This document shows, piece after piece, positions 1 through 64,000 of a stretch of 64,000 nt of DNA. The first letter of the stretch is position 1, and the number at the start of each line of letters is the position of its first letter. The translations under genes were made by a program, and so were the position numbers. The notes under the pieces were generated by a model, which saw only the letters and a program-made list of their open reading frames with translations, ran no database searches and was not told where the DNA came from. The stretch is taken from contig JABIDL010000028.1 of the NCBI GenBank assembly GCA_018651745.1, forward strand, positions 1-64,000. Reading direction: 5' to 3'. The stretch comes from Candidatus Neomarinimicrobiota bacterium (GTDB taxonomy: Bacteria > Fidelibacterota > Marinisomatia > Marinisomatales > TCS55).

Positions 1-43
1 CAAGTTTGTGCAGGTTAGCTAATTCGTTAGGCGTCAATATTTA

Positions 44-988
44 ATGAAATCATCAAACTCGGTAGATGAAAGCGAACTAATAGATTGGCTGATTGAAGGG
101 GATGTTTCAATCCAAATTCAGGTTCATCGAGACTTGTTGGCTGCCGCAAAACCGCACCTGCGTGATCGCATTGCCACCGAAGGTTGGGGGGCTCAATTTC
201 TCAGTTTTAGGAAGAAGGAAGGGCATTGGGGAGATCGTTTTTATCAACCGAAATGGATTTCAACACATTACACAATTCTAGATCTAAAAAACCTTGCCAT
301 ATCTCAAAATAACGAGGTCATTAGACAATCCATATCACAGGTCATACATACTCTCAAAGGGCCAGACGGCGGGATCTATCCAATCGGTGTACACAAAAAA
401 TGTGATGTCTGCTTAAACGGTATGTTTCTGAACTATGCTTCATATTTTTTAATAGATGAAGCAAACTTAAAATCAATCGTCGATTTCTTACTGAAAGAAC
501 ATATGAATGATGGTGGCTTCAATTGTGAATCAAATACTAAAGGAGCAACACACAGTTCTCTGCATTCAACTATTTCTGTTATCGAAGGAATTTTGGAATA
601 TACTCAAAATGGCTATGGATATAGGCTAGACGAGCTTCAGGAATCGGAAGTGGAATCAAGAGAATTCTTGTTGCAGCACAGGTTGTTTCGATCCGACCGA
701 ACGGGAGACATTATCGATAAGAAAATGTTAATGCTTTCATATCCATCACGCTGGAGATACGATATATTACGGGCTCTGGATTATTTTCAATATACGGGAG
801 TTAAATACGATCCTCGAATGAAGGATGCGCTAGATATACTGAAGAAAAAAAGACGGAAGGATAAAAAGTGGCCAGTTCAAGCCATGCATCCAGGACAGAC
901 CCATTTCGATATGGAGAAAACAGGAGGTCCAAGCCGTTGGAATACCCTACGAGCATTGAGAGTGCTTAAACGATTCCGCAACGCTTAA
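44..988 (+). CDS. Prenyltransferase/squalene-cyclase-like toroid protein, function unknown
   Basis: The 314-residue product has no signal peptide and reads as a repeated helical protein with GG-containing turns (DGGIYP near residue 108, DGGFNC near 157, GGPSRWNTLRAL near 295). This pattern is typical of alpha/alpha toroid folds related to squalene cyclases and prenyltransferases. The opening, WLIEGDVSIQ followed by RDLL, recurs in uncharacterised cytosolic proteins of Bacteroidota-like genomes. No DxDD cyclase motif is visible, so cyclase activity is not claimed. An in-frame TAA at 20-22 makes the ATG at 44 the first possible start; there is no clear Shine-Dalgarno sequence. Its last 42 bp overlap the convergent thioesterase gene. 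Confidence 0.6.
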   Translation: MKSSNSVDESELIDWLIEGDVSIQIQVHRDLLAAAKPHLRDRIATEGWGAQFLSFRKKEGHWGDRFYQPKWISTHYTILDLKNLAISQNNEVIRQSISQVIHTLKGPDGGIYPIGVHKKCDVCLNGMFLNYASYFLIDEANLKSIVDFLLKEHMNDGGFNCESNTKGATHSSLHSTISVIEGILEYTQNGYGYRLDELQESEVESREFLLQHRLFRSDRTGDIIDKKMLMLSYPSRWRYDILRALDYFQYTGVKYDPRMKDALDILKKKRRKDKKWPVQAMHPGQTHFDMEKTGGPSRWNTLRALRVLKRFRNA

Positions 989-1372
989 CAAAACTTCCAG
1001 AATCATCTCCGGCGCCCGCATTGGGTTTCCATCGCTATTTGTAAATGCGTGTTGCGTAAATCCTGATACCAGCAATTCCTCCCCTTTCAGCACTTTGTAC
1101 TCTATCCTGAGTTTTCCTTTCGGCAGCTCAGGAATCATAGTGCGCACGATAAGTTCATCTTCAAACCCGGCGCCTTTTTTATAATCCGCATGTGCTTCCA
1201 CTACCGGTAGCGTCGTTCCGGAATTTTCGAGTGCGGTAACGTCCAATCCAATGGATCGAAGCAATTCCGTCCTCGCTTCTTCAAACATTTCAAAATACCG
1301 GGAATAATACACAATATTCATTTTGTCCACGTCCCGATAATACACGCGGACGGAATGGTCGTACTGAATCAA
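947..1372 (-). CDS. Acyl-CoA thioesterase, YbgC/4HBT hot-dog family
   Basis: A 141-residue single hot-dog protein expected to hydrolyse acyl-CoA or acyl-ACP thioesters in the cytosol. The N-terminal signature RDVDKMNIVYYSRYFEMFEE matches the family pattern DTDxxGVVYHxxY. Asp16 sits in the catalytic position, but the usual His of YH is Tyr here. The start is TTG, overlapping the accA stop as TTGA, because the next ATG would remove the catalytic motif. It is the last gene of the run glycosyltransferase, glycosyltransferase, accA, thioesterase, and overlaps the convergent toroid gene by 42 bp. Substrate unknown; neighbouring accA makes a fatty-acid role plausible. Confidence 0.82.
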   Translation of the reverse strand: MIQYDHSVRVYYRDVDKMNIVYYSRYFEMFEEARTELLRSIGLDVTALENSGTTLPVVEAHADYKKGAGFEDELIVRTMIPELPKGKLRIEYKVLKGEELLVSGFTQHAFTNSDGNPMRAPEMILEVLLSVAESFKHSQCS

Positions 1373-2328
1373 TTGTTTTCCTGAAAAACGCCCATTTTTT
1401 CGTAACGGGCAATCCTGTTTTCCAAAAAGGAATTTTTGTCCACTTTTGAAAGAATTGTTAATTCTTCAAGAATGATAGATTTTAAGATGTCCGCAGTTTC
1501 CTTCGGGTTTCGGTGCGCGCCGCCGACAGGTTCGGGAACGACTCGGTCGCAAATTCCCATTTCAATCAAATCCTGAGGTGTTACTTTCATGGCGTCTGCC
1601 GCTTCGCTCGCCTTTGCAGAATCGCGCCAGAGAATGGAAGCGCATCCTTCCGGGCTGATCACGGAATACCACGTATTTTCAAGCATCAGCATTTTATCAC
1701 ACACGCCGATTCCAAGAGCGCCACCACTGGCGCCTTCACCTATGACGATAGTCAAAATCGGTGTTTTCAGCGCTGCCATTTTCAGAAGATTTTTCGCAAT
1801 GGCTTCTCCCTGCCCGCGTTCTTCGGCGCCGATTCCCGGGTACGCGCCCGGCGTATCCACGAGGGTAACAACAGGACGATTAAATTTTTCGGCAAGTTCC
1901 ATTATCCGCAGTGTTTTTCGATAGCCTTCCGGCCGCATCATACCAAAATTCCGGTATAGATTTTCTTTGGTGTTTCTTCCCTTTTGCTGTCCGATATAAA
2001 AAACAGGCACATCGCCAAGGCTTCCCAATCCGCAGACAACAGATGTATCATCCGCAAAATGCCGATCGCCGTGAAGTTCAATAAAATCCGGCGACCATTC
2101 TTTGATATAATCCAAGGTATATGGTCGTTTTGGATGACGGGCTAACTGTACCCGCTGCCATCGGCTCAAATGAGAATAAATATCCTTTAATTTTTCGTCT
2201 CGTTCGGATTTTAATTCACGGATTTTTTCAGAATCGGCACCATCTTCCCCAACCGAAGTTTCCAATGCTAAAATCCTCTCCTCAAGGTCTATCAGTGGTT
2301 TTTCAAATTCTAAAAGATAATGTGCCAT
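1369..2328 (-). CDS. accA: Acetyl-CoA carboxylase carboxyltransferase subunit alpha
   Basis: This is the alpha half of the carboxyltransferase that moves the carboxyl group from biotin (on AccB) to acetyl-CoA, making malonyl-CoA for fatty-acid synthesis. The 319-residue length is the family norm. The conserved FEKPLIDLEERI start, the helical linker, the crotonase-like core (ELHGDRHFADD, GQQKGR, TPGAYPGIGAEERGQGEAIA) and GEGASGGALGIG are all visible. A start at 2376 would add 16 residues overlapping the previous gene. The ATG at 2328, one base after the upstream TAA, gives the standard N-terminus MAHYLLEFEK and is preferred. accD is not in the window. Confidence 0.96.
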   Translation of the reverse strand: MAHYLLEFEKPLIDLEERILALETSVGEDGADSEKIRELKSERDEKLKDIYSHLSRWQRVQLARHPKRPYTLDYIKEWSPDFIELHGDRHFADDTSVVCGLGSLGDVPVFYIGQQKGRNTKENLYRNFGMMRPEGYRKTLRIMELAEKFNRPVVTLVDTPGAYPGIGAEERGQGEAIAKNLLKMAALKTPILTIVIGEGASGGALGIGVCDKMLMLENTWYSVISPEGCASILWRDSAKASEAADAMKVTPQDLIEMGICDRVVPEPVGGAHRNPKETADILKSIILEELTILSKVDKNSFLENRIARYEKMGVFQENN

Positions 2329-2329
2329 G

Positions 2330-3211
2330 TTATGTGTAGGATCTTCTAAAAGGTGTTCTTGCCAGTCCAAAAGCAAGCTTTAGCGCCATTGCTGCATAAT
2401 AGAAGATATTAAACAAAAATGGATATTCATGTGCAAAATGCTTTCGGTACAATTTGAAATAAGATCTGTGCCATTCTAAAACAGAAATATAAATATGGGA
2501 TCTGCTAACTAGGGTTCCTCCCAACCCTCCCGCATGAATAATCTGAGATGTAGGTACGTAATGCACTTTCCACCCTGCTTCGGCAACGCGAATACAAAAA
2601 TCGGAATCTTCTTGATAGAGGAAAAATTGTTCATCAAAATACCCAACAGTATCTCGAATTTCTTTCCGCATCATCATGCAAGATCCGGACACTCCGCCGA
2701 CTTCCATTATTTCGTCCTCATTTAAATGTCCAAGATGATATCCGCTAAAAAACGCGTTTTTTCTAAAAACACGGTCTAGTTTTGTAAAATATGAAATAAC
2801 GGGCCACGGGGTTGAAATTCCTCGTCTACACGATCGCTGAAAAGACAAATCTTCGTTCAGAACTTTGGGGCCGCACACGCCTGCTTCCCGGTTGGAGTTC
2901 ATAAAGTCCATCAGAATGGAAAGCGAATTAGGCGGCGCGATGGTATCAGGATTAAGGACAACAATATAATCACCTTCCGCATGCGCAATGGCGTGGTTTT
3001 GCGCTCTGGCGAAACCGGCATTTTCATCATAAGGAATTATAGTAACTTCCGGAAAATCTCTCCGAATCATTTTTACCGTATCGTCCGTGGATTGGTTGTC
3101 CACAATCAGCACTTCCCAACTGGCGTTCCCAACCGCTTTGGGTAAAGTATGTAAACATTCAGACAGGCGTTTTGAACAATTCAGCGATACGATGCAAATG
3201 GAAATATCCAT
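2330..3211 (-). CDS. Family 2 glycosyltransferase (rhamnosyltransferase-like)
   Basis: A 293-residue GT-A enzyme that transfers a sugar from a nucleotide donor, probably to a lipid-linked or surface glycan at the inner face of the cytoplasmic membrane. Visible motifs are SICIVSLNC at the N-terminus, IVDNQSTDDT, NAGFARAQNHAI, the metal-binding segment VLNPDT near residue 88, and the acceptor-side GGVSGSCMMMRKE followed by FFLYQEDSDFCIR. This set is typical of WbbL-type rhamnosyl/galactofuranosyl transferases. It ends with a hydrophobic or amphipathic segment. It lies three bases downstream of a second family 2 transferase and one base upstream of accA. Donor sugar cannot be assigned. Confidence 0.85.
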   Translation of the reverse strand: MDISICIVSLNCSKRLSECLHTLPKAVGNASWEVLIVDNQSTDDTVKMIRRDFPEVTIIPYDENAGFARAQNHAIAHAEGDYIVVLNPDTIAPPNSLSILMDFMNSNREAGVCGPKVLNEDLSFQRSCRRGISTPWPVISYFTKLDRVFRKNAFFSGYHLGHLNEDEIMEVGGVSGSCMMMRKEIRDTVGYFDEQFFLYQEDSDFCIRVAEAGWKVHYVPTSQIIHAGGLGGTLVSRSHIYISVLEWHRSYFKLYRKHFAHEYPFLFNIFYYAAMALKLAFGLARTPFRRSYT

Positions 3212-3214
3212 GTT

Positions 3215-3928
3215 TTACAGCAATCCGAAAATCTTGCGCAGTTTGAGTTTCCACACCATAAAAATGGCTTCAATCATAATAGCTTTAGACATCTTGGATT
3301 CTCCAATGGTGCGGTCCACAAAAATAATAGGATGCTCATGAATATTGTACCCGTTACACCACGATCTGAAGTTCATTTCAATCTGAAAAGAATACCCCTG
3401 CGAATGCACTTTTTCAAAATCAATAGAACCCAGCACTTCGCGCTTCCATGCTTTAAAACCTCCTGTGCTATCTTTCACAGGAAGCCCGGTGATTATTCGA
3501 GTATATAAATTCGCGCCGTAGCTCAACACAAGCCTTCGAATGGGCCAATTTACAACACTCACTCCGTGCACATATCGACTGCCAATTATCAAATCTGCTT
3601 CGCCTAATTTTTCAATCAAACCCGGTACATCATCCGGATTATGAGAAAGGTCAGCGTCCATTTGGACAATAATGTCGTATTCTCTTTCCAGCGCCCATTG
3701 AAATCCAAAACAATACGCGGTTCCCAAGCCAGCTTTTCCCGGACGTTTCTCAAGGTGAATATTGTTGTACTTTTTTTGAAGGCTTTCCACAAGATCACCG
3801 GTGCCATCCGGTGAATTATCGTCAATAATCAACATATGATAATCCGGATTAATCGAATTCACTTTCTGAATCAAATTTGCAATGTTCTTACTTTCGTTGT
3901 AAGTCGGAGAAATAATGAGTGTTTTCAT
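3215..3928 (-). CDS. Polyprenol-phosphate mannosyltransferase-like (DPM1-type GT2)
   Basis: A 237-residue GT2 enzyme resembling dolichol/polyprenol monophosphomannose synthases, which load a hexose onto a polyprenyl phosphate carrier. Seen: ISPTYNESKNI, DDNSPDGTGDLVE, the DxD-type MDADLSHNPDDVP, IIGSRYVHG, and the acceptor-side GLPVKDSTGGFKAWKRE. The protein stops after the catalytic domain, so it lacks the C-terminal membrane segments of GtrB-type relatives and should be soluble or peripheral. The ATG start at 3928 heads a four-gene run. Mannose versus glucose as donor is not decided by sequence. Confidence 0.87.
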   Translation of the reverse strand: MKTLIISPTYNESKNIANLIQKVNSINPDYHMLIIDDNSPDGTGDLVESLQKKYNNIHLEKRPGKAGLGTAYCFGFQWALEREYDIIVQMDADLSHNPDDVPGLIEKLGEADLIIGSRYVHGVSVVNWPIRRLVLSYGANLYTRIITGLPVKDSTGGFKAWKREVLGSIDFEKVHSQGYSFQIEMNFRSWCNGYNIHEHPIIFVDRTIGESKMSKAIMIEAIFMVWKLKLRKIFGLL

Positions 3929-4020
3929 GGATTCAGTATTTTGCTTTCAAGGTTTCATATTTCATCTTATTAATTTTTCCTGCATTTGTGACTTCGTTGC
4001 TCATAATCTATGTCAGTAAA

Positions 4021-5037
4021 CTAATAATAACCATTTTCATCCACAAAGAAACTATGTGCCATAAAATCTAACTGTTTCAGTAATAAAGATTTATCATTCC
4101 CGGGATGGAAGACTAATAAAAATATGGCATACGTCTTGTTAGATATTCCATCATAAAACAGGTAACCTTTAAACGGACCTCCCTGCGCTTCTTCTTGATG
4201 TTCCCAAATTCCACCGTAGGTCCAAGTTGTCCAGTCATTAAACGGTTCCAATTCTGAAGAAAATTTGTATGCATTTAATTGAATAGAACCCAACATTTCT
4301 TCCGTAAAATTTCGAAAATATTGGTCGGCTGACGCAGAATCTGAAACCACAAGTCCGTCTTCCCAATGTATGGCAAACCATCGATAGGGAATGTCTCTCC
4401 CAATCCAAAATATTCCACGATCTTGATCCTCTTGTAAAATCGTATATCCCCAGGGAATTTTCATACTCCATCCGTATGCTTGTAAAATCCGTTTTTCGAG
4501 GTCTTCTTGCCGAGCATTTTCAAATAAATGTTTTTTCTGACGTTTTTCGTACAATGTTTCATAATAGCTCAAAATTTTAGAAGCTTGTTCATGTGCCCGA
4601 TTCTTTATTTGCGAATAAGTTGTCCCGTTTATAAATAACACAAGCTGATCTTGAGCGAATACATTTTTTGATAAAATAAGTTGATTAGCACCGTGCATGG
4701 AATCCTCGTATTGAGATTTCGAAAGCAATGATTTAACCAATTTCGTTCCTGGATCTGAGAGGTCAGTCCCGATCGAACCAAAAACGATATTTACGTTTTG
4801 TTTAATTTTTGAATATTGATTCGGTTCGACAAAAACGAGACGATATAATGGTTCAGGTTGTGGAGTGAATAGGGTATCAGAAAAAATAATCGAAAGCACA
4901 GATCGCATTTCATTTTGTAAATCTTTTGAGCACACAACCAACAACTCATTATCTGCCCCAAGCGCATTCCGTTTTGGCAAATCGCAATTAAAGAAAAGTA
5001 AAATCAGGCACAGTGAAGTGAGTTTATTCAAGATCAT
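4021..5037 (-). CDS. DUF4837-family lipoprotein
   Basis: The predicted product is about 338 residues with a short hydrophobic N-terminus ending ILLFFNC, an imperfect lipobox, so it is probably an envelope lipoprotein. The body (two segments with WGYTILQEDQDRGIFWIGRD and WTYGGIWEHQ near the C-terminus) resembles DUF4837 proteins found mainly in Bacteroidota and relatives, whose function is not established. A longer reading from 5076 would place 13 extra residues before the hydrophobic stretch. The ATG at 5037 is preferred because it puts the signal sequence at the start. It overlaps the end of rnr by 14 bp, so it is probably co-transcribed. Confidence 0.72.
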   Translation of the reverse strand: MILNKLTSLCLILLFFNCDLPKRNALGADNELLVVCSKDLQNEMRSVLSIIFSDTLFTPQPEPLYRLVFVEPNQYSKIKQNVNIVFGSIGTDLSDPGTKLVKSLLSKSQYEDSMHGANQLILSKNVFAQDQLVLFINGTTYSQIKNRAHEQASKILSYYETLYEKRQKKHLFENARQEDLEKRILQAYGWSMKIPWGYTILQEDQDRGIFWIGRDIPYRWFAIHWEDGLVVSDSASADQYFRNFTEEMLGSIQLNAYKFSSELEPFNDWTTWTYGGIWEHQEEAQGGPFKGYLFYDGISNKTYAIFLLVFHPGNDKSLLLKQLDFMAHSFFVDENGYY

Positions 5038-6955
5038 CCAACATAAAATTTGCCCGCTGTTTATCAATAAGGACATCCAAAACCTTCACGTGCACTCGAT
5101 CGCCTAATCTATATTCTTTTCCTGTCTTTTTTCCTCTTAAGGAGTACGACTCTTCATCATAAACAAATGAGTCTTCTTCCATGGTATCTATATAAACCAA
5201 ACCTTCTGCCAGCGATTCTTTTAATCCAACAAATAACCCAAATTGCACCACACCGGAGATGACACCTTCAAATGTTTGTCCCACCTTTTGCGCAAGCCAC
5301 CGAAGCTGTTTTAACTTTATATATTCTCGCTCTGCCTGAAGCGCGAGTAATTCTGCTTCATTGGACCGTTCTACGGCAGATTGAATTGCGCCGTGCCCAT
5401 AGGATTCATACGATTTATCTTGAAGATTAAAACGCCTAATTAGACGGTGTGCCACCAAATCCGGATACCTCCGTATGGGCGATGTGAAATGAGTGTATTG
5501 ATCAAATGCAAGTCCGAAATGTCCTCTGTTTTTCATAGAATATATCGCTTTACTCATGGTTCTAAGTGCCACATTTTCGATTAAATTACAATATGGAGAA
5601 TCTTCCACTGCCAACAGAATTGCTCTAAAATCTGCTGAGGATAACTCGGTTCCTTTAGTTGGGACAGAAATTCCGAGTCTTCCAATCAAATCAAGGAATT
5701 TGCTTACATCCTCAGTATTTGGCTTATCGTGAATACGATAAATGCCACATTTTGATTTCCCAGATTTTTTAATGATAAGTTTTGCAACAGTTTGGTTTGC
5801 AATAAGCATGCATTCTTCGACAATACGGTGGCTTTGTTTTCGTTCGCTGGGTCGTATTTCGTGAGGAATTCCACCTTCTGCGATGGAAAAAACCGGTTCA
5901 GGGATATCAAAATCAATACTGCCTTTTTTGGATCTGTTTTTGAATAAAATTTCTGCAAGCGTATTTAAAAGTTTGACTTTACCGTTCAAAGGATCCGTTT
6001 CTTTACCATCTAAAATTTCCTGGACATCATCGTAAGTAAACCGTTTGTCACTTCGAATGACGGATGGAAAAATTTCATACGCTGTAACTTCACCGGATAA
6101 ATCAATTTCCATGAGCGCCGTCATCGCAAGGCGGTCAACTTCCGGCCTGAGTGAGCATAAATCCGCCGAAAGTGTTTCCGGAAGCATATGGACAACCCCT
6201 TCCGTAAAATAAACGGATGTGGCTCGTTTTAGCGCTTCTCTGTCCAATTCGGAACCGGGAGTAACGAAAAAGCTAACATCCGCAATGTGTACCCCAAGTG
6301 AAAAACCATTTTTGGTTTTTTGGATACATACTGCATCGTCAAAATCTCGTGCACTCTCTGGATCAATGGTAAATGTGGTCCAATTTCGAATATCTCTGCG
6401 ATTTGGGATTTCATTTTGAATGGTGTCTTCAGACATGAATTGAATAAAATCTGTTACCTTTTTCGGGAATTGAGGTCGGAAATCATATTTTGAAATGATG
6501 AGATCAAAATCATTTTCAGGATTCTTGGAATCGCCAATAACATGTGCTACTCTAGCGAAAATCGGCGAAACAGCTGTACCCCAATCCAGTACGTCAACGG
6601 TAACAATCATATTAACCTGAATCGGTTTTTTGGGATTCTTTTTTAGCTTGATACCACGTTCAGGTGTTACAGGTGAAATCGCTAAATAAAAATCTCTACC
6701 GGATTTGTATGTTGTTCCTGTAAATCGGGTCGAGTTTCTTTGAATAATCCCGGTTATCTTTCCTCGGGGATTTCCGGTGCGCTTTTGTTTTTTTAACTGC
6801 ACTTTTACTTTGTCACCGTGAATGGCATCGCGAAGCTGGCGCCTGCCCACAAAAATATCCGGCTCATCATCCGGCATGAGTACAAATCCAAATCCTTTTT
6901 GAGTTACTTGCAGAATTCCTTCTTGAGTTACGTTTTGATGTTGTTTTTTATGCAT
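5024..6955 (-). CDS. rnr: Ribonuclease R (RNase II family 3'-5' exoribonuclease)
   Basis: A processive 3'-5' exoribonuclease for structured RNA and stalled mRNAs. The 643-residue protein has an N-terminal cold-shock domain (about 10-70), an RNB catalytic domain (about 195-520) and a C-terminal S1 domain starting at FEGVISGVVQFGLFV. The magnesium-binding acids are Asp198, Asp204, Asp206 and Asp207 in IDPESARDFDDA. The RNB end motif FTSPIRRYPDLVAHR is intact. It is shorter than the E. coli enzyme because the HTH-like N-terminus and long basic tail are missing, as in many compact homologues. Its ATG shares one base with the stop of the upstream barrel gene. Confidence 0.95.
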   Translation of the reverse strand: MHKKQHQNVTQEGILQVTQKGFGFVLMPDDEPDIFVGRRQLRDAIHGDKVKVQLKKQKRTGNPRGKITGIIQRNSTRFTGTTYKSGRDFYLAISPVTPERGIKLKKNPKKPIQVNMIVTVDVLDWGTAVSPIFARVAHVIGDSKNPENDFDLIISKYDFRPQFPKKVTDFIQFMSEDTIQNEIPNRRDIRNWTTFTIDPESARDFDDAVCIQKTKNGFSLGVHIADVSFFVTPGSELDREALKRATSVYFTEGVVHMLPETLSADLCSLRPEVDRLAMTALMEIDLSGEVTAYEIFPSVIRSDKRFTYDDVQEILDGKETDPLNGKVKLLNTLAEILFKNRSKKGSIDFDIPEPVFSIAEGGIPHEIRPSERKQSHRIVEECMLIANQTVAKLIIKKSGKSKCGIYRIHDKPNTEDVSKFLDLIGRLGISVPTKGTELSSADFRAILLAVEDSPYCNLIENVALRTMSKAIYSMKNRGHFGLAFDQYTHFTSPIRRYPDLVAHRLIRRFNLQDKSYESYGHGAIQSAVERSNEAELLALQAEREYIKLKQLRWLAQKVGQTFEGVISGVVQFGLFVGLKESLAEGLVYIDTMEEDSFVYDEESYSLRGKKTGKEYRLGDRVHVKVLDVLIDKQRANFMLDDLE

Positions 6956-8148
6956 TATAATAAACCTATAAATTGAATGTGAATGGTTCCATCTTCGGAT
7001 GGACTATTGCCTGTACCCACTCCGTAAAATAGTTTAATAATAGCAGCATCAGATTCTTGGATTAAACCGAATCCATAGCTAACTGGATATTGATACACTT
7101 CGGAATGTAAGCCTGATTCAATGAATGCTGAAAACTGCATTCTGTTAAATAAAGCATACCGAATTTCGATGGTTGGGATAACAACCCAATCGGCTTTAAA
7201 GAAATCTTCTCTAAATCCGCGTAAAGATGCCATGCCGCCAAATTGAATTTTTTGTGACGATAAAATCTCGCCCGATTCCGAAAATATTCCCTGCCCTTTT
7301 AATCCTGCCATCCATATCCAACTTGATTTAAATGGATGAAAATATTCAGTTTCAAATTTGAAGCCGGAAATGGCAGACCTTTTATTTTCCTTTTTCTCAA
7401 TACCATAATCAAAAAGAGTCTTCATTCGAAATCCAACCGTTGGAAGCCACCGATGATTTACGGAATTTTTTGATAAACCAAATACCATCATATCAGATGA
7501 AGATGATTTATAACCATTCAACAATCCATTTTCTGTGGGGTTGATTTCAGTTTTCTTTATTCCGGTATCCCATTTCCATCCGTTATTTGCATGAAAGATT
7601 GTCGAAACAGTTTTGGATCGTAATAAAGTAAACCCTTCCTGAAGATGTTCTTTCCATCCGAATTTTATCCCGATTGGGATAATTGGAAGATAGGGCTCGA
7701 CAATCTGAATATCAGTGTATTGTGATGACAAATCTCTTCGGTGCCAATTGACATCAATCGTGCCGATTGTTCCCCATACATTTTCCAAATGAAGATTTAA
7801 TTCGCCCTGGGATTCCCAAGTTCCTTCCGGAGTTTTACCGGTTCCAATCATTCCGGACACATGACTATCAAAATGTGGATCAAAATGAATCACAGCTGCA
7901 ATTTTATTTTGATTAAATCGTGCAAGGGTAAACTGTGTTTTGTCTGAAAGAAATGGCGTATCTGTTTTGATATTATCAAATAAAATTGATGTTTCCTTTT
8001 GTACTTCAGATCCGGAAATGGGTTGAAAAATTCTGGCTTCAATAAATGGCAAAACGGTTGCCTTCGACAAAACAACAACCGAATCAATGGTGATAGATTG
8101 TCCGGTAGCAAAGGAAGCGCAGAAAAGGATGACATTAAAAATTCGCAC
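6955..8148 (-). CDS. Omp85-superfamily outer-membrane barrel without POTRA domains
   Basis: The 397-residue product has a signal peptide ending FATGQ and a body of alternating amphipathic strands. Near residue 304 it carries GGMASLRGF, the loop-6 RGF/RGY signature of BamA/TamA-type (D15 antigen) barrels. There is too little sequence before the barrel for canonical POTRA repeats, so it is probably a standalone 16-strand type pore or insertase relative. The GTG start at 8148 is supported by an AGGAG six bases upstream. It overlaps the preceding giant outer-membrane gene by 14 bp and is followed by rnr. Function and substrate are unknown; co-transcription suggests it works with the upstream barrel. 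Confidence 0.75.
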   Translation of the reverse strand: MRIFNVILFCASFATGQSITIDSVVVLSKATVLPFIEARIFQPISGSEVQKETSILFDNIKTDTPFLSDKTQFTLARFNQNKIAAVIHFDPHFDSHVSGMIGTGKTPEGTWESQGELNLHLENVWGTIGTIDVNWHRRDLSSQYTDIQIVEPYLPIIPIGIKFGWKEHLQEGFTLLRSKTVSTIFHANNGWKWDTGIKKTEINPTENGLLNGYKSSSSDMMVFGLSKNSVNHRWLPTVGFRMKTLFDYGIEKKENKRSAISGFKFETEYFHPFKSSWIWMAGLKGQGIFSESGEILSSQKIQFGGMASLRGFREDFFKADWVVIPTIEIRYALFNRMQFSAFIESGLHSEVYQYPVSYGFGLIQESDAAIIKLFYGVGTGNSPSEDGTIHIQFIGLL

Positions 8149-11100
8149 GAATCTCTCCTCTCAAATTGATGAGATTTTCATACCGACTGTCAGATATCGT
8201 GTTTACGCTGAGATTTGCTGATAGTGAGTTAGCGAAAAGAAAATGAGCTTGAAGCTGAGTCCGAAATGTTTTCCCTAATGCAAATCCATGCAGAGCCTCA
8301 GGTGGAAGACTTGCAGTTGTTTCCTCTTTCATCCAAGAATCCGTCACAATCATTTCGCCACGCAATCTTCCTATTCGTCCAATTCTTTTTACAAATCCCA
8401 CTTTTAATCCCAATGCATTTGCAATAAAATTTTGAGATTGATGCATACCAGAATCAGACCCTCCAATTATTTTGGTATTCAATTCTACTTCGGAGTTCAT
8501 TTTCCATTCGGTTCCGGTTTCTATCCATCCTCCCGTTACACTGCGGTTTCGAAATTGGCTAATGGTAGATTCAATTTGATGATCCGCCCAGGATCCATTT
8601 ACTGTCAAACGAAAATGTCTGTTGATAGCTTTTTTCCATTCGGAAGAAATTTCTTGGTGTTCTGTAATATCAATCCCACGGGCGTCCAAACCATTCAAAT
8701 CTCTTTGGGCTAACCACGTTAATCTGCTTTGTCGTTTTCCACCAATCGGATTGCTATTAATCTCAGTCCGCACCATCCATCGGCTTCTTTCAATCGAGTT
8801 TGAACCAATGTCCGCAAAAATCCATTCCGTAGATTTTCCATTAGTCCCCGACAAATCAGCCGTCATATTCAACCGAAATTTCATACCGTGTAACTTCTCG
8901 TATCTAGTTCGATTAAAATCAATTTCAAACATCTCAGTTAGTCCGATCGCTTTCACGGAACGTCTGGTACCGGACGCAACAGCAAATCCACTGTAATTTC
9001 CATTTGGATCTTCAATAAAAGCGTCAAATTCTTCATCATATCGATATCCACCAAGACCGGCACCTATAGAATCGTACACCATGGTCCGACCGCTTCCTAA
9101 CCGAGATTCCTGCTTTAGTTTCAAATCAAATCGAATCGGATGATTTGATTTCCTAAAATGCGTGCGAATGTGAGCAAGGCTAATATCCGATTCAGTATTC
9201 AATAAATTATTCTCGGTTATCCGTTTCCGAATCTGCATTGCTCCCGTCCAACCATTTTTTGATTTTCGAGACATATCTATTTCGCCAAATACTGCTTGCT
9301 GATATTCTTCCATTTTTCGAAGCAATTCTGAATATGATAAATCATTCCTAGATCCAAATCCAACTTTAAAAGAAGAAAAGTTTTGATCTAACTCCAGCCC
9401 GCCGGAGATGGTTCGCCACGAATCAAAATTCTGACGAGTTTCACTTTTATAATTCACATAAGGATGATACGACCCGGGCAGTGCTTTTATATAAATGGAT
9501 TTCTGATAAAAATCCTGTTTACCTTTTACAGAATTGAAGGTTCCTTTTAACTCTGGAATCCATTTAGTTTTAGTATTCACGCCTGATTGAAATCGATTTT
9601 TATGAATATCTCCTATGGAATATTGATGGAACGATGATGAAATACTACCGTTCCATGGCAAATGAATTTCAGCACTTAATTTAGATAAAATTTCATTTCC
9701 ACTTTCATTTCCTGTCATGTTCCAATCGCGATCAAACATCACATCTCTATCCCGAGTTAAGGAATAATATCGAATTCCCTGCTGCCAATTTGAGATAGAA
9801 TAATCCACATCAAATCCTTTTCCAATGTTTATTTTTTCTCCTGTTAATTCAAGCAAAATGGCATTCCCAATATTATCATCATCTCCAACATTCGAAAGCC
9901 TGTTTTGATCGTATTGAGTTAAACCAATGTCCAACTTAAATAATTGGTTTTGAGTAATTGGAATTCCAGACCGCAAGTGGATTAAATTGAAATTTTCTGG
10001 CTTATGAATGGGTTTATCAGGTGAATACAAATCAATGTAATCGGTCCGATCATCCTCTAAAACAAACGAATAAAATAAGGTTCCGTTTGAAGAGATTTCC
10101 CTTGTATATGTTCCCGAAGAACGATCTAACGAAAATGTAACCCGATATCTATTTCCCGTTTCAATTCCGTCTGGATCAAACAGAAAATAATTACTTTTCA
10201 TTACATAATTCCCGGCTGGATCTTCAACAGCACCGGAAATAACAACCGGCGAATCGCCTGCAGAACGCAAGAGATTTAATTCTGAATTCGAGTATAACGA
10301 TCCATTGGTCGATGGATCATCAAAATCTCGAATCCAATTTACCTCGAAAATTCGACCGTCCTTTTCTAACGATAAGGATGATCCGGCTGTATTACGTCGG
10401 TAATGAAAATCCGTCGATTCAAATTCCACAAAAATATCAGAATCAGAATAAATAAGATGTTTTGGCTCAAAATAAAGTTCGCCGGTGGAATAATCTATGG
10501 TATAATCGTATTGACTTCCACGAATCAACTTTTGACCATCAAGCCAAACAATTTCCGATCCCGTAACGATGGTTTGGTATCGGATATCCCCGTTTCCTGA
10601 TAAGATATACGGCCCCTGATTTCCTTCCATCCCTTTTATTTTCAACTCATGATAATTGCCCTTTGCACCCGCAAAAAATGCAGAGGCGGTTACATTATTG
10701 TATTTAAAGTTACTCTTTATACCAACTAGGTTTTTATTGATATTGAGCAACTTACCAGAATTCATTCTCAATATATAATCACCCGCTGTTATGCGAATGT
10801 TTGGATGAGAAACCGTTAAATGAACTTCATCTAAATCGCGGATAGTTTTTGTATCCCCTTGAGGACGAATCGGATTATTTTGATCAGATAAAACTCCGCT
10901 CACCTGGATATCATCTGTAAGATTTCCTTGCAATTGGAATTTTAATCCGCCTCCTACATCAGATCCCGATAAGGCCGACATGTCCATCAAACGAAAAAAA
11001 GTCCCCGAAGACAGAATTTGTTCGGTATTGGTATTCAAAGCTGAAATTTGTTTTTGTTTTAATATTTCCGGAGATCCAGTCTTGATTAATAAAGAATCAA

Positions 11101-11218
11101 GTTCCGGTAAAGATGCAATGAATTCCTTTATAGTGGTTGAATCAGATTTGAATTGATTCCCAGCCGAAACGCACCACGCGCACGACCATATGAGGACAAA
11201 AGAATAAAGCCGAACCAT
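8135..11218 (-). CDS. Giant outer-membrane beta-barrel protein, SprA-like repeat signature
   Basis: A 1027-residue protein with a signal peptide (cleavage near CVSAG) followed by almost continuous alternating polar/aromatic strands ending in ...GEIRANF, a typical barrel C-terminus. Residues about 215-268 carry the pattern GSExVWLDGQxLxRGxxYDYxIDYSTGELYFEP followed by an acidic strand. I recognise this pattern from large uncharacterised outer-membrane proteins of Gemmatimonadota, Calditrichota and related phyla, some near the type IX secretion protein SprA. At this length it is much shorter than true SprA (over 2000 residues), so SprA identity is not claimed. It sits between the propeller-like protein and the Omp85 barrel, 14 bp overlapped with the latter. 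Confidence 0.6.
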   Translation of the reverse strand: MVRLYSFVLIWSCAWCVSAGNQFKSDSTTIKEFIASLPELDSLLIKTGSPEILKQKQISALNTNTEQILSSGTFFRLMDMSALSGSDVGGGLKFQLQGNLTDDIQVSGVLSDQNNPIRPQGDTKTIRDLDEVHLTVSHPNIRITAGDYILRMNSGKLLNINKNLVGIKSNFKYNNVTASAFFAGAKGNYHELKIKGMEGNQGPYILSGNGDIRYQTIVTGSEIVWLDGQKLIRGSQYDYTIDYSTGELYFEPKHLIYSDSDIFVEFESTDFHYRRNTAGSSLSLEKDGRIFEVNWIRDFDDPSTNGSLYSNSELNLLRSAGDSPVVISGAVEDPAGNYVMKSNYFLFDPDGIETGNRYRVTFSLDRSSGTYTREISSNGTLFYSFVLEDDRTDYIDLYSPDKPIHKPENFNLIHLRSGIPITQNQLFKLDIGLTQYDQNRLSNVGDDDNIGNAILLELTGEKINIGKGFDVDYSISNWQQGIRYYSLTRDRDVMFDRDWNMTGNESGNEILSKLSAEIHLPWNGSISSSFHQYSIGDIHKNRFQSGVNTKTKWIPELKGTFNSVKGKQDFYQKSIYIKALPGSYHPYVNYKSETRQNFDSWRTISGGLELDQNFSSFKVGFGSRNDLSYSELLRKMEEYQQAVFGEIDMSRKSKNGWTGAMQIRKRITENNLLNTESDISLAHIRTHFRKSNHPIRFDLKLKQESRLGSGRTMVYDSIGAGLGGYRYDEEFDAFIEDPNGNYSGFAVASGTRRSVKAIGLTEMFEIDFNRTRYEKLHGMKFRLNMTADLSGTNGKSTEWIFADIGSNSIERSRWMVRTEINSNPIGGKRQSRLTWLAQRDLNGLDARGIDITEHQEISSEWKKAINRHFRLTVNGSWADHQIESTISQFRNRSVTGGWIETGTEWKMNSEVELNTKIIGGSDSGMHQSQNFIANALGLKVGFVKRIGRIGRLRGEMIVTDSWMKEETTASLPPEALHGFALGKTFRTQLQAHFLFANSLSANLSVNTISDSRYENLINLRGEIRANF

Positions 11219-11222
11219 TGGT

Positions 11223-11864
11223 TTACTTCTCAGCAGAAAAAAGTCTGGCAGTTATAAATCTGCCAAATACGGAAAAGAAATATTCTACATCTGAGCAGGA
11301 TGAAAATATAGTTATTGTGTTGATATCTGAATATGCAATGCGATCCGGACAAATGATTGGGATTGTTTGACGATTTAGATCAACAATTAATGTCCAGCTT
11401 GAAGCATGTGGATGTTTTGTCCAAATTTCGTTTCGGTCTTCAGAAAAGATAGCCAAATGACCATTCTTATTCACTGCAATTGAAGATGGATAAAATAGAT
11501 TCATATCTTCAGGCAGATTGATTGGAATTGTTTGAACAAATTCAAGTCTTCGAGTGAATTGAATTATTTTATTTCCTGTGCGGTCGCACACAAAAATTGA
11601 AACACCATCAGTCACAATTCCAACCGGTTCAATAAAAGTTTCAAACCTATCGCCAAACCCTCCTGCAAATCTGGGTTCGCCATCAGTTAATTCTACGGCA
11701 ACTTCCTTATTTGATTTATCCAAATGATATCGCGTTCCATCTTGTAGAATTAAAATTTGATCGGATTGGAATTCCGGTTTATCTGCAAAGATAACAGCAT
11801 CAGTTAAATCTGTTGCATAGCAAAACCCGAGAATAATGAATATGGTAGAAAATATTCGGGGCAT
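11223..11864 (-). CDS. Secreted beta-propeller-like (NHL-type) protein
   Basis: The 213-residue product begins with a signal peptide (ending near CYATD). Repeated blades follow, including VGIVTDGVSIFVCDRTGNKIIQF and PSSIAVNKNGHLAIFSEDRNEIW, which look like NHL/SMP-30 type propeller blades. Only about three to four blades fit, fewer than a closed six-blade propeller, so it may be a partial or degenerate member. It starts with ATG nine bases after lgt and ends four bases before the giant barrel gene. A periplasmic or surface accessory role for that barrel is inference only. Confidence 0.55.
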   Translation of the reverse strand: MPRIFSTIFIILGFCYATDLTDAVIFADKPEFQSDQILILQDGTRYHLDKSNKEVAVELTDGEPRFAGGFGDRFETFIEPVGIVTDGVSIFVCDRTGNKIIQFTRRLEFVQTIPINLPEDMNLFYPSSIAVNKNGHLAIFSEDRNEIWTKHPHASSWTLIVDLNRQTIPIICPDRIAYSDINTITIFSSCSDVEYFFSVFGRFITARLFSAEK

Positions 11865-11873
11865 AGAAATGGG

Positions 11874-12695
11874 CTATGTCTGTTCCTTTGGTTGGATTTT
11901 CTTCTGATAGAATAGGAAAAAACCAATTCCAACTGCAATCATGATCAAGGAAATAACTTGCGCCCCGGAAAAGGTATTCAGTAGATATTTTGGATTTGTG
12001 CGAATAAATTCTATTGAGAAACGCTCAATTCCTGCAAGAATGAGATAAGTGAAAAAAAGGCTTCCAGCTACTTTAACAGATTTCCGTTTTTTCCAAAGAA
12101 ATGCAAATATCAAAAAACCAATAATCGTTTCGTACATTTGAGTAGGATGAACCGTCAAATTTCCCGGAGCCCATCCTGAAATATCGACCCAAGGATAATA
12201 GTTTTCAAAACTGAATGTTGTTGTTGCAGGAATTCCATTTGGAAAATGCATCGCCCACGGAAGTCGGCTTGGAATCCCATAATCGTCGCCAACAAGAAAA
12301 CACCCAACACGGCCAATCGCATATCCAAGAATCATCATAGGTGCAGCAACATCTGCAAATTCTAGCCAATTCAATTTATGCTTTCTAAAAACAAGCGTAA
12401 CACCAAGGATTCCGCCCATGAGTCCACCTAAAAACACAAGTCCGGAACCACTAAAAATCATTCCAAAAGGATCTTCAATAACTCGACTATAATTTTCAAT
12501 TAGATAATAGATTTTTGAACCCAAAATTCCGCCAATAGCAGATGCCATAATAATGTTGGACGCCAGTTCTGAATTATGCCCAAGACGTTTCAAATCTTTT
12601 GCTAAAAGGAAATAGCAAGAATAAAACGCTACAACGAGCATGAACCCGTATGAATAAATCTTGATAGGGCCAATTTCAAATAATACGGGAATCAT
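11874..12695 (-). CDS. lgt: Prolipoprotein diacylglyceryl transferase
   Basis: An integral inner-membrane enzyme that transfers diacylglycerol from phosphatidylglycerol to the lipobox cysteine of prolipoproteins, the first step of lipoprotein maturation. The 273 residues show about seven membrane segments, the early Tyr-Gly motif SYGFMLV, the core GRVGCFLVGDDYG with its conserved Arg and Gly, and VHPTQMYETI near the C-terminal third. Length is standard. The ATG directly follows the TAA of the zinc-ribbon gene with no gap. Several lipoproteins in this window (LptE, DUF4837, AlsD-like, SPOR) would be its substrates. Confidence 0.95.
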   Translation of the reverse strand: MIPVLFEIGPIKIYSYGFMLVVAFYSCYFLLAKDLKRLGHNSELASNIIMASAIGGILGSKIYYLIENYSRVIEDPFGMIFSGSGLVFLGGLMGGILGVTLVFRKHKLNWLEFADVAAPMMILGYAIGRVGCFLVGDDYGIPSRLPWAMHFPNGIPATTTFSFENYYPWVDISGWAPGNLTVHPTQMYETIIGFLIFAFLWKKRKSVKVAGSLFFTYLILAGIERFSIEFIRTNPKYLLNTFSGAQVISLIMIAVGIGFFLFYQKKIQPKEQT

Positions 12696-13529
12696 TTATT
12701 GTTCCTTTCCGCATTTCGCGCAAAATTTATCGTTCGGCTGAACACCTGAACCGCATGATGTGCAAAACGCCTTTCCTTCGCCATGTTCTTCCCTTTTACG
12801 CTGTTGGGTAAACAATAAACCAATTATAATCGCCAATGCGCCTAAAACGGTTAGAGGCTGCCACGTTGGAAGTGTATGGCGCTGGATCGCACCCATCGAC
12901 TTCGACCGATTAGGTTTTTCTCTATTTGTGTTTGTATTATTGGTATTAAGCATCGATTTTAGAAGATCAATTGTCGTTTCTCCTGAAGTATTTTGATACG
13001 AAACGACTATGGATTTGTTCGCACCGGGCTTTACATCTTTTACATGAAATCGATGAAACGTCAATCCGTGTGTATCCTGAAAAACTTCTGCACCTTTTTC
13101 CGATAAAGTAAATAACTCTGCAACCATAGGTTCTTGAATTAATATGTGTGCATCAGCAACGATTGCATCTATTTCCAGAATAACATCAAATGAAACAGAA
13201 TGTCCTTTTCGCTCTACTGAATAAAAGTAGAAAATTCGGACAGAAACATTCGATTCGGGAATTACAATTTGACTTTCTCCATCAAAGGAATGGATTGCTA
13301 ATAATATCGGTTCGCTCTCATCAGATTGACCTACCATAAACGCCGAGTCGGCATTGGATGGTATGACCATTGAAAATTCCGGAAACGATTGTCCCTCTAA
13401 TGGTTCTACCTGAATCTCAACCATGACACCGGGAAAATAATATTCCGGATACACGGCAACATCAAATCTGCTGAAATCATTCCCGAATGCAAATATTGGG
13501 ATAATGAGAAGTAAAAAACGTTTTTTCAT
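12696..13529 (-). CDS. Signal-anchored protein with C-terminal zinc ribbon
   Basis: The 277-residue product has an N-terminal signal sequence (MKKRFLLLIIPIFAFG), an all-beta extracytoplasmic region to about residue 185, and a low-complexity N/T-rich linker. A membrane segment (LTVLGALAIIIGLLF, about 224-238) and a zinc ribbon follow (CTSCGSG...FCAKCGKEQ at the C-terminus, four cysteines in two CxxC pairs). The predicted topology puts the sensor-like domain outside and the zinc ribbon in the cytoplasm. No catalytic motif is seen. It begins with ATG, heads the run leading into lgt, and abuts lgt without a gap. Function unknown. Confidence 0.6.
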   Translation of the reverse strand: MKKRFLLLIIPIFAFGNDFSRFDVAVYPEYYFPGVMVEIQVEPLEGQSFPEFSMVIPSNADSAFMVGQSDESEPILLAIHSFDGESQIVIPESNVSVRIFYFYSVERKGHSVSFDVILEIDAIVADAHILIQEPMVAELFTLSEKGAEVFQDTHGLTFHRFHVKDVKPGANKSIVVSYQNTSGETTIDLLKSMLNTNNTNTNREKPNRSKSMGAIQRHTLPTWQPLTVLGALAIIIGLLFTQQRKREEHGEGKAFCTSCGSGVQPNDKFCAKCGKEQ

Positions 13530-13576
13530 TGTTCCATCCTTATTGGTTATTTAGACGTTAATCCTCTTCTAAAGTT

Positions 13577-14314
13577 TCATGAACGAGTTGCAACCTGGAA
13601 AAGGACAATCAGGTCGTAAATTGTATGGGTGTAAGCTGCAACACCAAATCCGCGAAAAACATATAATGTTCCTAGAAATATTCCTGCAGAAAACCGAATT
13701 AAAAATAAGGCTAATGTAGGCGTATCTCCAAATTCTCCAACAAAATGAAATGCTGAAAACAATGCAGATGCTAGAATTATGGCACCTACACGACTCGTTG
13801 ATCGTTTCCATTGAAAAATAAATCCAAGGACGGCGACAAAAATGCTTATCAAAATGACTCGAAAAACAAATTCTTCATAGATTCCCGCTCCGATGGCAAG
13901 AACACCCTGCTGAACCAATTGGCCAAGGACAGGCGACATGAGCAACAGTGGAGTAAAAGACATAACCAAAAACAGGATACATCCCCACATAACGCTTTCC
14001 CCGAGCATTCTGAGAAGATACTCGCTTCTGACTGCTGTGGATGCCAATGCTTTTTTCTGTCGCATAAAGGCTGCCATAAATCCAATTAAAAATGCTCCGC
14101 TAAACCCATACATTCCGTACATGCCAAGCGATCCCAATACTTGCCGCATAAGTACGTCGGCACCGTTTCTTAAAACCATCAAATCATTTTTAGTTATAGC
14201 AAAAACACCGAGTTCATAGATCAAAAACAAGGGTAGCGTAAACACAAAACTGTAAAATGGTGTAGCGGTATCCTGCCAATATGTGGTTTTCTGTCTAGCC
14301 ACGAAGAACGCCAA
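13577..14314 (-). CDS. CPBP-family intramembrane metalloprotease (Abi/CAAX type)
   Basis: A multi-spanning membrane protein of about 245 residues with the family's motif 1, EEFVFR (in AGIYEEFVFRVIL), and motif 2, FSAFHFVGE, supplying the Glu and His residues that define CPBP glutamic/metallo-type intramembrane peptidases. Substrates of bacterial members are mostly unknown. The start shown is TTG with an AGAG just upstream. A GTG four codons later is an alternative; no ATG lies nearby. It is separated from the zinc-ribbon operon downstream by about 47 bp, and from lepA upstream by an inverted repeat. Confidence 0.78.
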   Translation of the reverse strand: MAFFVARQKTTYWQDTATPFYSFVFTLPLFLIYELGVFAITKNDLMVLRNGADVLMRQVLGSLGMYGMYGFSGAFLIGFMAAFMRQKKALASTAVRSEYLLRMLGESVMWGCILFLVMSFTPLLLMSPVLGQLVQQGVLAIGAGIYEEFVFRVILISIFVAVLGFIFQWKRSTSRVGAIILASALFSAFHFVGEFGDTPTLALFLIRFSAGIFLGTLYVFRGFGVAAYTHTIYDLIVLFQVATRS

Positions 14315-14340
14315 TTTTCTCTAAGGGTTTTATGTCAGCC

Positions 14341-14397
14341 ACAGAGATCACAGAGTGTACTTTAAGTTTTTCAAAATCATTTCTCTGTGTGCTCTGT
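14341..14397. repeat. Imperfect inverted repeat (CACAGAG-type)
   Basis: Arms at 14341-14355 (acagagatcacagag) and 14383-14397 (ctctgtgtgctctgt) are complementary at 13 of 15 positions around a 27-base AT-rich loop. It fills most of the gap between lepA (ends 14404) and the CPBP gene. It could fold into a weak RNA hairpin after lepA or be a dispersed repeat; no T-run follows, so it is not called a terminator. Confidence 0.6.
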
Positions 14398-14403
14398 CGC
14401 TCA

Positions 14404-16206
14404 TCAATTTTTATCCAATTGCAGTACAGCAAGAAGGGCTTCCTGCGGAATTTCAACTTTGCCAATTTTTTTCATCCGCTTTTTCCCTGCTTTTTGTTTT
14501 TCCCACAATTTCCGCTTCCGTGTAATATCGCCGCCATAACACTTGGCTGTTACATTTTTTTTAAGCGCTTTTACGGTAGCGCGTGAAATAATCCGTGTAC
14601 CAATAGAAGCCTGAATTGCTACTTCAAACATTTGCCTGGGAATCAGTTCTTTTAATTTTGAACAAAGAGCAACCCCTCGTTGGTAGGCTTCGTCTGAGTG
14701 AATAATAGTGGACAGCGCATCTACGGGATCACCCGCGAGAAGAATATCCAATTTCTGAAGCGTTCCTGGACGAAAATCCTGCAGCGTGTAATCCAGCGAT
14801 GCGTACCCGCGGGAAGCCGATTTCAGCTTATCGTAAAAATCAAAAATGATTTCACCCAAAGGAAGATCATAATGCAACTGCGCCTTGTCCGGAGTAAGAT
14901 AATCAGTATTCTTATAAATCCCCCGTTTAGATTGGCATAGTTTCATAAGTCCGCCAATGTATTCTTTGGGAGTTACAATTTCGGCAGATACGAAGGGCTC
15001 ATTTATTTTATCAATTTCTCCGGAAGATGGCATTTTTGCGGGAGTGTCAACTTCCAATTCTGTTCCATCGCGAAGATTGAGCTTATACTTTACATTAGGC
15101 GTTGTTGTTACCAGTGTCAGATTAAATTCTCTTTCGAGTCGTTCTTGAATAATTTCCATATGCAGAAGTCCGAGAAATCCGCAGCGGAATCCGAATCCCA
15201 TAGCTTCACTTGTTTCCGGATCAAAAATGAGCGATGCATCATTTAGCTTAAGTTTTTCAAGTGCTTGCCGAAGCTGTTCATAATCATCTGCATCCGCCGG
15301 ATACATTCCCGAAAAAACCATCGGTTTCATTTCTTCATATCCCGGCAATGGCTCGGATGCGGGATTTTCTTTGGTGGTAAGAGTATCACCGGGAAGGACA
15401 TGATTCACATCTCTTATATTTCCAACCACATAACCAACATCCCCGGATTTAATCTCGGCAGATTTGATTCGATTCATGATAAAATGACCGACTTCGCTAA
15501 TGTCGTATTCTCTGTCGTGTGCAAAAAATCTAGCACGGTTTCCTGGTTTTAATACGCCATCCATTACTCGAACATACGCGATGGCACCCTGGTAATTATC
15601 ATAGGTGGAATCAAAAATGAGGGCACGCGCCGGCGCATTTTCATTTTCTTTTGGAGCTGGTATCTGATCCACCACGGCACTCAAAAGCGCATCAATTCCT
15701 GAACCATCTTTCGCACTGGTGTGAATTATTTCCTCTGGTTTGCACCCAATGAGTTCCACAATTTGCCCGGTTACGTCTTCTATCCGAGCGCTGGGAAGAT
15801 CTATCTTGTTTATGACGGGAATAATTACCAGGTCGTGTTCAATTGCCAAATACGCATTGCTTACAGTTTGCGCTTCTACACCTTGTGACGAATCCACCAA
15901 TAGCAGCGCACCCTCGCACGCGGCAAGGCTTCGGCTGACTTCGTATGAAAAATCCACGTGGCCTGGCGTATCAATAAGATTAATAATATATTCGGTGCCG
16001 TCACCATGTTTGTAATGCATTTGAATCGGATGACTTTTGATGGTAATACCGCGCTCGCGCTCTAGGTCCATCGAATCCAACACTTGTGCTTTCATGTCCT
16101 TTTTGCGGAGCGTGTGGGTGACTTCTAATAGTCTATCCGCAAGCGTAGACTTGCCGTGATCAATGTGGGCGATGATGCAGAAATTTCGTATGTGGGTGGT
16201 TGACAT
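14404..16206 (-). CDS. lepA: Elongation factor 4 (back-translocating GTPase LepA)
   Basis: A ribosomal GTPase acting on stalled or mistranslocated ribosomes and in 30S maturation. The 600 residues are standard length. The G domain shows AHIDHGKSTLADRLL, the ERGITIK switch region, DTPGHVDFSYEV and the NKID motif. The C-terminal EF4-specific domain includes SIGTRIISRATVKALKKNVTAKCYGGDITRKRKLWEKQ, and the protein ends ...ALLAVLQLDKN. ATG start at 16206. It stands alone between the small secreted protein gene and the CPBP gene, all on the minus strand. Confidence 0.97.
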   Translation of the reverse strand: MSTTHIRNFCIIAHIDHGKSTLADRLLEVTHTLRKKDMKAQVLDSMDLERERGITIKSHPIQMHYKHGDGTEYIINLIDTPGHVDFSYEVSRSLAACEGALLLVDSSQGVEAQTVSNAYLAIEHDLVIIPVINKIDLPSARIEDVTGQIVELIGCKPEEIIHTSAKDGSGIDALLSAVVDQIPAPKENENAPARALIFDSTYDNYQGAIAYVRVMDGVLKPGNRARFFAHDREYDISEVGHFIMNRIKSAEIKSGDVGYVVGNIRDVNHVLPGDTLTTKENPASEPLPGYEEMKPMVFSGMYPADADDYEQLRQALEKLKLNDASLIFDPETSEAMGFGFRCGFLGLLHMEIIQERLEREFNLTLVTTTPNVKYKLNLRDGTELEVDTPAKMPSSGEIDKINEPFVSAEIVTPKEYIGGLMKLCQSKRGIYKNTDYLTPDKAQLHYDLPLGEIIFDFYDKLKSASRGYASLDYTLQDFRPGTLQKLDILLAGDPVDALSTIIHSDEAYQRGVALCSKLKELIPRQMFEVAIQASIGTRIISRATVKALKKNVTAKCYGGDITRKRKLWEKQKAGKKRMKKIGKVEIPQEALLAVLQLDKN

Positions 16207-16238
16207 GACTTTATTAATATTTTCGAGGTAAAATCAGT

Positions 16239-16679
16239 TCAGGGTTTATATTTTTTCTGAGCTTTTAACAAAAGAAAATTGCCTTTTTTTCGTTCGCCGT
16301 CCTGTGCCAGTGATACAATTCGAATAGCTTCCGTTAGTGGAATTCTTACATTGTCTGAATTGGCATAAAGTGCATCTAGCGAACCGGTAATTAGTGACAA
16401 GTTACCTCCAACTTCGGTAGATAAAAATTCATCGATAATTTGGTAATAGCGTTCAATGTAATACGGTTCAATAAATGACGGATCTCCGGTATATTGCTTT
16501 TTAACTTCAAAATCGTGAAGAGTTTGCAACCGAGAGGTCATCGCATAAGCGCCATTTACAAAGGTCAGTTTTTCTTCCTGACTTAGAGATTGCCAATAAT
16601 CCGCCGGGGTTTTTCCCTGCCCAATAAGAGAACCCGTACATACAGAAAAAATAGCCATGATTAATACAAATTGTTTCAC
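16239..16679 (-). CDS. Small secreted protein, function unknown
   Basis: The 146-residue product has a clear signal peptide (cleavage after SLIGQ) and a soluble, mostly helical remainder with no recognised domain. The sequence near the start, TPADYWQSLSQEEKLTFVNGAY, suggests a small helical bundle. It starts with GTG: a GGGAG motif lies five to six bases upstream, and the nadE stop is one base before the start, so it is probably translated with nadE. It carries no lipobox cysteine. Probably periplasmic. Confidence 0.6.
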   Translation of the reverse strand: MKQFVLIMAIFSVCTGSLIGQGKTPADYWQSLSQEEKLTFVNGAYAMTSRLQTLHDFEVKKQYTGDPSFIEPYYIERYYQIIDEFLSTEVGGNLSLITGSLDALYANSDNVRIPLTEAIRIVSLAQDGERKKGNFLLLKAQKKYKP

Positions 16680-16680
16680 A

Positions 16681-18285
16681 TCAGTCTCCCTTAAAATGAT
16701 TTACAATAGGAATGCGTCGTCCCATCCCGAATGCTTTTCGCGTAACTCTTAAACCTGTAGCCGCTTGCCGTCGTTTATACTCATTTATGCGGATTCGATT
16801 TGCCAGATCATTCACCAAATCAGCGTCAGCTCCATCATTAATTAGCGAAGATGGACTTTGTCTTTCTTCTACTAGGGCATCTACTAACGGACTGACAATT
16901 TCATAATTAAACGGATCTTCCTGTCCCGGCGCTAATTCTGCAGATGGTGTTTTGGTAATACATCGATTTGGAATTCGCTCAGAATCGCGATTCACCCAAT
17001 TGGAAAGGGCGTACACATCAGATTTGGACAAATCAGAAATAACAGAAAGTCCGCCGCTCATATCTCCGTAGAGCGTGCAATAGCCGAGCGCAAGTTCAGT
17101 TTTATTTCCCGTGGAAAGACACAGCCAGCCAAATTTATTTGACATTGCCATCAGGATGTTTCCCCGAGCACGTGCCTGTATATTTTCTTCGGTAACATTG
17201 GGTTTTTGTCCGATAAACACAGATTTCAATGAATTCTCATACGTATCCACAAGTTCGTTGATCGGAATTGTTTCAAAATTGATGTTCAGATTTTCTGCAA
17301 GCGCCTTCGCGTCAACGAGACTATGATCGCTCGAGTATTTGGATGGCATAGCAACACCGTGGACTTGGTCTGCGCCGAGCGCATCTGCAGCAATACAGGC
17401 TACCAGACTGGAATCAATTCCTCCGCTGAGGCCAATCACCGCTTCCGAATGGTTAGTTTTCCTGAAATAATCTTTCACACCGAGGACAAGTGCAGAATAC
17501 ATTTCTTCCTCGCGCTGCATGGAATGCGTGTGTGCTGGATTAAGATTATCGGTATCTACCAATACCAAGTCTTCAGAAAATGCTTTTCCGCAAGCAATCA
17601 CAACGCCGGCTGCATTCATCGCCAGAGACGATCCGTCAAAAATGAGCTCATCTTGTGCGCCGACCATATTACAGTACACAAATGGAAGTTCTGTTTCATT
17701 CACTTTTTTGGAAATGAGATTGCGACGATTTGCAGACTTTCCTTCCCTGTAGGGAGAAGCGGAAATATTAATAATCATTTCAGCGTCAGAATTTTTGAGT
17801 TCACTAGAAACTTTGCATGTGTAATCCTCATCCCAAAGGTCTTCACAGATCTGAATTCCGATTTTTATCAATTTTTCTTTTAGAGTAATTTGAAAAATCC
17901 CAGGCTTCGTTCCGGCAGTAAAGTAGCGATCTTCATCAAATACATCATACGTTGGTAATAGAATTTTGTCGTAAGAATCCACTATTTCCCCATTGCTGCA
18001 CAGGGCGGCGCTGTTGTAAAGATTGCCATTCTCTCTTCTCACATAGCCGATTATCATCGGGACAGTCGTTTTTAAAACAATAGAATTAAGTGTTTCGAGA
18101 TTCTTCTCGATAAAAGAATCCCAATACAGCAAATCCTGAGGTGGATAACCCGTAATTGCTAATTCCGGGAAAACGACAAGATCAGCATCCTGACCGACTG
18201 CATTATTGTAAACATCCAGCATCTTTTCTTCATTGAAAGAAAAAGCACCGAGCGTTGGATTGATTTGGCAGAGGGCAATTTTCAT
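16681..18285 (-). CDS. nadE: Glutamine-dependent NAD+ synthase
   Basis: Catalyses the ATP- and glutamine-dependent amidation of deamido-NAD to NAD in the cytosol. The 534-residue protein joins an N-terminal nitrilase-type glutaminase (catalytic Glu41 in PELAITGYPP, Lys in DKILLPTYDVFDE, Cys in GIQICEDLWDE) to a C-terminal synthetase with the PP-loop LSGGIDSSLVACIAADALG. The open frame extends upstream to 18402, but those 39 residues are basic, unlike the family and overlap acyP. The ATG at 18285 gives the standard MKIALCQINP. The nearest purine-rich site is an unusually distant GAGAGG, about 18 bases away. Confidence 0.95.
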   Translation of the reverse strand: MKIALCQINPTLGAFSFNEEKMLDVYNNAVGQDADLVVFPELAITGYPPQDLLYWDSFIEKNLETLNSIVLKTTVPMIIGYVRRENGNLYNSAALCSNGEIVDSYDKILLPTYDVFDEDRYFTAGTKPGIFQITLKEKLIKIGIQICEDLWDEDYTCKVSSELKNSDAEMIINISASPYREGKSANRRNLISKKVNETELPFVYCNMVGAQDELIFDGSSLAMNAAGVVIACGKAFSEDLVLVDTDNLNPAHTHSMQREEEMYSALVLGVKDYFRKTNHSEAVIGLSGGIDSSLVACIAADALGADQVHGVAMPSKYSSDHSLVDAKALAENLNINFETIPINELVDTYENSLKSVFIGQKPNVTEENIQARARGNILMAMSNKFGWLCLSTGNKTELALGYCTLYGDMSGGLSVISDLSKSDVYALSNWVNRDSERIPNRCITKTPSAELAPGQEDPFNYEIVSPLVDALVEERQSPSSLINDGADADLVNDLANRIRINEYKRRQAATGLRVTRKAFGMGRRIPIVNHFKGD

Positions 18286-18307
18286 TGTATTATTTTTTAT
18301 TTTCCTC

Positions 18308-18607
18308 TCACCTTCGAATTTCAAAATCCCTGAAGCGGTGCTCATACGGAAGCCACTCCACTTGAACTTCATCGACATCCGCTCCACGCGGTCCCGTTTC
18401 AACTTCCTTTATTAAAGATTCGATATCCATTTTTTTGCCTTCCGCTTCAATTAAAACAGTGCCATCTTTTAAGTTTTTTGCGTACCCAGCCAATCTAAAA
18501 TCCTGAGCCCATTGAACGGTAAACCATCGGAATCCGACTTGCTGCACTTTACCGCTGACTCCAAGCTTCGCTCCGGCGTTTTCTGGCTTATGAATATCGA
18601 AGTCCAC
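18308..18607 (-). CDS. acyP: Acylphosphatase
   Basis: A small enzyme that hydrolyses acyl phosphates such as acetyl- or carbamoyl-phosphate. The conserved core is VSGKVQQVGFRWFTVQWAQ, with the Arg of VGFRxF, and AGYAKNLKDGTVLIEAEG, with the catalytic Asn of the KNLxDG loop. The likely start is GTG at 18607, sharing one base with the TAG of the upstream gene (TAGTG) and preceded by AAAGGA nine bases away. This gives 99 residues, normal for the family. A longer reading from 18679 adds a basic N-terminus that belongs to the overlapping frame. Confidence 0.88.
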   Translation of the reverse strand: MDFDIHKPENAGAKLGVSGKVQQVGFRWFTVQWAQDFRLAGYAKNLKDGTVLIEAEGKKMDIESLIKEVETGPRGADVDEVQVEWLPYEHRFRDFEIRR

Positions 18608-19062
18608 TAAATGTGTTCCTTTATTTGTTTTATCACATCTGAAGGCGAATCTGCGTGATTTACTTTTGGAATATCCCAAGTGTGAAAACCGATTACAGGT
18701 TTCTCGAGTTGCAAAGCGTAAGCAATTTCGGACAAAGTTCCGTATTCACCTGAAATCGCTACAGCAATATCACAATTGTAAGCCAACATCAGATTTCGAT
18801 AAATGCCGAGACCAGTCGTAATCGGAAGAGAAATAAATTCATTCGCCTCTTCGAGAGAACCATCTTTTAATATTCCTACGCAGGTTCCTCCGCCTTCATT
18901 CACACCTTTGGCAATGGCTTCCATCACGCCTGAACCTCCGCCACAAAAAACGAGATATCCTTCTTCCGCCATACTTTTTCCAAGCTCAACAGTTTGGCTG
19001 TACACCTCATCGGTAATGTTGCGACCGCCGAAAACAGAAACTCTTGTTGTAAAATTCTTCAC
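18607..19062 (-). CDS. LOG/TIGR00725-type Rossmann protein
   Basis: About 151 residues with the nucleotide-binding fold of the lysine-decarboxylase-like LOG superfamily: [31 protein letters not shown], and [14 protein letters not shown], which occupies the place of the PGGxGTxxE motif. LOG enzymes release bases from cytokinin- or purine-nucleotide monophosphates, while the TIGR00725 branch has no assigned function. The GTG at 19062 overlaps the asnS stop as GTGA and is preferred over the upstream TTG at 19131, which would add 23 residues shared with asnS. It ends inside the start of acyP. Confidence 0.75.
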
Positions 19063-20351
19063 GGTTCTAATCGTGAAAGTGTTCTTGGAAACGGAATGGT
19101 TTCTCGAATATGCTGAATTCCGGTTATCCACGCCACAGTTCGCTCAAGCCCAAGTCCAAATCCAGAATGCGGAACCGAACCATATCTTCTTAAATCTAGG
19201 TACCATTTGAACTCATCCTCAGGAAGATCGTGTTTTTTGATACGTCTTTGCAAAGTTTCTAAATCATCTTCCCTCTGCCCTCCGCCAATTATTTCCCCGT
19301 AACCTTCCGGAGCAATCATATCCACACCAAGGGCAAGGTTATCATTTTCTGCATCGCGCTTCATGTAAAATGCCTTGGCTTCTTTTGGCCAGCGATGAAT
19401 CATGACAGGACTTTCGAATTCGTTAGAAATAATGGTTTCATCTGTTCCGCCAAAATCGCTTCCATATTCAAAATCGACATCGTTTTTCTTCAAAATTTCG
19501 ACTGCATCATCGTAAGTGATTCGCGGAAATGGTAAAGACACCGCCTTCAGTTTTGTAACATCCCGCTCCAATGTTTTCAGTTGTTCTTCACATCGGTCAA
19601 GACACCTTTCTAAAATAAAAGCAACCAGCCGCTCCGCCCATTCCATATTTTCATCAAGATCACAAAAGGCTATCTCAGGTTCAATCATCCAAAATTCTGT
19701 GAGATGACGGCGTGTCTTGGATTTTTCCGCTCGAAATGTTGGACCAAAACAATATATTTTACCAAATGCCATTGCAGCCGCTTCGCCGTATAATTGTCCA
19801 CTTTGCGTTAAATAAGCGGTTCGGTCAAAATATTCCACATTAAACAAATTGGATGTTCCTTCGCAGGCGTTTGCCGTAAATATGGGGGTATCAATCAGCG
19901 TAAATCCGTTTTCCTCAAAAAAGTCTCTGCAAGCTTTAATAATTTGATTTCGAATTCCCAATATGGCGTGTTGCTTTTTGGATCGAAGCCACAAATGCCG
20001 GTGATCCATCAAAAAAGCTGTACCGTGTTCTTTGGGAGAAATAGGATATTCCTCTGCAATTTGATGCGTTTTAATGTCTTTGACAGTAAGCTCAAATCCT
20101 CCAACAGACCTATCATCTTTCCGCACTGTCCCCGTTACAGAAAGGGATGATTCCTGCGTCAGAGTTGGTTCAATGTTAAACACCTCTTCCGAAACTTCAC
20201 TTTTAACGACGACGCACTGCGTCATTCCTGTTCCGTCACGAAGCATCAAAAACCAAATTTTCCCACTGGATCTTTTGGAATAAACCCACCCATGAAAAGT
20301 GACGTCTTGCCCTTCAAATTCTGCTATGTTTGCTATGTATTTATGTTTCAT
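19059..20351 (-). CDS. asnS: Asparaginyl-tRNA synthetase
   Basis: A class II aminoacyl-tRNA synthetase charging tRNA-Asn. The 430-residue protein has an N-terminal OB anticodon-binding fold ([25 protein letters not shown]) and a class II core. Motif 2 is visible as [24 protein letters not shown] and motif 3 as [15 protein letters not shown]. The region [21 protein letters not shown] is typical of AsnRS rather than AspRS. ATG start at 20351. It lies seven bases downstream of lptE and overlaps the LOG-like gene by four bases. Confidence 0.94.
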
Positions 20352-20358
20352 AATTCCT

Positions 20359-20919
20359 TTACCATGATGTCATTATTTCGTTAAGTATATCTTCCGCAAT
20401 TTTTTTTACCGCAACATTAGTAGCGAATTCACGAGCATCGCCAAATTCATCATCATCTTCATCATCAGTTAAACCGTCACCATCATTGTCAATACCGTCG
20501 GTACTAATATCTCCGCTTAATCCGTATGCGCCAAAACTGGAAAAATTCTTCTCAAATAGTGTTTTATCTTCATTTACATCAAACCATTCAACTTTCAAAT
20601 TAACCGTAAATCGGTATTCCGTAACTGCTTCTTCTTTCGTGTAAGTGTAAGGCGCATCTTTTATGCTAATAATAGTCCCACGCAAGATGGAATCTGCATC
20701 ATTTCCATCTTGAACTCGAAGAATGTTTTCTTCTGTGAATTTTTCAACCAGATTATCTGTCACTGCTTCCGCCATTCCAAATTCTGAAGTCTGATTTTCT
20801 ACGAGCGGAATGGCGATGCTTTTTATGTGAGGCGGAATAGAACCTGCCATCGAGTAAAACATGCATCCTGGGACTAACAAAACGGAAAGAATGAAGATGT
20901 AAATTGTTCTAATCACCAT
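20359..20919 (-). CDS. lptE: LptE-like LPS-assembly lipoprotein with an acidic insertion
   Basis: Probable outer-membrane lipoprotein that plugs and stabilises the LptD translocon for lipopolysaccharide export. The 186-residue product has a signal peptide with lipobox-like LVPGC (Cys19), then the LptE-type core [52 protein letters not shown], and a C-terminal helix ending ILNEIMTSW. Residues about 137-160 form an acidic stretch with DxDNDGDGxxDD that breaks the family pattern. The ATG at 20919 has AAGGA six bases upstream and overlaps the sigma-54 activator gene by 11 bp. The alternative start at 20964 would bury the signal sequence. Confidence 0.78.
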
Positions 20920-22123
20920 TCTTTTTCCTTCGCTTAATTTTCGGTTCCAATCCGTATTCTTCAATTTTTCTGTATAAGGTTCTTTCGCTCATTCCGAGGG
21001 ACCTTGCAGTAGCTCTCCGGCTATTATTAAAATATTTCAGAGTGCGCTCTAGTGCCTCTTTTTCGAGATTTTTCAAATTCATATCTCCTATAGAAGCACC
21101 GCGAATATACTCATCAAAAATTTGATCCACAGGAATTCGCCCATCCTCTGATTGTACTTCGGCAGTATAAGCCGGTATTTCCCCTTCGTTTATTACCGGT
21201 AACCCTTGACCGCTTAACATTGATTTTACCCATTCAACATCCTGGCGAAGAAGCAATAGTTGACGTAAAATTAATTCCCGTTCAGCTTGTTCAGGTGTTT
21301 GGCTCATTACCATCGGAAGATTTCCTTTTGATGGCATTCTTGCATTTCCTATCTGTTCCTCAACCATAACCGCTGTGATTCGCTCACCTTTTTCCAAAAC
21401 CAGAATACTTTCTACAAAATTTTTAAGTTCACGAACGTTTCCAGGCCAATCATGATGTTTCATGATACGAATAGCGTCGGGCACAAATCCTCTATAAGGG
21501 ATGTCATTACTCCTTGTAAATTCTAAAGCAAAGCGCTCAACTAGCAAATTCAAATCTTCTAATCTGGTACGTAATGTTGGAACATCAATCGTAATCGTTT
21601 TCAATCTAAAGTAAAGATCCTGTCGGAATTTTCCATTTTCCACAAGTGTGGCTAAATCCTTATTGGTCGCAGCAACGACTCGAACATCAGTTCTTAACGT
21701 TTTGGAATCCCCAACGCGCATAAACTCCCCGGTTTCAAGCACCCGTAATAATTTTACCTGTGTTTCATATGGCATTTCACCAATCTCATCTAAAAATATG
21801 GTTCCTTTATGGGCTGATTCAAAATACCCTTTTCGGTCTTCTCCAGCGCCAGTGTAGGCACCCTTTTTATGTCCAAATAATTCACTTTCTATAATTCCTG
21901 CCGGAATAGCACCGCAGTTTACTACTACCAATCCTTCATGAGTTCTTCTACTAAATTTATGGATCGCTTTGGCAACAACCTCTTTCCCAGTTCCAGATTC
22001 ACCAGTTACCAAAACAGAAATATCTACTGGAGCAATTTGAGCTATCATTTCCAACACTTGACGAATAGCATCGCTTCTACCAATGATACCAGACCTTTTT
22101 TGTAATTTATCTAAATCAATCAT
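20909..22123 (-). CDS. Sigma-54-dependent transcriptional activator without receiver domain
   Basis: The 404-residue protein is an AAA+ bacterial enhancer-binding activator. It shows Walker A GESGTGKE (41-48), the sigma-54 contact loop as GAYTGA (88-93), Walker B TIFLDEIGE and the sensor region RLEDLNLLVERF. A C-terminal Fis-type helix-turn-helix (ERTLKYFNNSRRATARSLGMSERTLYRKI) completes the DNA-binding end. No N-terminal receiver or GAF domain is present: the AAA+ domain begins near residue 12, as in PspF. About 100 residues between the AAA+ and HTH parts are not a recognised domain. AGGAG lies nine bases before the ATG. Its targets are unknown; overlap with lptE suggests envelope regulation. 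Confidence 0.9.
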   Translation of the reverse strand: MIDLDKLQKRSGIIGRSDAIRQVLEMIAQIAPVDISVLVTGESGTGKEVVAKAIHKFSRRTHEGLVVVNCGAIPAGIIESELFGHKKGAYTGAGEDRKGYFESAHKGTIFLDEIGEMPYETQVKLLRVLETGEFMRVGDSKTLRTDVRVVAATNKDLATLVENGKFRQDLYFRLKTITIDVPTLRTRLEDLNLLVERFALEFTRSNDIPYRGFVPDAIRIMKHHDWPGNVRELKNFVESILVLEKGERITAVMVEEQIGNARMPSKGNLPMVMSQTPEQAERELILRQLLLLRQDVEWVKSMLSGQGLPVINEGEIPAYTAEVQSEDGRIPVDQIFDEYIRGASIGDMNLKNLEKEALERTLKYFNNSRRATARSLGMSERTLYRKIEEYGLEPKIKRRKKNGD

Positions 22124-22210
22124 GGAATGTTTCTCCTAAGCAGTTTTTTTTAATTCGTCGGCTGGGATATTCGGAATGATCTGCGCTTTTGATTTTTGTA
22201 TTCAACTCAA

Positions 22211-22233
22211 CCCCTCTCTTTCAAAAAGAGGGG
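22211..22233. terminator. CCCCTCT/AGAGGGG hairpin downstream of galE
   Basis: A 7-bp stem (cccctct at 22211-22217, agagggg at 22227-22233) with a 9-base loop lies 18 bases beyond the galE stop on the minus strand, before the sigma-54 activator gene. There is no long T-run on the minus strand, so factor-independent termination is uncertain. The C4/G4 arms match other intergenic hairpins in the window. Confidence 0.5.
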
Positions 22234-22250
22234 CTGGGAGTGAGATCTAA

Positions 22251-23225
22251 TCATTCAGTAACCTCCGCATGGCAATAAATTTCCCACATTGTTGAAATCA
22301 ATGTTTCAATTTCAGAATGTTCGGCAGACCATTTTAATATTTCTTTTGCGTTTTCTGAGCTCGCAACCAACTTTGGCGGGTCTCCCGATCTGCGACTTTT
22401 GATCTCTGTAGGAATTATTTCTCCTGTTATTTTTCTAGCTGTGTCAATGATTTCTTGAACAGAATATCCAACTTCAGATCCAAGATTTACTGTAATTGAT
22501 GGATTATTTTTTAAATAGTTCACTGAAAGAATGTGCGCTTTTGCGAGGTCTGAAACATGAATATAGTCCCGTACGCCGGTTCCATCAGGTGTTTTATAAT
22601 CGTTTCCAAATACATTCATTTTATTGCGAGTTCCATTTGCTGTTTCCATCACAATCGGAAGTAAGTTATTCGGCCCTTTTTCCGGAATTCGTATCCGGCC
22701 TTTAATGTCATATCCGGCTGCATTAAAATATCGAAGTGATGCAGATCTGATTCCTTTGGATTCATATACATCCTTAAGAATTTTCTCAATGATTAATTTT
22801 GATTCGCCATAGGGATTAATAGGATTCACTGGATGTCGCTCATCAATGGGCAAATATTTAGGATCTCCGTACACAGCTGCGGAAGATGAAAACACAAAAT
22901 TTTGAATGGATAAATCAACCATAGTATCAAGCAAAGTCAATGTTCCGTACACATTATTATGCATATATTTTTCAGGATTTTCAACAGATTCCCCAGCAGC
23001 TTTGAAAGCAGCCATGTGAATCACTGCATCGACACCATCAAGCGCTTTTTCATTATCTTCTCGATTCAAAATAGATCCAAGAATAAACTCGGCTCGTGTA
23101 TCTACATTTTCCTTTGTGCCCATCGAAAGATCATCAAGTACTACCACTTCATATCCCTGATCTAGTAATTCCAAGCCGACATGAGCTCCAATATAACCGG
23201 CACCTCCTGTTATCAGTATTTTCAT
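22251..23225 (-). CDS. galE: UDP-glucose 4-epimerase
   Basis: An SDR-type enzyme interconverting UDP-glucose and UDP-galactose (or the N-acetyl forms), supplying sugars for envelope glycans. The 324 residues show the NAD-binding GGAGYIGAHVG near the N-terminus. The catalytic SSSAAVYGDP and the YGESK pair (Tyr and Lys) appear around residue 140, and RYFNAAGYD follows. Its ATG overlaps the uvrB stop as ATGA, so it is translated with uvrB. The C4/G4 hairpin follows its stop. Confidence 0.94.
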   Translation of the reverse strand: MKILITGGAGYIGAHVGLELLDQGYEVVVLDDLSMGTKENVDTRAEFILGSILNREDNEKALDGVDAVIHMAAFKAAGESVENPEKYMHNNVYGTLTLLDTMVDLSIQNFVFSSSAAVYGDPKYLPIDERHPVNPINPYGESKLIIEKILKDVYESKGIRSASLRYFNAAGYDIKGRIRIPEKGPNNLLPIVMETANGTRNKMNVFGNDYKTPDGTGVRDYIHVSDLAKAHILSVNYLKNNPSITVNLGSEVGYSVQEIIDTARKITGEIIPTEIKSRRSGDPPKLVASSENAKEILKWSAEHSEIETLISTMWEIYCHAEVTE

Positions 23226-25243
23226 GAAGATTTGCCTCCTTCAAAAATTCCAGCCAATTCTTTTTCAAATTTCTGAATTTCATCTCTCAATTTTGCTGCT
23301 TGTTCAAATTCTAAATCATCTGCTGCTTCCAACATTTCCTTTCGCATCATTTCAAGCGCAAGCTGTTTATCCAACTGATCAAAATCTATCCCTTTGCGTT
23401 TTGTCTTTGGTTGAAACGCATCTTTTTCCTGAAGTGAATCTGCAACAGCAGTGCTATGCAAAATATCATCCATAGATTTGTAAACAGATTTCGGTTCAAT
23501 ATTATGGGTTATATTGTATTTCTGCTGAACTTTTCGGCGACGTTTTGTTTCACTAATGAGGTATTGCATCGCTTCAGTGATTTTATCGCCGTAAAGGATA
23601 ACTGTCCCGTTTAAATGACGTGCCGCTCTACCCGCCACTTGCATTAGCGAACTCTTTGATCTAAGAAACCCTTGCTTATCTGCATCCAAAACAGCCACCA
23701 AAGATACTTCAGGAAGGTCTAATCCTTCTCTCAAAAGATTAATACCAACTAAAACATCAAATTCACCAAGACGAAGATCACGTAAAATTTTAACTCGGTC
23801 TAAAGTATGAATATCGCTATGTAAATATCTCACTCTGAGACTTAGTCCACGCAAATATTCCGTTAAATCTTCTGCCATACGTTTTGTTAAGGTTGTAATG
23901 AGACAACGTTCATTCATTTTTGTCCGGTTCTGTATTTCATTCACAAGATCATCCATTTGTCCATTTGTGCTGCGAGTTTTCACTATTGGATCAAGCAATC
24001 CGGTTGGGCGAATTAATTGCTCTGCAATTATACCATTAGCCAATTCAAGCTCACGATCAGACGGTGTTGCCGAAACATAAGTCACCTGGTTTTGCATTTT
24101 CATAAATTCATCTATTTGAAGCGGACGATTATCCAATGCGCTTGGTAGACGAAAACCATGTTCCACAAGTGTTAATTTTCGAGCACGATCGCCATTATAC
24201 ATTCCCTGCACCTGAGAAAGTGTGACATGTGACTCATCTATAAAAGTCATGTAGTTATCAGGAAAAAAGTCTAATAATGTAAATGGCTTTTCCCCCGCCT
24301 TTCGACCTGAGAAATAGCGAGAATAATTTTCAATCCCGGAGCAGTAACCTAGTTCCATCATCATTTCTAGATCAAAATTGGTTCTTTGTTCCAATCGCTG
24401 TGCTTCTAATAGTTTATTATTTTTTCTGAAATCCGATAGCTTTTCATCGAGTTCTTTACGAATGGTTTTAACGATTCCCTTAATTTGCTTTTTATCGGTT
24501 ACAAAATGTTTTGCAGGATAAATAATGACTGAGTCCATTTCACCCAGAATTTCTCCGGTAAGGGGATCGAATCGAGTGATGGAATCCACTTCAGTTCCAA
24601 ACATTTCTATTCGTGTGCAGGCCACATCGTAAGCGGGGAAAATTTCAATTACATCTCCGCGCACTCGAAAATTACCACGTTCTAGAACTGTATCGTTTCG
24701 CGCATAATGAATATGTATGAGTTTTGTAAAGACCTCTTTTCTATGAAGTGGTTTTCCTTTTACTATCCTCACAATTTGATCACGGTATTCATCTGGAGAT
24801 CCAATACCATAGATACAAGAAACTGAGCTCACAACAATGACATCTTTTCGTTCCAATAGCGCAGTGGTGGTTTTCAGCCTTAGGCGATCAATTTCTTCAT
24901 TCACTGCCATATCTTTTTCGATAAAAGTGTCTGTAACAGGTAGGTACGCCTCAGGTTGATAATAATCATAATACGAAATAAAATATTCCACAGCATTTTC
25001 CGGGAAAAGCTGCTTGAATTCACCATAAAGTTGTGCGGCTAATGTTTTGTTGTGCGATATAATCAATGTTGGACGCTGGACTTCTTGAATCACTTGCGCC
25101 ATCGTAAACGTTTTTCCACTACCAGTTACTCCAAGTAAAACTTGATGATCCAGTTTCTGTTTTAATCCGCCCACCAATGAGGATATTGCCTGCGGCTGAT
25201 CACCTTTGGGTTCGAATTCCGAATGAATCTTGAACTCTGCCAT
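23222..25243 (-). CDS. uvrB: Excinuclease ABC subunit B
   Basis: The DNA-damage verification helicase of nucleotide excision repair, loaded by UvrA and working with UvrC. The 673-residue protein has Walker A LGVTGSGKTFTMAQVI, the beta-hairpin region YDYYQPEAYLP, helicase motifs including DESHVTL, INLLREGLDLPEVSLVAVLDADKQGFLRS and QVAGRAARHLNG. A C-terminal UVR domain (LALEMMRKEMLEAADDLEFEQAAKLRDEI) is the UvrC contact. Standard length. ATG start at 25243, about 57 bp after the PLP lyase gene. Confidence 0.97.
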   Translation of the reverse strand: MAEFKIHSEFEPKGDQPQAISSLVGGLKQKLDHQVLLGVTGSGKTFTMAQVIQEVQRPTLIISHNKTLAAQLYGEFKQLFPENAVEYFISYYDYYQPEAYLPVTDTFIEKDMAVNEEIDRLRLKTTTALLERKDVIVVSSVSCIYGIGSPDEYRDQIVRIVKGKPLHRKEVFTKLIHIHYARNDTVLERGNFRVRGDVIEIFPAYDVACTRIEMFGTEVDSITRFDPLTGEILGEMDSVIIYPAKHFVTDKKQIKGIVKTIRKELDEKLSDFRKNNKLLEAQRLEQRTNFDLEMMMELGYCSGIENYSRYFSGRKAGEKPFTLLDFFPDNYMTFIDESHVTLSQVQGMYNGDRARKLTLVEHGFRLPSALDNRPLQIDEFMKMQNQVTYVSATPSDRELELANGIIAEQLIRPTGLLDPIVKTRSTNGQMDDLVNEIQNRTKMNERCLITTLTKRMAEDLTEYLRGLSLRVRYLHSDIHTLDRVKILRDLRLGEFDVLVGINLLREGLDLPEVSLVAVLDADKQGFLRSKSSLMQVAGRAARHLNGTVILYGDKITEAMQYLISETKRRRKVQQKYNITHNIEPKSVYKSMDDILHSTAVADSLQEKDAFQPKTKRKGIDFDQLDKQLALEMMRKEMLEAADDLEFEQAAKLRDEIQKFEKELAGIFEGGKSS

Positions 25244-25300
25244 AATGTCTAAATTACGACGGATAAAAGATAAGGATCAATGGCAGAGAATTTAATTATG

Positions 25301-26239
25301 TTAAAAGGGTAATGTGAATAAATCCACATTTCCACCTGAAAGAATAATTCCCACTTTCTTCCTCTGAAATAAGGACTTTTCTTTCAACACTGCAGCTAGA
25401 GAAATTGCGCCTGATGGCTCAACCAAAATTTTCATCCGTTCCCAAATCAATTCCATTGCATCAATTATTTCTGCATCCGTCACAGTTATAATTCCTGTTA
25501 CCATTCTTTGAATTATCGGGAAAGTAAGTATTCCAATTTGGGACCGTAATCCATCCGCAATCGTATCGACTCTTTTATTCGGGACAATTTCTCCCGCTTT
25601 CATAGACAAAAACGTATCATCAGCCCCTTCCGGCTCGGCGCCAAATACATCCGTGTTTGAATTCATCCCTTTCACCGCCAGAGCCGTTCCGCTAAGCAGT
25701 CCGCCTCCACTCACAGGCGAAATAACAGCGTCCAATTCCGGTTGACCTTCCATGAGTTCAAGCCCAGCTGTTCCCTGACCTGCAATAATGCGTTCATCAT
25801 TATAAGGATGAATAACTGCCACATCTGTTTTGGATACATATTCTTGAAGAGCAGATTCACGGGAGATTTGATCCGGTTCGCAGGTGATAATTTCGGCACC
25901 ATAAGATTTAACTGCTTCAAATTTGATCTTGGCTGAGTTATAAGGCATTATAACTGTAACAGGAATTCCTCGAATCTGAGCAGCTTTTGCCAAAGCGGCG
26001 CCGTGATTCCCGGATGAAACTGTTGCCACGCCTCGCTTGGCATCTTCATCGGATAAACTCAAAATTGCATTGGTCGCACCGCGAGCTTTGAAAGCACCGG
26101 CTTTCTGAAAATTCTCACATTTAAAAAACATCGTTGCCTCGGACATTTGATCCAATGTAGCAGAGGTAAGAATTGGCGTTCGATGAATGTAGGGTTCGAT
26201 ACGCTCATGCGCATCTTTTATATCAGCTAGTGAGACCAA
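25301..26239 (-). CDS. PLP-dependent threonine/serine ammonia-lyase or racemase-type enzyme
   Basis: A fold-type II PLP enzyme of 312 residues. The cofactor lysine lies in FQKAGAFKARGA, followed by SSGNHGAALAKAA and the phosphate-binding SPVSGGGLLSG (GGGLLSG loop). No ACT regulatory domain follows, so it resembles the short catabolic group: threonine/serine dehydratases, serine racemases and threo-3-hydroxyaspartate lyases. These cannot be told apart here. The likely start is TTG, directly after the TAA of the epimerase gene. It is the last member of the mce-dgcA-dgcN block, hinting at amino-acid or D-amino-acid catabolism. Confidence 0.85.
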   Translation of the reverse strand: MVSLADIKDAHERIEPYIHRTPILTSATLDQMSEATMFFKCENFQKAGAFKARGATNAILSLSDEDAKRGVATVSSGNHGAALAKAAQIRGIPVTVIMPYNSAKIKFEAVKSYGAEIITCEPDQISRESALQEYVSKTDVAVIHPYNDERIIAGQGTAGLELMEGQPELDAVISPVSGGGLLSGTALAVKGMNSNTDVFGAEPEGADDTFLSMKAGEIVPNKRVDTIADGLRSQIGILTFPIIQRMVTGIITVTDAEIIDAMELIWERMKILVEPSGAISLAAVLKEKSLFQRKKVGIILSGGNVDLFTLPF

Positions 26240-26647
26240 TTACTTTGGTTTCTGTGAAAGTTCGACAAGCACGCCACCGGTGCTATTCGGATGGATGAAT
26301 ATTACCAACATTCCCTCAGCGCCAACCGATGGCTCATCGGTAATCGTTTCAATACTATTATCTTTTAATTCTCTTATTGCTTCAAAAATGTTTTCTACTT
26401 CAAGACAAATATGATGCATGCCCGGTCCACGTTTTTTAAGAAATTTTACCATCGGCGAATCGACACCCAAAGCTTCCAATAGTTCAATTTTTCCATGTTC
26501 CGTATTATAAATATCTGTCGTAACCCCTTGGCCTTTCACCGATTCTGTTCCCAAATGTTGTATTCCTAAAATGTGTTTCCAAAAAGGTGCGTCTTTTTCA
26601 ATGCTTTCAACAGCTATCCCCACATGTTCAATTCTAAGAATTTTCAT
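26240..26647 (-). CDS. mce: Methylmalonyl-CoA epimerase
   Basis: A 135-residue vicinal-oxygen-chelate fold protein converting (S)- to (R)-methylmalonyl-CoA, which connects propionyl-CoA to succinyl-CoA. Seen: IEHVGIAVESIEKDAPFW, GKIELLEA, GPGMHHICLEV with the metal-binding His, and the C-terminal HPNSTGGVLVELSQ with the final metal-binding Glu. The carboxylase and mutase partners are not in this window. The gene overlaps dgcA by four bases (ATGA) and abuts the PLP enzyme gene. Confidence 0.92.
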   Translation of the reverse strand: MKILRIEHVGIAVESIEKDAPFWKHILGIQHLGTESVKGQGVTTDIYNTEHGKIELLEALGVDSPMVKFLKKRGPGMHHICLEVENIFEAIRELKDNSIETITDEPSVGAEGMLVIFIHPNSTGGVLVELSQKPK

Positions 26648-27672
26648 ATCAACCCCTCAATTCCAGATCTTAAAGTAATTCCTGCCCCATTTCCATCCGG
26701 AAGAACCAATTTCCCATTTTCAACGCTAACGCCTTGATATGGATCATTCGAAATCAGAAGGTTTCCATCAAGATCGGCGAAATCAACCAACGGAGATAAA
26801 TGAGCAGCTGCCGTAATCCCTATAGACGATTCCACCATACAACCCAACATAATTTTTAAATCATGTTTTCTTGCAGATTCAATCATTCGCTTCGCTTCAA
26901 ACAAACTTCCACATTTCATTAGTTTGATATTAATTCCATCAAAGGCATACGCTATTTTTGGAATATCTTCAGCAGAAATTGAATTTTCATCCGCAAAAAT
27001 TGGAAGCGGAGACTCATCGCGTAAAACAGAAGATTCATCCAGAGAATCCGATGGTAATGGCTGTTCCACAAATTGCACATTTCGTTCCGATAACCATTGA
27101 CACATTTCAATTCCTTGTGCGAGAGTCCAGCCTTCATTTGCATCTACTCGAATAGGTTTATCGGTGCAACCGCGGACTGCATTAATGATTTCTTTATCTT
27201 CATCTGTCCCAAGCTTCACCTTAATAATTGCATAGGGCTTTGCTTCTTTGATTTTTTGTGGAATTTCATCTAAATCGCCAATCGCAACAGTGAAAGAAGT
27301 TTGCGGCGTTGCATCTTTATTGGCATGTAATAACTGATGTAACGGAATTTCATCACGTTGGCACCACCAATCTAAAGCAGCCATACTCAAAGCGGACTCT
27401 AGCGCTTTAATACCTATAGTTTGGCCAGTTAATTTATTTTCCCAAGATTCATACTCATCATCTAAAGACGGAATTTCAATCCCTTTTTCTAATAGATCCA
27501 CAATAGCAGAAGTGGATTCATCATATCGCTTGGACGGAGCTGCCTCTCCTCGCCCAATAAAACCATCTCCCGTCAAATAGATATACACAATATCGTAATA
27601 ATTTACCGTTCCGCGTGATAAACCAAACGGATGCGTGCATTCTATTCGATATGTTGCCCAGCTTAATTCCAA
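26644..27672 (-). CDS. dgcA: Enolase-superfamily racemase/epimerase, DgcA-like
   Basis: A 342-residue enolase-superfamily enzyme of the muconate-cycloisomerase type. Visible residues are the KxK lysine (Lys153 in IIKVKLG), metal ligands Asp177 (VDANEGW), Glu203 (FVEQPL) and Asp228 (ADEN), and the second catalytic lysine Lys250 (INIKLMKCG). Alone it would be called an L-Ala-D/L-Glu epimerase. The adjacent DUF1611 gene, however, makes it resemble DgcA, described in marine bacteria as N-acetyl-D-glutamate racemase. The start is TTG at 27672, ten bases inside dgcN; no ATG is close. Confidence 0.75.
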   Translation of the reverse strand: MELSWATYRIECTHPFGLSRGTVNYYDIVYIYLTGDGFIGRGEAAPSKRYDESTSAIVDLLEKGIEIPSLDDEYESWENKLTGQTIGIKALESALSMAALDWWCQRDEIPLHQLLHANKDATPQTSFTVAIGDLDEIPQKIKEAKPYAIIKVKLGTDEDKEIINAVRGCTDKPIRVDANEGWTLAQGIEMCQWLSERNVQFVEQPLPSDSLDESSVLRDESPLPIFADENSISAEDIPKIAYAFDGINIKLMKCGSLFEAKRMIESARKHDLKIMLGCMVESSIGITAAAHLSPLVDFADLDGNLLISNDPYQGVSVENGKLVLPDGNGAGITLRSGIEGLI

Positions 27673-28697
27673 TTTTGCACATCCTTTAGAATGGAATCGA
27701 TCAAGGATTGATCGCCAAATCGAACAAGATCGGTGGTGGGAATTCCGATTTTTGATTCAATATCAGATATGGTTTTCTTCGCTTCCTTTTCAGGTTGGTT
27801 TACCGTTAACAGATTGATACCTACAAATCGGGAAGACTTAAAAGGTTTCATAAGATCAATATATGTTGGCATGCAATCTCGGAGCTTTGCAGATGGAAAC
27901 CCTGTGGTATCCGATTTTCTTACAACTTCGTGAGTCATCACAAGAAAGTCCGGCATCGATCCATGCAAAAGTCCAAGTGTAACACCTGCATAATATTGAT
28001 TGGTTAAGGATCCCTGTCCTTCTACAATAATGAGATCACATTCGCCAATTTTTTCAATGGAATGTTCAATTTCACCTGCCATAAAATCTGACACAACAGC
28101 ATCAATTGGGACACCATTCCCGCTCAGCAAAATTCCCGTCTGGCCCGTTCCGAGAAATTCAGCGTTCAGTCCTTTTTTCTTCAATCGGTTTGCCAATTCC
28201 CAAGCAGTGGTCATTTTTCCTGTATCGCAATCAGAGCCAACAACCAACAGAACTGGAATTTTTCGATCTTTCCATAAACCTTTCGGGAAATGAGGCGGAT
28301 TGGGTGGCCGCCTTAAATCAGTGAGCGTACATGAATATTGTTCCGCCAAATTTCTTATTTCTGGGTCATCATTCAAAAAAGTGTGCATTCCACTAATGAT
28401 ATCACATCCACTTTCCAATGCGTGATTTATTTCTGAACGAACTAATTGAGAAATGATCCCGCCTTGAGGAGCACCACCTAATACAAGTGTATCAGGTTTA
28501 GTGTATTGCGCTTTGGCAAATGAAGAAACCACCGGAATTTTTCCACCATATCCAATAACATCTTGTGCAGTTTTCCCCGCATGCTCGGGGGAAATTACAG
28601 CGCACACGTCCTCTGGCCTGTACCTGAGAAGCATATTGCCCGTCTTATTAAGCATATAATTAAATACCCCGGAAGAAAGGATCACAAATTTCATCAT
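27663..28697 (-). CDS. dgcN: DUF1611 protein, DgcN-like N-acetyltransferase
   Basis: A 344-residue P-loop protein of the DUF1611 family: an N-terminal Rossmann-like half, then VVGSDCDTGKMTTAW (Walker A GSDCDTGK, 154-161) and IIVEGQGSLTN. Members named DgcN were reported to convert D-glutamate to N-acetyl-D-glutamate for the partner racemase DgcA, allowing growth on D-glutamate. The gene begins ATGATG without a strong ribosome-binding site. It overlaps dgcA by ten bases and lies four bases downstream of the enoyl-CoA hydratase gene. Function is transferred from the family and from the neighbouring gene. Confidence 0.75.
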   Translation of the reverse strand: MMKFVILSSGVFNYMLNKTGNMLLRYRPEDVCAVISPEHAGKTAQDVIGYGGKIPVVSSFAKAQYTKPDTLVLGGAPQGGIISQLVRSEINHALESGCDIISGMHTFLNDDPEIRNLAEQYSCTLTDLRRPPNPPHFPKGLWKDRKIPVLLVVGSDCDTGKMTTAWELANRLKKKGLNAEFLGTGQTGILLSGNGVPIDAVVSDFMAGEIEHSIEKIGECDLIIVEGQGSLTNQYYAGVTLGLLHGSMPDFLVMTHEVVRKSDTTGFPSAKLRDCMPTYIDLMKPFKSSRFVGINLLTVNQPEKEAKKTISDIESKIGIPTTDLVRFGDQSLIDSILKDVQNWN

Positions 28698-28701
28698 TTT
28701 A

Positions 28702-29475
28702 TTAGGATCGAAAGTTTGGCGGACGCTTTTCGATGAACGCAGTCAGTCCTTCTTTAGCTTCTTCTGTGCTAAATAATTGGCTGAAATTATTGACTTCGAT
28801 ATCCAATCCATCTTCTATCGAAATACCGGACCCCGCATTAATCGATGCAAGCGATTTAGCAATAGCATTGGGACTATTATGAAGCATTGTCTCTCCCATT
28901 TTTCGACATGACTCTTCAAGGTCTTTATGCGCCACCGTTGCATTCACGAGCCCAATCCGATAGGCTTCATCCGCAGAAACCATTTCGCCGGTTAAAATCA
29001 TTTCGTTTGCTTTCCCTTTTCCCACAATTTTCGGCAACCGTTGGGTACCACCCCAACCGGGTATTAATCCTAACTTTACTTCCGGCTGGGAAAAAACAGC
29101 AGTGTCACTCGCTATTCGAATATGACATGCTAACGCTATTTCGCACCCTCCACCAAAAGCAAAACCATTCACAGCTGCAATGACAGGTTTCGGTGAATTT
29201 TCAATGATTGAAGTCATTTCTTGCCCGTTTTTCCCAAATTCAAGCGCTTCATTAGAATTCATTTTTGACATTTTTTTGATGTCCGCACCGGCAACAAATG
29301 CTTTTTCGCCTGCTCCGGTGAGAATAATAACACCAATGGACTCTTCAGAAATTGCATCAGTTAAAGCTTGACTCAGTTCTGACACAACCACATCATTAAC
29401 CGCATTCAAAACGTCTGGGCGATTAATGGTTATGGTAGCTATTCCGTTCTGATTCTGTATCAATAATGTTTGCAT
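28702..29475 (-). CDS. Enoyl-CoA hydratase/isomerase (crotonase family)
   Basis: A 257-residue crotonase fold enzyme that adds water to trans-2-enoyl-CoA. The oxyanion-hole segments are AGADIKKMSKM and GFAFGGGCEIALA. The two catalytic glutamates are in FGGGCEIAL and QPEVKLGLIPGWGGTQRLP. Length is normal for a single-domain short-chain hydratase. It sits between trkH (12 bases after) and dgcN. Substrate range is not decided; it could serve beta-oxidation or branched-chain/propionate routes with mce. Confidence 0.9.
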   Translation of the reverse strand: MQTLLIQNQNGIATITINRPDVLNAVNDVVVSELSQALTDAISEESIGVIILTGAGEKAFVAGADIKKMSKMNSNEALEFGKNGQEMTSIIENSPKPVIAAVNGFAFGGGCEIALACHIRIASDTAVFSQPEVKLGLIPGWGGTQRLPKIVGKGKANEMILTGEMVSADEAYRIGLVNATVAHKDLEESCRKMGETMLHNSPNAIAKSLASINAGSGISIEDGLDIEVNNFSQLFSTEEAKEGLTAFIEKRPPNFRS

Positions 29476-29487
29476 CTAATTAAATAC

Positions 29488-30957
29488 TTATTTCCAAAAT
29501 ACACGGCTAAATATTACCATAATGGTGAAGATTTCTAACCTACCCAAAAGCATACAAAAAGATAATAGCCATTTTCCAATCGGATGTAATAATGCATAAT
29601 TTTCTGTTGGGCCAAAATCGCCAAGCGCTGGACCAATATTTCCAATTGATGATGCAGCAACACTGACAGCGGAAATGATATCTAAATCCATGGCCGTAAG
29701 GGTAATAGAAGTAATCGCAAAGATGGACACGTAAAAAAGAAAAAATCCGAGAGTATTTCGAATAATGTCCTCACTAATTAATCTTTTCCCAATTCGAATA
29801 GGAATTATTGCTTTTGTGTGTAGCATTCTTCGTGTTTCACTAGCGGCATATTTCAAAATTAACATAAATCTGATCGTTTTCATTCCACCACCTGTGGACC
29901 CTCCCATGCCTCCTATAAACATTAGGTTTAGTAATAAAAATTGAGCAAAAAAGGTCCAAAGTTCATAATCCGCAGAACCAAATCCGGTAGTTGTTAAAAT
30001 AGAAACAGTTTGAAATAACGCATTCTGAAAATTACTGTGAGACCAATCATTTTTTGGAGCACCAAGTGTCAAAAAGATAATGAAAGTTATCGTCATAATT
30101 AATCCAAGGTAAAACAGAAATTCCTTATCTCTGAAATAGGTTTTTACATTTCCGGTAATTGCCCTGAAATGAAGTGTAAAATTCACACCGGCGATCATCA
30201 TAAAGATGATGATTATATAATGTGTTACCGGATTTGCAAATGCCCCAATGCTAGCATTTTTTGTTGAGAACCCGCCTGTTGGCATGGTGGTAAATGCATG
30301 ACAAACTGAATCAAACCAAGACATTCCGCTCATAGATAAAAGAATGATTTCAGCAAAAGTAAATCCGAGGTAAGTCATCCAAAGGAATCGAGCTGTTTCT
30401 TTAACACGTGGTCGAATTTTATCGGCAACCGGGCCGGGCATTTCTGCCTTAAAAAGTTGAACACCTCCAACTCCCAATAAAGGTAAAATTGCAATATAAA
30501 AAACTATGATACCCATTCCGCCAATCCATTGAATAAACGATCTCCAAAACAGTACACTCATTGGAAGACTTTCTATACCATTGGGTAAGTGAGGCATTGT
30601 GATTGGACTGCCAATGATAGTCGCACCGGTTGTTGTAACGCCGGACATTGCTTCAAAAAATGCGTCTGTAATATTTGGGATTGCGCCCGTCATGTAAAAA
30701 GGAATCGCAGAAATGATTGCGGTCGTTATCCAAGAAAATGCAACGATGGCAAATCCATCCCTATTGGTTAATCTGCGATCATTACGGAAAATAAACCATA
30801 ATGGAACTCCAAATAATATGCAAAATCCTGAACTAAATAAAAACCCTGATTCCACACCTTCTCCATAATACCAAGAAATACCGGCGGGAATTAGAAGTGT
30901 AATTCCAAGCGATGCCATTAGCATTGCTAAGATATTAAGGATTGTTTTATAATTCAT
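29488..30957 (-). CDS. trkH: Trk-type potassium uptake membrane subunit
   Basis: A polytopic inner-membrane K+ channel/transporter of 489 residues. Four pore-loop segments can be followed: VTTTGATIIGSP, TTMPTGGFSTKN, TTTGFGSADY and SSIGNIGPALG. Each contains the glycine of the selectivity filter. TrkA, encoded directly upstream with a one-base TAATG overlap, is its cytosolic nucleotide-binding regulator. Confidence 0.93.
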   Translation of the reverse strand: MNYKTILNILAMLMASLGITLLIPAGISWYYGEGVESGFLFSSGFCILFGVPLWFIFRNDRRLTNRDGFAIVAFSWITTAIISAIPFYMTGAIPNITDAFFEAMSGVTTTGATIIGSPITMPHLPNGIESLPMSVLFWRSFIQWIGGMGIIVFYIAILPLLGVGGVQLFKAEMPGPVADKIRPRVKETARFLWMTYLGFTFAEIILLSMSGMSWFDSVCHAFTTMPTGGFSTKNASIGAFANPVTHYIIIIFMMIAGVNFTLHFRAITGNVKTYFRDKEFLFYLGLIMTITFIIFLTLGAPKNDWSHSNFQNALFQTVSILTTTGFGSADYELWTFFAQFLLLNLMFIGGMGGSTGGGMKTIRFMLILKYAASETRRMLHTKAIIPIRIGKRLISEDIIRNTLGFFLFYVSIFAITSITLTAMDLDIISAVSVAASSIGNIGPALGDFGPTENYALLHPIGKWLLSFCMLLGRLEIFTIMVIFSRVFWK

Positions 30958-32303
30958 TAAGCCGAGAACAGCTTACGTAATTTCGGAATAGCTTTCTGCT
31001 TTGCAAACACAAGGACAATATCATCTTCGGTTAATTGTGACGATCCACGTGCTATACTTAAATGCCCATGGTGATTAATAATACCCACAATACTATCTTT
31101 GGGAAAATGAACCTCGGACAATGGAATGTCCATCACTTTACTTCCAGGCTCAGGACTGAATTCTAACACATCCACTTCTAATTCTTCAAATGAGGTAACC
31201 GCTGAATCTGAAAACCCACTTTTTATATTTTGCAGAATGGCATTTACGGTGGATATATTTTTACTAACCATGCAACCAATTCCAATTTCTTGAACAACAG
31301 GAAGATATTCTGTTGTATTAATGTGAATTATAGTCTGTTTTGTACCAAGATGGTGAGCTAACAATCCGCAAAGTAAATTGGTTTGCTCGCTTTGAGTTAC
31401 AGAAATAAAACTATCTAATTCATGAATATTTTCAGATTTAAGGAATTCAACATCTGTTCCATCACTATTTAAAACCATGGTGTTTGGTAGCGTGGATGCA
31501 AGCCGTTCTGCTTTATCTCTATTTGCATCAATAAGCCTAACAGACATTTCATTTTGAAGAGTTTCTGCAAGGTTTCTGCCAATTTTACTTCCACCTAAAA
31601 TCATAACGCCTTTCGCTTCTATAGCTTCTTTACCAAGCATTTCCATAATCTGGTCTAAATAATCCTTTTTAAAAATAAAATAACATGTGTCCCCTTCTCG
31701 GAAAATGAAATCGGACCATGGAACTTCAGTAGAACCATTTCGTGTTACTGCCACCACTCCAAATCTAAAATCTTCATTCTCTTCACAAATTTCCCGAATT
31801 GTTTTGGTCGCAATAGGACAATTTTTATCCAATCTAAATCCAATCATTTCCATTCGTCCACCTTCAAAATCCATCGCTTGTGTAGCATAAGAATGCCGCA
31901 CCAATCTCACTATTTCGTCGCTGGCTGCTTTTTCGGGATGAATAACAAGATCAATGCCAAAAGATTCGGGTCGGATGATTGAATCACGTCTTGTATATTG
32001 CTCATTCCGGAGTCTTGCAATAATCTTTTTTGCACCCATTTTATGTGCTTGTTGGGATGCAATTAAGTTTACTTCGTCTGTGCGGGTTAGACTAAGAACG
32101 AGATCCGCGTCTTCAACGACGGCTTCGCGAAGGGTATTTGGACTCGCCCCATTTCCTTCGACGGTAATAACGTCTATATGATCGGAAGCTCGTTTGGTTT
32201 TGGCGGGATCGATATCAACAATCGTGATGTCATGATTTTCACCACACAACGCTTTTGCAGCATGGAATCCGACTTCTCCACCACCTATTATAACTACTTT
32301 CAT
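30957..32303 (-). CDS. trkA: Trk system regulatory subunit TrkA
   Basis: The cytosolic RCK protein that binds NAD(H)/ATP and gates TrkH. The 448 residues contain two RCK-N/RCK-C repeats. The first Rossmann motif is VIIGGGEVGFHAAKAL at the N-terminus, and the second, ILGGSKIGRNLAETL, is near residue 235. Each is followed by a TrkA-C domain such as ...VLEFSPEPGSKVMDIPLSEVHFP. ATG start at 32303. It ends within the trkH start and lies 67 bp from the murA stop. Confidence 0.94.
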   Translation of the reverse strand: MKVVIIGGGEVGFHAAKALCGENHDITIVDIDPAKTKRASDHIDVITVEGNGASPNTLREAVVEDADLVLSLTRTDEVNLIASQQAHKMGAKKIIARLRNEQYTRRDSIIRPESFGIDLVIHPEKAASDEIVRLVRHSYATQAMDFEGGRMEMIGFRLDKNCPIATKTIREICEENEDFRFGVVAVTRNGSTEVPWSDFIFREGDTCYFIFKKDYLDQIMEMLGKEAIEAKGVMILGGSKIGRNLAETLQNEMSVRLIDANRDKAERLASTLPNTMVLNSDGTDVEFLKSENIHELDSFISVTQSEQTNLLCGLLAHHLGTKQTIIHINTTEYLPVVQEIGIGCMVSKNISTVNAILQNIKSGFSDSAVTSFEELEVDVLEFSPEPGSKVMDIPLSEVHFPKDSIVGIINHHGHLSIARGSSQLTEDDIVLVFAKQKAIPKLRKLFSA

Positions 32304-32370
32304 TGTTCAGCTTTAAGAACCTTTAAGGCTAGAAAATCTACACCATTCCTAATAAAAACAAAAAACATCC

Positions 32371-33621
32371 TTACTCATATTCCCGGGAAATTTCTGCACC
32401 CAAATTCCTGAATTTTTGTTCAATATTTTCGTAACCCCGATCAATGTGATATACTCTGCTTACGTCCGTTTTACCCTCGGAAAATAGTCCGCCTAGGATA
32501 AGCGATGCGCTCGCACGTATATCCGTAGACATAACATTTGCACCCTTCAAAGAAGGTTTACCACGCACAAATGCTACATTATTTTCCACGCGAATATTTG
32601 CACCAAGTCTAATTAATTCAGGTACATGAGAAAATCTGTCATGGTAAACCGTGTCAGTAACCATCGAGGAACCCTCCGCTATCGTCATAAGCGCTATCCA
32701 TTGCGCTTGTAAATCTGTTGGAAATCCAGGATACACATCCGTCGTAACATCCACCGGTTTTACACCCTTTGCTTTTTTGATGAGAATCGAATTTTCATTA
32801 ATGGAGATTTCTGCGCCGACATTTTTTAATTTTTCAAGAACAATTGACAAATGGCTGGGTTCAACATTATGTAAGGTAAAATCCCCAATTGCAGCACCAC
32901 AGATTAAAAAAGTACCTGCTTCAATTCTATCGGGAATTACGGTTATTTCTTGAGCAGTTAGTGATTGCACTCCTTGAATGACGAGTGTGCTGGTCCCAAT
33001 GCCGGTAATATTACTTCCCATCTGAACGAGTACATCTGCCAATTGGGTGATTTCTGGTTCCATAGCAGCGTTAGTAATGGCTGTTGTTCCTTCGGCAAGG
33101 ACTGCCGCCATTATGGTATTTCCTGTCGCTCCTACCGATGGAATTTCAAAATGAATTTCATTACCTTTTAATGTTTTTGCTTTTGCATTGATATATCCCT
33201 CATCCAACTGAATATCTGCACCCAATTTTTCCATGGCAGCCAAATGAAAATTCACAGGTCGAGGACCCCAAGCGCATCCACCCGGTAAAGATACTTTTGC
33301 AGAACCGAATCTGGCTAGTAACGGACCAAGAACATAAAAGGATGCTCGCATAGTTTTAACGAGCTCGTAAGGAGCAAATGGCGTGTCCACTGTGCTCCCA
33401 TCAATGGTTAGCGTTCCATCTTTAAACTCAATCCCGGCACCCGTCATTTCAAGCAAACTAATCATGGTCCGGGTGTCTTTCAAATTTGGTACTTTATGAA
33501 GAATTGTTACACCTTGGGATAACAAAGAAGTTGCCATAAGAGGCAAAACTGCATTTTTTGCCCCACTAATTTCTACCGAACCAGAAAGTGATTTTTGTCC
33601 ATGTATTACAATTTTATCCAT
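32371..33621 (-). CDS. murA: UDP-N-acetylglucosamine 1-carboxyvinyltransferase
   Basis: The first committed enzyme of peptidoglycan synthesis, transferring enolpyruvate from PEP to UDP-GlcNAc. The 416-residue protein has the N-terminal GAKNAVLPLMATSLL. The fosfomycin-reactive Cys116 sits in LPGGCAWGPRPVNFHLAA (family usually GCAIGARP). SVGATGNTIMAAVLA and the late RAGASL-like DIRASASLILGGL are also present. The presence of Cys rather than Asp at 116 predicts fosfomycin sensitivity as a family expectation. It starts four bases after the VanZ-like gene. Confidence 0.96.
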   Translation of the reverse strand: MDKIVIHGQKSLSGSVEISGAKNAVLPLMATSLLSQGVTILHKVPNLKDTRTMISLLEMTGAGIEFKDGTLTIDGSTVDTPFAPYELVKTMRASFYVLGPLLARFGSAKVSLPGGCAWGPRPVNFHLAAMEKLGADIQLDEGYINAKAKTLKGNEIHFEIPSVGATGNTIMAAVLAEGTTAITNAAMEPEITQLADVLVQMGSNITGIGTSTLVIQGVQSLTAQEITVIPDRIEAGTFLICGAAIGDFTLHNVEPSHLSIVLEKLKNVGAEISINENSILIKKAKGVKPVDVTTDVYPGFPTDLQAQWIALMTIAEGSSMVTDTVYHDRFSHVPELIRLGANIRVENNVAFVRGKPSLKGANVMSTDIRASASLILGGLFSEGKTDVSRVYHIDRGYENIEQKFRNLGAEISREYE

Positions 33622-33625
33622 AATC

Positions 33626-33985
33626 TTATTTAACCGACTGTATTTTAAACCATTTTAATGCAAAAATCGAACCGAAAATAAAACCCAACCCATCCGCAAA
33701 CATATCGAAAACGCTGGAATCTCTCCCCGGTTGAAATGATTGCCAGGTTTCATCCATTCCCGAAACGACAATTCCTCCAATAATTAAAAAGAATATCATG
33801 CGGGGATTCGGTTTGTCAATACTGTTACATGCTAAAAGCCCAAAGAAAAAATATTCAATAAAGTGAACAACCTTATCCCATTGAGGGAATAGCTGAGTTG
33901 GAAGCGATTCTCCCGGAATTGCGGACAAACTAAAAATCGCAATGATGTATAGTCCCAATAACCACCTGAATTTCCGATTATTCAT
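33626..33985 (-). CDS. VanZ-like membrane protein
   Basis: About 119 residues with four membrane segments and the VanZ signature WDKVVHFIEYFFFGLLACNS followed by DETWQSFQPGRDSSVFDMFADGLG. VanZ-family proteins in non-resistant bacteria have no agreed function. The ATG at 33985 overlaps the nnr stop by eight bases; an upstream start at 34030 would add residues that belong to nnr's frame overlap. Upstream of murA by four bases, so it may be co-expressed with peptidoglycan synthesis. Confidence 0.8.
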   Translation of the reverse strand: MNNRKFRWLLGLYIIAIFSLSAIPGESLPTQLFPQWDKVVHFIEYFFFGLLACNSIDKPNPRMIFFLIIGGIVVSGMDETWQSFQPGRDSSVFDMFADGLGFIFGSIFALKWFKIQSVK

Positions 33986-35504
33986 ACAAAGCAATCGCTT
34001 TTGGAATTGTATTAAGTAGATCAGATGCAATCATACCACGCTGACCTAGTTCGCGAGCACAAATATCCGCCGCTTTTCCGTGTAAAAAGACTCCGATTTG
34101 CGAAGCGATAAATGGATCAAACCCTTGGGCCATTAAACTCCCCAACATTCCCGATAATACATCCCCCGTTCCACCCGTTGAAAGACCAGAGTTTCCTGAT
34201 GGATTAAATATACCATGTGATCCTTTTAATGTGATAGTTGGTGCATTTTTTGCGACCAACACTCCATTAATATTTTTTGAAAGGTTGGAAGCCATTTCAG
34301 GAAAGTTATTTTCAAGATGCGTTTTGCCAACTTTTAGAATCTTACTTAATTCGCCACAATGAGGCGTTATAATAAACGGTGCCTCAACCTTGGATAGTAA
34401 TTGATCATTATCATAGAATATTTCTAACGCATCTGCGTCTATAACCATCGGAATATTTGAGGTTACAACTATTTTTTCAACCATATTTTTTGTTGAAGAA
34501 TGGTTTCCAATTCCCGGGCCAATCACCACGCAATCGCACCATTTTATTGCACTTTTCAACAGTTTAATGTTGTCCATTTGAAGTCGTCCTAAATCATGGT
34601 CTTCGCATGGAATGGTCATTACTTCAGTCATTTTCGTTTCAAAAATTGTATTTAGAGATTCCGGAACACATGCTTTTACCAACCCCGCGCCAGTTCGCAT
34701 GGCTCCGATTCCTGCAAGAACCGCTGCTCCAGTCATCCCTTTTGATCCGGCGATTAATAGAACTTTACCCTGAGAATGCTTCGAAGAATTTCTTGGTAAT
34801 TTTGGGAATAGGGTCTTCATATCAGAATCATCAAAAATTGACCAATGCATGTCTTTTTTCTTTTCAAGTAGATTCGGGAATCCAATATCTGCAGTTACAA
34901 TTTCACCAGATGCATCGGGTCCATCATTATGCAACATCCCAATTTTTGGATATCCCATTGTAACAGTTTTATTCGCTGTAACGCAAATGGGATTGACTAA
35001 CCCGGTATCCGCATGTAGACCGGAAGGAATATCGGCAGATAGAATCTGTGAATTTTGTTCATCCATCCAGCGTATCCAGGATGTTATTTCAGATTGCAAT
35101 TCTCCTCTCACGCCAGTACCCAAAACAGCATCAATAATTAAAGAATAAGATATATTTTTTGTTGGTGAATGCGCAATGAATTGAACTTCTTGCCCTGCTT
35201 CGATGAGTTTTGAATAAAATGTTTTCGCATCTCCTGTAATGTTTGATTCTGGATATAGAGAATACACGTCTATGTTTCTTCCGCAATCTTTTAAAATCTG
35301 TGCAGCTGCAAAACCATCACCACCATTATTTCCTTTCCCACACACGACAGCAATTGCCATGTTCGCATTAGAGGCTGTTATTTCTTCTGCTAATTTTGCA
35401 ATCGCCATTCCTGCGTTTCCCATTAATTGCTCTCCCGGGATTCCTTCTTTTACCATGGCCATTAAATCAAGTTCTTTGGCCTGTTTTTTCGTAAGAATTC
35501 TCAT
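33978..35504 (-). CDS. nnr: Bifunctional NAD(P)H-hydrate epimerase/dehydratase
   Basis: Repairs hydrated NADH and NADPH. The 508-residue protein fuses an N-terminal YjeF epimerase (GKGNNGGDGFAAAQIL near residue 56) to a C-terminal ADP-dependent dehydratase. The dehydratase shows AGSKGMTGAAVLAGIGAMRTGAGL and the substrate loop LSTGGTGDVLSGMLGSLMAQ near residue 440. ATG start at 35504 overlaps the acpS stop as ATGA. Acts in the cytosol; no partner genes nearby except acpS. Confidence 0.95.
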   Translation of the reverse strand: MRILTKKQAKELDLMAMVKEGIPGEQLMGNAGMAIAKLAEEITASNANMAIAVVCGKGNNGGDGFAAAQILKDCGRNIDVYSLYPESNITGDAKTFYSKLIEAGQEVQFIAHSPTKNISYSLIIDAVLGTGVRGELQSEITSWIRWMDEQNSQILSADIPSGLHADTGLVNPICVTANKTVTMGYPKIGMLHNDGPDASGEIVTADIGFPNLLEKKKDMHWSIFDDSDMKTLFPKLPRNSSKHSQGKVLLIAGSKGMTGAAVLAGIGAMRTGAGLVKACVPESLNTIFETKMTEVMTIPCEDHDLGRLQMDNIKLLKSAIKWCDCVVIGPGIGNHSSTKNMVEKIVVTSNIPMVIDADALEIFYDNDQLLSKVEAPFIITPHCGELSKILKVGKTHLENNFPEMASNLSKNINGVLVAKNAPTITLKGSHGIFNPSGNSGLSTGGTGDVLSGMLGSLMAQGFDPFIASQIGVFLHGKAADICARELGQRGMIASDLLNTIPKAIALYE

Positions 35505-35872
35505 ATTTTGGGTTTCACGATCGCAAAGGCGATTGCAAATTCTTCTGTGTGAGATATACTCACTTTACAATCCAAAGATTCATTGAGGTTCACGTGAGGT
35601 TCCCCTGAATCTAACCGTTGAATTTCTATCTTTTTTAAAGAAATTGTAGATTTGGGATTATAGGATAAAATTGCTTTTTTTAGTGCTTCTTTTGCAGCAA
35701 ACCTCCCGGCGTAATGAATAGCTGGATTATTCCTTTTACCACAGTAAGAGATTTCACCTTTTGTAAAAATACGAGATATGAAAGAATCTTGTTCTTTGTT
35801 AATAATGCTCGAAATTCTGGGAACAGAAACAATATCTGTTCCAATGAACCAATTAGGTTCGGTTGAGTTCAT
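35501..35872 (-). CDS. acpS: Holo-[acyl-carrier-protein] synthase
   Basis: Transfers 4'-phosphopantetheine from CoA to apo-ACP. The reading from the ATG at 35872 gives 123 residues with the family motifs FIGTDIVSVPRI (magnesium-binding Asp) and GRFAAKEALKKAI (conserved Glu and Lys), and ends with VSISHTEEFAIAFAIV. An earlier start at 35920 would add 16 residues with no family similarity. It overlaps the HAD phosphatase gene by 20 bases and nnr by four. Confidence 0.92.
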   Translation of the reverse strand: MNSTEPNWFIGTDIVSVPRISSIINKEQDSFISRIFTKGEISYCGKRNNPAIHYAGRFAAKEALKKAILSYNPKSTISLKKIEIQRLDSGEPHVNLNESLDCKVSISHTEEFAIAFAIVKPKI

Positions 35873-36542
35873 TGACAATATCAAGAATTTCGGATACATC
35901 ATTAATATCCCAATCTGCACCAGATTCTACCGTTCCAAATGTATCACCATATCGTGCATAAATAGTCTTAATTCCGAGCTGTTTTGCACCTTCCACATCT
36001 CGCTCCGGCCAATCTCCTATCATGATTGCCTCATCTGCTTTAACCGATAATTGATCGAGTGCCATTTCAAATGGTTTTGGTGATGGTTTTCGAACTCCCG
36101 TATCATCGAAGGTAAGTACAATATCAAACACATGATGAAGGTTTAGATAGAAAATTCTCATCCAAGCTTCGCGACGAGGCGCATCTGATACAATTGCTAG
36201 TTTTAGTCCCATTTTTCCAAGGGAAACTAATGTCTGATTTACGTTGGGGTACACTTTGAGGTTGGCTTCCCGTGCTCGGCGATAAGCTACAATTCCGGCA
36301 GCTAAAAATTTTGCATCAACTTTACCATGAATTTCCTCTAAAAATATATCAAATATTTGTTGATTCTCCCACCCTTTTGCCTCATATAATTCGAAAATTC
36401 TATCGACTGATTTATCTTGGTCAACCGTAAGACCGGCTTCAATCATGGACTCAATTCCTGCCCGAACGGCTTGTCGTTTCATTTTCATGAAATCTAACAA
36501 GGTATTATCTAAATCAAAAATAATTGCTTTTATCTTCAACAA
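35853..36542 (-). CDS. HAD-superfamily hydrolase
   Basis: A 229-residue haloacid-dehalogenase-like phosphatase. The four HAD motifs are visible: IIFDLDNTLLDF (nucleophile Asp), LAIVSDAPRR (Ser/Asp), VRKPSPKPFEMALDQL (Lys), and IGDWPERDVEGAKQLG (acidic pair). A four-helix cap region lies between motif 1 and 2, as in phosphoglycolate-phosphatase-like or nucleotide-phosphatase members. Two adjacent TTG codons serve as possible starts, with AAAGGA five to eight bases upstream. Substrate unknown. It overlaps acpS by 20 bases. Confidence 0.87.
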   Translation of the reverse strand: MLKIKAIIFDLDNTLLDFMKMKRQAVRAGIESMIEAGLTVDQDKSVDRIFELYEAKGWENQQIFDIFLEEIHGKVDAKFLAAGIVAYRRAREANLKVYPNVNQTLVSLGKMGLKLAIVSDAPRREAWMRIFYLNLHHVFDIVLTFDDTGVRKPSPKPFEMALDQLSVKADEAIMIGDWPERDVEGAKQLGIKTIYARYGDTFGTVESGADWDINDVSEILDIVNELNRT

Positions 36543-36582
36543 ATTTTCCTTTACAGTAAACGGACTAATTAATATATTTTAT

Positions 36583-37884
36583 TTAACGTGGAGTTCGGAT
36601 TTCTTTTATCAAATGCTCACAGGATGGACGCCAATTTCTATCATTTCTTCCGCGTTCGAGCGAATTGAGTGAAGCTGTTTTATTCCCTTTTCCTCCACAC
36701 CATTCTGCAATACCAAGCTCATACCAACCCCCACCAAATTTAGGTTTTTGTTCCGTTGCTTCCCTCGCTGCACGTTTGCTATTTTCGCAATCTTCCACAC
36801 CATTATATGCAGAGGCAAGTCTGAACCAAACCATTGCATCTTTCGGTTTTAATTCGGATGCGGTTTCTAAAGGACTAATTGCATCCTGAAAAAGTTCTTG
36901 ATTTAAATAAACAATCCCCAATCCAATAAATGATTTGGCATAGGTTGAATCTACAATTGAGCCTTGTAGAAATGCTTGAAGCGCCGCATCATAATTCTGG
37001 TTTGCAAGATGTAAATCGCCAATCGCGCCGTACGCCTTAGAATATTTCGGATGAACTTCAATAGCTTGATTAAATGCCGCGATGGCTCCTTCTGAATCGC
37101 CTATCCTATTCTTTGCTTTACCAATTGCATACCATCCTTTGTAAAACCCGGGTTGAATATCCAGCGCACTTTGATAGTTTTCTATAGCAATGTTATCATT
37201 CCCAAGTTTTGCTTCAATCACACCAAGTTGATAAAAAGACTGATAAAATGTTTCATCAATCCCAATTGCCTTTCTGTACGATTCCAATGCAGATTCAAGA
37301 TCGCCACGTTTATAATATTGATTCCCGGACAGAAAAGATCTTTTTGCTTCATTCTTGATTGCTTTCAGAGCGTTTTCATGATAAGGATTAATTCGAAGTG
37401 CATTTTTAAAACTCTCAACCGCTGCAGGCGTCTCGCCATTCCTTGAATATGCCAAGCCCATTCTAAAGGCCGCTTCCGAAAAGGTAGAAAACCTTTCAAG
37501 AATGATCCTGAATGTTTCAAGAGCCTCCGATATTTCACCATTACTGTAATAACGATTCCCCTGATTCATTAACGTATTTAATTCGCTGAGCTGTTCAAAT
37601 TCATCTCGAAATTCTTGATTTTCAGGTTCCATATCAATTGCTTCTCTTAAAAACTTCCCTGTATTGGTTAAATCACCTTTCCGCAGGCTTACTCTTGAAA
37701 GACCAAGAAATGCCAGAGAAAATGATGGGTCCATATCTAGAGCACTTTTAAAAAGGGATTCTGCAATATCAATATTACCTTTTGCAAGTTCTTCCTGAGC
37801 ACGCGCATGATCCGCCATTGGATCTTGGGAAAAACACATGGCTGAAACCATCAGGATAAATATGAGATTTTTCTTTAATTTCAT
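36583..37884 (-). CDS. Periplasmic tetratricopeptide-repeat protein
   Basis: The 433-residue protein has a signal peptide (ending MCFSQ) and then a run of about ten 34-residue TPR helices with the pattern G-x-x-x-x-A-x-x-x-F...P. Clear copies are SEAAFRMGLAYSRNGETPAA, SFYQLGVIEAKLGNDNIAI and KAYGAIGDLHLANQNYDAAL. TPRs act as protein-protein scaffolds; the partner is not indicated. ATG at 37884 has AAAGGA 11 bases upstream. It lies between tRNA-Leu and the HAD gene. Confidence 0.85.
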   Translation of the reverse strand: MKLKKNLIFILMVSAMCFSQDPMADHARAQEELAKGNIDIAESLFKSALDMDPSFSLAFLGLSRVSLRKGDLTNTGKFLREAIDMEPENQEFRDEFEQLSELNTLMNQGNRYYSNGEISEALETFRIILERFSTFSEAAFRMGLAYSRNGETPAAVESFKNALRINPYHENALKAIKNEAKRSFLSGNQYYKRGDLESALESYRKAIGIDETFYQSFYQLGVIEAKLGNDNIAIENYQSALDIQPGFYKGWYAIGKAKNRIGDSEGAIAAFNQAIEVHPKYSKAYGAIGDLHLANQNYDAALQAFLQGSIVDSTYAKSFIGLGIVYLNQELFQDAISPLETASELKPKDAMVWFRLASAYNGVEDCENSKRAAREATEQKPKFGGGWYELGIAEWCGGKGNKTASLNSLERGRNDRNWRPSCEHLIKEIRTPR

Positions 37885-37913
37885 GTGAATTTTGTTCCTT
37901 TATTAATATTCAG

Positions 37914-37997
37914 TGCCGAAAGCCGGACTCGAACCGGCACGGGGTTTCCCCCACTGCCCCCTCAAGACAGCGTGTCTACCAGTTCCACCACTTCGGC
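37914..37997 (-). tRNA. tRNA-Leu (GAG)
   Basis: An 84-base cloverleaf can be drawn on the minus strand. The seven-pair acceptor stem is GCCGAAG with TTTCGGC (one G-T pair). A long variable arm (a class II tRNA) and a T loop GTTCGAG are present. The five-pair anticodon stem encloses TTGAGGG, giving anticodon GAG for CUC/CUU leucine codons. The 3' CCA is not encoded. It lies seven bases downstream of secG, a secG to leucine-tRNA order also seen in E. coli (secG-leuU). Confidence 0.93.
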
Positions 37998-38004
37998 TAA
38001 ACAT

Positions 38005-38349
38005 TTATTGGTCATTTTGGGGATAAATTTGCACCCCTGGGAGTGATAATTCAGCCCCGGGTGCTAAAGACCCTTCTTCAACGGCTTCCTGAAGAATTGA
38101 TGTGGATGAGTCTCCACTTAAAGATGAGCCCACTAAACTAATCAAAATAGCCAATGCCATGAACATCACTACAAGCCAAGTCGTAATTTTGCTCAGCATA
38201 GAAGCCGTTCCGCGAGATCCGAGGATAGCATTAGATGCTTGCCCTCCAAATGAACCGGCAAGCCCTCCGCCTTGACTGGCTTGCATTAATATACTTGTCA
38301 CCAAAAATAGGCTGACAATTGTATGAATTGTAATGAGAAATCCTAACAT
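38005..38349 (-). CDS. secG: Preprotein translocase subunit SecG
   Basis: The small membrane partner of SecYE. The 114-residue product has two membrane segments separated by the Gly/Ser-rich cytoplasmic loop QGGGLAGSFGGQASNAILGSRG, a SecG hallmark, and a hydrophilic C-terminal tail ending EGSLAPGAELSLPGVQIYPQ, longer than in E. coli-like minimal forms. It lies between tpiA (seven bases upstream) and tRNA-Leu. Confidence 0.93.
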   Translation of the reverse strand: MLGFLITIHTIVSLFLVTSILMQASQGGGLAGSFGGQASNAILGSRGTASMLSKITTWLVVMFMALAILISLVGSSLSGDSSTSILQEAVEEGSLAPGAELSLPGVQIYPQNDQ

Positions 38350-38356
38350 ATTTTTT

Positions 38357-39121
38357 TTACTCCCTGATACTGGTTTCTACTTTTGTAATAATTTCCGAAA
38401 ATGATTCCGGTTCCAAACTAGCGCCGCCAATTAAAAAACCATCTACGCCATTCGCAAGAATTAATTCACCAACATTGGTTGATTTAACAGAGCCTCCATA
38501 TAAAACCGGAATTGTACTTCCAAAGTCTCCGAGGGTTTGTTGAACAAGATTTTTTACCAAACCATGAGCATCCTCAATTTGATCTACCGATGCATTTTCT
38601 CCGGTACCAATAGCCCAAACCGGTTCGTATGCTATAAGAAATCCATTCACGTCAGATATATCTTTTAACCCATTCGAAATTTGCTTTTCTAGCACGTCTT
38701 TCATATTTCCGGCTTGTCTTTCTTCTAGAGTTTCCCCTACGCAAAATATGGGTCGTAAGCCCGCTAAAAAAGCAAGGTGCATTTTCTTGTTAATCCATTC
38801 ATCAGATTCGCCAAAAATGTGACGTCTTTCAGAATGTCCAAGGATAACGTATGTCACTCCACACGCTTTCAGCATTTCGGAAGAAATTTCCCCGGTAAAT
38901 GCACCGGATCCTTCCCAATGCATATTTTGGGCACCCAATAACCACGATTCTCCCTCAAGAGATTTTCCCATGTCAAACAGCGCCGTAAAAGGCGGGCAGA
39001 ATATAACCTGCGCTTTTTCCATATTCAAATTCAATTTGGACGATTTTTCGAGGAAAAATTGTGCTTCTTCACTCGTTTTATTCATTTTCCAATTTGCCAC
39101 TACAAAAAATTTCGATTTCAT
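38357..39121 (-). CDS. tpiA: Triosephosphate isomerase
   Basis: A glycolytic TIM-barrel enzyme interconverting dihydroxyacetone phosphate and glyceraldehyde 3-phosphate. The 254 residues show NWKMNK (catalytic Lys), LGHSERR (catalytic His), AYEPVWAIGTG (catalytic Glu) and the phosphate-binding loop LYGGSVKSTNV. Standard length. ATG start one base after the pgk stop; pgk-tpiA-secG is a conserved bacterial order. Confidence 0.96.
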   Translation of the reverse strand: MKSKFFVVANWKMNKTSEEAQFFLEKSSKLNLNMEKAQVIFCPPFTALFDMGKSLEGESWLLGAQNMHWEGSGAFTGEISSEMLKACGVTYVILGHSERRHIFGESDEWINKKMHLAFLAGLRPIFCVGETLEERQAGNMKDVLEKQISNGLKDISDVNGFLIAYEPVWAIGTGENASVDQIEDAHGLVKNLVQQTLGDFGSTIPVLYGGSVKSTNVGELILANGVDGFLIGGASLEPESFSEIITKVETSIRE

Positions 39122-39122
39122 A

Positions 39123-40310
39123 TTATTGCTCCAATACTTCTAATGCCGGTAAGGTATTTCCGCTTAAAATCTGTAACGATGCGCCACCGCCTGTAGAAAC
39201 ATGACTCATACTATGGTTTAGACCAAATTGATTAAGAGCCGACGCAGAATCGCCACCACCCACAACGGAAATTGATCCGTTTTCTACCGCGTCTGCCATT
39301 GCATTTGCAACACCTAATGTTCCCTTTTCAAATCCCGGAACTTCAAACACTCCCATAGGTCCATTCCAAAATATTGTTTGTGAATTCATTATTTCATTTC
39401 GAAATCTTTCAATAGTCTCCGGACCAATATCTACTCCTACTTTATTTTTCGGTAATTCTTTCGAAGAACAGACTGATATTTTTTCGTCTTTTTTTATGCT
39501 ATTCACACATTTAATATCTGTGGGAAATAGAAATTTTACCTTGCGTTCATGCGCAAGCCCAATAATTTCTTTTGCAGTTGACAACATAGCGTCATCCACA
39601 AGTGAAGTTCCAATTTCCATCCCTCGTGCCTTTAAAAATGTGAACACCATACCGCCACCAATTAATATGGTGTCAGCTTCCATCAGAAACCGTTTAATTA
39701 ATGCCACCTTTGTTTTTAGTTTCGCACCTCCTAAAACAAGGGTAAACGGTTTTTTGGGTTTGGTCATAATTCCATTTAGAAAATGGATCTCTTTTTCCAT
39801 AAGATGACCTATGCCTTTAAGCTGTAAGTGTTTCGCAATACCCGTATTCGAAGCATGAGCCCGGTGAGCAGTTCCAAATGCATCATTGATATAAATGTGA
39901 GCGTGCTTTGCCAAAATTCCGGAAAATTTCGGATCATTTTTTTCCTCACCCGAGTGAAAACGTACATTTTCTAATAAATGAATTTCACCCGGTTTCAGTC
40001 CTAGGGAAACATCCAAAGCGTCTCTCGACACACAATCATCAGAAAATTTTATGGGCATTTCAAATAAATCCGCCAACGTTTCGCCAACAGGGACTAAACT
40101 ATATTTATTATCAGGCTTCCCATTCGGACGGCCAAGATGTGACATTAAAATAATCGCAGCTCCTCGGTTCATACAATCCTTAATTGTTGGTAAAGCGGCA
40201 CGAAGACGAAAATCGTCTATAACACGTTCTCCATCCATGGGAACATTAAAATCAACGCGGATCAGTACTTTCCGATTTTTTACATCAAAATATTTTAATG
40301 ATTTTATCAT
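39123..40310 (-). CDS. pgk: Phosphoglycerate kinase
   Basis: Catalyses the ATP-forming step of glycolysis from 1,3-bisphosphoglycerate. The 395-residue two-domain protein has the N-terminal VLIRVDFNVPMDG, HLGRPNG and NDAFGTAHRAHASN substrate-binding segments. GGAKLKTK and the C-terminal VVGGGDSASALNQFG with TGGGASLQILSG form the nucleotide-binding domain. Four-base ATGA overlap with comF-like upstream. Length and motifs are standard. Confidence 0.97.
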   Translation of the reverse strand: MIKSLKYFDVKNRKVLIRVDFNVPMDGERVIDDFRLRAALPTIKDCMNRGAAIILMSHLGRPNGKPDNKYSLVPVGETLADLFEMPIKFSDDCVSRDALDVSLGLKPGEIHLLENVRFHSGEEKNDPKFSGILAKHAHIYINDAFGTAHRAHASNTGIAKHLQLKGIGHLMEKEIHFLNGIMTKPKKPFTLVLGGAKLKTKVALIKRFLMEADTILIGGGMVFTFLKARGMEIGTSLVDDAMLSTAKEIIGLAHERKVKFLFPTDIKCVNSIKKDEKISVCSSKELPKNKVGVDIGPETIERFRNEIMNSQTIFWNGPMGVFEVPGFEKGTLGVANAMADAVENGSISVVGGGDSASALNQFGLNHSMSHVSTGGGASLQILSGNTLPALEVLEQ

Positions 40311-40990
40311 GTTTTCTCAGTGGGTCTTGGTGTTGCACACGTCAAGGCAATCACTTTTTTTGTACCACATTTTTTCAACGCGATAGCTGCTGAAGACATA
40401 GTGGATCCGGTTGTCAATACATCATCGATCAACACAATTGTTTTATCCTTTACATTCCGACGAACCACAATCGCATCGGCTAAATTTTGAATACGCTCTT
40501 GTTTATTAAGTTGTGTTTGACTTTCAGTAAATTTGGTTCGACGCAACACATCAGTTCGTACAGGACAATTCCAAGATGTGGAAAGTCCTTTTGCTATAAA
40601 ATCTGCCTGATTGTATCCGCGTTTCCGTTTTTTAACTGTGTGAAGTGGAATGGGAATAAGCATATCAATTTCACGTATATTATCCACCTGAATCGTTTTT
40701 CCCATGAGTTTACCCAATTGAGTTCCAACTCCAGCATAATCACTGTATTTCAATAAATGAATGACCTGTTGTAGTTCATCATCAAAAAACCAACATGAGA
40801 ATGCTGCATCTATTCCTTCAGAGCAGGACATTGATTTTATCCAATTACCGAATTGAGTTTGTCTCAATTTATTTAAACATGTGCCACATACAAGATTACT
40901 TCCGGTCATCATATCTCCGCACGATTTGCAAAGATTCGGATAAACCAAGTCCGAAAGTACGTTAAAAGGTAATGTAAGTGCTGAAATCAT
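40307..40990 (-). CDS. ComF-family phosphoribosyltransferase-like protein
   Basis: The 227-residue protein resembles ComF/GntX-type proteins: an N-terminal zinc-finger-like pair (NLCKSCGDM, LVCGTCLNK), LIPIPLHTVKKRKRGYNQADFIAKG, and the PRPP-binding loop IVLIDDVLTTGSTMSS. ComF aids DNA uptake in competent bacteria, but most family members have no proven role. It overlaps pgk by four bases and faces the divergent kinase-like gene across 68 bases. The ATG at 40990 is the only good start. Confidence 0.87.
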   Translation of the reverse strand: MISALTLPFNVLSDLVYPNLCKSCGDMMTGSNLVCGTCLNKLRQTQFGNWIKSMSCSEGIDAAFSCWFFDDELQQVIHLLKYSDYAGVGTQLGKLMGKTIQVDNIREIDMLIPIPLHTVKKRKRGYNQADFIAKGLSTSWNCPVRTDVLRRTKFTESQTQLNKQERIQNLADAIVVRRNVKDKTIVLIDDVLTTGSTMSSAAIALKKCGTKKVIALTCATPRPTEKT

Positions 40991-41058
40991 ATTAGTAAAC
41001 CTACATAATTCCCTACAATACGCACACGTTTTGTATGGTTATTTTTCTTTAGTTTCCG

Positions 41059-44052
41059 ATGATGGCTGAAACAATAAAAACATTGCGTTCGCAAGTCAAT
41101 TTTCAAGATCTGATGCTGGTGAGGATTCATGAAATCCTTTTGGTTGCAAGCCCATACGATGCATTTATTTTGGAAGAAGAAGGAGGACTTACGCAACAGA
41201 TTCTTTATGAATATCTTGGAATGAATTTGAGCTATGCCCCCCGTGTTTGGCATGCAAAAAGTGCTACAAAAGCATTGGATATGCTTTCTCATCGAAAATA
41301 TGACATGGTTATTGTGATGATGAGAATTGCGGATATGGATCCGGTGACTTTTGGTTCAAAAGTAAAAAAATTATTCCCCAAAAAACCAGTCATCTTGCTT
41401 GCTTTCGATCCCTCAGAAATTAAGCAAATTCCGGAAAAGAGGTTGACGAAATCCATCGATAAAATATTTATTTGGTCCGGGAATGCTAATGTATTCCCTG
41501 CAATTATAAAATATTATGAAGATAAGAAAAATGTTAAGCGAGATTATAAGATTGCTGATATAAGATGTATTATTGTTGTGGAGGACAATCCTAGGTATTA
41601 TTCTATTCTTCTTCCGTTATTATATAAAATCGCATTGAAACATGCACGAAATCTTATCAACTCTAGCCTTTCGGATGCAGATAGAATTTTGATGTTTCGG
41701 GCCCGTCCTAAAATTTTGCTCACTTCTACTTACGAAGAGGCTATCGATTATTACAAGAAATATCGGAATAATATTCTTGGAATTGTGTCAGATGTTCGTT
41801 TCCCAATGAGTGGAAAACTAGATCCGGATGCCGGTGTAAAGCTTACAAGGTTTATTAAAGAATTGGATCCAGATATGCCAATCATTCTCCAATCAACGAA
41901 CCAAGATCAGGAGAAAGAAGCCCAAAAGGCAGATGCACAGTTTTTGCATAAACATTCCGGAAATCTGCTACAGGAAATAGAAAAATTCATTGTAAATAAT
42001 TTTGGTTTCGGTGATTTTGTATTTCGAACATCAAAACAAAAAGAAATATCCAGAGCAACTGATCTCATATCGCTTAAAAAAGCAATAAAACTCGTTCCTG
42101 GGAAAAGCCTTGAATTCCACGCATCACGAAATCATTTTTCAAACTGGATTGCTGTAAGAGGAGAATTCAAAATCGCTTCCAAATTAAGATCGATGAAAAT
42201 CCATCATTTTGATAAGACCGAAGATTTACGAAATATTTTAATTGAATTTATTGATAAAGCCATCCTAGAACAGCATAAAGGTCGAATTGCCGCATATTCG
42301 AAATCTTCGAGAGAAAAGAAAATGAACTTTACCCGGATATCTACCGGGTCTTTGGGTGGAAAAGCACGAGGGCTTGCATTTGCAAATTCAATGTTAATGG
42401 AATCCGGTATTCCCGAAAAATATCCGAATATCCTAATTCGAATTCCCAATATTTCCGTGATTGGTACAGATGAATTCGATCAATTTATGGGTGATAATAA
42501 TCTTTGGCAAAAAGTAGTAACAGATAAATCAAACTCATCCATTAACAGACTTTTTCTAAAAGCATCTCTTCCTACAGAATTGGAGAAACTTCTTAAAAAT
42601 TTTCTCAATGATGTAAAATATCCATTAGCCGTGCGATCGTCTAGCTTGTTCGAAGATTCACAATATCAACCATTGGCAGGTATGTATGCGACCTACATGA
42701 TTCCCAATGCAAATAAGCATAAGAAAGATCGATTACATCAGCTTTGTAATGCCATTAAACTTGTGTACGCTTCTATGTTTTACCAAGAACCGAAAGCACT
42801 CATCGAATCTTCTGTCCATAATCTTTCTGAAGAAAAAATGGCAGTAGTTTTAATGGAATTGATCGGAAAAAAATATGACGATATCTTTTATCCAACTATC
42901 AGCGGATCGGCACAAAGTTTTAATTATTATCCCGTATCTTATATGGAACGAGAAGAAGGTGTTGCGTTTGTAGCGCTTGGGTTAGGGCGCACTGTTGTAG
43001 AAGGTGAAAAAGCACTTCGGTTCTCCCCAAAATATCCAGCTATTCTACCTCAATATTATTCTATCAAAGCAACCATAGATAGCTCGCAAAACAGCTTTTA
43101 TGCACTCAATCTCACTCCCAATAAAAAACTTTTATCCAAAGGTGAAAAGGGGAATCTGAAGTCCTATAAATTAAGCCGCGCGGAAAAAGACGGAGAACTA
43201 AAATGGGCAGCAAGTGTGGTCTGTGGGCAAGATAACGTGATTCGTGAATCTCTTCGCTACCAAGGAACCCGCGTTATCACTTTTCCATCAGTTTTGAAAT
43301 GGAATACCATTCCATTAACAGATATAATTTTAGACCTCCTTGAAATTGGAGAAAATTCACTCGGCTGTCCTGTAGAAATTGAATTCGCATCTAATGTGTA
43401 TGACGAAGATGACAAACCCTCGGAATTTTGTCTTCTTCAAATCAAACCTTTAGTAACGCGCTCTTTGGACCGTTTCGAGGAGTTGGAGTCTAGTTCTCCA
43501 GAGAACATCATCTGCAAAAGCGAAGCAGCTCTTGGGAATGGAATCATTCAGGGAATTCAAGATATTATCTTAGTTGACCCCCAAGGTTTTGATCCTGCAC
43601 ATACAAAAATAATGGCTAAAGAAATTGAATTTCTAAACATCAAACTTGAAGGAAAACCGTGCATATTAATGGGGCCTGGCCGATGGGGATCCGCAGATCA
43701 TTGGTTGGGAATTCCGGTAAAATGGCAACAAATTTCTAATGCAAAGGTCATTGTTGAACTTGGGATCGAGGATTTTCCGGTTGATCCATCTTTTGGGAGT
43801 CATTTTTTCCAAAATGTTACCAGCATGCGTATTGGGTATTTCACAGTTAATCATAAAAAGAAATCAGATGATTGTAATTTGAAGTGGATAAAATCTCAAC
43901 ATACCCAAAAGAAAAAGAAATATACCAGATTGATTCACCTTGAAAACCCTCTCCTCGTAAAAATTGACGGACGAACAGGGACAGGAATTATCCAGAAACC
44001 AGTTGAACAGAAGATGGAATTAATGGACGAACAAGAGTCGTCCGGGATTTAG
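41059..44052 (+). CDS. Two-receiver protein fused to a PEP-synthase/PPDK-type ATP-binding domain
   Basis: A 997-residue cytosolic protein. Residues about 22-155 look like a receiver, but Met87 replaces the phospho-acceptor Asp, so it is a pseudoreceiver. Residues about 167-312 form a full receiver: acidic pair Glu175/Asp176, phospho-acceptor Asp245, Thr280 and Lys298, with an insertion after the first helix. Residues about 430-800 form a pyruvate-phosphate-dikinase N-terminal ATP-binding domain (GGKARGLAFAN, AVRSSSLFEDSQYQPLAGMY, IEFASN, LLQIKPLV). Residues about 815-975 carry a conserved-looking block GPGRWGSADHWLGIPVKW and GSHFFQNVTSMRIGYFT. The swivelling phosphohistidine domain and PEP-binding TIM barrel of PpsA are absent. 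Function is unknown. Confidence 0.8.
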   Translation: MMAETIKTLRSQVNFQDLMLVRIHEILLVASPYDAFILEEEGGLTQQILYEYLGMNLSYAPRVWHAKSATKALDMLSHRKYDMVIVMMRIADMDPVTFGSKVKKLFPKKPVILLAFDPSEIKQIPEKRLTKSIDKIFIWSGNANVFPAIIKYYEDKKNVKRDYKIADIRCIIVVEDNPRYYSILLPLLYKIALKHARNLINSSLSDADRILMFRARPKILLTSTYEEAIDYYKKYRNNILGIVSDVRFPMSGKLDPDAGVKLTRFIKELDPDMPIILQSTNQDQEKEAQKADAQFLHKHSGNLLQEIEKFIVNNFGFGDFVFRTSKQKEISRATDLISLKKAIKLVPGKSLEFHASRNHFSNWIAVRGEFKIASKLRSMKIHHFDKTEDLRNILIEFIDKAILEQHKGRIAAYSKSSREKKMNFTRISTGSLGGKARGLAFANSMLMESGIPEKYPNILIRIPNISVIGTDEFDQFMGDNNLWQKVVTDKSNSSINRLFLKASLPTELEKLLKNFLNDVKYPLAVRSSSLFEDSQYQPLAGMYATYMIPNANKHKKDRLHQLCNAIKLVYASMFYQEPKALIESSVHNLSEEKMAVVLMELIGKKYDDIFYPTISGSAQSFNYYPVSYMEREEGVAFVALGLGRTVVEGEKALRFSPKYPAILPQYYSIKATIDSSQNSFYALNLTPNKKLLSKGEKGNLKSYKLSRAEKDGELKWAASVVCGQDNVIRESLRYQGTRVITFPSVLKWNTIPLTDIILDLLEIGENSLGCPVEIEFASNVYDEDDKPSEFCLLQIKPLVTRSLDRFEELESSSPENIICKSEAALGNGIIQGIQDIILVDPQGFDPAHTKIMAKEIEFLNIKLEGKPCILMGPGRWGSADHWLGIPVKWQQISNAKVIVELGIEDFPVDPSFGSHFFQNVTSMRIGYFTVNHKKKSDDCNLKWIKSQHTQKKKKYTRLIHLENPLLVKIDGRTGTGIIQKPVEQKMELMDEQESSGI

Positions 44053-44056
44053 GCTT

Positions 44057-45397
<1,341 letters not shown>

Positions 45398-45543
45398 TTA
45401 TTCTCCTTCATTGTGAGTAAATTTGTTCAATAACTATGATATTTAGATCAGAAAATTACATAATAAAGTCTATCCTGTCACATAAACTTTTGCAGTATTT
45501 TCCATTGATTTAAGTAAGGGTAACGAATAATTTCCTCCCCAGT

Positions 45544-45611
45544 TTTGGCGGAGTAGATCCCCGCAAGGTGCGGGGCAGGACGCTTCAGTGATATTTTATT
45601 TGGCGGAGTAG
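45544..45611 (+). repeat. 13-bp direct repeat of the tRNA-Met 5' end with a palindrome
   Basis: The 13 bases TTTGGCGGAGTAG occur at 45544-45556 and again at 45599-45611, where they include the first ten bases of the tRNA-Met gene. Three bases after the first copy is a perfect palindrome CCCCGCA-AGG-TGCGGGG (45559-45575). It looks like an abortive copy of the tRNA start, or a small repeat that used it. Confidence 0.6.
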
Positions 45612-45678
45612 CTCAGCTGGTTAGAGCAGCGGAATCATAATCCGCGTGTCGGGGGTTCAAATCCCTCCTCCGCTACCA
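45602..45678 (+). tRNA. tRNA-Met (CAT), probably elongator
   Basis: A 77-base cloverleaf including an encoded CCA. Acceptor stem GGCGGAG pairs with CTCCGCT (first pair G-T). The D arm AGCTCAGCTGGTTAGAGC and anticodon stem GCGGA/TCCGC are clear; the loop ATCATAA gives anticodon CAT, and the T arm contains GGGGGTTCAAATCCC. The initiator form is unlikely because it lacks the three G-C pairs of the initiator anticodon stem. A lysidine-modified tRNA-Ile(CAT) cannot be fully excluded. A strong terminator follows. Confidence 0.9.
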
Positions 45679-45684
45679 AAATAG

Positions 45685-45714
45685 AAATCCCCGTTCTTTG
45701 GGGATTTTTGTTTT
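45685..45714 (+). terminator. Rho-independent terminator after tRNA-Met
   Basis: AAATCCCC (45685-45692) pairs with GGGGATTT (45700-45707) around a seven-base loop and is followed by a T-rich tail to 45714. It lies seven bases after the tRNA CCA end. Confidence 0.9.
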
Positions 45715-45827
45715 ATGGACCGCCTACTTTTTTATTCTGAAAAAAACTCCCATCATTTAAAGTACGGATTTGTTAACCGATTTTCACGATTGCTCTAGGG
45801 GTGGGATATGTCTCGCCCCTACAAGCT

Positions 45828-46766
45828 TTAAGCTGGTTTTTTAAACACCATCAGCCGATAGGTTTTATATTTTATAAATGTTTCCGCATTTAGGTGACCT
45901 GAAAAATAAATGCGATTAATTTTTTCGTACCGTTCTCTGAATTTCCATCGAAACAGTTTCATCAGTTTCGGATAGTGGCTGTCAAAGTATTTACCAGAAA
46001 TTTCGCCAACGGGACCTGCAACCTTTTCTACAAAATCTTCTAATATCGTCATCGTTTTGGCGGTGTCTTCCGTGATGTCAATATCTACAATTTGTTCGAA
46101 ATCTGTTTTTTCTATGGCTTCCTTAAAAAACGGGAATCTATGTCCACCTCCCAGTGGAACTTCCCCCTCAGCCGGAACTGTGAAAAAGTCGCAAATAAGA
46201 AGATGCCCTCCCGGATTTAACATGTTAAATGTTTGGTCCAGCGCACGCTCCACCGGCACATATTGAAAACTTTCACTAAACTGAATTTGATCGTACATCT
46301 TATCCGTTTTGAGGTCTTCATATTTGCATCGGAAAATTTCCGTCTCATCTCCTACTTTTTCGTGAATGGCGTCTGAGAGATAACTACTTGGCGAAACACA
46401 ATCCACCTTAAAACCGTTATCCAACAATCGTCTCGCCAGATTACCCGATCCGCTACCAACATCAAGAATCGTGTGGGTACCTTCCTGAATGTTCTCAATA
46501 ATCAGATCGGAATGATATTCCTGAGATTTCCGGAAATTGAGTCCTTTCGGCTCGAGTCCATCTTTAAATAATCCATAATGTAAGTCTTCTGTATCGAAGA
46601 AAAACCTACCAATGAGCAGACCGATTTCCAGCCCCGCTTCTTTTGAATCTACTTTGTGTTTATGTGCCATAATGAAAGCGCTGAACTTAGGGTGTCCTAC
46701 CAAGGAAATAAATAAATTTAATGATGACGAAGCAAAATCTTTCATTTTATTGCAAATTTTCACCAT
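45828..46766 (-). CDS. Class I SAM-dependent methyltransferase
   Basis: A 312-residue protein with a Rossmann methyltransferase core. ILDVGSGSGNLARRLL (motif I, about residue 99-114) binds SAM, and SFQYVPVERALDQTFNMLNPGGHLLICDFF marks the C-terminal half of the core. About 95 residues of helical N-terminus precede it, and a C-terminal helical region follows. The class is close to small-molecule or lipid methyltransferases; the substrate cannot be named. The first ATG (46766) or the eighth codon ATG (46745) could be the start. It is transcribed away from the divergent kinase fusion gene. Confidence 0.78.
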   Translation of the reverse strand: MVKICNKMKDFASSSLNLFISLVGHPKFSAFIMAHKHKVDSKEAGLEIGLLIGRFFFDTEDLHYGLFKDGLEPKGLNFRKSQEYHSDLIIENIQEGTHTILDVGSGSGNLARRLLDNGFKVDCVSPSSYLSDAIHEKVGDETEIFRCKYEDLKTDKMYDQIQFSESFQYVPVERALDQTFNMLNPGGHLLICDFFTVPAEGEVPLGGGHRFPFFKEAIEKTDFEQIVDIDITEDTAKTMTILEDFVEKVAGPVGEISGKYFDSHYPKLMKLFRWKFRERYEKINRIYFSGHLNAETFIKYKTYRLMVFKKPA

Positions 46767-46850
46767 CTTTCTTTCTATTTTCTATTAAGATTACAACTAA
46801 ATAAATCATACCTATAAATTATGAATAGCCATTTTTTTGACCCCTTTGTG

Positions 46851-46904
46851 TTTCCCCTGTTACGGGGGAAATCCTTTTACTTTATCCCCTGTCATAGGGG
46901 ATAA
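46851..46904. repeat. Two tandem C4/G4 hairpins in the divergent promoter region
   Basis: Hairpin 1: TTTCCCC (46851-46857) with GGGGAAA (46865-46871). Hairpin 2: TTATCCCCT (46882-46890) with AGGGGATAA (46896-46904), a perfect nine-base-pair stem with a five-base loop. They lie in the 233-base gap between the methyltransferase gene and the divergent isoprenoid-kinase fusion; the rest of the gap shows no coding sequence or clear promoter consensus. Confidence 0.7.
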
Positions 46905-46999
46905 TCGAAGTGCGATCCATACATTACCCAACAAGCAAATAATTTATTGAAAGAAATGAACATTTATTTAATTTGGTTTTGCAATAAGGATAAATACTT

Positions 47000-48490
47000 A
47001 TGAATCTTCCACTATTTCAACCCTTTGCCAATGAATGGATAACATTCGGTATATTTTTTATCGGAATCCTTTCTATGGTAGCCACTGCAGAATTATTGCT
47101 TTACAAAAAGAATGTACATCCTGAATTTGTTAGAAAATTTGTTCATGTACTTGTCGGGATTCTAGTTTCCACCTGTCCATTTATTTTCGAATCAAACCTT
47201 CCGCCAATGGCGCTCGCTGGTATTTTCATCGTCGTGAATTTTCTTTCTCTCAAATCAGGGAAATTGAAAGGCATGCACTCAACAGATAGAGTTACATACG
47301 GCACCGTTTATTTTCCGATTGCTTTCCTGATTCTTGCTACATTTTTTTGGGAAAAACCGATAACCTTAATTTTAAGTATGCTGGTGATGTCGCTTTCAGA
47401 CACAGCAACCGGAATTTCCGGATCAAAGGCAGATCATCCACGAATATTCACGTTGTGGAAAGATTCAAAAACTCTGGAAGGATCCACAGTGATGTTTCTT
47501 ACAACATTTCTGATTGTTTATGTTGGAACAGATTTTTTTGCATGGATTTTCGGTGCAGCATTTTTTATTCCGTTACCGAATCTTATCAGCCTCGCCGGAT
47601 TTGTTGCAATGATGGCAACACTGGCAGAAGCTGTATCTTGCGAAGGTTCGGACAATCTGTCCGTTCCGCTGGTTGCAGCCATTACCTATGAGCTCTATTT
47701 AATCAATTATACGCATGGGACTCTTCCGATATTTATGCTCTGGACGGTGGGTTCTGGGATCATATTTTTATACGCTTTCAAATTAAGAACACTTTCGGCA
47801 AGCGGGACGGCAGGCGCTTTTTTAATGGGCGTTTTGGTGTTTGGGGTTCAGGGAGTTTATGGCATAGTTCCACTATTGACTTTTTTCTTACTTTCATCCT
47901 TTCTATCTAAGATTGGAAACAAACAAGAGAACACGTTTCAAAAAGGATCTCAAAGGGACATCATTCAAGTATTAGCGAATGGCGGCGTTGGAATGCTGAT
48001 TTTACTTTGGAATTTTTTCTACCCTTTCGAAGGTGCATATCTCATTTTCCTCGGAAGTATCGCAGCAGCAACGGCGGATACGTGGGCAACAGAAATCGGG
48101 TTTTTCAGCCGGTCAAATCCGCGGAAAATTTCGACATTCAAACAGGTAGAAAAAGGAACTTCCGGTGGGGTAACACTCATTGGAACATTTGGATCTTTTC
48201 TGGGGGCCGGTGTAATAGCCGGAGTTGGATTATTGCTGGGTGTGGATCCTGAACTCTTTTGGATTATTACCGCCGCGGGGTTCATTGGGAGTATTGCTGA
48301 CTCTATTTTGGGAGGAACCGTTCAGGCGCGGTTTTATTGCAAATCCTGTGAAAAAGAAACCGAAAAACGGAGGCATTGTAGTGGCGTAACTCAGCATGTA
48401 AACGGATTCAAGTGGATGGATAATGATATGGTGAATTTTCTAAATACTATAACGGGAGCAGTGGTAACATATTTTTCCGTCCTGATTTAG
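47000..48490 (+). CDS. Fused isoprenoid-alcohol kinase and isoprenyl-phosphate kinase (VTE5-VTE6-like)
   Basis: A 496-residue polytopic membrane protein. The N-terminal half (about 30-235) resembles the dolichol/phytol kinase family, CTP-dependent prenyl-alcohol kinases such as VTE5 (RKFVHV, LSDTATG, KTLEGS). The C-terminal half (about 262-496) is a DUF92 domain (ATADTWATEIG, GTSGGVT, SIADSILGG, KSCEKETEKRRHC, NDMVNFLNT). DUF92 includes plant VTE6, a phytyl-phosphate kinase. Together the fusion would carry prenol to prenyl phosphate to prenyl diphosphate. ATG start is preceded by AAGGATAAATACTT. A bidirectional terminator follows. Substrate (phytol, farnesol or other) is unknown. Confidence 0.82.
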   Translation: MNLPLFQPFANEWITFGIFFIGILSMVATAELLLYKKNVHPEFVRKFVHVLVGILVSTCPFIFESNLPPMALAGIFIVVNFLSLKSGKLKGMHSTDRVTYGTVYFPIAFLILATFFWEKPITLILSMLVMSLSDTATGISGSKADHPRIFTLWKDSKTLEGSTVMFLTTFLIVYVGTDFFAWIFGAAFFIPLPNLISLAGFVAMMATLAEAVSCEGSDNLSVPLVAAITYELYLINYTHGTLPIFMLWTVGSGIIFLYAFKLRTLSASGTAGAFLMGVLVFGVQGVYGIVPLLTFFLLSSFLSKIGNKQENTFQKGSQRDIIQVLANGGVGMLILLWNFFYPFEGAYLIFLGSIAAATADTWATEIGFFSRSNPRKISTFKQVEKGTSGGVTLIGTFGSFLGAGVIAGVGLLLGVDPELFWIITAAGFIGSIADSILGGTVQARFYCKSCEKETEKRRHCSGVTQHVNGFKWMDNDMVNFLNTITGAVVTYFSVLI

Positions 48491-48553
48491 TTTTTTTATC
48501 CCAATAGTTTTTAAACCTTTACCATTAGCTCTGCGTGCATTCTGGTTATAGAA

Positions 48554-48587
48554 CTAAAAAAGGGCTCCCTAAAGAGCCCATTTTTAG
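48554..48587. terminator. Bidirectional terminator between convergent genes
   Basis: GGGCTC (48562-48567) pairs with GAGCCC (48574-48579), extended on both sides by A-run and T-run (CTAAAAA... / ...TTTTTAG). The symmetry lets it terminate both the plus-strand kinase fusion and the minus-strand DUF350 operon. Confidence 0.88.
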
Positions 48588-48607
48588 TTGCCATTCTACA
48601 GAAAATT

Positions 48608-48844
48608 TTAAATGACTTTGTAAACCAGCAAACCCACCATTACAATCAGGGAAATAAAGATCAGCGACACTCCCATGTTGCCATTCTTGATTTCTTCCCA
48701 TTCATCAATATCGGTGGAAAGCCAGTCGAAAACCTTTAATGCGATTCCTACGCCAAAGGCAAATCCCACAGCAGCCACAACGGACCAACCGAGTGCTCTT
48801 CCGTATGTCAAAAAAAGTCCCTCAAGACTATTTGGATCTAACAT
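48608..48844 (-). CDS. DUF350 small membrane protein
   Basis: A 78-residue protein with two membrane segments around the charged region DWLSTDIDEWEEIKNGNMGVSL, a characteristic DUF350 motif. Family function is unknown, although members often neighbour other small envelope proteins. ATG start, 12 bases downstream of the next gene, so likely one operon with the unknown protein. Confidence 0.8.
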   Translation of the reverse strand: MLDPNSLEGLFLTYGRALGWSVVAAVGFAFGVGIALKVFDWLSTDIDEWEEIKNGNMGVSLIFISLIVMVGLLVYKVI

Positions 48845-48856
48845 GCAACCTCCTTA

Positions 48857-49339
48857 TTAGAGTGTTTGAATTGAATCTTTAATTTGCCGCATGAATTCCG
48901 CTGAATCAATCCTGCCTTCCACCATTCTGAGTATCTGTTCTTCAGTAGCGGCGGCCGAAACAATCATCGGTGTTTTTCCCATGGGCACATTAACTGTAAT
49001 AAAAACTTTTTCAAGGACAACAGGATTATATCCCTCTTTTTTCTTTGCTAACGATTTTTGATGCAATATCGCCTGACCGGCCGAAATAAAGCCGATAATC
49101 ATAACCATCTCAAAATTATTTCTATTACTGTCCAGAATAAGACTAAAATTTTTCGCGCCTTTATCGTTTGATGTCAAATTCATATTCTGTGTTTCAGAAT
49201 TGATTCTGTAATATTTACAGGTGGCGGTCACCTTCTTGTAAAATGCGTAGTTGGCATTCAGTCCATCGGATATCAAAAGAATTGCAAAGCCGAGCAATAA
49301 AACTTTCCGTGTGACTTTTAAGTGGTTTTGGTTTATCAT
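48857..49339 (-). CDS. Membrane-anchored protein of unknown function
   Basis: The 160-residue product starts with basic residues and a hydrophobic segment (VLLLGFAILLISDGLNA), then an extracytoplasmic region and a second hydrophobic segment (MVMIIGFISAGQAIL). A C-terminal part with VFITVNVPMGKTPMIVSAAATEEQILRM follows. No family recognised. The start is ATG. It lies between hutI and DUF350 on the same strand, 23 bases after hutI in gene order, and is probably co-transcribed with DUF350. Confidence 0.6.
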   Translation of the reverse strand: MINQNHLKVTRKVLLLGFAILLISDGLNANYAFYKKVTATCKYYRINSETQNMNLTSNDKGAKNFSLILDSNRNNFEMVMIIGFISAGQAILHQKSLAKKKEGYNPVVLEKVFITVNVPMGKTPMIVSAAATEEQILRMVEGRIDSAEFMRQIKDSIQTL

Positions 49340-49362
49340 AGCGAAGCGGAATTTTACAGGAT

Positions 49363-50550
49363 TTATCTGCTTACCTCAAAGACTTTTCCTCGCTTTATTA
49401 CAGCGCGGATTGGAAGCGATTTATTTCTATTTGGAATATCCTTCAAAGCTGATACTTCCCAGATGATCAAGTCGGCCTGTTTTCCGATTTCAATTGAACC
49501 AACGTTGCTTCCAATTACCAAAGATTGCGCCGCATGATACGTTGCCGATGCAAATGCTTCTTCGACTGTCATATACATTTCATCTATGGCGAGGGAAATA
49601 ATGTAGGGCATAGAATTAATTCGGCAACTCCCCGGATTAAAATCCGTTGCAAGCGCAACGGTGATTCCTTCATCAATCAGTTTTCGTGCCGGCGCATATC
49701 CTTCTTTTCCAAGGAAATGGGTGGTTCCAGGCAAAAGTGTGGCAATTACGTTTTGCTCCTGCATAGCTCGAATTCCCGCGTCGCTGATTGCCATCAGGTG
49801 ATCTGCTGAAATCGCCTCAACCTCGGCAGCCAGTTCAGCAGCACCGGAATCCTCAAATTCATCCGCATGCATTCTAAGCTTCATTCCATTTTCTTTTGCA
49901 ACGGTCAAAATCCGTCGTGATTGGTCGGCGCTAAAATATCCATTTTCACAGAATACATCGCAAAAGATTGGGATTCCCTGTTCTGCTACCGCCGGAATCA
50001 TTTCATTACAAATGAGATCAACATATTCTTCAGGATTATGCTTAAATTCCGGTGGAGTAGCATGGGCCCCTAAAAAAGTTGGTATCATGTCAATTGGATG
50101 GGATTTATTCACTTCATCAATAACTTTAAGTGATTTCAGTTCTGAGTCTGTATTTAGACCATATCCGCTTTTTGCTTCAATCGTTGTTGTACCCAATTCC
50201 AGGAAAACATCCATGCGTTTTGCAACGCGATTTATCAACGCATTTTTCGACGAATCCCGCACTGCCCTAATACTGGAATTAATCCCGCCCCCGTCTGCTG
50301 CTATATCTTCGTAGGATGCGCCGGCAAGTCTCCGAGCTATTTCATCTTCTCTGGCGTCCACGTATACCGGATGCGTGTGCGGATCCACAAATCCCGGGGT
50401 GACCAGTCCACCGGCACAATCGAATGACTTGCCTTTTGCTTGTTCGGAAATCTTCCCGTCGCGAACAAAGATATTGGAATCATCTGATATTTCGACCTTT
50501 CCCGAATCGGGATTGTAGGATGCGATACTTCCTATATTTTCGAGAATCAT
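49363..50550 (-). CDS. hutI: Imidazolonepropionase
   Basis: Third step of histidine degradation: opens imidazolone propionate to N-formimino-glutamate. The 395-residue amidohydrolase shows the metal-binding HxH in VDPHTHPVYV, GATHFLG-like TTHFLGKEGYAP, MRMHADEFED (metal-binding His) and TDFNPGSC (catalytic Asp). ATG at 50550. Histidine lyase (hutH) and the formiminoglutamate steps are not within the window. 191 bases separate it from hutU. Confidence 0.93.
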   Translation of the reverse strand: MILENIGSIASYNPDSGKVEISDDSNIFVRDGKISEQAKGKSFDCAGGLVTPGFVDPHTHPVYVDAREDEIARRLAGASYEDIAADGGGINSSIRAVRDSSKNALINRVAKRMDVFLELGTTTIEAKSGYGLNTDSELKSLKVIDEVNKSHPIDMIPTFLGAHATPPEFKHNPEEYVDLICNEMIPAVAEQGIPIFCDVFCENGYFSADQSRRILTVAKENGMKLRMHADEFEDSGAAELAAEVEAISADHLMAISDAGIRAMQEQNVIATLLPGTTHFLGKEGYAPARKLIDEGITVALATDFNPGSCRINSMPYIISLAIDEMYMTVEEAFASATYHAAQSLVIGSNVGSIEIGKQADLIIWEVSALKDIPNRNKSLPIRAVIKRGKVFEVSR

Positions 50551-50651
50551 TATTTGGTTGGATTATGAATATGCATTAAGATTTTCTTATTGCTTTTAAT
50601 TCAGAATTATTCACTGTCTTAATGTTCTTCATTTTTGTCCCGCTTTTTATT

Positions 50652-50671
50652 CCCCCCTATTAAGCAGGGGG
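50652..50671. repeat. C5/G5 imperfect hairpin between hutI and hutU
   Basis: CCCCC (50653-50657) pairs with GGGGG (50667-50671) around a nine-base loop. A second C4/G4-containing stretch follows at about 50689-50713. The 191-base gap otherwise shows no coding sequence; the element may act as a processing or attenuation hairpin for the hutU-hutI transcript. Confidence 0.45.
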
Positions 50672-50741
50672 TATAGTAAAATCATCCGAGCCCCATCCTG
50701 TAATCGGAGGGGATTTAGAGAAAGTAATAAGATATAAAGCA

Positions 50742-52397
50742 TCATAATTTCTTAATCATTGGAATATCCACATTCCAGTCCTTAGCATTTAGGATAGCAT
50801 CTTCGTATCCTGCATCTGAGTGACGCATAATTCCCAAACCCGGGTCGGTGGTCAGCACCCGCTCAAGACGTTTTTCCATTTCAGGGGATCCGTCGGCACA
50901 AATCACCTGTCCGGCATGAATCGCAAGTCCCATGCCGACGCCGCCACCGTGATGAATCGAAACCCACGTTGCACCACTCGCGGTATTCGCCAAAGCGTTC
51001 AATAATGGCCAATCTGCAACTGCGTCTGAACCATCTTTCATGGATTCTGTTTCGCGATACGGCGACGCGACCGAACCGGTATCCAAATGATCTCGACCGA
51101 TTACAATCGGCGCCTTCAAATCCCCGCTGGCAACCATGCGATTCAGTTCTACGCCAAACTTTGCTCTCTGCGTATAACTCAACCAACATATTCTTGACGG
51201 CAACCCTTGGAATTGAATTTTTTCTTTCGCCATTCCGATCCAGCGTGACAGTGTTTCATCCTCCGGAAAAAGTTCAAGCACACGCTCGTCTGTCTTGTAA
51301 ATATCTTCCGGATCACCTGAAAGCGCTACCCAGCGGAAAGGGCCCTTCCCTTCGCAAAACAGCGGACGCACATATGCCGGGACAAATCCGGGGAAATCGA
51401 ACGCATTTTCAACGCCGGCTTTTCTTGCCTGACCCCGAAGATTGTTACCATAATCAAAGGTAATCGACCCTTTTTTCATAAGATCCAGCATTCCCTGACA
51501 ATGTTCACCCATGGCGCGAAAACTTTCTGTGATATATTTTTGCGGATCAGATTTCCGTAGTGCAAGCGCTTCTGCGTAAGACATTCCATTCGGAACGTAT
51601 CCATCCAATTCATCATGAGCGGAGGTCTGATCGGTAACCAAATCCGGGATGAGGTCCATTTCAGCGAATTTTGGTACAAGGTCGGCGGCATTGCCCAAAA
51701 GCCCAATAGAGAGTGGCTTTTTCTCTTCTGCGGCATTTTGGGCCATGGAAACCGCTTCGTTTAAATCTTCGGTAGAAACATCCAGATATCGCGTTTCCAA
51801 GCGGCGCGAAATGCGGTGTGGATCAATTTCAATGCAGATGGCGACACCGTTATTCATTGTCACAGATAAAGGCTGAGCGCCGCCCATGCCACCGAGCCCG
51901 GCGGTGAGAACAATTTTGCCCGTCAAATCAGCATTGTAATGAGTTTTTCCAGCTGCGGCAAATGTTTCGTAGGTACCCTGCAAAATTCCCTGTGTTCCAA
52001 TATAAATCCACGAGCCGGCTGTCATTTGCCCATACATCATCAATCCTTTCTTATCGAGCTCATTGAAATGATCCCAGTTTGCCCAGTCCGGCACAAGATT
52101 GGAATTGGCGATTAGCACCCGTGGCGATGTGGTGTGCGACTTGATAACACCTACGGGCTTACCGCTTTGCACCAATAGCGTTTCATCCGGTTTCATTCTT
52201 TTCAGTGTTTCAAGAATGGAATGGAAACACTCCCAATTCCGGGCGGCTTTTCCTTTGCCACCATACACAACAAGTTCATCAGGATTTTCGGCCACATCCG
52301 GATCAAGATTATTTTGGATCATACGGTACGGCGCCTCGATCTGCCAGTTAGCACAGGTGAGGTTTGTTCCGGTTGGGGCGTGAATTTCTTTTGGCAT
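50742..52397 (-). CDS. hutU: Urocanate hydratase
   Basis: Adds water to urocanate using NAD+ as an electrophile in histidine degradation. The 551 residues have the N-terminal [24 protein letters not shown], the NAD-binding [18 protein letters not shown], and late [18 protein letters not shown] and [17 protein letters not shown]. Standard length. ATG at 52397. It may have its own promoter because the region upstream is 267 bases, holding the rpmB terminator. Confidence 0.96.
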
Positions 52398-52612
52398 AAT
52401 GTACCTAGTTTGAGAGTATGAATTTATTCAAATGTACGGTATGAACAAAGGTGGCGGGTGAAAGAATTTGAATGCTCAATCCATGCATCATTCGCATTAA
52501 TGAGATTAGAAATTATAGCCACAAGTAAGTTTAGAAATGATTCACTTTGCTCATCATTTCTACCCTTAGGTTTGTTAGCTTCCTAAACGACAAAAAAAGA
52601 AGTGCTTAAAAT

Positions 52613-52645
52613 AAAAGAAGCCCCCAAACGGGAGCTTCTTTTTTT
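52613..52645 (-). terminator. Terminator after rpmB
   Basis: On the minus strand, GAAGCTCCC pairs with GGGGGCTTC (one mismatch) around a four-base loop and is followed by TTTTATTTT. It sits just beyond the rpmB stop. The plus strand also has a T-run, so it could work in both directions. The 267-base gap to hutU otherwise shows nothing clear. Confidence 0.85.
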
Positions 52646-52664
52646 AGGGGATTGATGTTATAAG

Positions 52665-52901
52665 TTAAACTTTTTGACCACGAGCGCGCATTTCATTCAC
52701 CACTTTGCGAATGCCGCGCTTATCAATGATCCGAAGACCATGCGTGGAAACATTCAGCGAAATAAATCGCCGTTCGTCTGCTAGCCAAAACTTTTTCTTT
52801 TGTAGGTTAATATTAAACCGCCGACGGGTTCTATTCTTCGCATGGCTCACATTATTCCCGAACATCGGTTTTTTTCCTGTTACGTCACACATTCTACTCA
52901 T
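52665..52901 (-). CDS. rpmB: 50S ribosomal protein L28
   Basis: A 78-residue basic protein of the large ribosomal subunit. [26 protein letters not shown] is followed by the C-terminal [17 protein letters not shown], the L28 family pattern. The usual zinc-ribbon cysteine pairs are largely missing (only one early Cys). It is transcribed alone with its own terminator downstream. ATG start at 52901. Confidence 0.95.
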
Positions 52902-53060
52902 AATTATTTTCTTTGTTTAATGTTAAAAAATGCGGGCGAATTTAATCTCAGGAATGGAATTCGCAAAACCAAAATTACTCTGGTTTGTATTTTTTGTAAA
53001 CATCATTGCCAGCTTTTTTAATTAAATCAACCTTGCATCTATTTTTATCCCCTTCATATC

Positions 53061-53075
53061 TCCCCAAATTGGGGA
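53061..53075. repeat. TCCCCAAATTGGGGA palindrome
   Basis: A perfect 15-base palindrome with a single central base lies in the 284-base gap between rpmB and the GNAT gene. It belongs to the C4/G4 hairpin family seen elsewhere in the window. No coding sequence or terminator is visible in the rest of this gap. Confidence 0.5.
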
Positions 53076-53185
53076 AAATTAATGGATCAGAGGAAATTGA
53101 AAAACGTTTGAAAATAGTACATTCTTTTTAAGAAAATAATCTTTATTTCAGTAATACCCATTTCAGCAATAAATTCCTTCCCACT

Positions 53186-53644
53186 GTGATACTGCGTACA
53201 TCCACCCAATCAGACCTAAGCACTATTGTTTCCTTCAATTCTGCTATGGCAAAAGAAACTGAAGGAAAAATGCTTGACCCCTCAGCAATCGAATCCGGTG
53301 TTCTGTCATTAATTGAAGATAACTCGAAAGGATTTTATCTACTTGCTGAAAAAGAAAATCGAGTGATTGGTCAACTTATGATAACCAAAGAATGGTCTGA
53401 TTGGCGAAATGGTAATTTTTGGTGGATCCAATCTGTGTATGTTCTACCTGATTATAGAGGTAAAGGCGTGTATCGCGCTTTGCACGAGAAAGTAATTGAA
53501 TTGGGGAAAGCAGAAAAAGACGTCTGCGGAATACGACTATATGTGGATAAAGAAAATAAAGGCGCTCAGGAAGTGTACAACAAAATGGGAATGAAAGAAT
53601 CCAATTATATATTTTTCGAAGAAGATTGGTTGAAGGGTGAATAA
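53186..53644 (+). CDS. GNAT-family N-acetyltransferase
   Basis: A 152-residue acetyl-CoA-dependent transferase. Motif A is visible as QSVYVLPDYRGKGVYRALHEKVI (the RGKGVxRAL pyrophosphate-binding loop near residue 91-97). The N-terminal STIVSFNSAMAKETEG and C-terminal YNKMGMKESNY complete the GNAT pattern. Start is GTG at 53186 with weak upstream purines. Substrate is unknown. Confidence 0.83.
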   Translation: MILRTSTQSDLSTIVSFNSAMAKETEGKMLDPSAIESGVLSLIEDNSKGFYLLAEKENRVIGQLMITKEWSDWRNGNFWWIQSVYVLPDYRGKGVYRALHEKVIELGKAEKDVCGIRLYVDKENKGAQEVYNKMGMKESNYIFFEEDWLKGE

Positions 53645-53734
53645 AAACGCATTCTTTCCTCTAATCTTTGTGTCATAAAGGCAGAGGGGTACCGCGAATT
53701 CGCTATTTATTAACGTATTCAAACAAATAAAATA

Positions 53735-54706
53735 ATGAAAATCGGAAACCTTAATATTGATTTTCCGGTATTTCTGGCGCCGATGGCCGGAGTTACCGAT
53801 CATTCCTTTCGCATTTTGTGCAAAGAAAAAGGTGCCGGATTGGTGTATTCCGAATTTGTGTCTGCGCATGGAATAATTCGGGAGAACGAAAAAACACTGG
53901 ATATGATTCGGTTTGTGGAAGCAGAACGGCCGATCGGTATTCAAATTTTCGGCGATTCTTCTGAAGTTATGGCAAAAGCGGCGAAGGTAGTGTACGATAA
54001 ATTTATGCCTGATCTCATCGACATTAATTACGGATGCCCCGTTCCAAAAGTAACAAAAAAAGGCGCCGGATCTGCTGCACTCAAAGATCTATGCCTCATG
54101 GACGACATAACATCCGCCGTGGTCGAGTCTGTTCCAGAAATTCCTGTTACCGTTAAAATGCGAGCCGGATGGGACAGCAATAATATCGTATCCACTGAGG
54201 CAGGTCCCCGACTTGAAAAAATCGGGGTTAAGGCAATTGCGCTGCATCCGAGAACAACCAAACAAGGTTACAAAGAAACTGCTAATTGGGAATTGATAAA
54301 AGAATTAAAGGAAGCATTGTCAATTCCGGTTATTGGAAACGGTGACATTAAAACGCCCGAGGACATCTTGCGAATGGTCGAAGAAACAGGCTGTGATGCC
54401 GTGATGGTCGCCAGAGCCGCTTTAGGAAATCCCTGGTTTTTTGAGCAATCCAGCTCCATTCTAAAAGGAATGAAAAATGCAATCGAACCTTCTACTCAGG
54501 ATAAAATCACCACGTGTATTCGCCATCTTGATTTGTTGATTCAAAACCGAGGCACGCGGATTGGAACCAATTTAATGCGGAAACATTTCGGCTGGTATAT
54601 CAAGGGATTTCCAGGTGCCTCTACCCTGCGCCAAAACCTTGTAACTTCCAATAACTACACAACCATGGTGGAACTATTGAATGAAGTTTCAAAACCGGCA
54701 GAATAA
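53735..54706 (+). CDS. dusB: tRNA-dihydrouridine synthase
   Basis: An FMN-dependent TIM-barrel enzyme that reduces uridine to dihydrouridine in tRNA D loops. The 323 residues show APMAGVTDHSFRIL, the catalytic Cys101 in INYGCPVPK, MRAGWD, and the FMN-binding GNGDIKTPEDIL and MVARAALGNPWFF. The length and pattern fit DusB. ATG start at 53735. Confidence 0.92.
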   Translation: MKIGNLNIDFPVFLAPMAGVTDHSFRILCKEKGAGLVYSEFVSAHGIIRENEKTLDMIRFVEAERPIGIQIFGDSSEVMAKAAKVVYDKFMPDLIDINYGCPVPKVTKKGAGSAALKDLCLMDDITSAVVESVPEIPVTVKMRAGWDSNNIVSTEAGPRLEKIGVKAIALHPRTTKQGYKETANWELIKELKEALSIPVIGNGDIKTPEDILRMVEETGCDAVMVARAALGNPWFFEQSSSILKGMKNAIEPSTQDKITTCIRHLDLLIQNRGTRIGTNLMRKHFGWYIKGFPGASTLRQNLVTSNNYTTMVELLNEVSKPAE

Positions 54707-54804
54707 AACCTGCAAATCTATGTTCCAATCCTTGATTCACTGTCCGCCCATAAACTAAATTCCCAAGCTTTATTCAAACTACTTTCTTACAATAAAAGGA
54801 ATAC

Positions 54805-56424
54805 ATGTCTATACCAATACCTGTAAATGAACCCATTTTAGAATTTTCGGCGGGTTCTCCAGAGAAACATTCTCTTAAAGAAAAATTGGCTGAATTGAGT
54901 GGAAAAGAAATCGAAATTCCTCTCATAATAAATGGCGAAGAAGTCAAAACCGGTAACATAGGAACCTGTGTGATGCCCCATGATCACGGTCATGTTCTCG
55001 CCCACTTCCACCAGGCAGGTGAGCCAGAGGTTCAGCAAGCAATTGAGTCATCTCTAAATGCGTGGAAATCGTGGTCAAAAACACACCTACAGGAACGCGC
55101 TGATGTTTTATTAAAAGCAGCCGATTTGCTCGCAGGTCCGTGGCGAAACACGTTAAATGCCGCCACCATGCTAAATATGAGCAAAAATGCGTATCAAGCT
55201 GAAATTGATGCTGCATGCGAACTGATCGATTTCTGGCGGTTCAATCCGTATTTTGCGCAAGAAATTCATAATCAGAACCCTATGTATTCACCAGATGGAA
55301 CTCGAAATTCATCTGAACACCGTCCGCTGGAAGGATTCGTTTTTGCGGTAACACCTTTTAACTTTATTAGCATTGGCGGGAATTTACCCACCGCTCCTGC
55401 CTTAATGGGAAATGTGGCTCTATGGAAACCAGCATCAAGTGCGGTTTACCCCGCTTATTTTGTTATGGAAATTCTTAAAGAAGCCGGGCTTCCCAATGGT
55501 GTTATTAATTTTATTCCGGGATCCGGCGCTGTTGTTGGCCCCCTTGTCATGAATCATCCAAATTTTACCGGAGTGCATTTTACAGGATCCACTCCAGTTT
55601 TTCAGGGAATGTGGAAAACCATCGGTGAAAATATCAGCAATTATAAAAGTTACCCCCGGATTGTTGGTGAAACCGGCGGAAAAGATTTTGCCATTGTGCA
55701 TAAATCTGCAAATCCCGATGCCGTAATTACCGCTATGGTGCGAGGTGCTTTCGAATTTCAAGGACAAAAATGTTCAGCGCTTTCTCGTGCATATATTCCG
55801 AATCCCCTTTGGAACAAAATCAATGAAAAATTTATATCCGAAGTTCAATCGATTCAAATGGGTGATGTTCAGAATTTTTCAAATTTTATGAATGCAGTCA
55901 TAGACAAAGCTGCTTTTGAATCCATTATGGAATTTATATCCTATGCAAAACATCATGAAGATGCCGAAATCCTTATAGGAGGAAACGGCGATGATTCAAC
56001 CGGATATTTTATTGACCCGACCGTAATATTAACGACTGATCCTCATTTTAAAACAATGGAAGAAGAAATATTTGGTCCTGTGCTAACCGTATATCTTTAT
56101 GATCCGGCGGACTGGGATTCAACTCTAAAACTTGTGGACAGTACTTCACCATATGCACTAACGGGTTGTGTTATTGCAGAAGATGAAAAAGCGATAAAAG
56201 AAGCTCGAGAATTTTTGACACATTCTGCGGGGAATTTCTATATTAACGATAAACCAACCGGTGCTGTAGTTGGCCAACAGCCGTTTGGCGGCGGACGAGC
56301 ATCCGGAACAAACGATAAAGCCGGATCCATGCTCAATTTGCAAAGATGGGTTTCGCAACGCACAATCAAAGAGACTCATAATCCACCAAAAAATTACCGG
56401 TATCCATTTTTGGAAGAAGAATGA
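54805..56424 (+). CDS. pruA: L-glutamate gamma-semialdehyde dehydrogenase
   Basis: Oxidises glutamate semialdehyde (from P5C) to glutamate with NAD+, completing proline catabolism. The 539-residue aldehyde dehydrogenase shows VTPFNFISIGGN, GETGGKDF (catalytic Glu) and FQGQKCSALSRAY (catalytic Cys). The C-terminal GAVVGQQPFGGGRASGTNDKAGS is typical of PruA. Standalone, without the PutA proline dehydrogenase domain, and no putB is visible nearby. ATG with AAGGAATAC upstream. Confidence 0.93.
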   Translation: MSIPIPVNEPILEFSAGSPEKHSLKEKLAELSGKEIEIPLIINGEEVKTGNIGTCVMPHDHGHVLAHFHQAGEPEVQQAIESSLNAWKSWSKTHLQERADVLLKAADLLAGPWRNTLNAATMLNMSKNAYQAEIDAACELIDFWRFNPYFAQEIHNQNPMYSPDGTRNSSEHRPLEGFVFAVTPFNFISIGGNLPTAPALMGNVALWKPASSAVYPAYFVMEILKEAGLPNGVINFIPGSGAVVGPLVMNHPNFTGVHFTGSTPVFQGMWKTIGENISNYKSYPRIVGETGGKDFAIVHKSANPDAVITAMVRGAFEFQGQKCSALSRAYIPNPLWNKINEKFISEVQSIQMGDVQNFSNFMNAVIDKAAFESIMEFISYAKHHEDAEILIGGNGDDSTGYFIDPTVILTTDPHFKTMEEEIFGPVLTVYLYDPADWDSTLKLVDSTSPYALTGCVIAEDEKAIKEAREFLTHSAGNFYINDKPTGAVVGQQPFGGGRASGTNDKAGSMLNLQRWVSQRTIKETHNPPKNYRYPFLEEE

Positions 56425-56539
56425 GAAAATACTTTAACAGAATTCTCTATTACCGTCAAACGTTTGGGTTTACATAAACCTTATTCGGAATAACTGAATC
56501 TAAATTAACCCTAATTTCAAACGAGTAAGGAATCAAATC

Positions 56540-57856
56540 ATGAAACCAATAAAAACAATCATAATGGGTGCCGCAGGGCGCGATTTTCACAATTTTAATG
56601 TTGTGTACAGACAAAATAATGCATACAAAGTGGTGGCATTTACTGCTACCCAAATTCCCGATATCGAAGGACGTTTGTATCCTTCTGTTCTTTCCGGGGA
56701 ATTATACCCAAATGGGATTCCAATTTACGATGAAAGCAAGTTGGAAGAACTCATATCCGAACACAAAATAGAAGAAGTTGTATTTTCTTATTCAGATATT
56801 TCTCACGAAGATGTTATGCACAAAGCATCTCGAGTAATCGCTTCGGGCACGCACTTCAAATTTCTGGGTGGCGAACCAACGATGATACAATCATCCAAGC
56901 CGGTGATTTCTGTATGTGCAGTGAGAACTGGTTGCGGAAAAAGCCAGACGACACGCAAAATAGCAGAAATCCTAAAAGCTTCCGGAAAAAAAGTAGCCGT
57001 CATCCGGCATCCCATGCCCTATGGTGAATTGGCGAAGCAAGAAGTCCAACGATTTACCGAACTTGCAGACCTGGAAAAACATAAATGCACCATCGAGGAA
57101 ATGGAAGAATATGAGCCACATATTACTCGTGGAAATGTGGTGTTTGCCGGCGCAGATTATCAATCCATTATTCGAGAGGCAGAAAAGGAAGCAGATTTTA
57201 TTTTATGGGACGGAGGTAATAACGACCTGTCATTCTATAAACCGGATCTTTCGATAGTGGTTACCGATCCCCATCGTGCCGGTCATGAATTGAGGTATTT
57301 CCCGGGTGAAACAAATCTGATGATGGCTGATGTTGTTGTGATTAATAAAATCGATACAGCAGATGAAAAAGATGTGGAAACCGTTGCTCAAAATATCCGA
57401 ATGGTTAATCCGAAAGCGACTATTATTAAAGGAGCATCACCCATAACTGTCGAGAATTCTGAACTGATTGAAGGAAAAAAAGTTTTGGTGGTTGAAGACG
57501 GGCCAACTTTGACCCATGGTGAAATGAAAATTGGCGCAGGAATGGTTGCCGCAGAAAAATTTGGGGCAGCAGAAACAATAGATCCGCGACCATATCTCGT
57601 CGGAAAACTGAAGGAAACATTTGAACATTATCCGAACATTGGCACTCTTTTGCCGGCAATGGGCTACGGAAATGAGCAAATACAAGATCTAGAAGAAACT
57701 ATCAACAAAACTGACTGCGATGTGGTCATTATTGGAACACCTATAGACCTTCGAAGGATAGTGAACATTACACAACCCTCCGTGCGAGTAACCTACGATC
57801 TTGAGGAAATTGGTTCGCCAACTTTGGTTGACATTCTAGAACCCCACATCAGATGA
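56540..57856 (+). CDS. Cyclic 2,3-diphosphoglycerate synthetase-like P-loop GTPase
   Basis: The 438-residue protein resembles bacterial relatives of the archaeal cyclic-2,3-bisphosphoglycerate synthetase. An N-terminal Rossmann-like region (MGAAGRDFHNFN) precedes a P-loop, VRTGCGKSQTTRK (129-140), DPHRAGHE and an NKID-type specificity motif VVINKIDTA near residue 270. The archaeal enzyme forms cyclic 2,3-bisphosphoglycerate; the bacterial role is unproven. The end overlaps arcC by four bases (ATGA), so the two are translationally coupled. Similar gene pairs occur in other bacteria by my recollection. AAGGAATCAAATC precedes the start. Confidence 0.78.
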   Translation: MKPIKTIIMGAAGRDFHNFNVVYRQNNAYKVVAFTATQIPDIEGRLYPSVLSGELYPNGIPIYDESKLEELISEHKIEEVVFSYSDISHEDVMHKASRVIASGTHFKFLGGEPTMIQSSKPVISVCAVRTGCGKSQTTRKIAEILKASGKKVAVIRHPMPYGELAKQEVQRFTELADLEKHKCTIEEMEEYEPHITRGNVVFAGADYQSIIREAEKEADFILWDGGNNDLSFYKPDLSIVVTDPHRAGHELRYFPGETNLMMADVVVINKIDTADEKDVETVAQNIRMVNPKATIIKGASPITVENSELIEGKKVLVVEDGPTLTHGEMKIGAGMVAAEKFGAAETIDPRPYLVGKLKETFEHYPNIGTLLPAMGYGNEQIQDLEETINKTDCDVVIIGTPIDLRRIVNITQPSVRVTYDLEEIGSPTLVDILEPHIR

Positions 57857-58800
57857 ATAAAACTGTCATCATTGCCTTGGGTGGAAATGCCCTTTCGCCC
57901 AAGGGTGATGCCGGCACCATTCAAGATCAGTTTGCGCACACGCGTGAGACTGCGAGTCAAATTATGAATTTTGTCAATGCCGGTTATAATATTTGTCTTA
58001 CACATGGAAATGGTCCGCAGGTTGGGGATGAACTTTTACGAATGGATTTAACTCACAAGCAAGTCCCCCCTCTTCCGCTTGGCGTTTGCGTAGCAGGTAC
58101 TCAAGGAACAATCGGCTATATGATTCAACAATCAATGCAAAATGCACTCAGAACTGTAAAAGTGGACAAGGAAGTGGTCACAATGGTAACGCAGGTGATG
58201 GTCCATGCGGACGATCCATCCATTCAAAATCCTTCAAAATATGTTGGTGAAAGATATTCCGAAGATACGGCAAAAGAACTTGCTGATCAGTTTGGGTGGA
58301 ATATAAAAGAACAGGATCCCGGAGAATGGCGTAGAGTTGTCCCAAGCCCAGATCCCGATTTTGTGATGCATGGAATAAGTATTCGAACGCTTGTAGAACA
58401 TGGGACGATAGTTCTTGCTGCTGGAGGCGGGGGCATTCCCGCAATCAATGCGAAAGACGGAAATCTCGAAGGATTGGATGCAGTCATCGATAAAGATTTA
58501 ACCGCAGCAAAACTGGGCCGCGTCATTCGTGCAAAAGAATATTGGATTATTACGGATATTGATCAAGTCTATCTAAATTTCAACACACCAACTCAGAAAC
58601 CCATAAACAAAATGACAAGTGCAGAAGCGCGGCAATATATGGAAGCCGGTCATTTTCAAAAAGGAAGCATGGCACCAAAAATTCGGTCTGCCATTTATTT
58701 TCTAAAACATTACGGAGAAAAAGTCGTCATCACTTCTATTGAAAATATAAAGGAAGCGGTTCAAGGGAATGCAGGGACAACAATTTTAAAAAAAGGATAA
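57853..58800 (+). CDS. arcC: Carbamate kinase
   Basis: Reversibly makes ATP from carbamoyl phosphate and ADP. The 315-residue amino-acid-kinase fold protein shows VIIALGGNALSPKG, THGNGPQVGDELLRM, VSPDP-like VVPSPDPDFVMHG, LAAGGGGIPAI and VIDKDLTAAKLGRVI with the catalytic Lys, plus the C-terminal GSMAPKIRSAIYFL. Carbamoyltransferase and deiminase genes of an arginine-deiminase pathway are not nearby, so its carbamoyl-phosphate source is unclear. ATGA overlap with the preceding GTPase gene. Confidence 0.93.
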   Translation: MNKTVIIALGGNALSPKGDAGTIQDQFAHTRETASQIMNFVNAGYNICLTHGNGPQVGDELLRMDLTHKQVPPLPLGVCVAGTQGTIGYMIQQSMQNALRTVKVDKEVVTMVTQVMVHADDPSIQNPSKYVGERYSEDTAKELADQFGWNIKEQDPGEWRRVVPSPDPDFVMHGISIRTLVEHGTIVLAAGGGGIPAINAKDGNLEGLDAVIDKDLTAAKLGRVIRAKEYWIITDIDQVYLNFNTPTQKPINKMTSAEARQYMEAGHFQKGSMAPKIRSAIYFLKHYGEKVVITSIENIKEAVQGNAGTTILKKG

Positions 58801-58803
58801 ATA

Positions 58804-59562
58804 ATGAAAACCAAGACCATAGCCCAGGATAGAATAGATTTCGGCAAAACGAAACAGACATTATTTTTTATAATCATGATGATTTTTGTGTCGTGCACAA
58901 ATAATAGCCAAAACGAAATTCAAGTTTTTGGCACCCTATCAGACATAATGCACAAGGGGGCTCGAGAAGGAGTTGTGGTAATTTCTGAAGCCATTTCCGA
59001 AGATCATATTTATGGGCTTGGGGCAATGGAAAACTTAGATGGTGAAATTATAATTATGGATAGTCGGCCATTTATTACTCGTGCACAACCGGGAAAATCA
59101 CCAACGAATCAAACCGAATTAACATCCGAAACAAAAGCATTGTTATTGGTTAGCACTAAGGTAACTCAATGGAATAGTGTAACTTTGAATTCAGAAACGG
59201 ATTACAATTCAATTGAAACCATGATTAAAGCTGAAGCGAAAAAAATTGGGATAAATCCCGATAATCCTTTCCCCTTTTTAATAGAAGGGGATTTTGACCA
59301 ATTAAATTGGCATATTATTTCTCCGCAAGGAACGGATGGTAGCCACGACGATCATTTGACAAATTCCTGGAAAAAAGAAGAGTCGAACGTGAATGGTAAA
59401 ATATTAGGTTTTTATTCGGAACGCCACCAAACTATTTTTACCCATCATTCACGCTATTCTCACATGCATATTATATTTGAATCTGAATCATTATCGGGTC
59501 ATGTTGATGATTTAGTGATTACGAAACCATGGAAACTATCTTTCCCTAAATTTCCAAATTAA
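58804..59562 (+). CDS. Surface lipoprotein related to alpha-acetolactate decarboxylase
   Basis: A 252-residue protein with a basic N-terminus, a membrane segment and lipobox IFVSC (Cys31), so it is likely lipid-anchored. The body follows the AlsD fold pattern: IQVFGTLSDIMHKGAREG, AMENLDGEIIIMDS, GKILGFYSERHQTIFTHHSRYSHMHIIF then GHVDDL. The zinc histidines of AlsD are spaced H-x-H-x10-H; here His220, His222 and His233 match exactly. Acetolactate decarboxylases are normally cytosolic and make acetoin, so an exported form is unusual; catalytic activity is not shown. It lies between arcC and sucC with three-base gaps. Confidence 0.72.
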   Translation: MKTKTIAQDRIDFGKTKQTLFFIIMMIFVSCTNNSQNEIQVFGTLSDIMHKGAREGVVVISEAISEDHIYGLGAMENLDGEIIIMDSRPFITRAQPGKSPTNQTELTSETKALLLVSTKVTQWNSVTLNSETDYNSIETMIKAEAKKIGINPDNPFPFLIEGDFDQLNWHIISPQGTDGSHDDHLTNSWKKEESNVNGKILGFYSERHQTIFTHHSRYSHMHIIFESESLSGHVDDLVITKPWKLSFPKFPN

Positions 59563-59565
59563 AAC

Positions 59566-60774
59566 ATGAAAATACACGAATATCAGGCTAAAGAATTATT
59601 TAGAAAATATGGTGTATCTGTTCCTTTCGGAATTGCAGTCGAATCGGTAGAATCTGCACTGAAAGCTTATCAAGATCTTGGATCCGGAACAGTTGTCGTA
59701 AAATCCCAAATTCACGCCGGTGGTCGCGGAAAAGGCACTGTTCACTGTCCCAATACCGGCGACATCCTTTTGGAAGGCGGAGTCCATCTTGCCCATTCCA
59801 AAGAAGAAGTTGAGCAGTTTGCAAAGACAATGTTAAATCACATTCTTATCACCCACCAAACCGGCCCTGCAGGAAAAGAAGTGCAAAAACTTCTTATTGA
59901 ATCTGGCGTTGATATTAAACGCGAACTTTATGCTGGGATTGTTTTGGACCGCGTGGATAGAAAATTCGTCTTTATGGTGTCTACAGAAGGCGGTATGGAT
60001 ATTGAAACTGTTGCAGATAAAACTCCTGAAAAAATTGTGAAGGAATGGATTGAACCAGAAACCGGACTTACCAACACTCAAGCGATTACTCTAGCGAAGG
60101 CTTTAGAACTGGAAGAGGATCAAATCGACTCTGCAGTAAGCATTTTTTCTGCACTTTGGGCAGCTTTTTCTGAAAATGATTGTTCTCTCATGGAAATCAA
60201 TCCACTAGTTGTCACAGGTGATAATACCGTCATGGCGTTGGATGCAAAAATAAATATTGATGATAATTCGCTATTTCGTCATGCAGATCTTAAAGAATTA
60301 TATGACCCTAATGAGGAAGACGCAGCTGAAGTTGAAGCATCAAAAAATAATCTGAATTACATCAAACTCGACGGCAAGGTCGGATGTATGGTCAACGGTG
60401 CAGGGCTCGCGATGGGAACAATGGATATTATTAAACTGTACGGTGGTGAGCCAGCAAATTTTTTGGACGTCGGAGGAGTCGCAAATGCAGAAACTGTATC
60501 CAACGGATTTAAGATTATTCTTACGGACCCAAATGTGAAATCTATTTTAATCAATATATTTGGAGGAATTGTTCGATGTGACCGAGTTGCAAAAGGCGTT
60601 ATTGAAGCAATGGAATCCGAAAATATTACTGTTCCTGTTGTTGTCCGTCTTGAAGGAACTAATTCTAAAGAAGCATCTCAAATTTTGAATGATGATTCCT
60701 TTGATTTTATTGTAGCAACAAGTTTGGGCGATGCTGCCGAAAAAGCTGTAAAAGCAACCGGAGTGACATCATGA
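59566..60774 (+). CDS. sucC: Succinyl-CoA synthetase subunit beta
   Basis: The nucleotide-binding subunit of the TCA enzyme that makes ATP or GTP from succinyl-CoA. The 402-residue ATP-grasp protein begins [17 protein letters not shown]. It has [23 protein letters not shown] and the C-terminal ligase domain [29 protein letters not shown] and [13 protein letters not shown]. It overlaps sucD by four bases. Length is standard. Confidence 0.96.
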
Positions 60775-61643
60775 GTATTTTAATCGATCAAAATACAAAA
60801 TTGATTATTCAAGGGATTACAGGGACAGAAGGATCTTTTCATGGTAAACAAATGCAGGATTATGGAACTCAGGTTGTCGGCGGAGTTACGCCGGGAAAAG
60901 GTGGTCAAGAAGCTCTGGGTGTACCCGTTTTCCATACTGTCAAGGAAGCAATAGATACAACAGGTGCAAACGCTTCGGTCATCTTTGTACCTCCTCCCTT
61001 TGCAGCCAGCGCTGTGATCGAAGCTGTCAAAGCAGAAATTGAATTAATCATCTGTATTACAGAAGGAATTCCCACCAAAGATATGGTAACAGTCAATGCG
61101 GTTCTTGCTGACAGCTCAACACGCATGTTAGGTCCCAATTGCCCCGGACTTATTTCACCCGGGAAATGTAAGATCGGCATCATGCCGGGATTTATTCATA
61201 CACCGGGAACGATTGGAGTTATTTCCAGATCAGGAACGCTGACATACGAAGCAGTACATCAATTGGGCGAAGTTGGACTCGGTCAATCAACATCCATGGG
61301 CATCGGCGGCGATCCCATTATTGGTACCACTTTTATAGATGCACTTTCTTTATTTTTGGAGGACGACGATACAACAGGTGTAGTCCTAATTGGAGAAATT
61401 GGCGGTACTGCAGAAGAAGAAACTGCCGAATGGGTTACACAAAATAATTTTCAAAAACCGATCGTCGCATTTATCGCAGGTGCTACCGCGCCTCCCGGCC
61501 GACGAATGGGGCATGCCGGAGCAATCATTGCCGGTGGGAAAGGAACAGCTGACGATAAAAAAGCAGCACTCAAAGCTGCAAATATATCTGTGGTAGATAG
61601 TCCTGCCGAAATTGGATCTGCCATGAAAAAATTGATTTCATAA
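60771..61643 (+). CDS. sucD: Succinyl-CoA synthetase subunit alpha
   Basis: The CoA-binding and phosphohistidine subunit. The 290 residues show the CoA-binding [34 protein letters not shown] and [14 protein letters not shown]. The phosphorylated His sits in [21 protein letters not shown]. Translated from an ATGA overlap with sucC, so the two subunits are made together. Directly followed by ndk. Confidence 0.96.
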
Positions 61644-61658
61644 ACAATGGAGATATAA

Positions 61659-62081
61659 ATGAGTAATAAAACATTAGCAATCATTAAACCGGATGCGGTT
61701 AAAAATGCTTACACCGGTAAAATTATTGATCGAATACTTTCTGCGGATTTTAAAGTCCTTGGAGCGCGATTAGTGCATCTGTCTCGAGAAAAGGCGGAAG
61801 AATTTTATACTGTTCATAAGGATCGTCCCTTCTACAACGATTTGGTAGATTTTATGACATCTGGACCGTGCATGCCTTTAGCATTGAACCATGAAGATGC
61901 TGTGAATTCTTTTCGTAAATTAATTGGGTCAACAAACCCTGCAGAAGCAGAGGAAGGAACCATTCGGAAAGATTTTGCGGAAAGTGTTCAGAACAATGCC
62001 GTACATGGATCTGACTCAAATGAAAATGCTGAAAAAGAAATTGCTTTTTTCTTCACTTCCAATGAAATTCACTACACCTGA
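61659..62081 (+). CDS. ndk: Nucleoside diphosphate kinase
   Basis: Exchanges phosphates between nucleoside di- and triphosphates. The 140-residue protein starts with TLAIIKPDAVKN and has the active-site His in VQNNAVHGSDSNENAEKEIAFFF. A slightly non-canonical GSTNPAEAEEGTIRKDF precedes it. Position after sucCD is sensible, since Ndk can convert GTP made by succinyl-CoA synthetase to ATP. A GGAGATATAA ribosome-binding site precedes its ATG. Confidence 0.97.
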   Translation: MSNKTLAIIKPDAVKNAYTGKIIDRILSADFKVLGARLVHLSREKAEEFYTVHKDRPFYNDLVDFMTSGPCMPLALNHEDAVNSFRKLIGSTNPAEAEEGTIRKDFAESVQNNAVHGSDSNENAEKEIAFFFTSNEIHYT

Positions 62082-62089
62082 TACATTGA

Positions 62090-62947
62090 ATGAAACTGCG
62101 TAAACTATCTATGTCAAATCGCTTTCCAGCAATTTTTTTATCGCTGCTCTTATATAGCGGCTGTTCAAAGGAATCCATTCCCGGGTTTATTGGCAAAGCC
62201 TATACCGTAACGGTTGACCTTCCTGAAGATAGTGCTGATATGGAATTTGTTTGGGATGTTATAAATAAACCGCTGGTAAGCAATCTCACATACAGCGGTT
62301 TTGATTTTACCGATAATAATTCGCACATGACCTTTACTCCCGACGTAGAAGGAAATTATTCGTTTGAAGTGAATATATATCAGTATAATGATAAAATTGC
62401 TACCCAAGCTTTTTCCTTTGAAATTATAGATGATGGGTTTCGCCCTGAGCAAGATATTTTACCAATTACAGAAGAAATGTCCGAACCAACAAAACCAGAG
62501 CCCATTTCTGAAACTGCATCCTCAGCTATCAAAGCAGTTGAGTCTGAACCAGCCATTAAACACACTCCAAAACCGGAACCCGTTATTCAGGTAACACCAG
62601 AACCTGAAATCCAAATAGTTGAAACATCCATCAAACCTAAATCGAAAACCAAAAAACCAAAAAAATCGAATCCGGGAAGTTCTATTCCCTATGATAAAGG
62701 TAGATTTACAATTCAGATTGCATCTAAAAAAAACTTGGAAGATGCAAAACGTGTTGCATCAGATTTAATTAAAGATGGTTTCGATGCCTATATCCAAAAG
62801 GCATATTTTGAAGAAACTGATGCTGTGTGGTTTCGAATCCGTGTTGGGAGCTACGATGACCGTGAAACAGCTAAAAAAGTAGCTGCAGAAGTTTCAAAAA
62901 TTATGTCAGAACCGGCTTGGGTTGATTTCGTACGATATGAAGAATAA
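62090..62947 (+). CDS. SPOR-domain lipoprotein
   Basis: A 285-residue envelope protein with a lipobox (LLLYSGCSK). A PKD/Ig-like domain (about 30-115) with the pattern ...YSFEVNIYQYND and a Pro/Glu-rich linker (EPTKPEPISE and following, including TPKPEPVIQVTPEP) come next. A C-terminal SPOR domain (about 200-285) shows FTIQIASKKNLEDAKRVASDL and WFRIRVGSYDDRETAKKVAAEV. SPOR domains bind denuded glycan strands at the division septum. The first ATG (62090) or the ATG at 62111 could be the start. Confidence 0.85.
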   Translation: MKLRKLSMSNRFPAIFLSLLLYSGCSKESIPGFIGKAYTVTVDLPEDSADMEFVWDVINKPLVSNLTYSGFDFTDNNSHMTFTPDVEGNYSFEVNIYQYNDKIATQAFSFEIIDDGFRPEQDILPITEEMSEPTKPEPISETASSAIKAVESEPAIKHTPKPEPVIQVTPEPEIQIVETSIKPKSKTKKPKKSNPGSSIPYDKGRFTIQIASKKNLEDAKRVASDLIKDGFDAYIQKAYFEETDAVWFRIRVGSYDDRETAKKVAAEVSKIMSEPAWVDFVRYEE

Positions 62948-62969
62948 TGAACAATAGGAGGAAATAACA

Positions 62970-64000
62970 ATGGATCCAGTAAAACTTCATTTTGATTTTA
63001 GAGATATTTTTCGCGCACCGCGTCTTGCTCTCAGTGGGAAGAAAATATGGACGTTTATGGTTGGGAATTTCCTTGGATATTCTGGATATTTCCTCTTTAC
63101 GTATATTGCTCTTTTTTCTTCAGGCATATCCATTATTCAGAGTTGGGAAAGGTTTGGGCTATATCCTTTGGTGAATGTGTTTAATCTACCATGGTTTTCT
63201 CTTCTCATTTATTTCGCAGGTGTGTTATGCGCTTTCATTATGTTGAGTTTATCTTGTGCAGCTGTATCGCGAATAACCTATAAACAACTAAAGGGAAATG
63301 ACTTTTATTCATCCGCTGATGCTTGGAACTATATTAAAAAACATTGGCATCCTGTCGTTTTCACTCTCATAGCGCTCAGTTTAATTATTGCCTTTTTTGT
63401 TCTCATGGCAGGGGCATTTGCTTTGCTTGGAAAAATTCCTTTTATCGGTGAATTTTTATTTGCCATTCCTTATCCCCTCTATTTCTTAGGGGCACTTTTT
63501 ACCCTTTATTCATTCGTTGTAATTGTAGTAGCCAGTATTTATATCCCAATTATTGTGGGGTCTTATGAAGAGGACACAATGGGTACAGTTTTTCAAAGTT
63601 ATGTTATCACATGGTCACAACCCTGGAGAATTATTGCTTATCATTTAATCCTTCTTCCTATTTTTAGCATTGCTACCGCCATTTTTTATGGTTTTTTTCA
63701 ACTATCATTTGAATTTGTTAATAGCGTTTTTGGTTGGGTCATAGGTGATAAGTTGAATCATATTGTTGACGCAGCAGTATCAATTGTTTGTCCGCCTTTA
63801 TACGCATATGGATCTGTGGCTGGTTTGTCAGGAACCGAATGGTTATCTTCTGGCATTCTAGCTTTCTTTTTCTTTCTACTCATGCTGGCTGTAATTGGTT
63901 ATAGCCTTTCTATTCTCTCAGTTGGTGAAACACTCATGTTCATCATTTTCAAAATGAAATCCGATGATGATAATATTCTTGCTAGAAAAGACGAAGAAGA
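62970..64000 (+). CDS. Multi-pass membrane protein (partial, 3' end cut by window)
   Basis: An open frame from ATG 62970, with strong AGGAGG eight bases upstream, runs without a stop to the last base of the window (343 complete codons). It starts MDPVKLHFDFRDIFRAP, shows at least six long hydrophobic segments (for example VVFTLIALSLIIAFFVLMAGAF, FVVIVVASIYIPIIVGS and LAFFFFLLMLAVIGYSLSIL), and has a charged end region. No family is recognised; it is reminiscent of membrane subunits and GDPD-type membrane domains, but this is weak. It is preceded closely by the SPOR gene. Confidence 0.7.
   Translation, partial: MDPVKLHFDFRDIFRAPRLALSGKKIWTFMVGNFLGYSGYFLFTYIALFSSGISIIQSWERFGLYPLVNVFNLPWFSLLIYFAGVLCAFIMLSLSCAAVSRITYKQLKGNDFYSSADAWNYIKKHWHPVVFTLIALSLIIAFFVLMAGAFALLGKIPFIGEFLFAIPYPLYFLGALFTLYSFVVIVVASIYIPIIVGSYEEDTMGTVFQSYVITWSQPWRIIAYHLILLPIFSIATAIFYGFFQLSFEFVNSVFGWVIGDKLNHIVDAAVSIVCPPLYAYGSVAGLSGTEWLSSGILAFFFFLLMLAVIGYSLSILSVGETLMFIIFKMKSDDDNILARKDEE

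Follow-up and report, generated by a model that had tools for sequence, protein, structure and literature searches.

A dikinase-like gene and a glutamate dehydrogenase (GDH) gene, gdhA, lie convergently, with 4 bp between their ends, in the window, which is the whole stretch of 64,000 nucleotides that was analyzed. The features of the two genes are as follows:

41059..44052, + strand: complete gene (997 aa) with the order pseudoreceiver, receiver, DUF5752-like segment, PPDK_N ATP-grasp, C-terminal HFFQ block
41131..41523, + strand: pseudoreceiver REC1, residues 25-155 (Pfam, conservation, AF2 secondary structure)
41557..41994, + strand: intact receiver REC2, residues 167-312 (Pfam, conservation)
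42016..42288, + strand: DUF5752-like linker, residues 320-410 (Pfam 3.9e-7 as a separate piece, conservation)
42349..43467, + strand: PPDK_N ATP-grasp domain, residues 431-803 (Pfam, alignment, PDB profile match, conservation)
43495..43998, + strand: C-terminal block (GPGRWG...GSHFFQN...IDGxxG), residues 813-980 (conservation, AF2 model)
44057..45394, - strand: gdhA, glutamate dehydrogenase, 445 aa (PF00208 2.6e-97; conserved neighbour)

The genes comF, pgk, tpiA, secG and one for a TPR protein are located on the minus strand (36583-40990), divergent from the dikinase-like gene, in a synteny that is conserved in many Neomarinimicrobiota. A tRNA gene was found behind gdhA (45602-45675, + strand; Rfam RF00005).

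A Pfam scan of the 997-aa protein revealed PPDK_N at residues 431-803 (8.7e-34), two Response_reg stretches and DUF5752 at residues 355-409. Cut out singly, the receivers scored 1.5e-4 (REC1) and 5.8e-4 (REC2), which is under the Pfam cut-off yet recognisable. Two receiver folds are present in the full-length AF2 model, and the best PDB matches of the whole model (Foldseek) were tandem-receiver proteins such as PleD. H354 and H359 are conserved (YHxxxNHFSNW) in the DUF5752-like segment between the receivers and the ATP-grasp. The ORF call, Pfam and the orthologues bear out the first-pass annotation, which had described an open reading frame at 41059-44052 with a pseudoreceiver, a complete receiver, a PPDK-type ATP domain and a C-terminal block.

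Residue conservation was determined from an alignment of 91 sequences, 86 of receiver type and 5 receiver-less 1070-aa proteins as outgroups. The acidic pair of REC1 is replaced by Ala30/Ser31 and its phospho-Asp by Met87 (codon 41317-41319); among the aligned homologues this site is M in 81/91, L in 7/91 and D in 0/91. REC2 carries Glu175, Asp176, Asp245 (codon 41791-41793), Ser279 and Lys298 (codon 41950-41952), and D245 with the remainder of the signature (acidic pair, phospho-Asp, Ser/Thr, Lys) is kept in essentially all receiver-type members. Based on these site residues, and on Foldseek for the fold, REC2 is a canonical receiver and REC1 an aspartate-less one. The earlier reading of Met87 in place of the phospho-Asp, with Asp245 and Lys298 intact, holds. 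Aspartate-less receivers are enriched on PPDK outputs (PMC4395418).

Lys435, Arg526, Glu775, Gln794, Arg875, Trp876 and His915 are invariant (91/91), while Thr545 is T in 86/91 and S in 5/91. K435, R526, T545, E775 and Q794 correspond to catalytic positions of PEP synthase and rifampin phosphotransferase (RPH). The first three align with Lys22, Arg117 and Thr136 of RPH, which are needed for function, their replacement abolishing resistance (PMC4844700). In a PDB profile search the family profile matched structures of both PEP synthase and RPH (1e-13 to 1e-14), with the match running to the end of the ATP-grasp, and the conserved Lys/Arg/Gln of the PF01326 ATP-grasp of PEP synthase/PPDK are all present. 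The ATP-site residues, the receiver Asp and Arg875/His915 are essentially invariant and therefore the protein is not a pseudoenzyme; that reading, by which the homologues would be degenerate and without ATP-binding residues, was ruled out by the conserved ATP site across the 91 aligned sequences, among which no such degeneration was seen. We infer that the protein very probably carries out ATP-dependent catalysis. The signal-responsive ATP-dependent phosphotransferase proposed earlier would fit the conservation of both the Lys/Arg/Thr positions tested in RPH and the phospho-acceptor Asp. To judge from its sequence, the protein is a conserved, real enzyme of marine Neomarinimicrobiota and Bacteroidota, in which a two-component switch is joined to a PEP-synthase-type ATP site. 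A role as the metabolic PPDK was dropped, because a separate, complete PPDK is encoded elsewhere in the genome.

The C-terminal block directly follows the ATP-grasp, at the position where PEP synthase and PPDK carry the swivelling phosphohistidine domain. Pointed out beforehand in one sequence, it proved to be highly conserved among the homologues and present in every subfamily. R875, W876 and H915 (codon 43801-43803) are invariant in it, and His915 and Arg875 are also invariant across the subfamilies. No match to PF00391 was obtained for this gene in any genome searched (Pfam HMM), and the Pfam scan gave none to the TIM barrel PF02896; the barrel, whose absence had been correctly called, has no room since just 194 residues come after the ATP-grasp. 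The block had no match in a PDB profile search, and its profile aligned to PEP-utiliser domains (hhalign) at chance level, 2/40 shuffles being equally good. PF00391 was unsupported by hhalign with both narrow and diverse profiles, in a test of little power, since with the narrow profile even the ATP-grasp homology, which is certain, went undetected.

The isolated block was modeled with confidence (pLDDT 84, pTM 0.82). Its elements are strands 12-16, 18-20 and 23-34, helix 41-57, strand 63-68, a short helix 84-87, strand 90-96, helix 110-117 (residue 110 being His915), strand 121-125 and C-terminal strands with IDGxxG. We take this order, b-b-a-b-a-b-a(starting at the His)-b, to be that of a swivelling beta/beta/alpha phosphohistidine domain with the His at the start of a helix. 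When the C-terminal model was compared with PDB and viral models by Foldseek, nothing significant emerged; the best match was an LD-carboxypeptidase (E 8e-3), and glutamate carboxypeptidase II stood below the LD-carboxypeptidases among the non-significant matches. Both of these enzymes also contain swivelling beta/beta/alpha domains. The full-length model matched PPDK 5jvn over 692 columns (6.9e-5), by column count longer than expected from the ATP-grasp alone. The block is somewhat favoured to be a strongly diverged swivelling phosphohistidine domain, and the odds are also slightly on the side of His915 being the phosphocarrier. The first-pass annotation had stated that the swivelling histidine domain is lacking. 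This stands at the level of HMMs, which detected neither PF00391 nor PF02896; it is put in doubt by the position of the block, the predicted order of elements, which resembles that of a phosphohistidine domain in the AlphaFold model, and the invariant, helix-starting His915.

Candidatus Neomarinimicrobiota MAGs are the nearest named relatives. The gene was matched in 54 of 61 genomes of relatives, nearly always as a single full-length copy, and the orthologues are without internal stops. Counting receiver-less relatives, the family occurs in 120/149 genomes of the phylum. Nearly all Neomarinimicrobiota (SAR406) have the gene, the exception being streamlined lineages (genus g22, 0.7-1.0 Mb, is without it), and it is present in gut Bacteroidota also. 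The Bacteroidota homologues, named "PEP/pyruvate-binding domain-containing protein" in RefSeq (e.g. WP_041525632.1), are 38-39% identical across 97% of the length. Phyla beyond Neomarinimicrobiota were viewed through plasmid and phage collections only, and no relatives turned up in the viral contigs scanned. Two of the Bacteroidales 'plasmids' with a homologue, L117 and L118 (PLSDB NZ_OY725790.1 and OY726056.1), contain genes that look chromosomal, such as that for valine--tRNA ligase, and are probably mislabelled chromosome pieces.

Four subfamilies were distinguished, the receiver type and three without receivers, the latter with a length of some 770 aa or as tandem pairs of 586+1070 aa. The ~770-aa relatives lie immediately 3' of a 416-424-aa GDH in loci L200-L208, and no receiver-type copy was found in the sampled genomes with this type (families f18, f23 g47). 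The tandem form occurs as an operon (L196:4739-9684, L197, L198, L199 and L209) of a 428-aa GDH, a 586-aa protein with ATP-grasp and HFF block, and a 1070-aa protein in which another ATP-grasp and an HFFQ block come before a terminal NTP_transf_2 nucleotidyltransferase domain; in L209 the GDH is beyond the contig edge. One locus (L210:5681-13442) has a single gdhA flanked by two receiver-type copies of 1000 and 982 aa.

GDH genes adjoin 51 of 58 receiver-type loci and are not near in the other 7/58; nearby GDH is also missing at the Prevotella locus L119 and at L232. In 61 further loci of the phylum, GDH was within 3.5 kb in 42 (40 convergent, 2 divergent) and on another contig in 19. For the receiver-less ~770-aa types, the gene just upstream encodes a different GDH of 416-428 aa in 9/9 loci, and GDH is adjacent to the 586+1070-aa operons in all four whose contig extends far enough (4/4). 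It is also adjacent in 2/3 Bacteroidales loci in PLSDB, Parabacteroides and Phocaeicola having a divergent gdhA plus a second GDH a few kb off. The linkage spans four subfamilies, three orientations (convergent, divergent, co-directional) and two GDH types, and therefore is not one inherited block. The streamlined genomes have kept GDH and lost the dikinase-like gene; the family is thus not an obligatory GDH partner, and its loss on streamlining while GDH stays is as expected of a regulator. A functional link of the protein to GDH is likely from this gene order. That GDH is its direct target is a tentative suggestion, as adjacency itself is no proof. The neighbouring GDH, the best clue to the acceptor that the first-pass annotation had called unknown, had been overlooked there, and no paper linking a receiver-dikinase protein and GDH was found in the literature searched.

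The shape had also been called close to a previously undescribed signalling enzyme, which was not upheld: aspartate-less receivers and REC-PPDK fusions are already in the literature, the latter as a 'Bacteroides-like combination' (PMC5847659), and RefSeq annotates a homologue. The protein belongs with these fusions, having receivers and PPDK_N in one chain and full-length similarity to the Bacteroidota members. The latter share its architecture, receiver pattern, ATP site and GxHFFQN block, with gdhA adjacent in two Bacteroidales, but differ in gene orientation to gdhA and in a shorter C-terminal tail. No published function for a REC-PPDK protein was found in the searchable literature. PpsA/PPDK have the ATP-grasp, its catalytic residues and a following His-bearing block in common with the protein, which differs in its N-terminal receivers and in having no sequence-detectable PF00391 and no TIM barrel. 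RPH, with the equivalents Lys22/Arg117/Thr136, is likewise without the pyruvate-binding barrel and is from a family able to take other acceptors. Its rifampin-binding domain, which lies between ATP-grasp and His domain, is absent here, where the C-terminal block follows directly and cannot be aligned with the histidine domain of RPH; NCBIfam RIF_Ptrans_rph gave the Parabacteroides homologue 19 bits against a cut-off of 999 bits. Response regulators with enzymatic output and ALR also place a pseudoreceiver and a canonical receiver before an enzymatic domain, whereas the output here is a predicted ATP-grasp phosphotransferase with linkage to GDH. New here are the invariant ATP site, receiver Asp, Arg875 and His915, the C-terminal block at the histidine-domain position, and the GDH linkage of four subfamilies.

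On the best reading, the protein would regulate glutamate dehydrogenase as a phosphotransferase or ATP sensor of the PEP-synthase family, gated by its receiver. A sensor kinase encoded elsewhere would phosphorylate Asp245 of REC2, with REC1 as a structural, non-phosphorylatable receiver, and phosphorylated REC2 would switch the PEP-synthase-type ATP-grasp domain. The latter would probably transfer the beta-phosphate of ATP to His915 of the C-terminal block. As there is no TIM barrel for pyruvate, the phosphate would pass to another acceptor, and the neighbouring GDH is the best candidate for this acceptor or for a controlled partner. Since the relatives are mostly beside a GDH gene, whatever their front end, the protein may switch GDH on and off, and ammonia assimilation would in this way respond both to a signal and to the ATP/AMP state. 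The probability of this two-component output-enzyme explanation as a whole (gated ATP-grasp, transfer through His915, GDH as acceptor or partner) is put at roughly 0.4.

The GDH linkage, the undetected phosphohistidine domain and the lack of a recognisable acceptor domain would also suit a nucleotide sensor without phosphotransfer, in which the ATP-grasp/C-terminal unit binds ATP/AMP and acts jointly with the receiver as a regulatory subunit bound to GDH. We consider this unlikely, since K435, R526, T545 and His915 are kept, whereas a protein that only sensed nucleotides should have lost one or another of the phosphotransfer residues. The same low likelihood is given to a receiver-gated kinase or dikinase acting on a small molecule, which may be a 2-oxoacid or an amino acid close to 2-oxoglutarate/glutamate; GDH would then be a neighbour in the pathway without being the target. 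Dikinases act mostly on small molecules, RPH shows that new acceptors are possible in the family (PMC4844700), and GDH is next door; however, no substrate-binding domain lies between the ATP-grasp and the C-terminal block, and the gene was lost from streamlined genomes that keep GDH.

The presence of a receiver Asp and an invariant His in one chain raises an internal phosphorelay, in which phosphate moves between His915 and Asp245 and the protein's own receiver is served by the ATP-grasp in the manner of an unorthodox histidine kinase. This is highly improbable, as subfamilies that have no receiver are still linked to GDH and retain both ATP-grasp and His; the receiver is therefore an add-on. 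We attach as little weight to GDH proximity being inherited synteny only, with an unrelated role such as envelope or sugar-nucleotide control. Such a view draws on the long conserved pgk/tpiA/comF neighbourhood in Neomarinimicrobiota and on some loci (L213, L117) beside a sugar nucleotidyltransferase and a kinase, but GDH stays at loci whose other flank shows no pgk/tpiA/comF (e.g. L035, L086, L108), and in three orientations with two GDH types.

The link to GDH, made by receiver-type and receiver-less forms with different GDH types, offers a concrete, testable role in ammonia assimilation, and under it dikinase chemistry would serve to regulate a protein under two-component control. A further reading, which is rather doubtful, is that ATP-grasp/phosphohistidine proteins derived from PEP synthase form a family, widespread but so far unrecognised, which reversibly modifies GDH and which in Neomarinimicrobiota and Bacteroidota has come under two-component control. 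If true, this family could be the molecular basis of the reversible GDH inactivation reportedly seen in Bacteroides fragilis in the 1980s; a literature search for that work found nothing.

In Parabacteroides (L117:12035-14199) and in one distant family of Neomarinimicrobiota (L213:3164-5326), the receiver-type gene has a sugar nucleotidyltransferase gene and a kinase/RapZ-like gene beside it, an arrangement which recalls AmgK/MurU cell-wall recycling.
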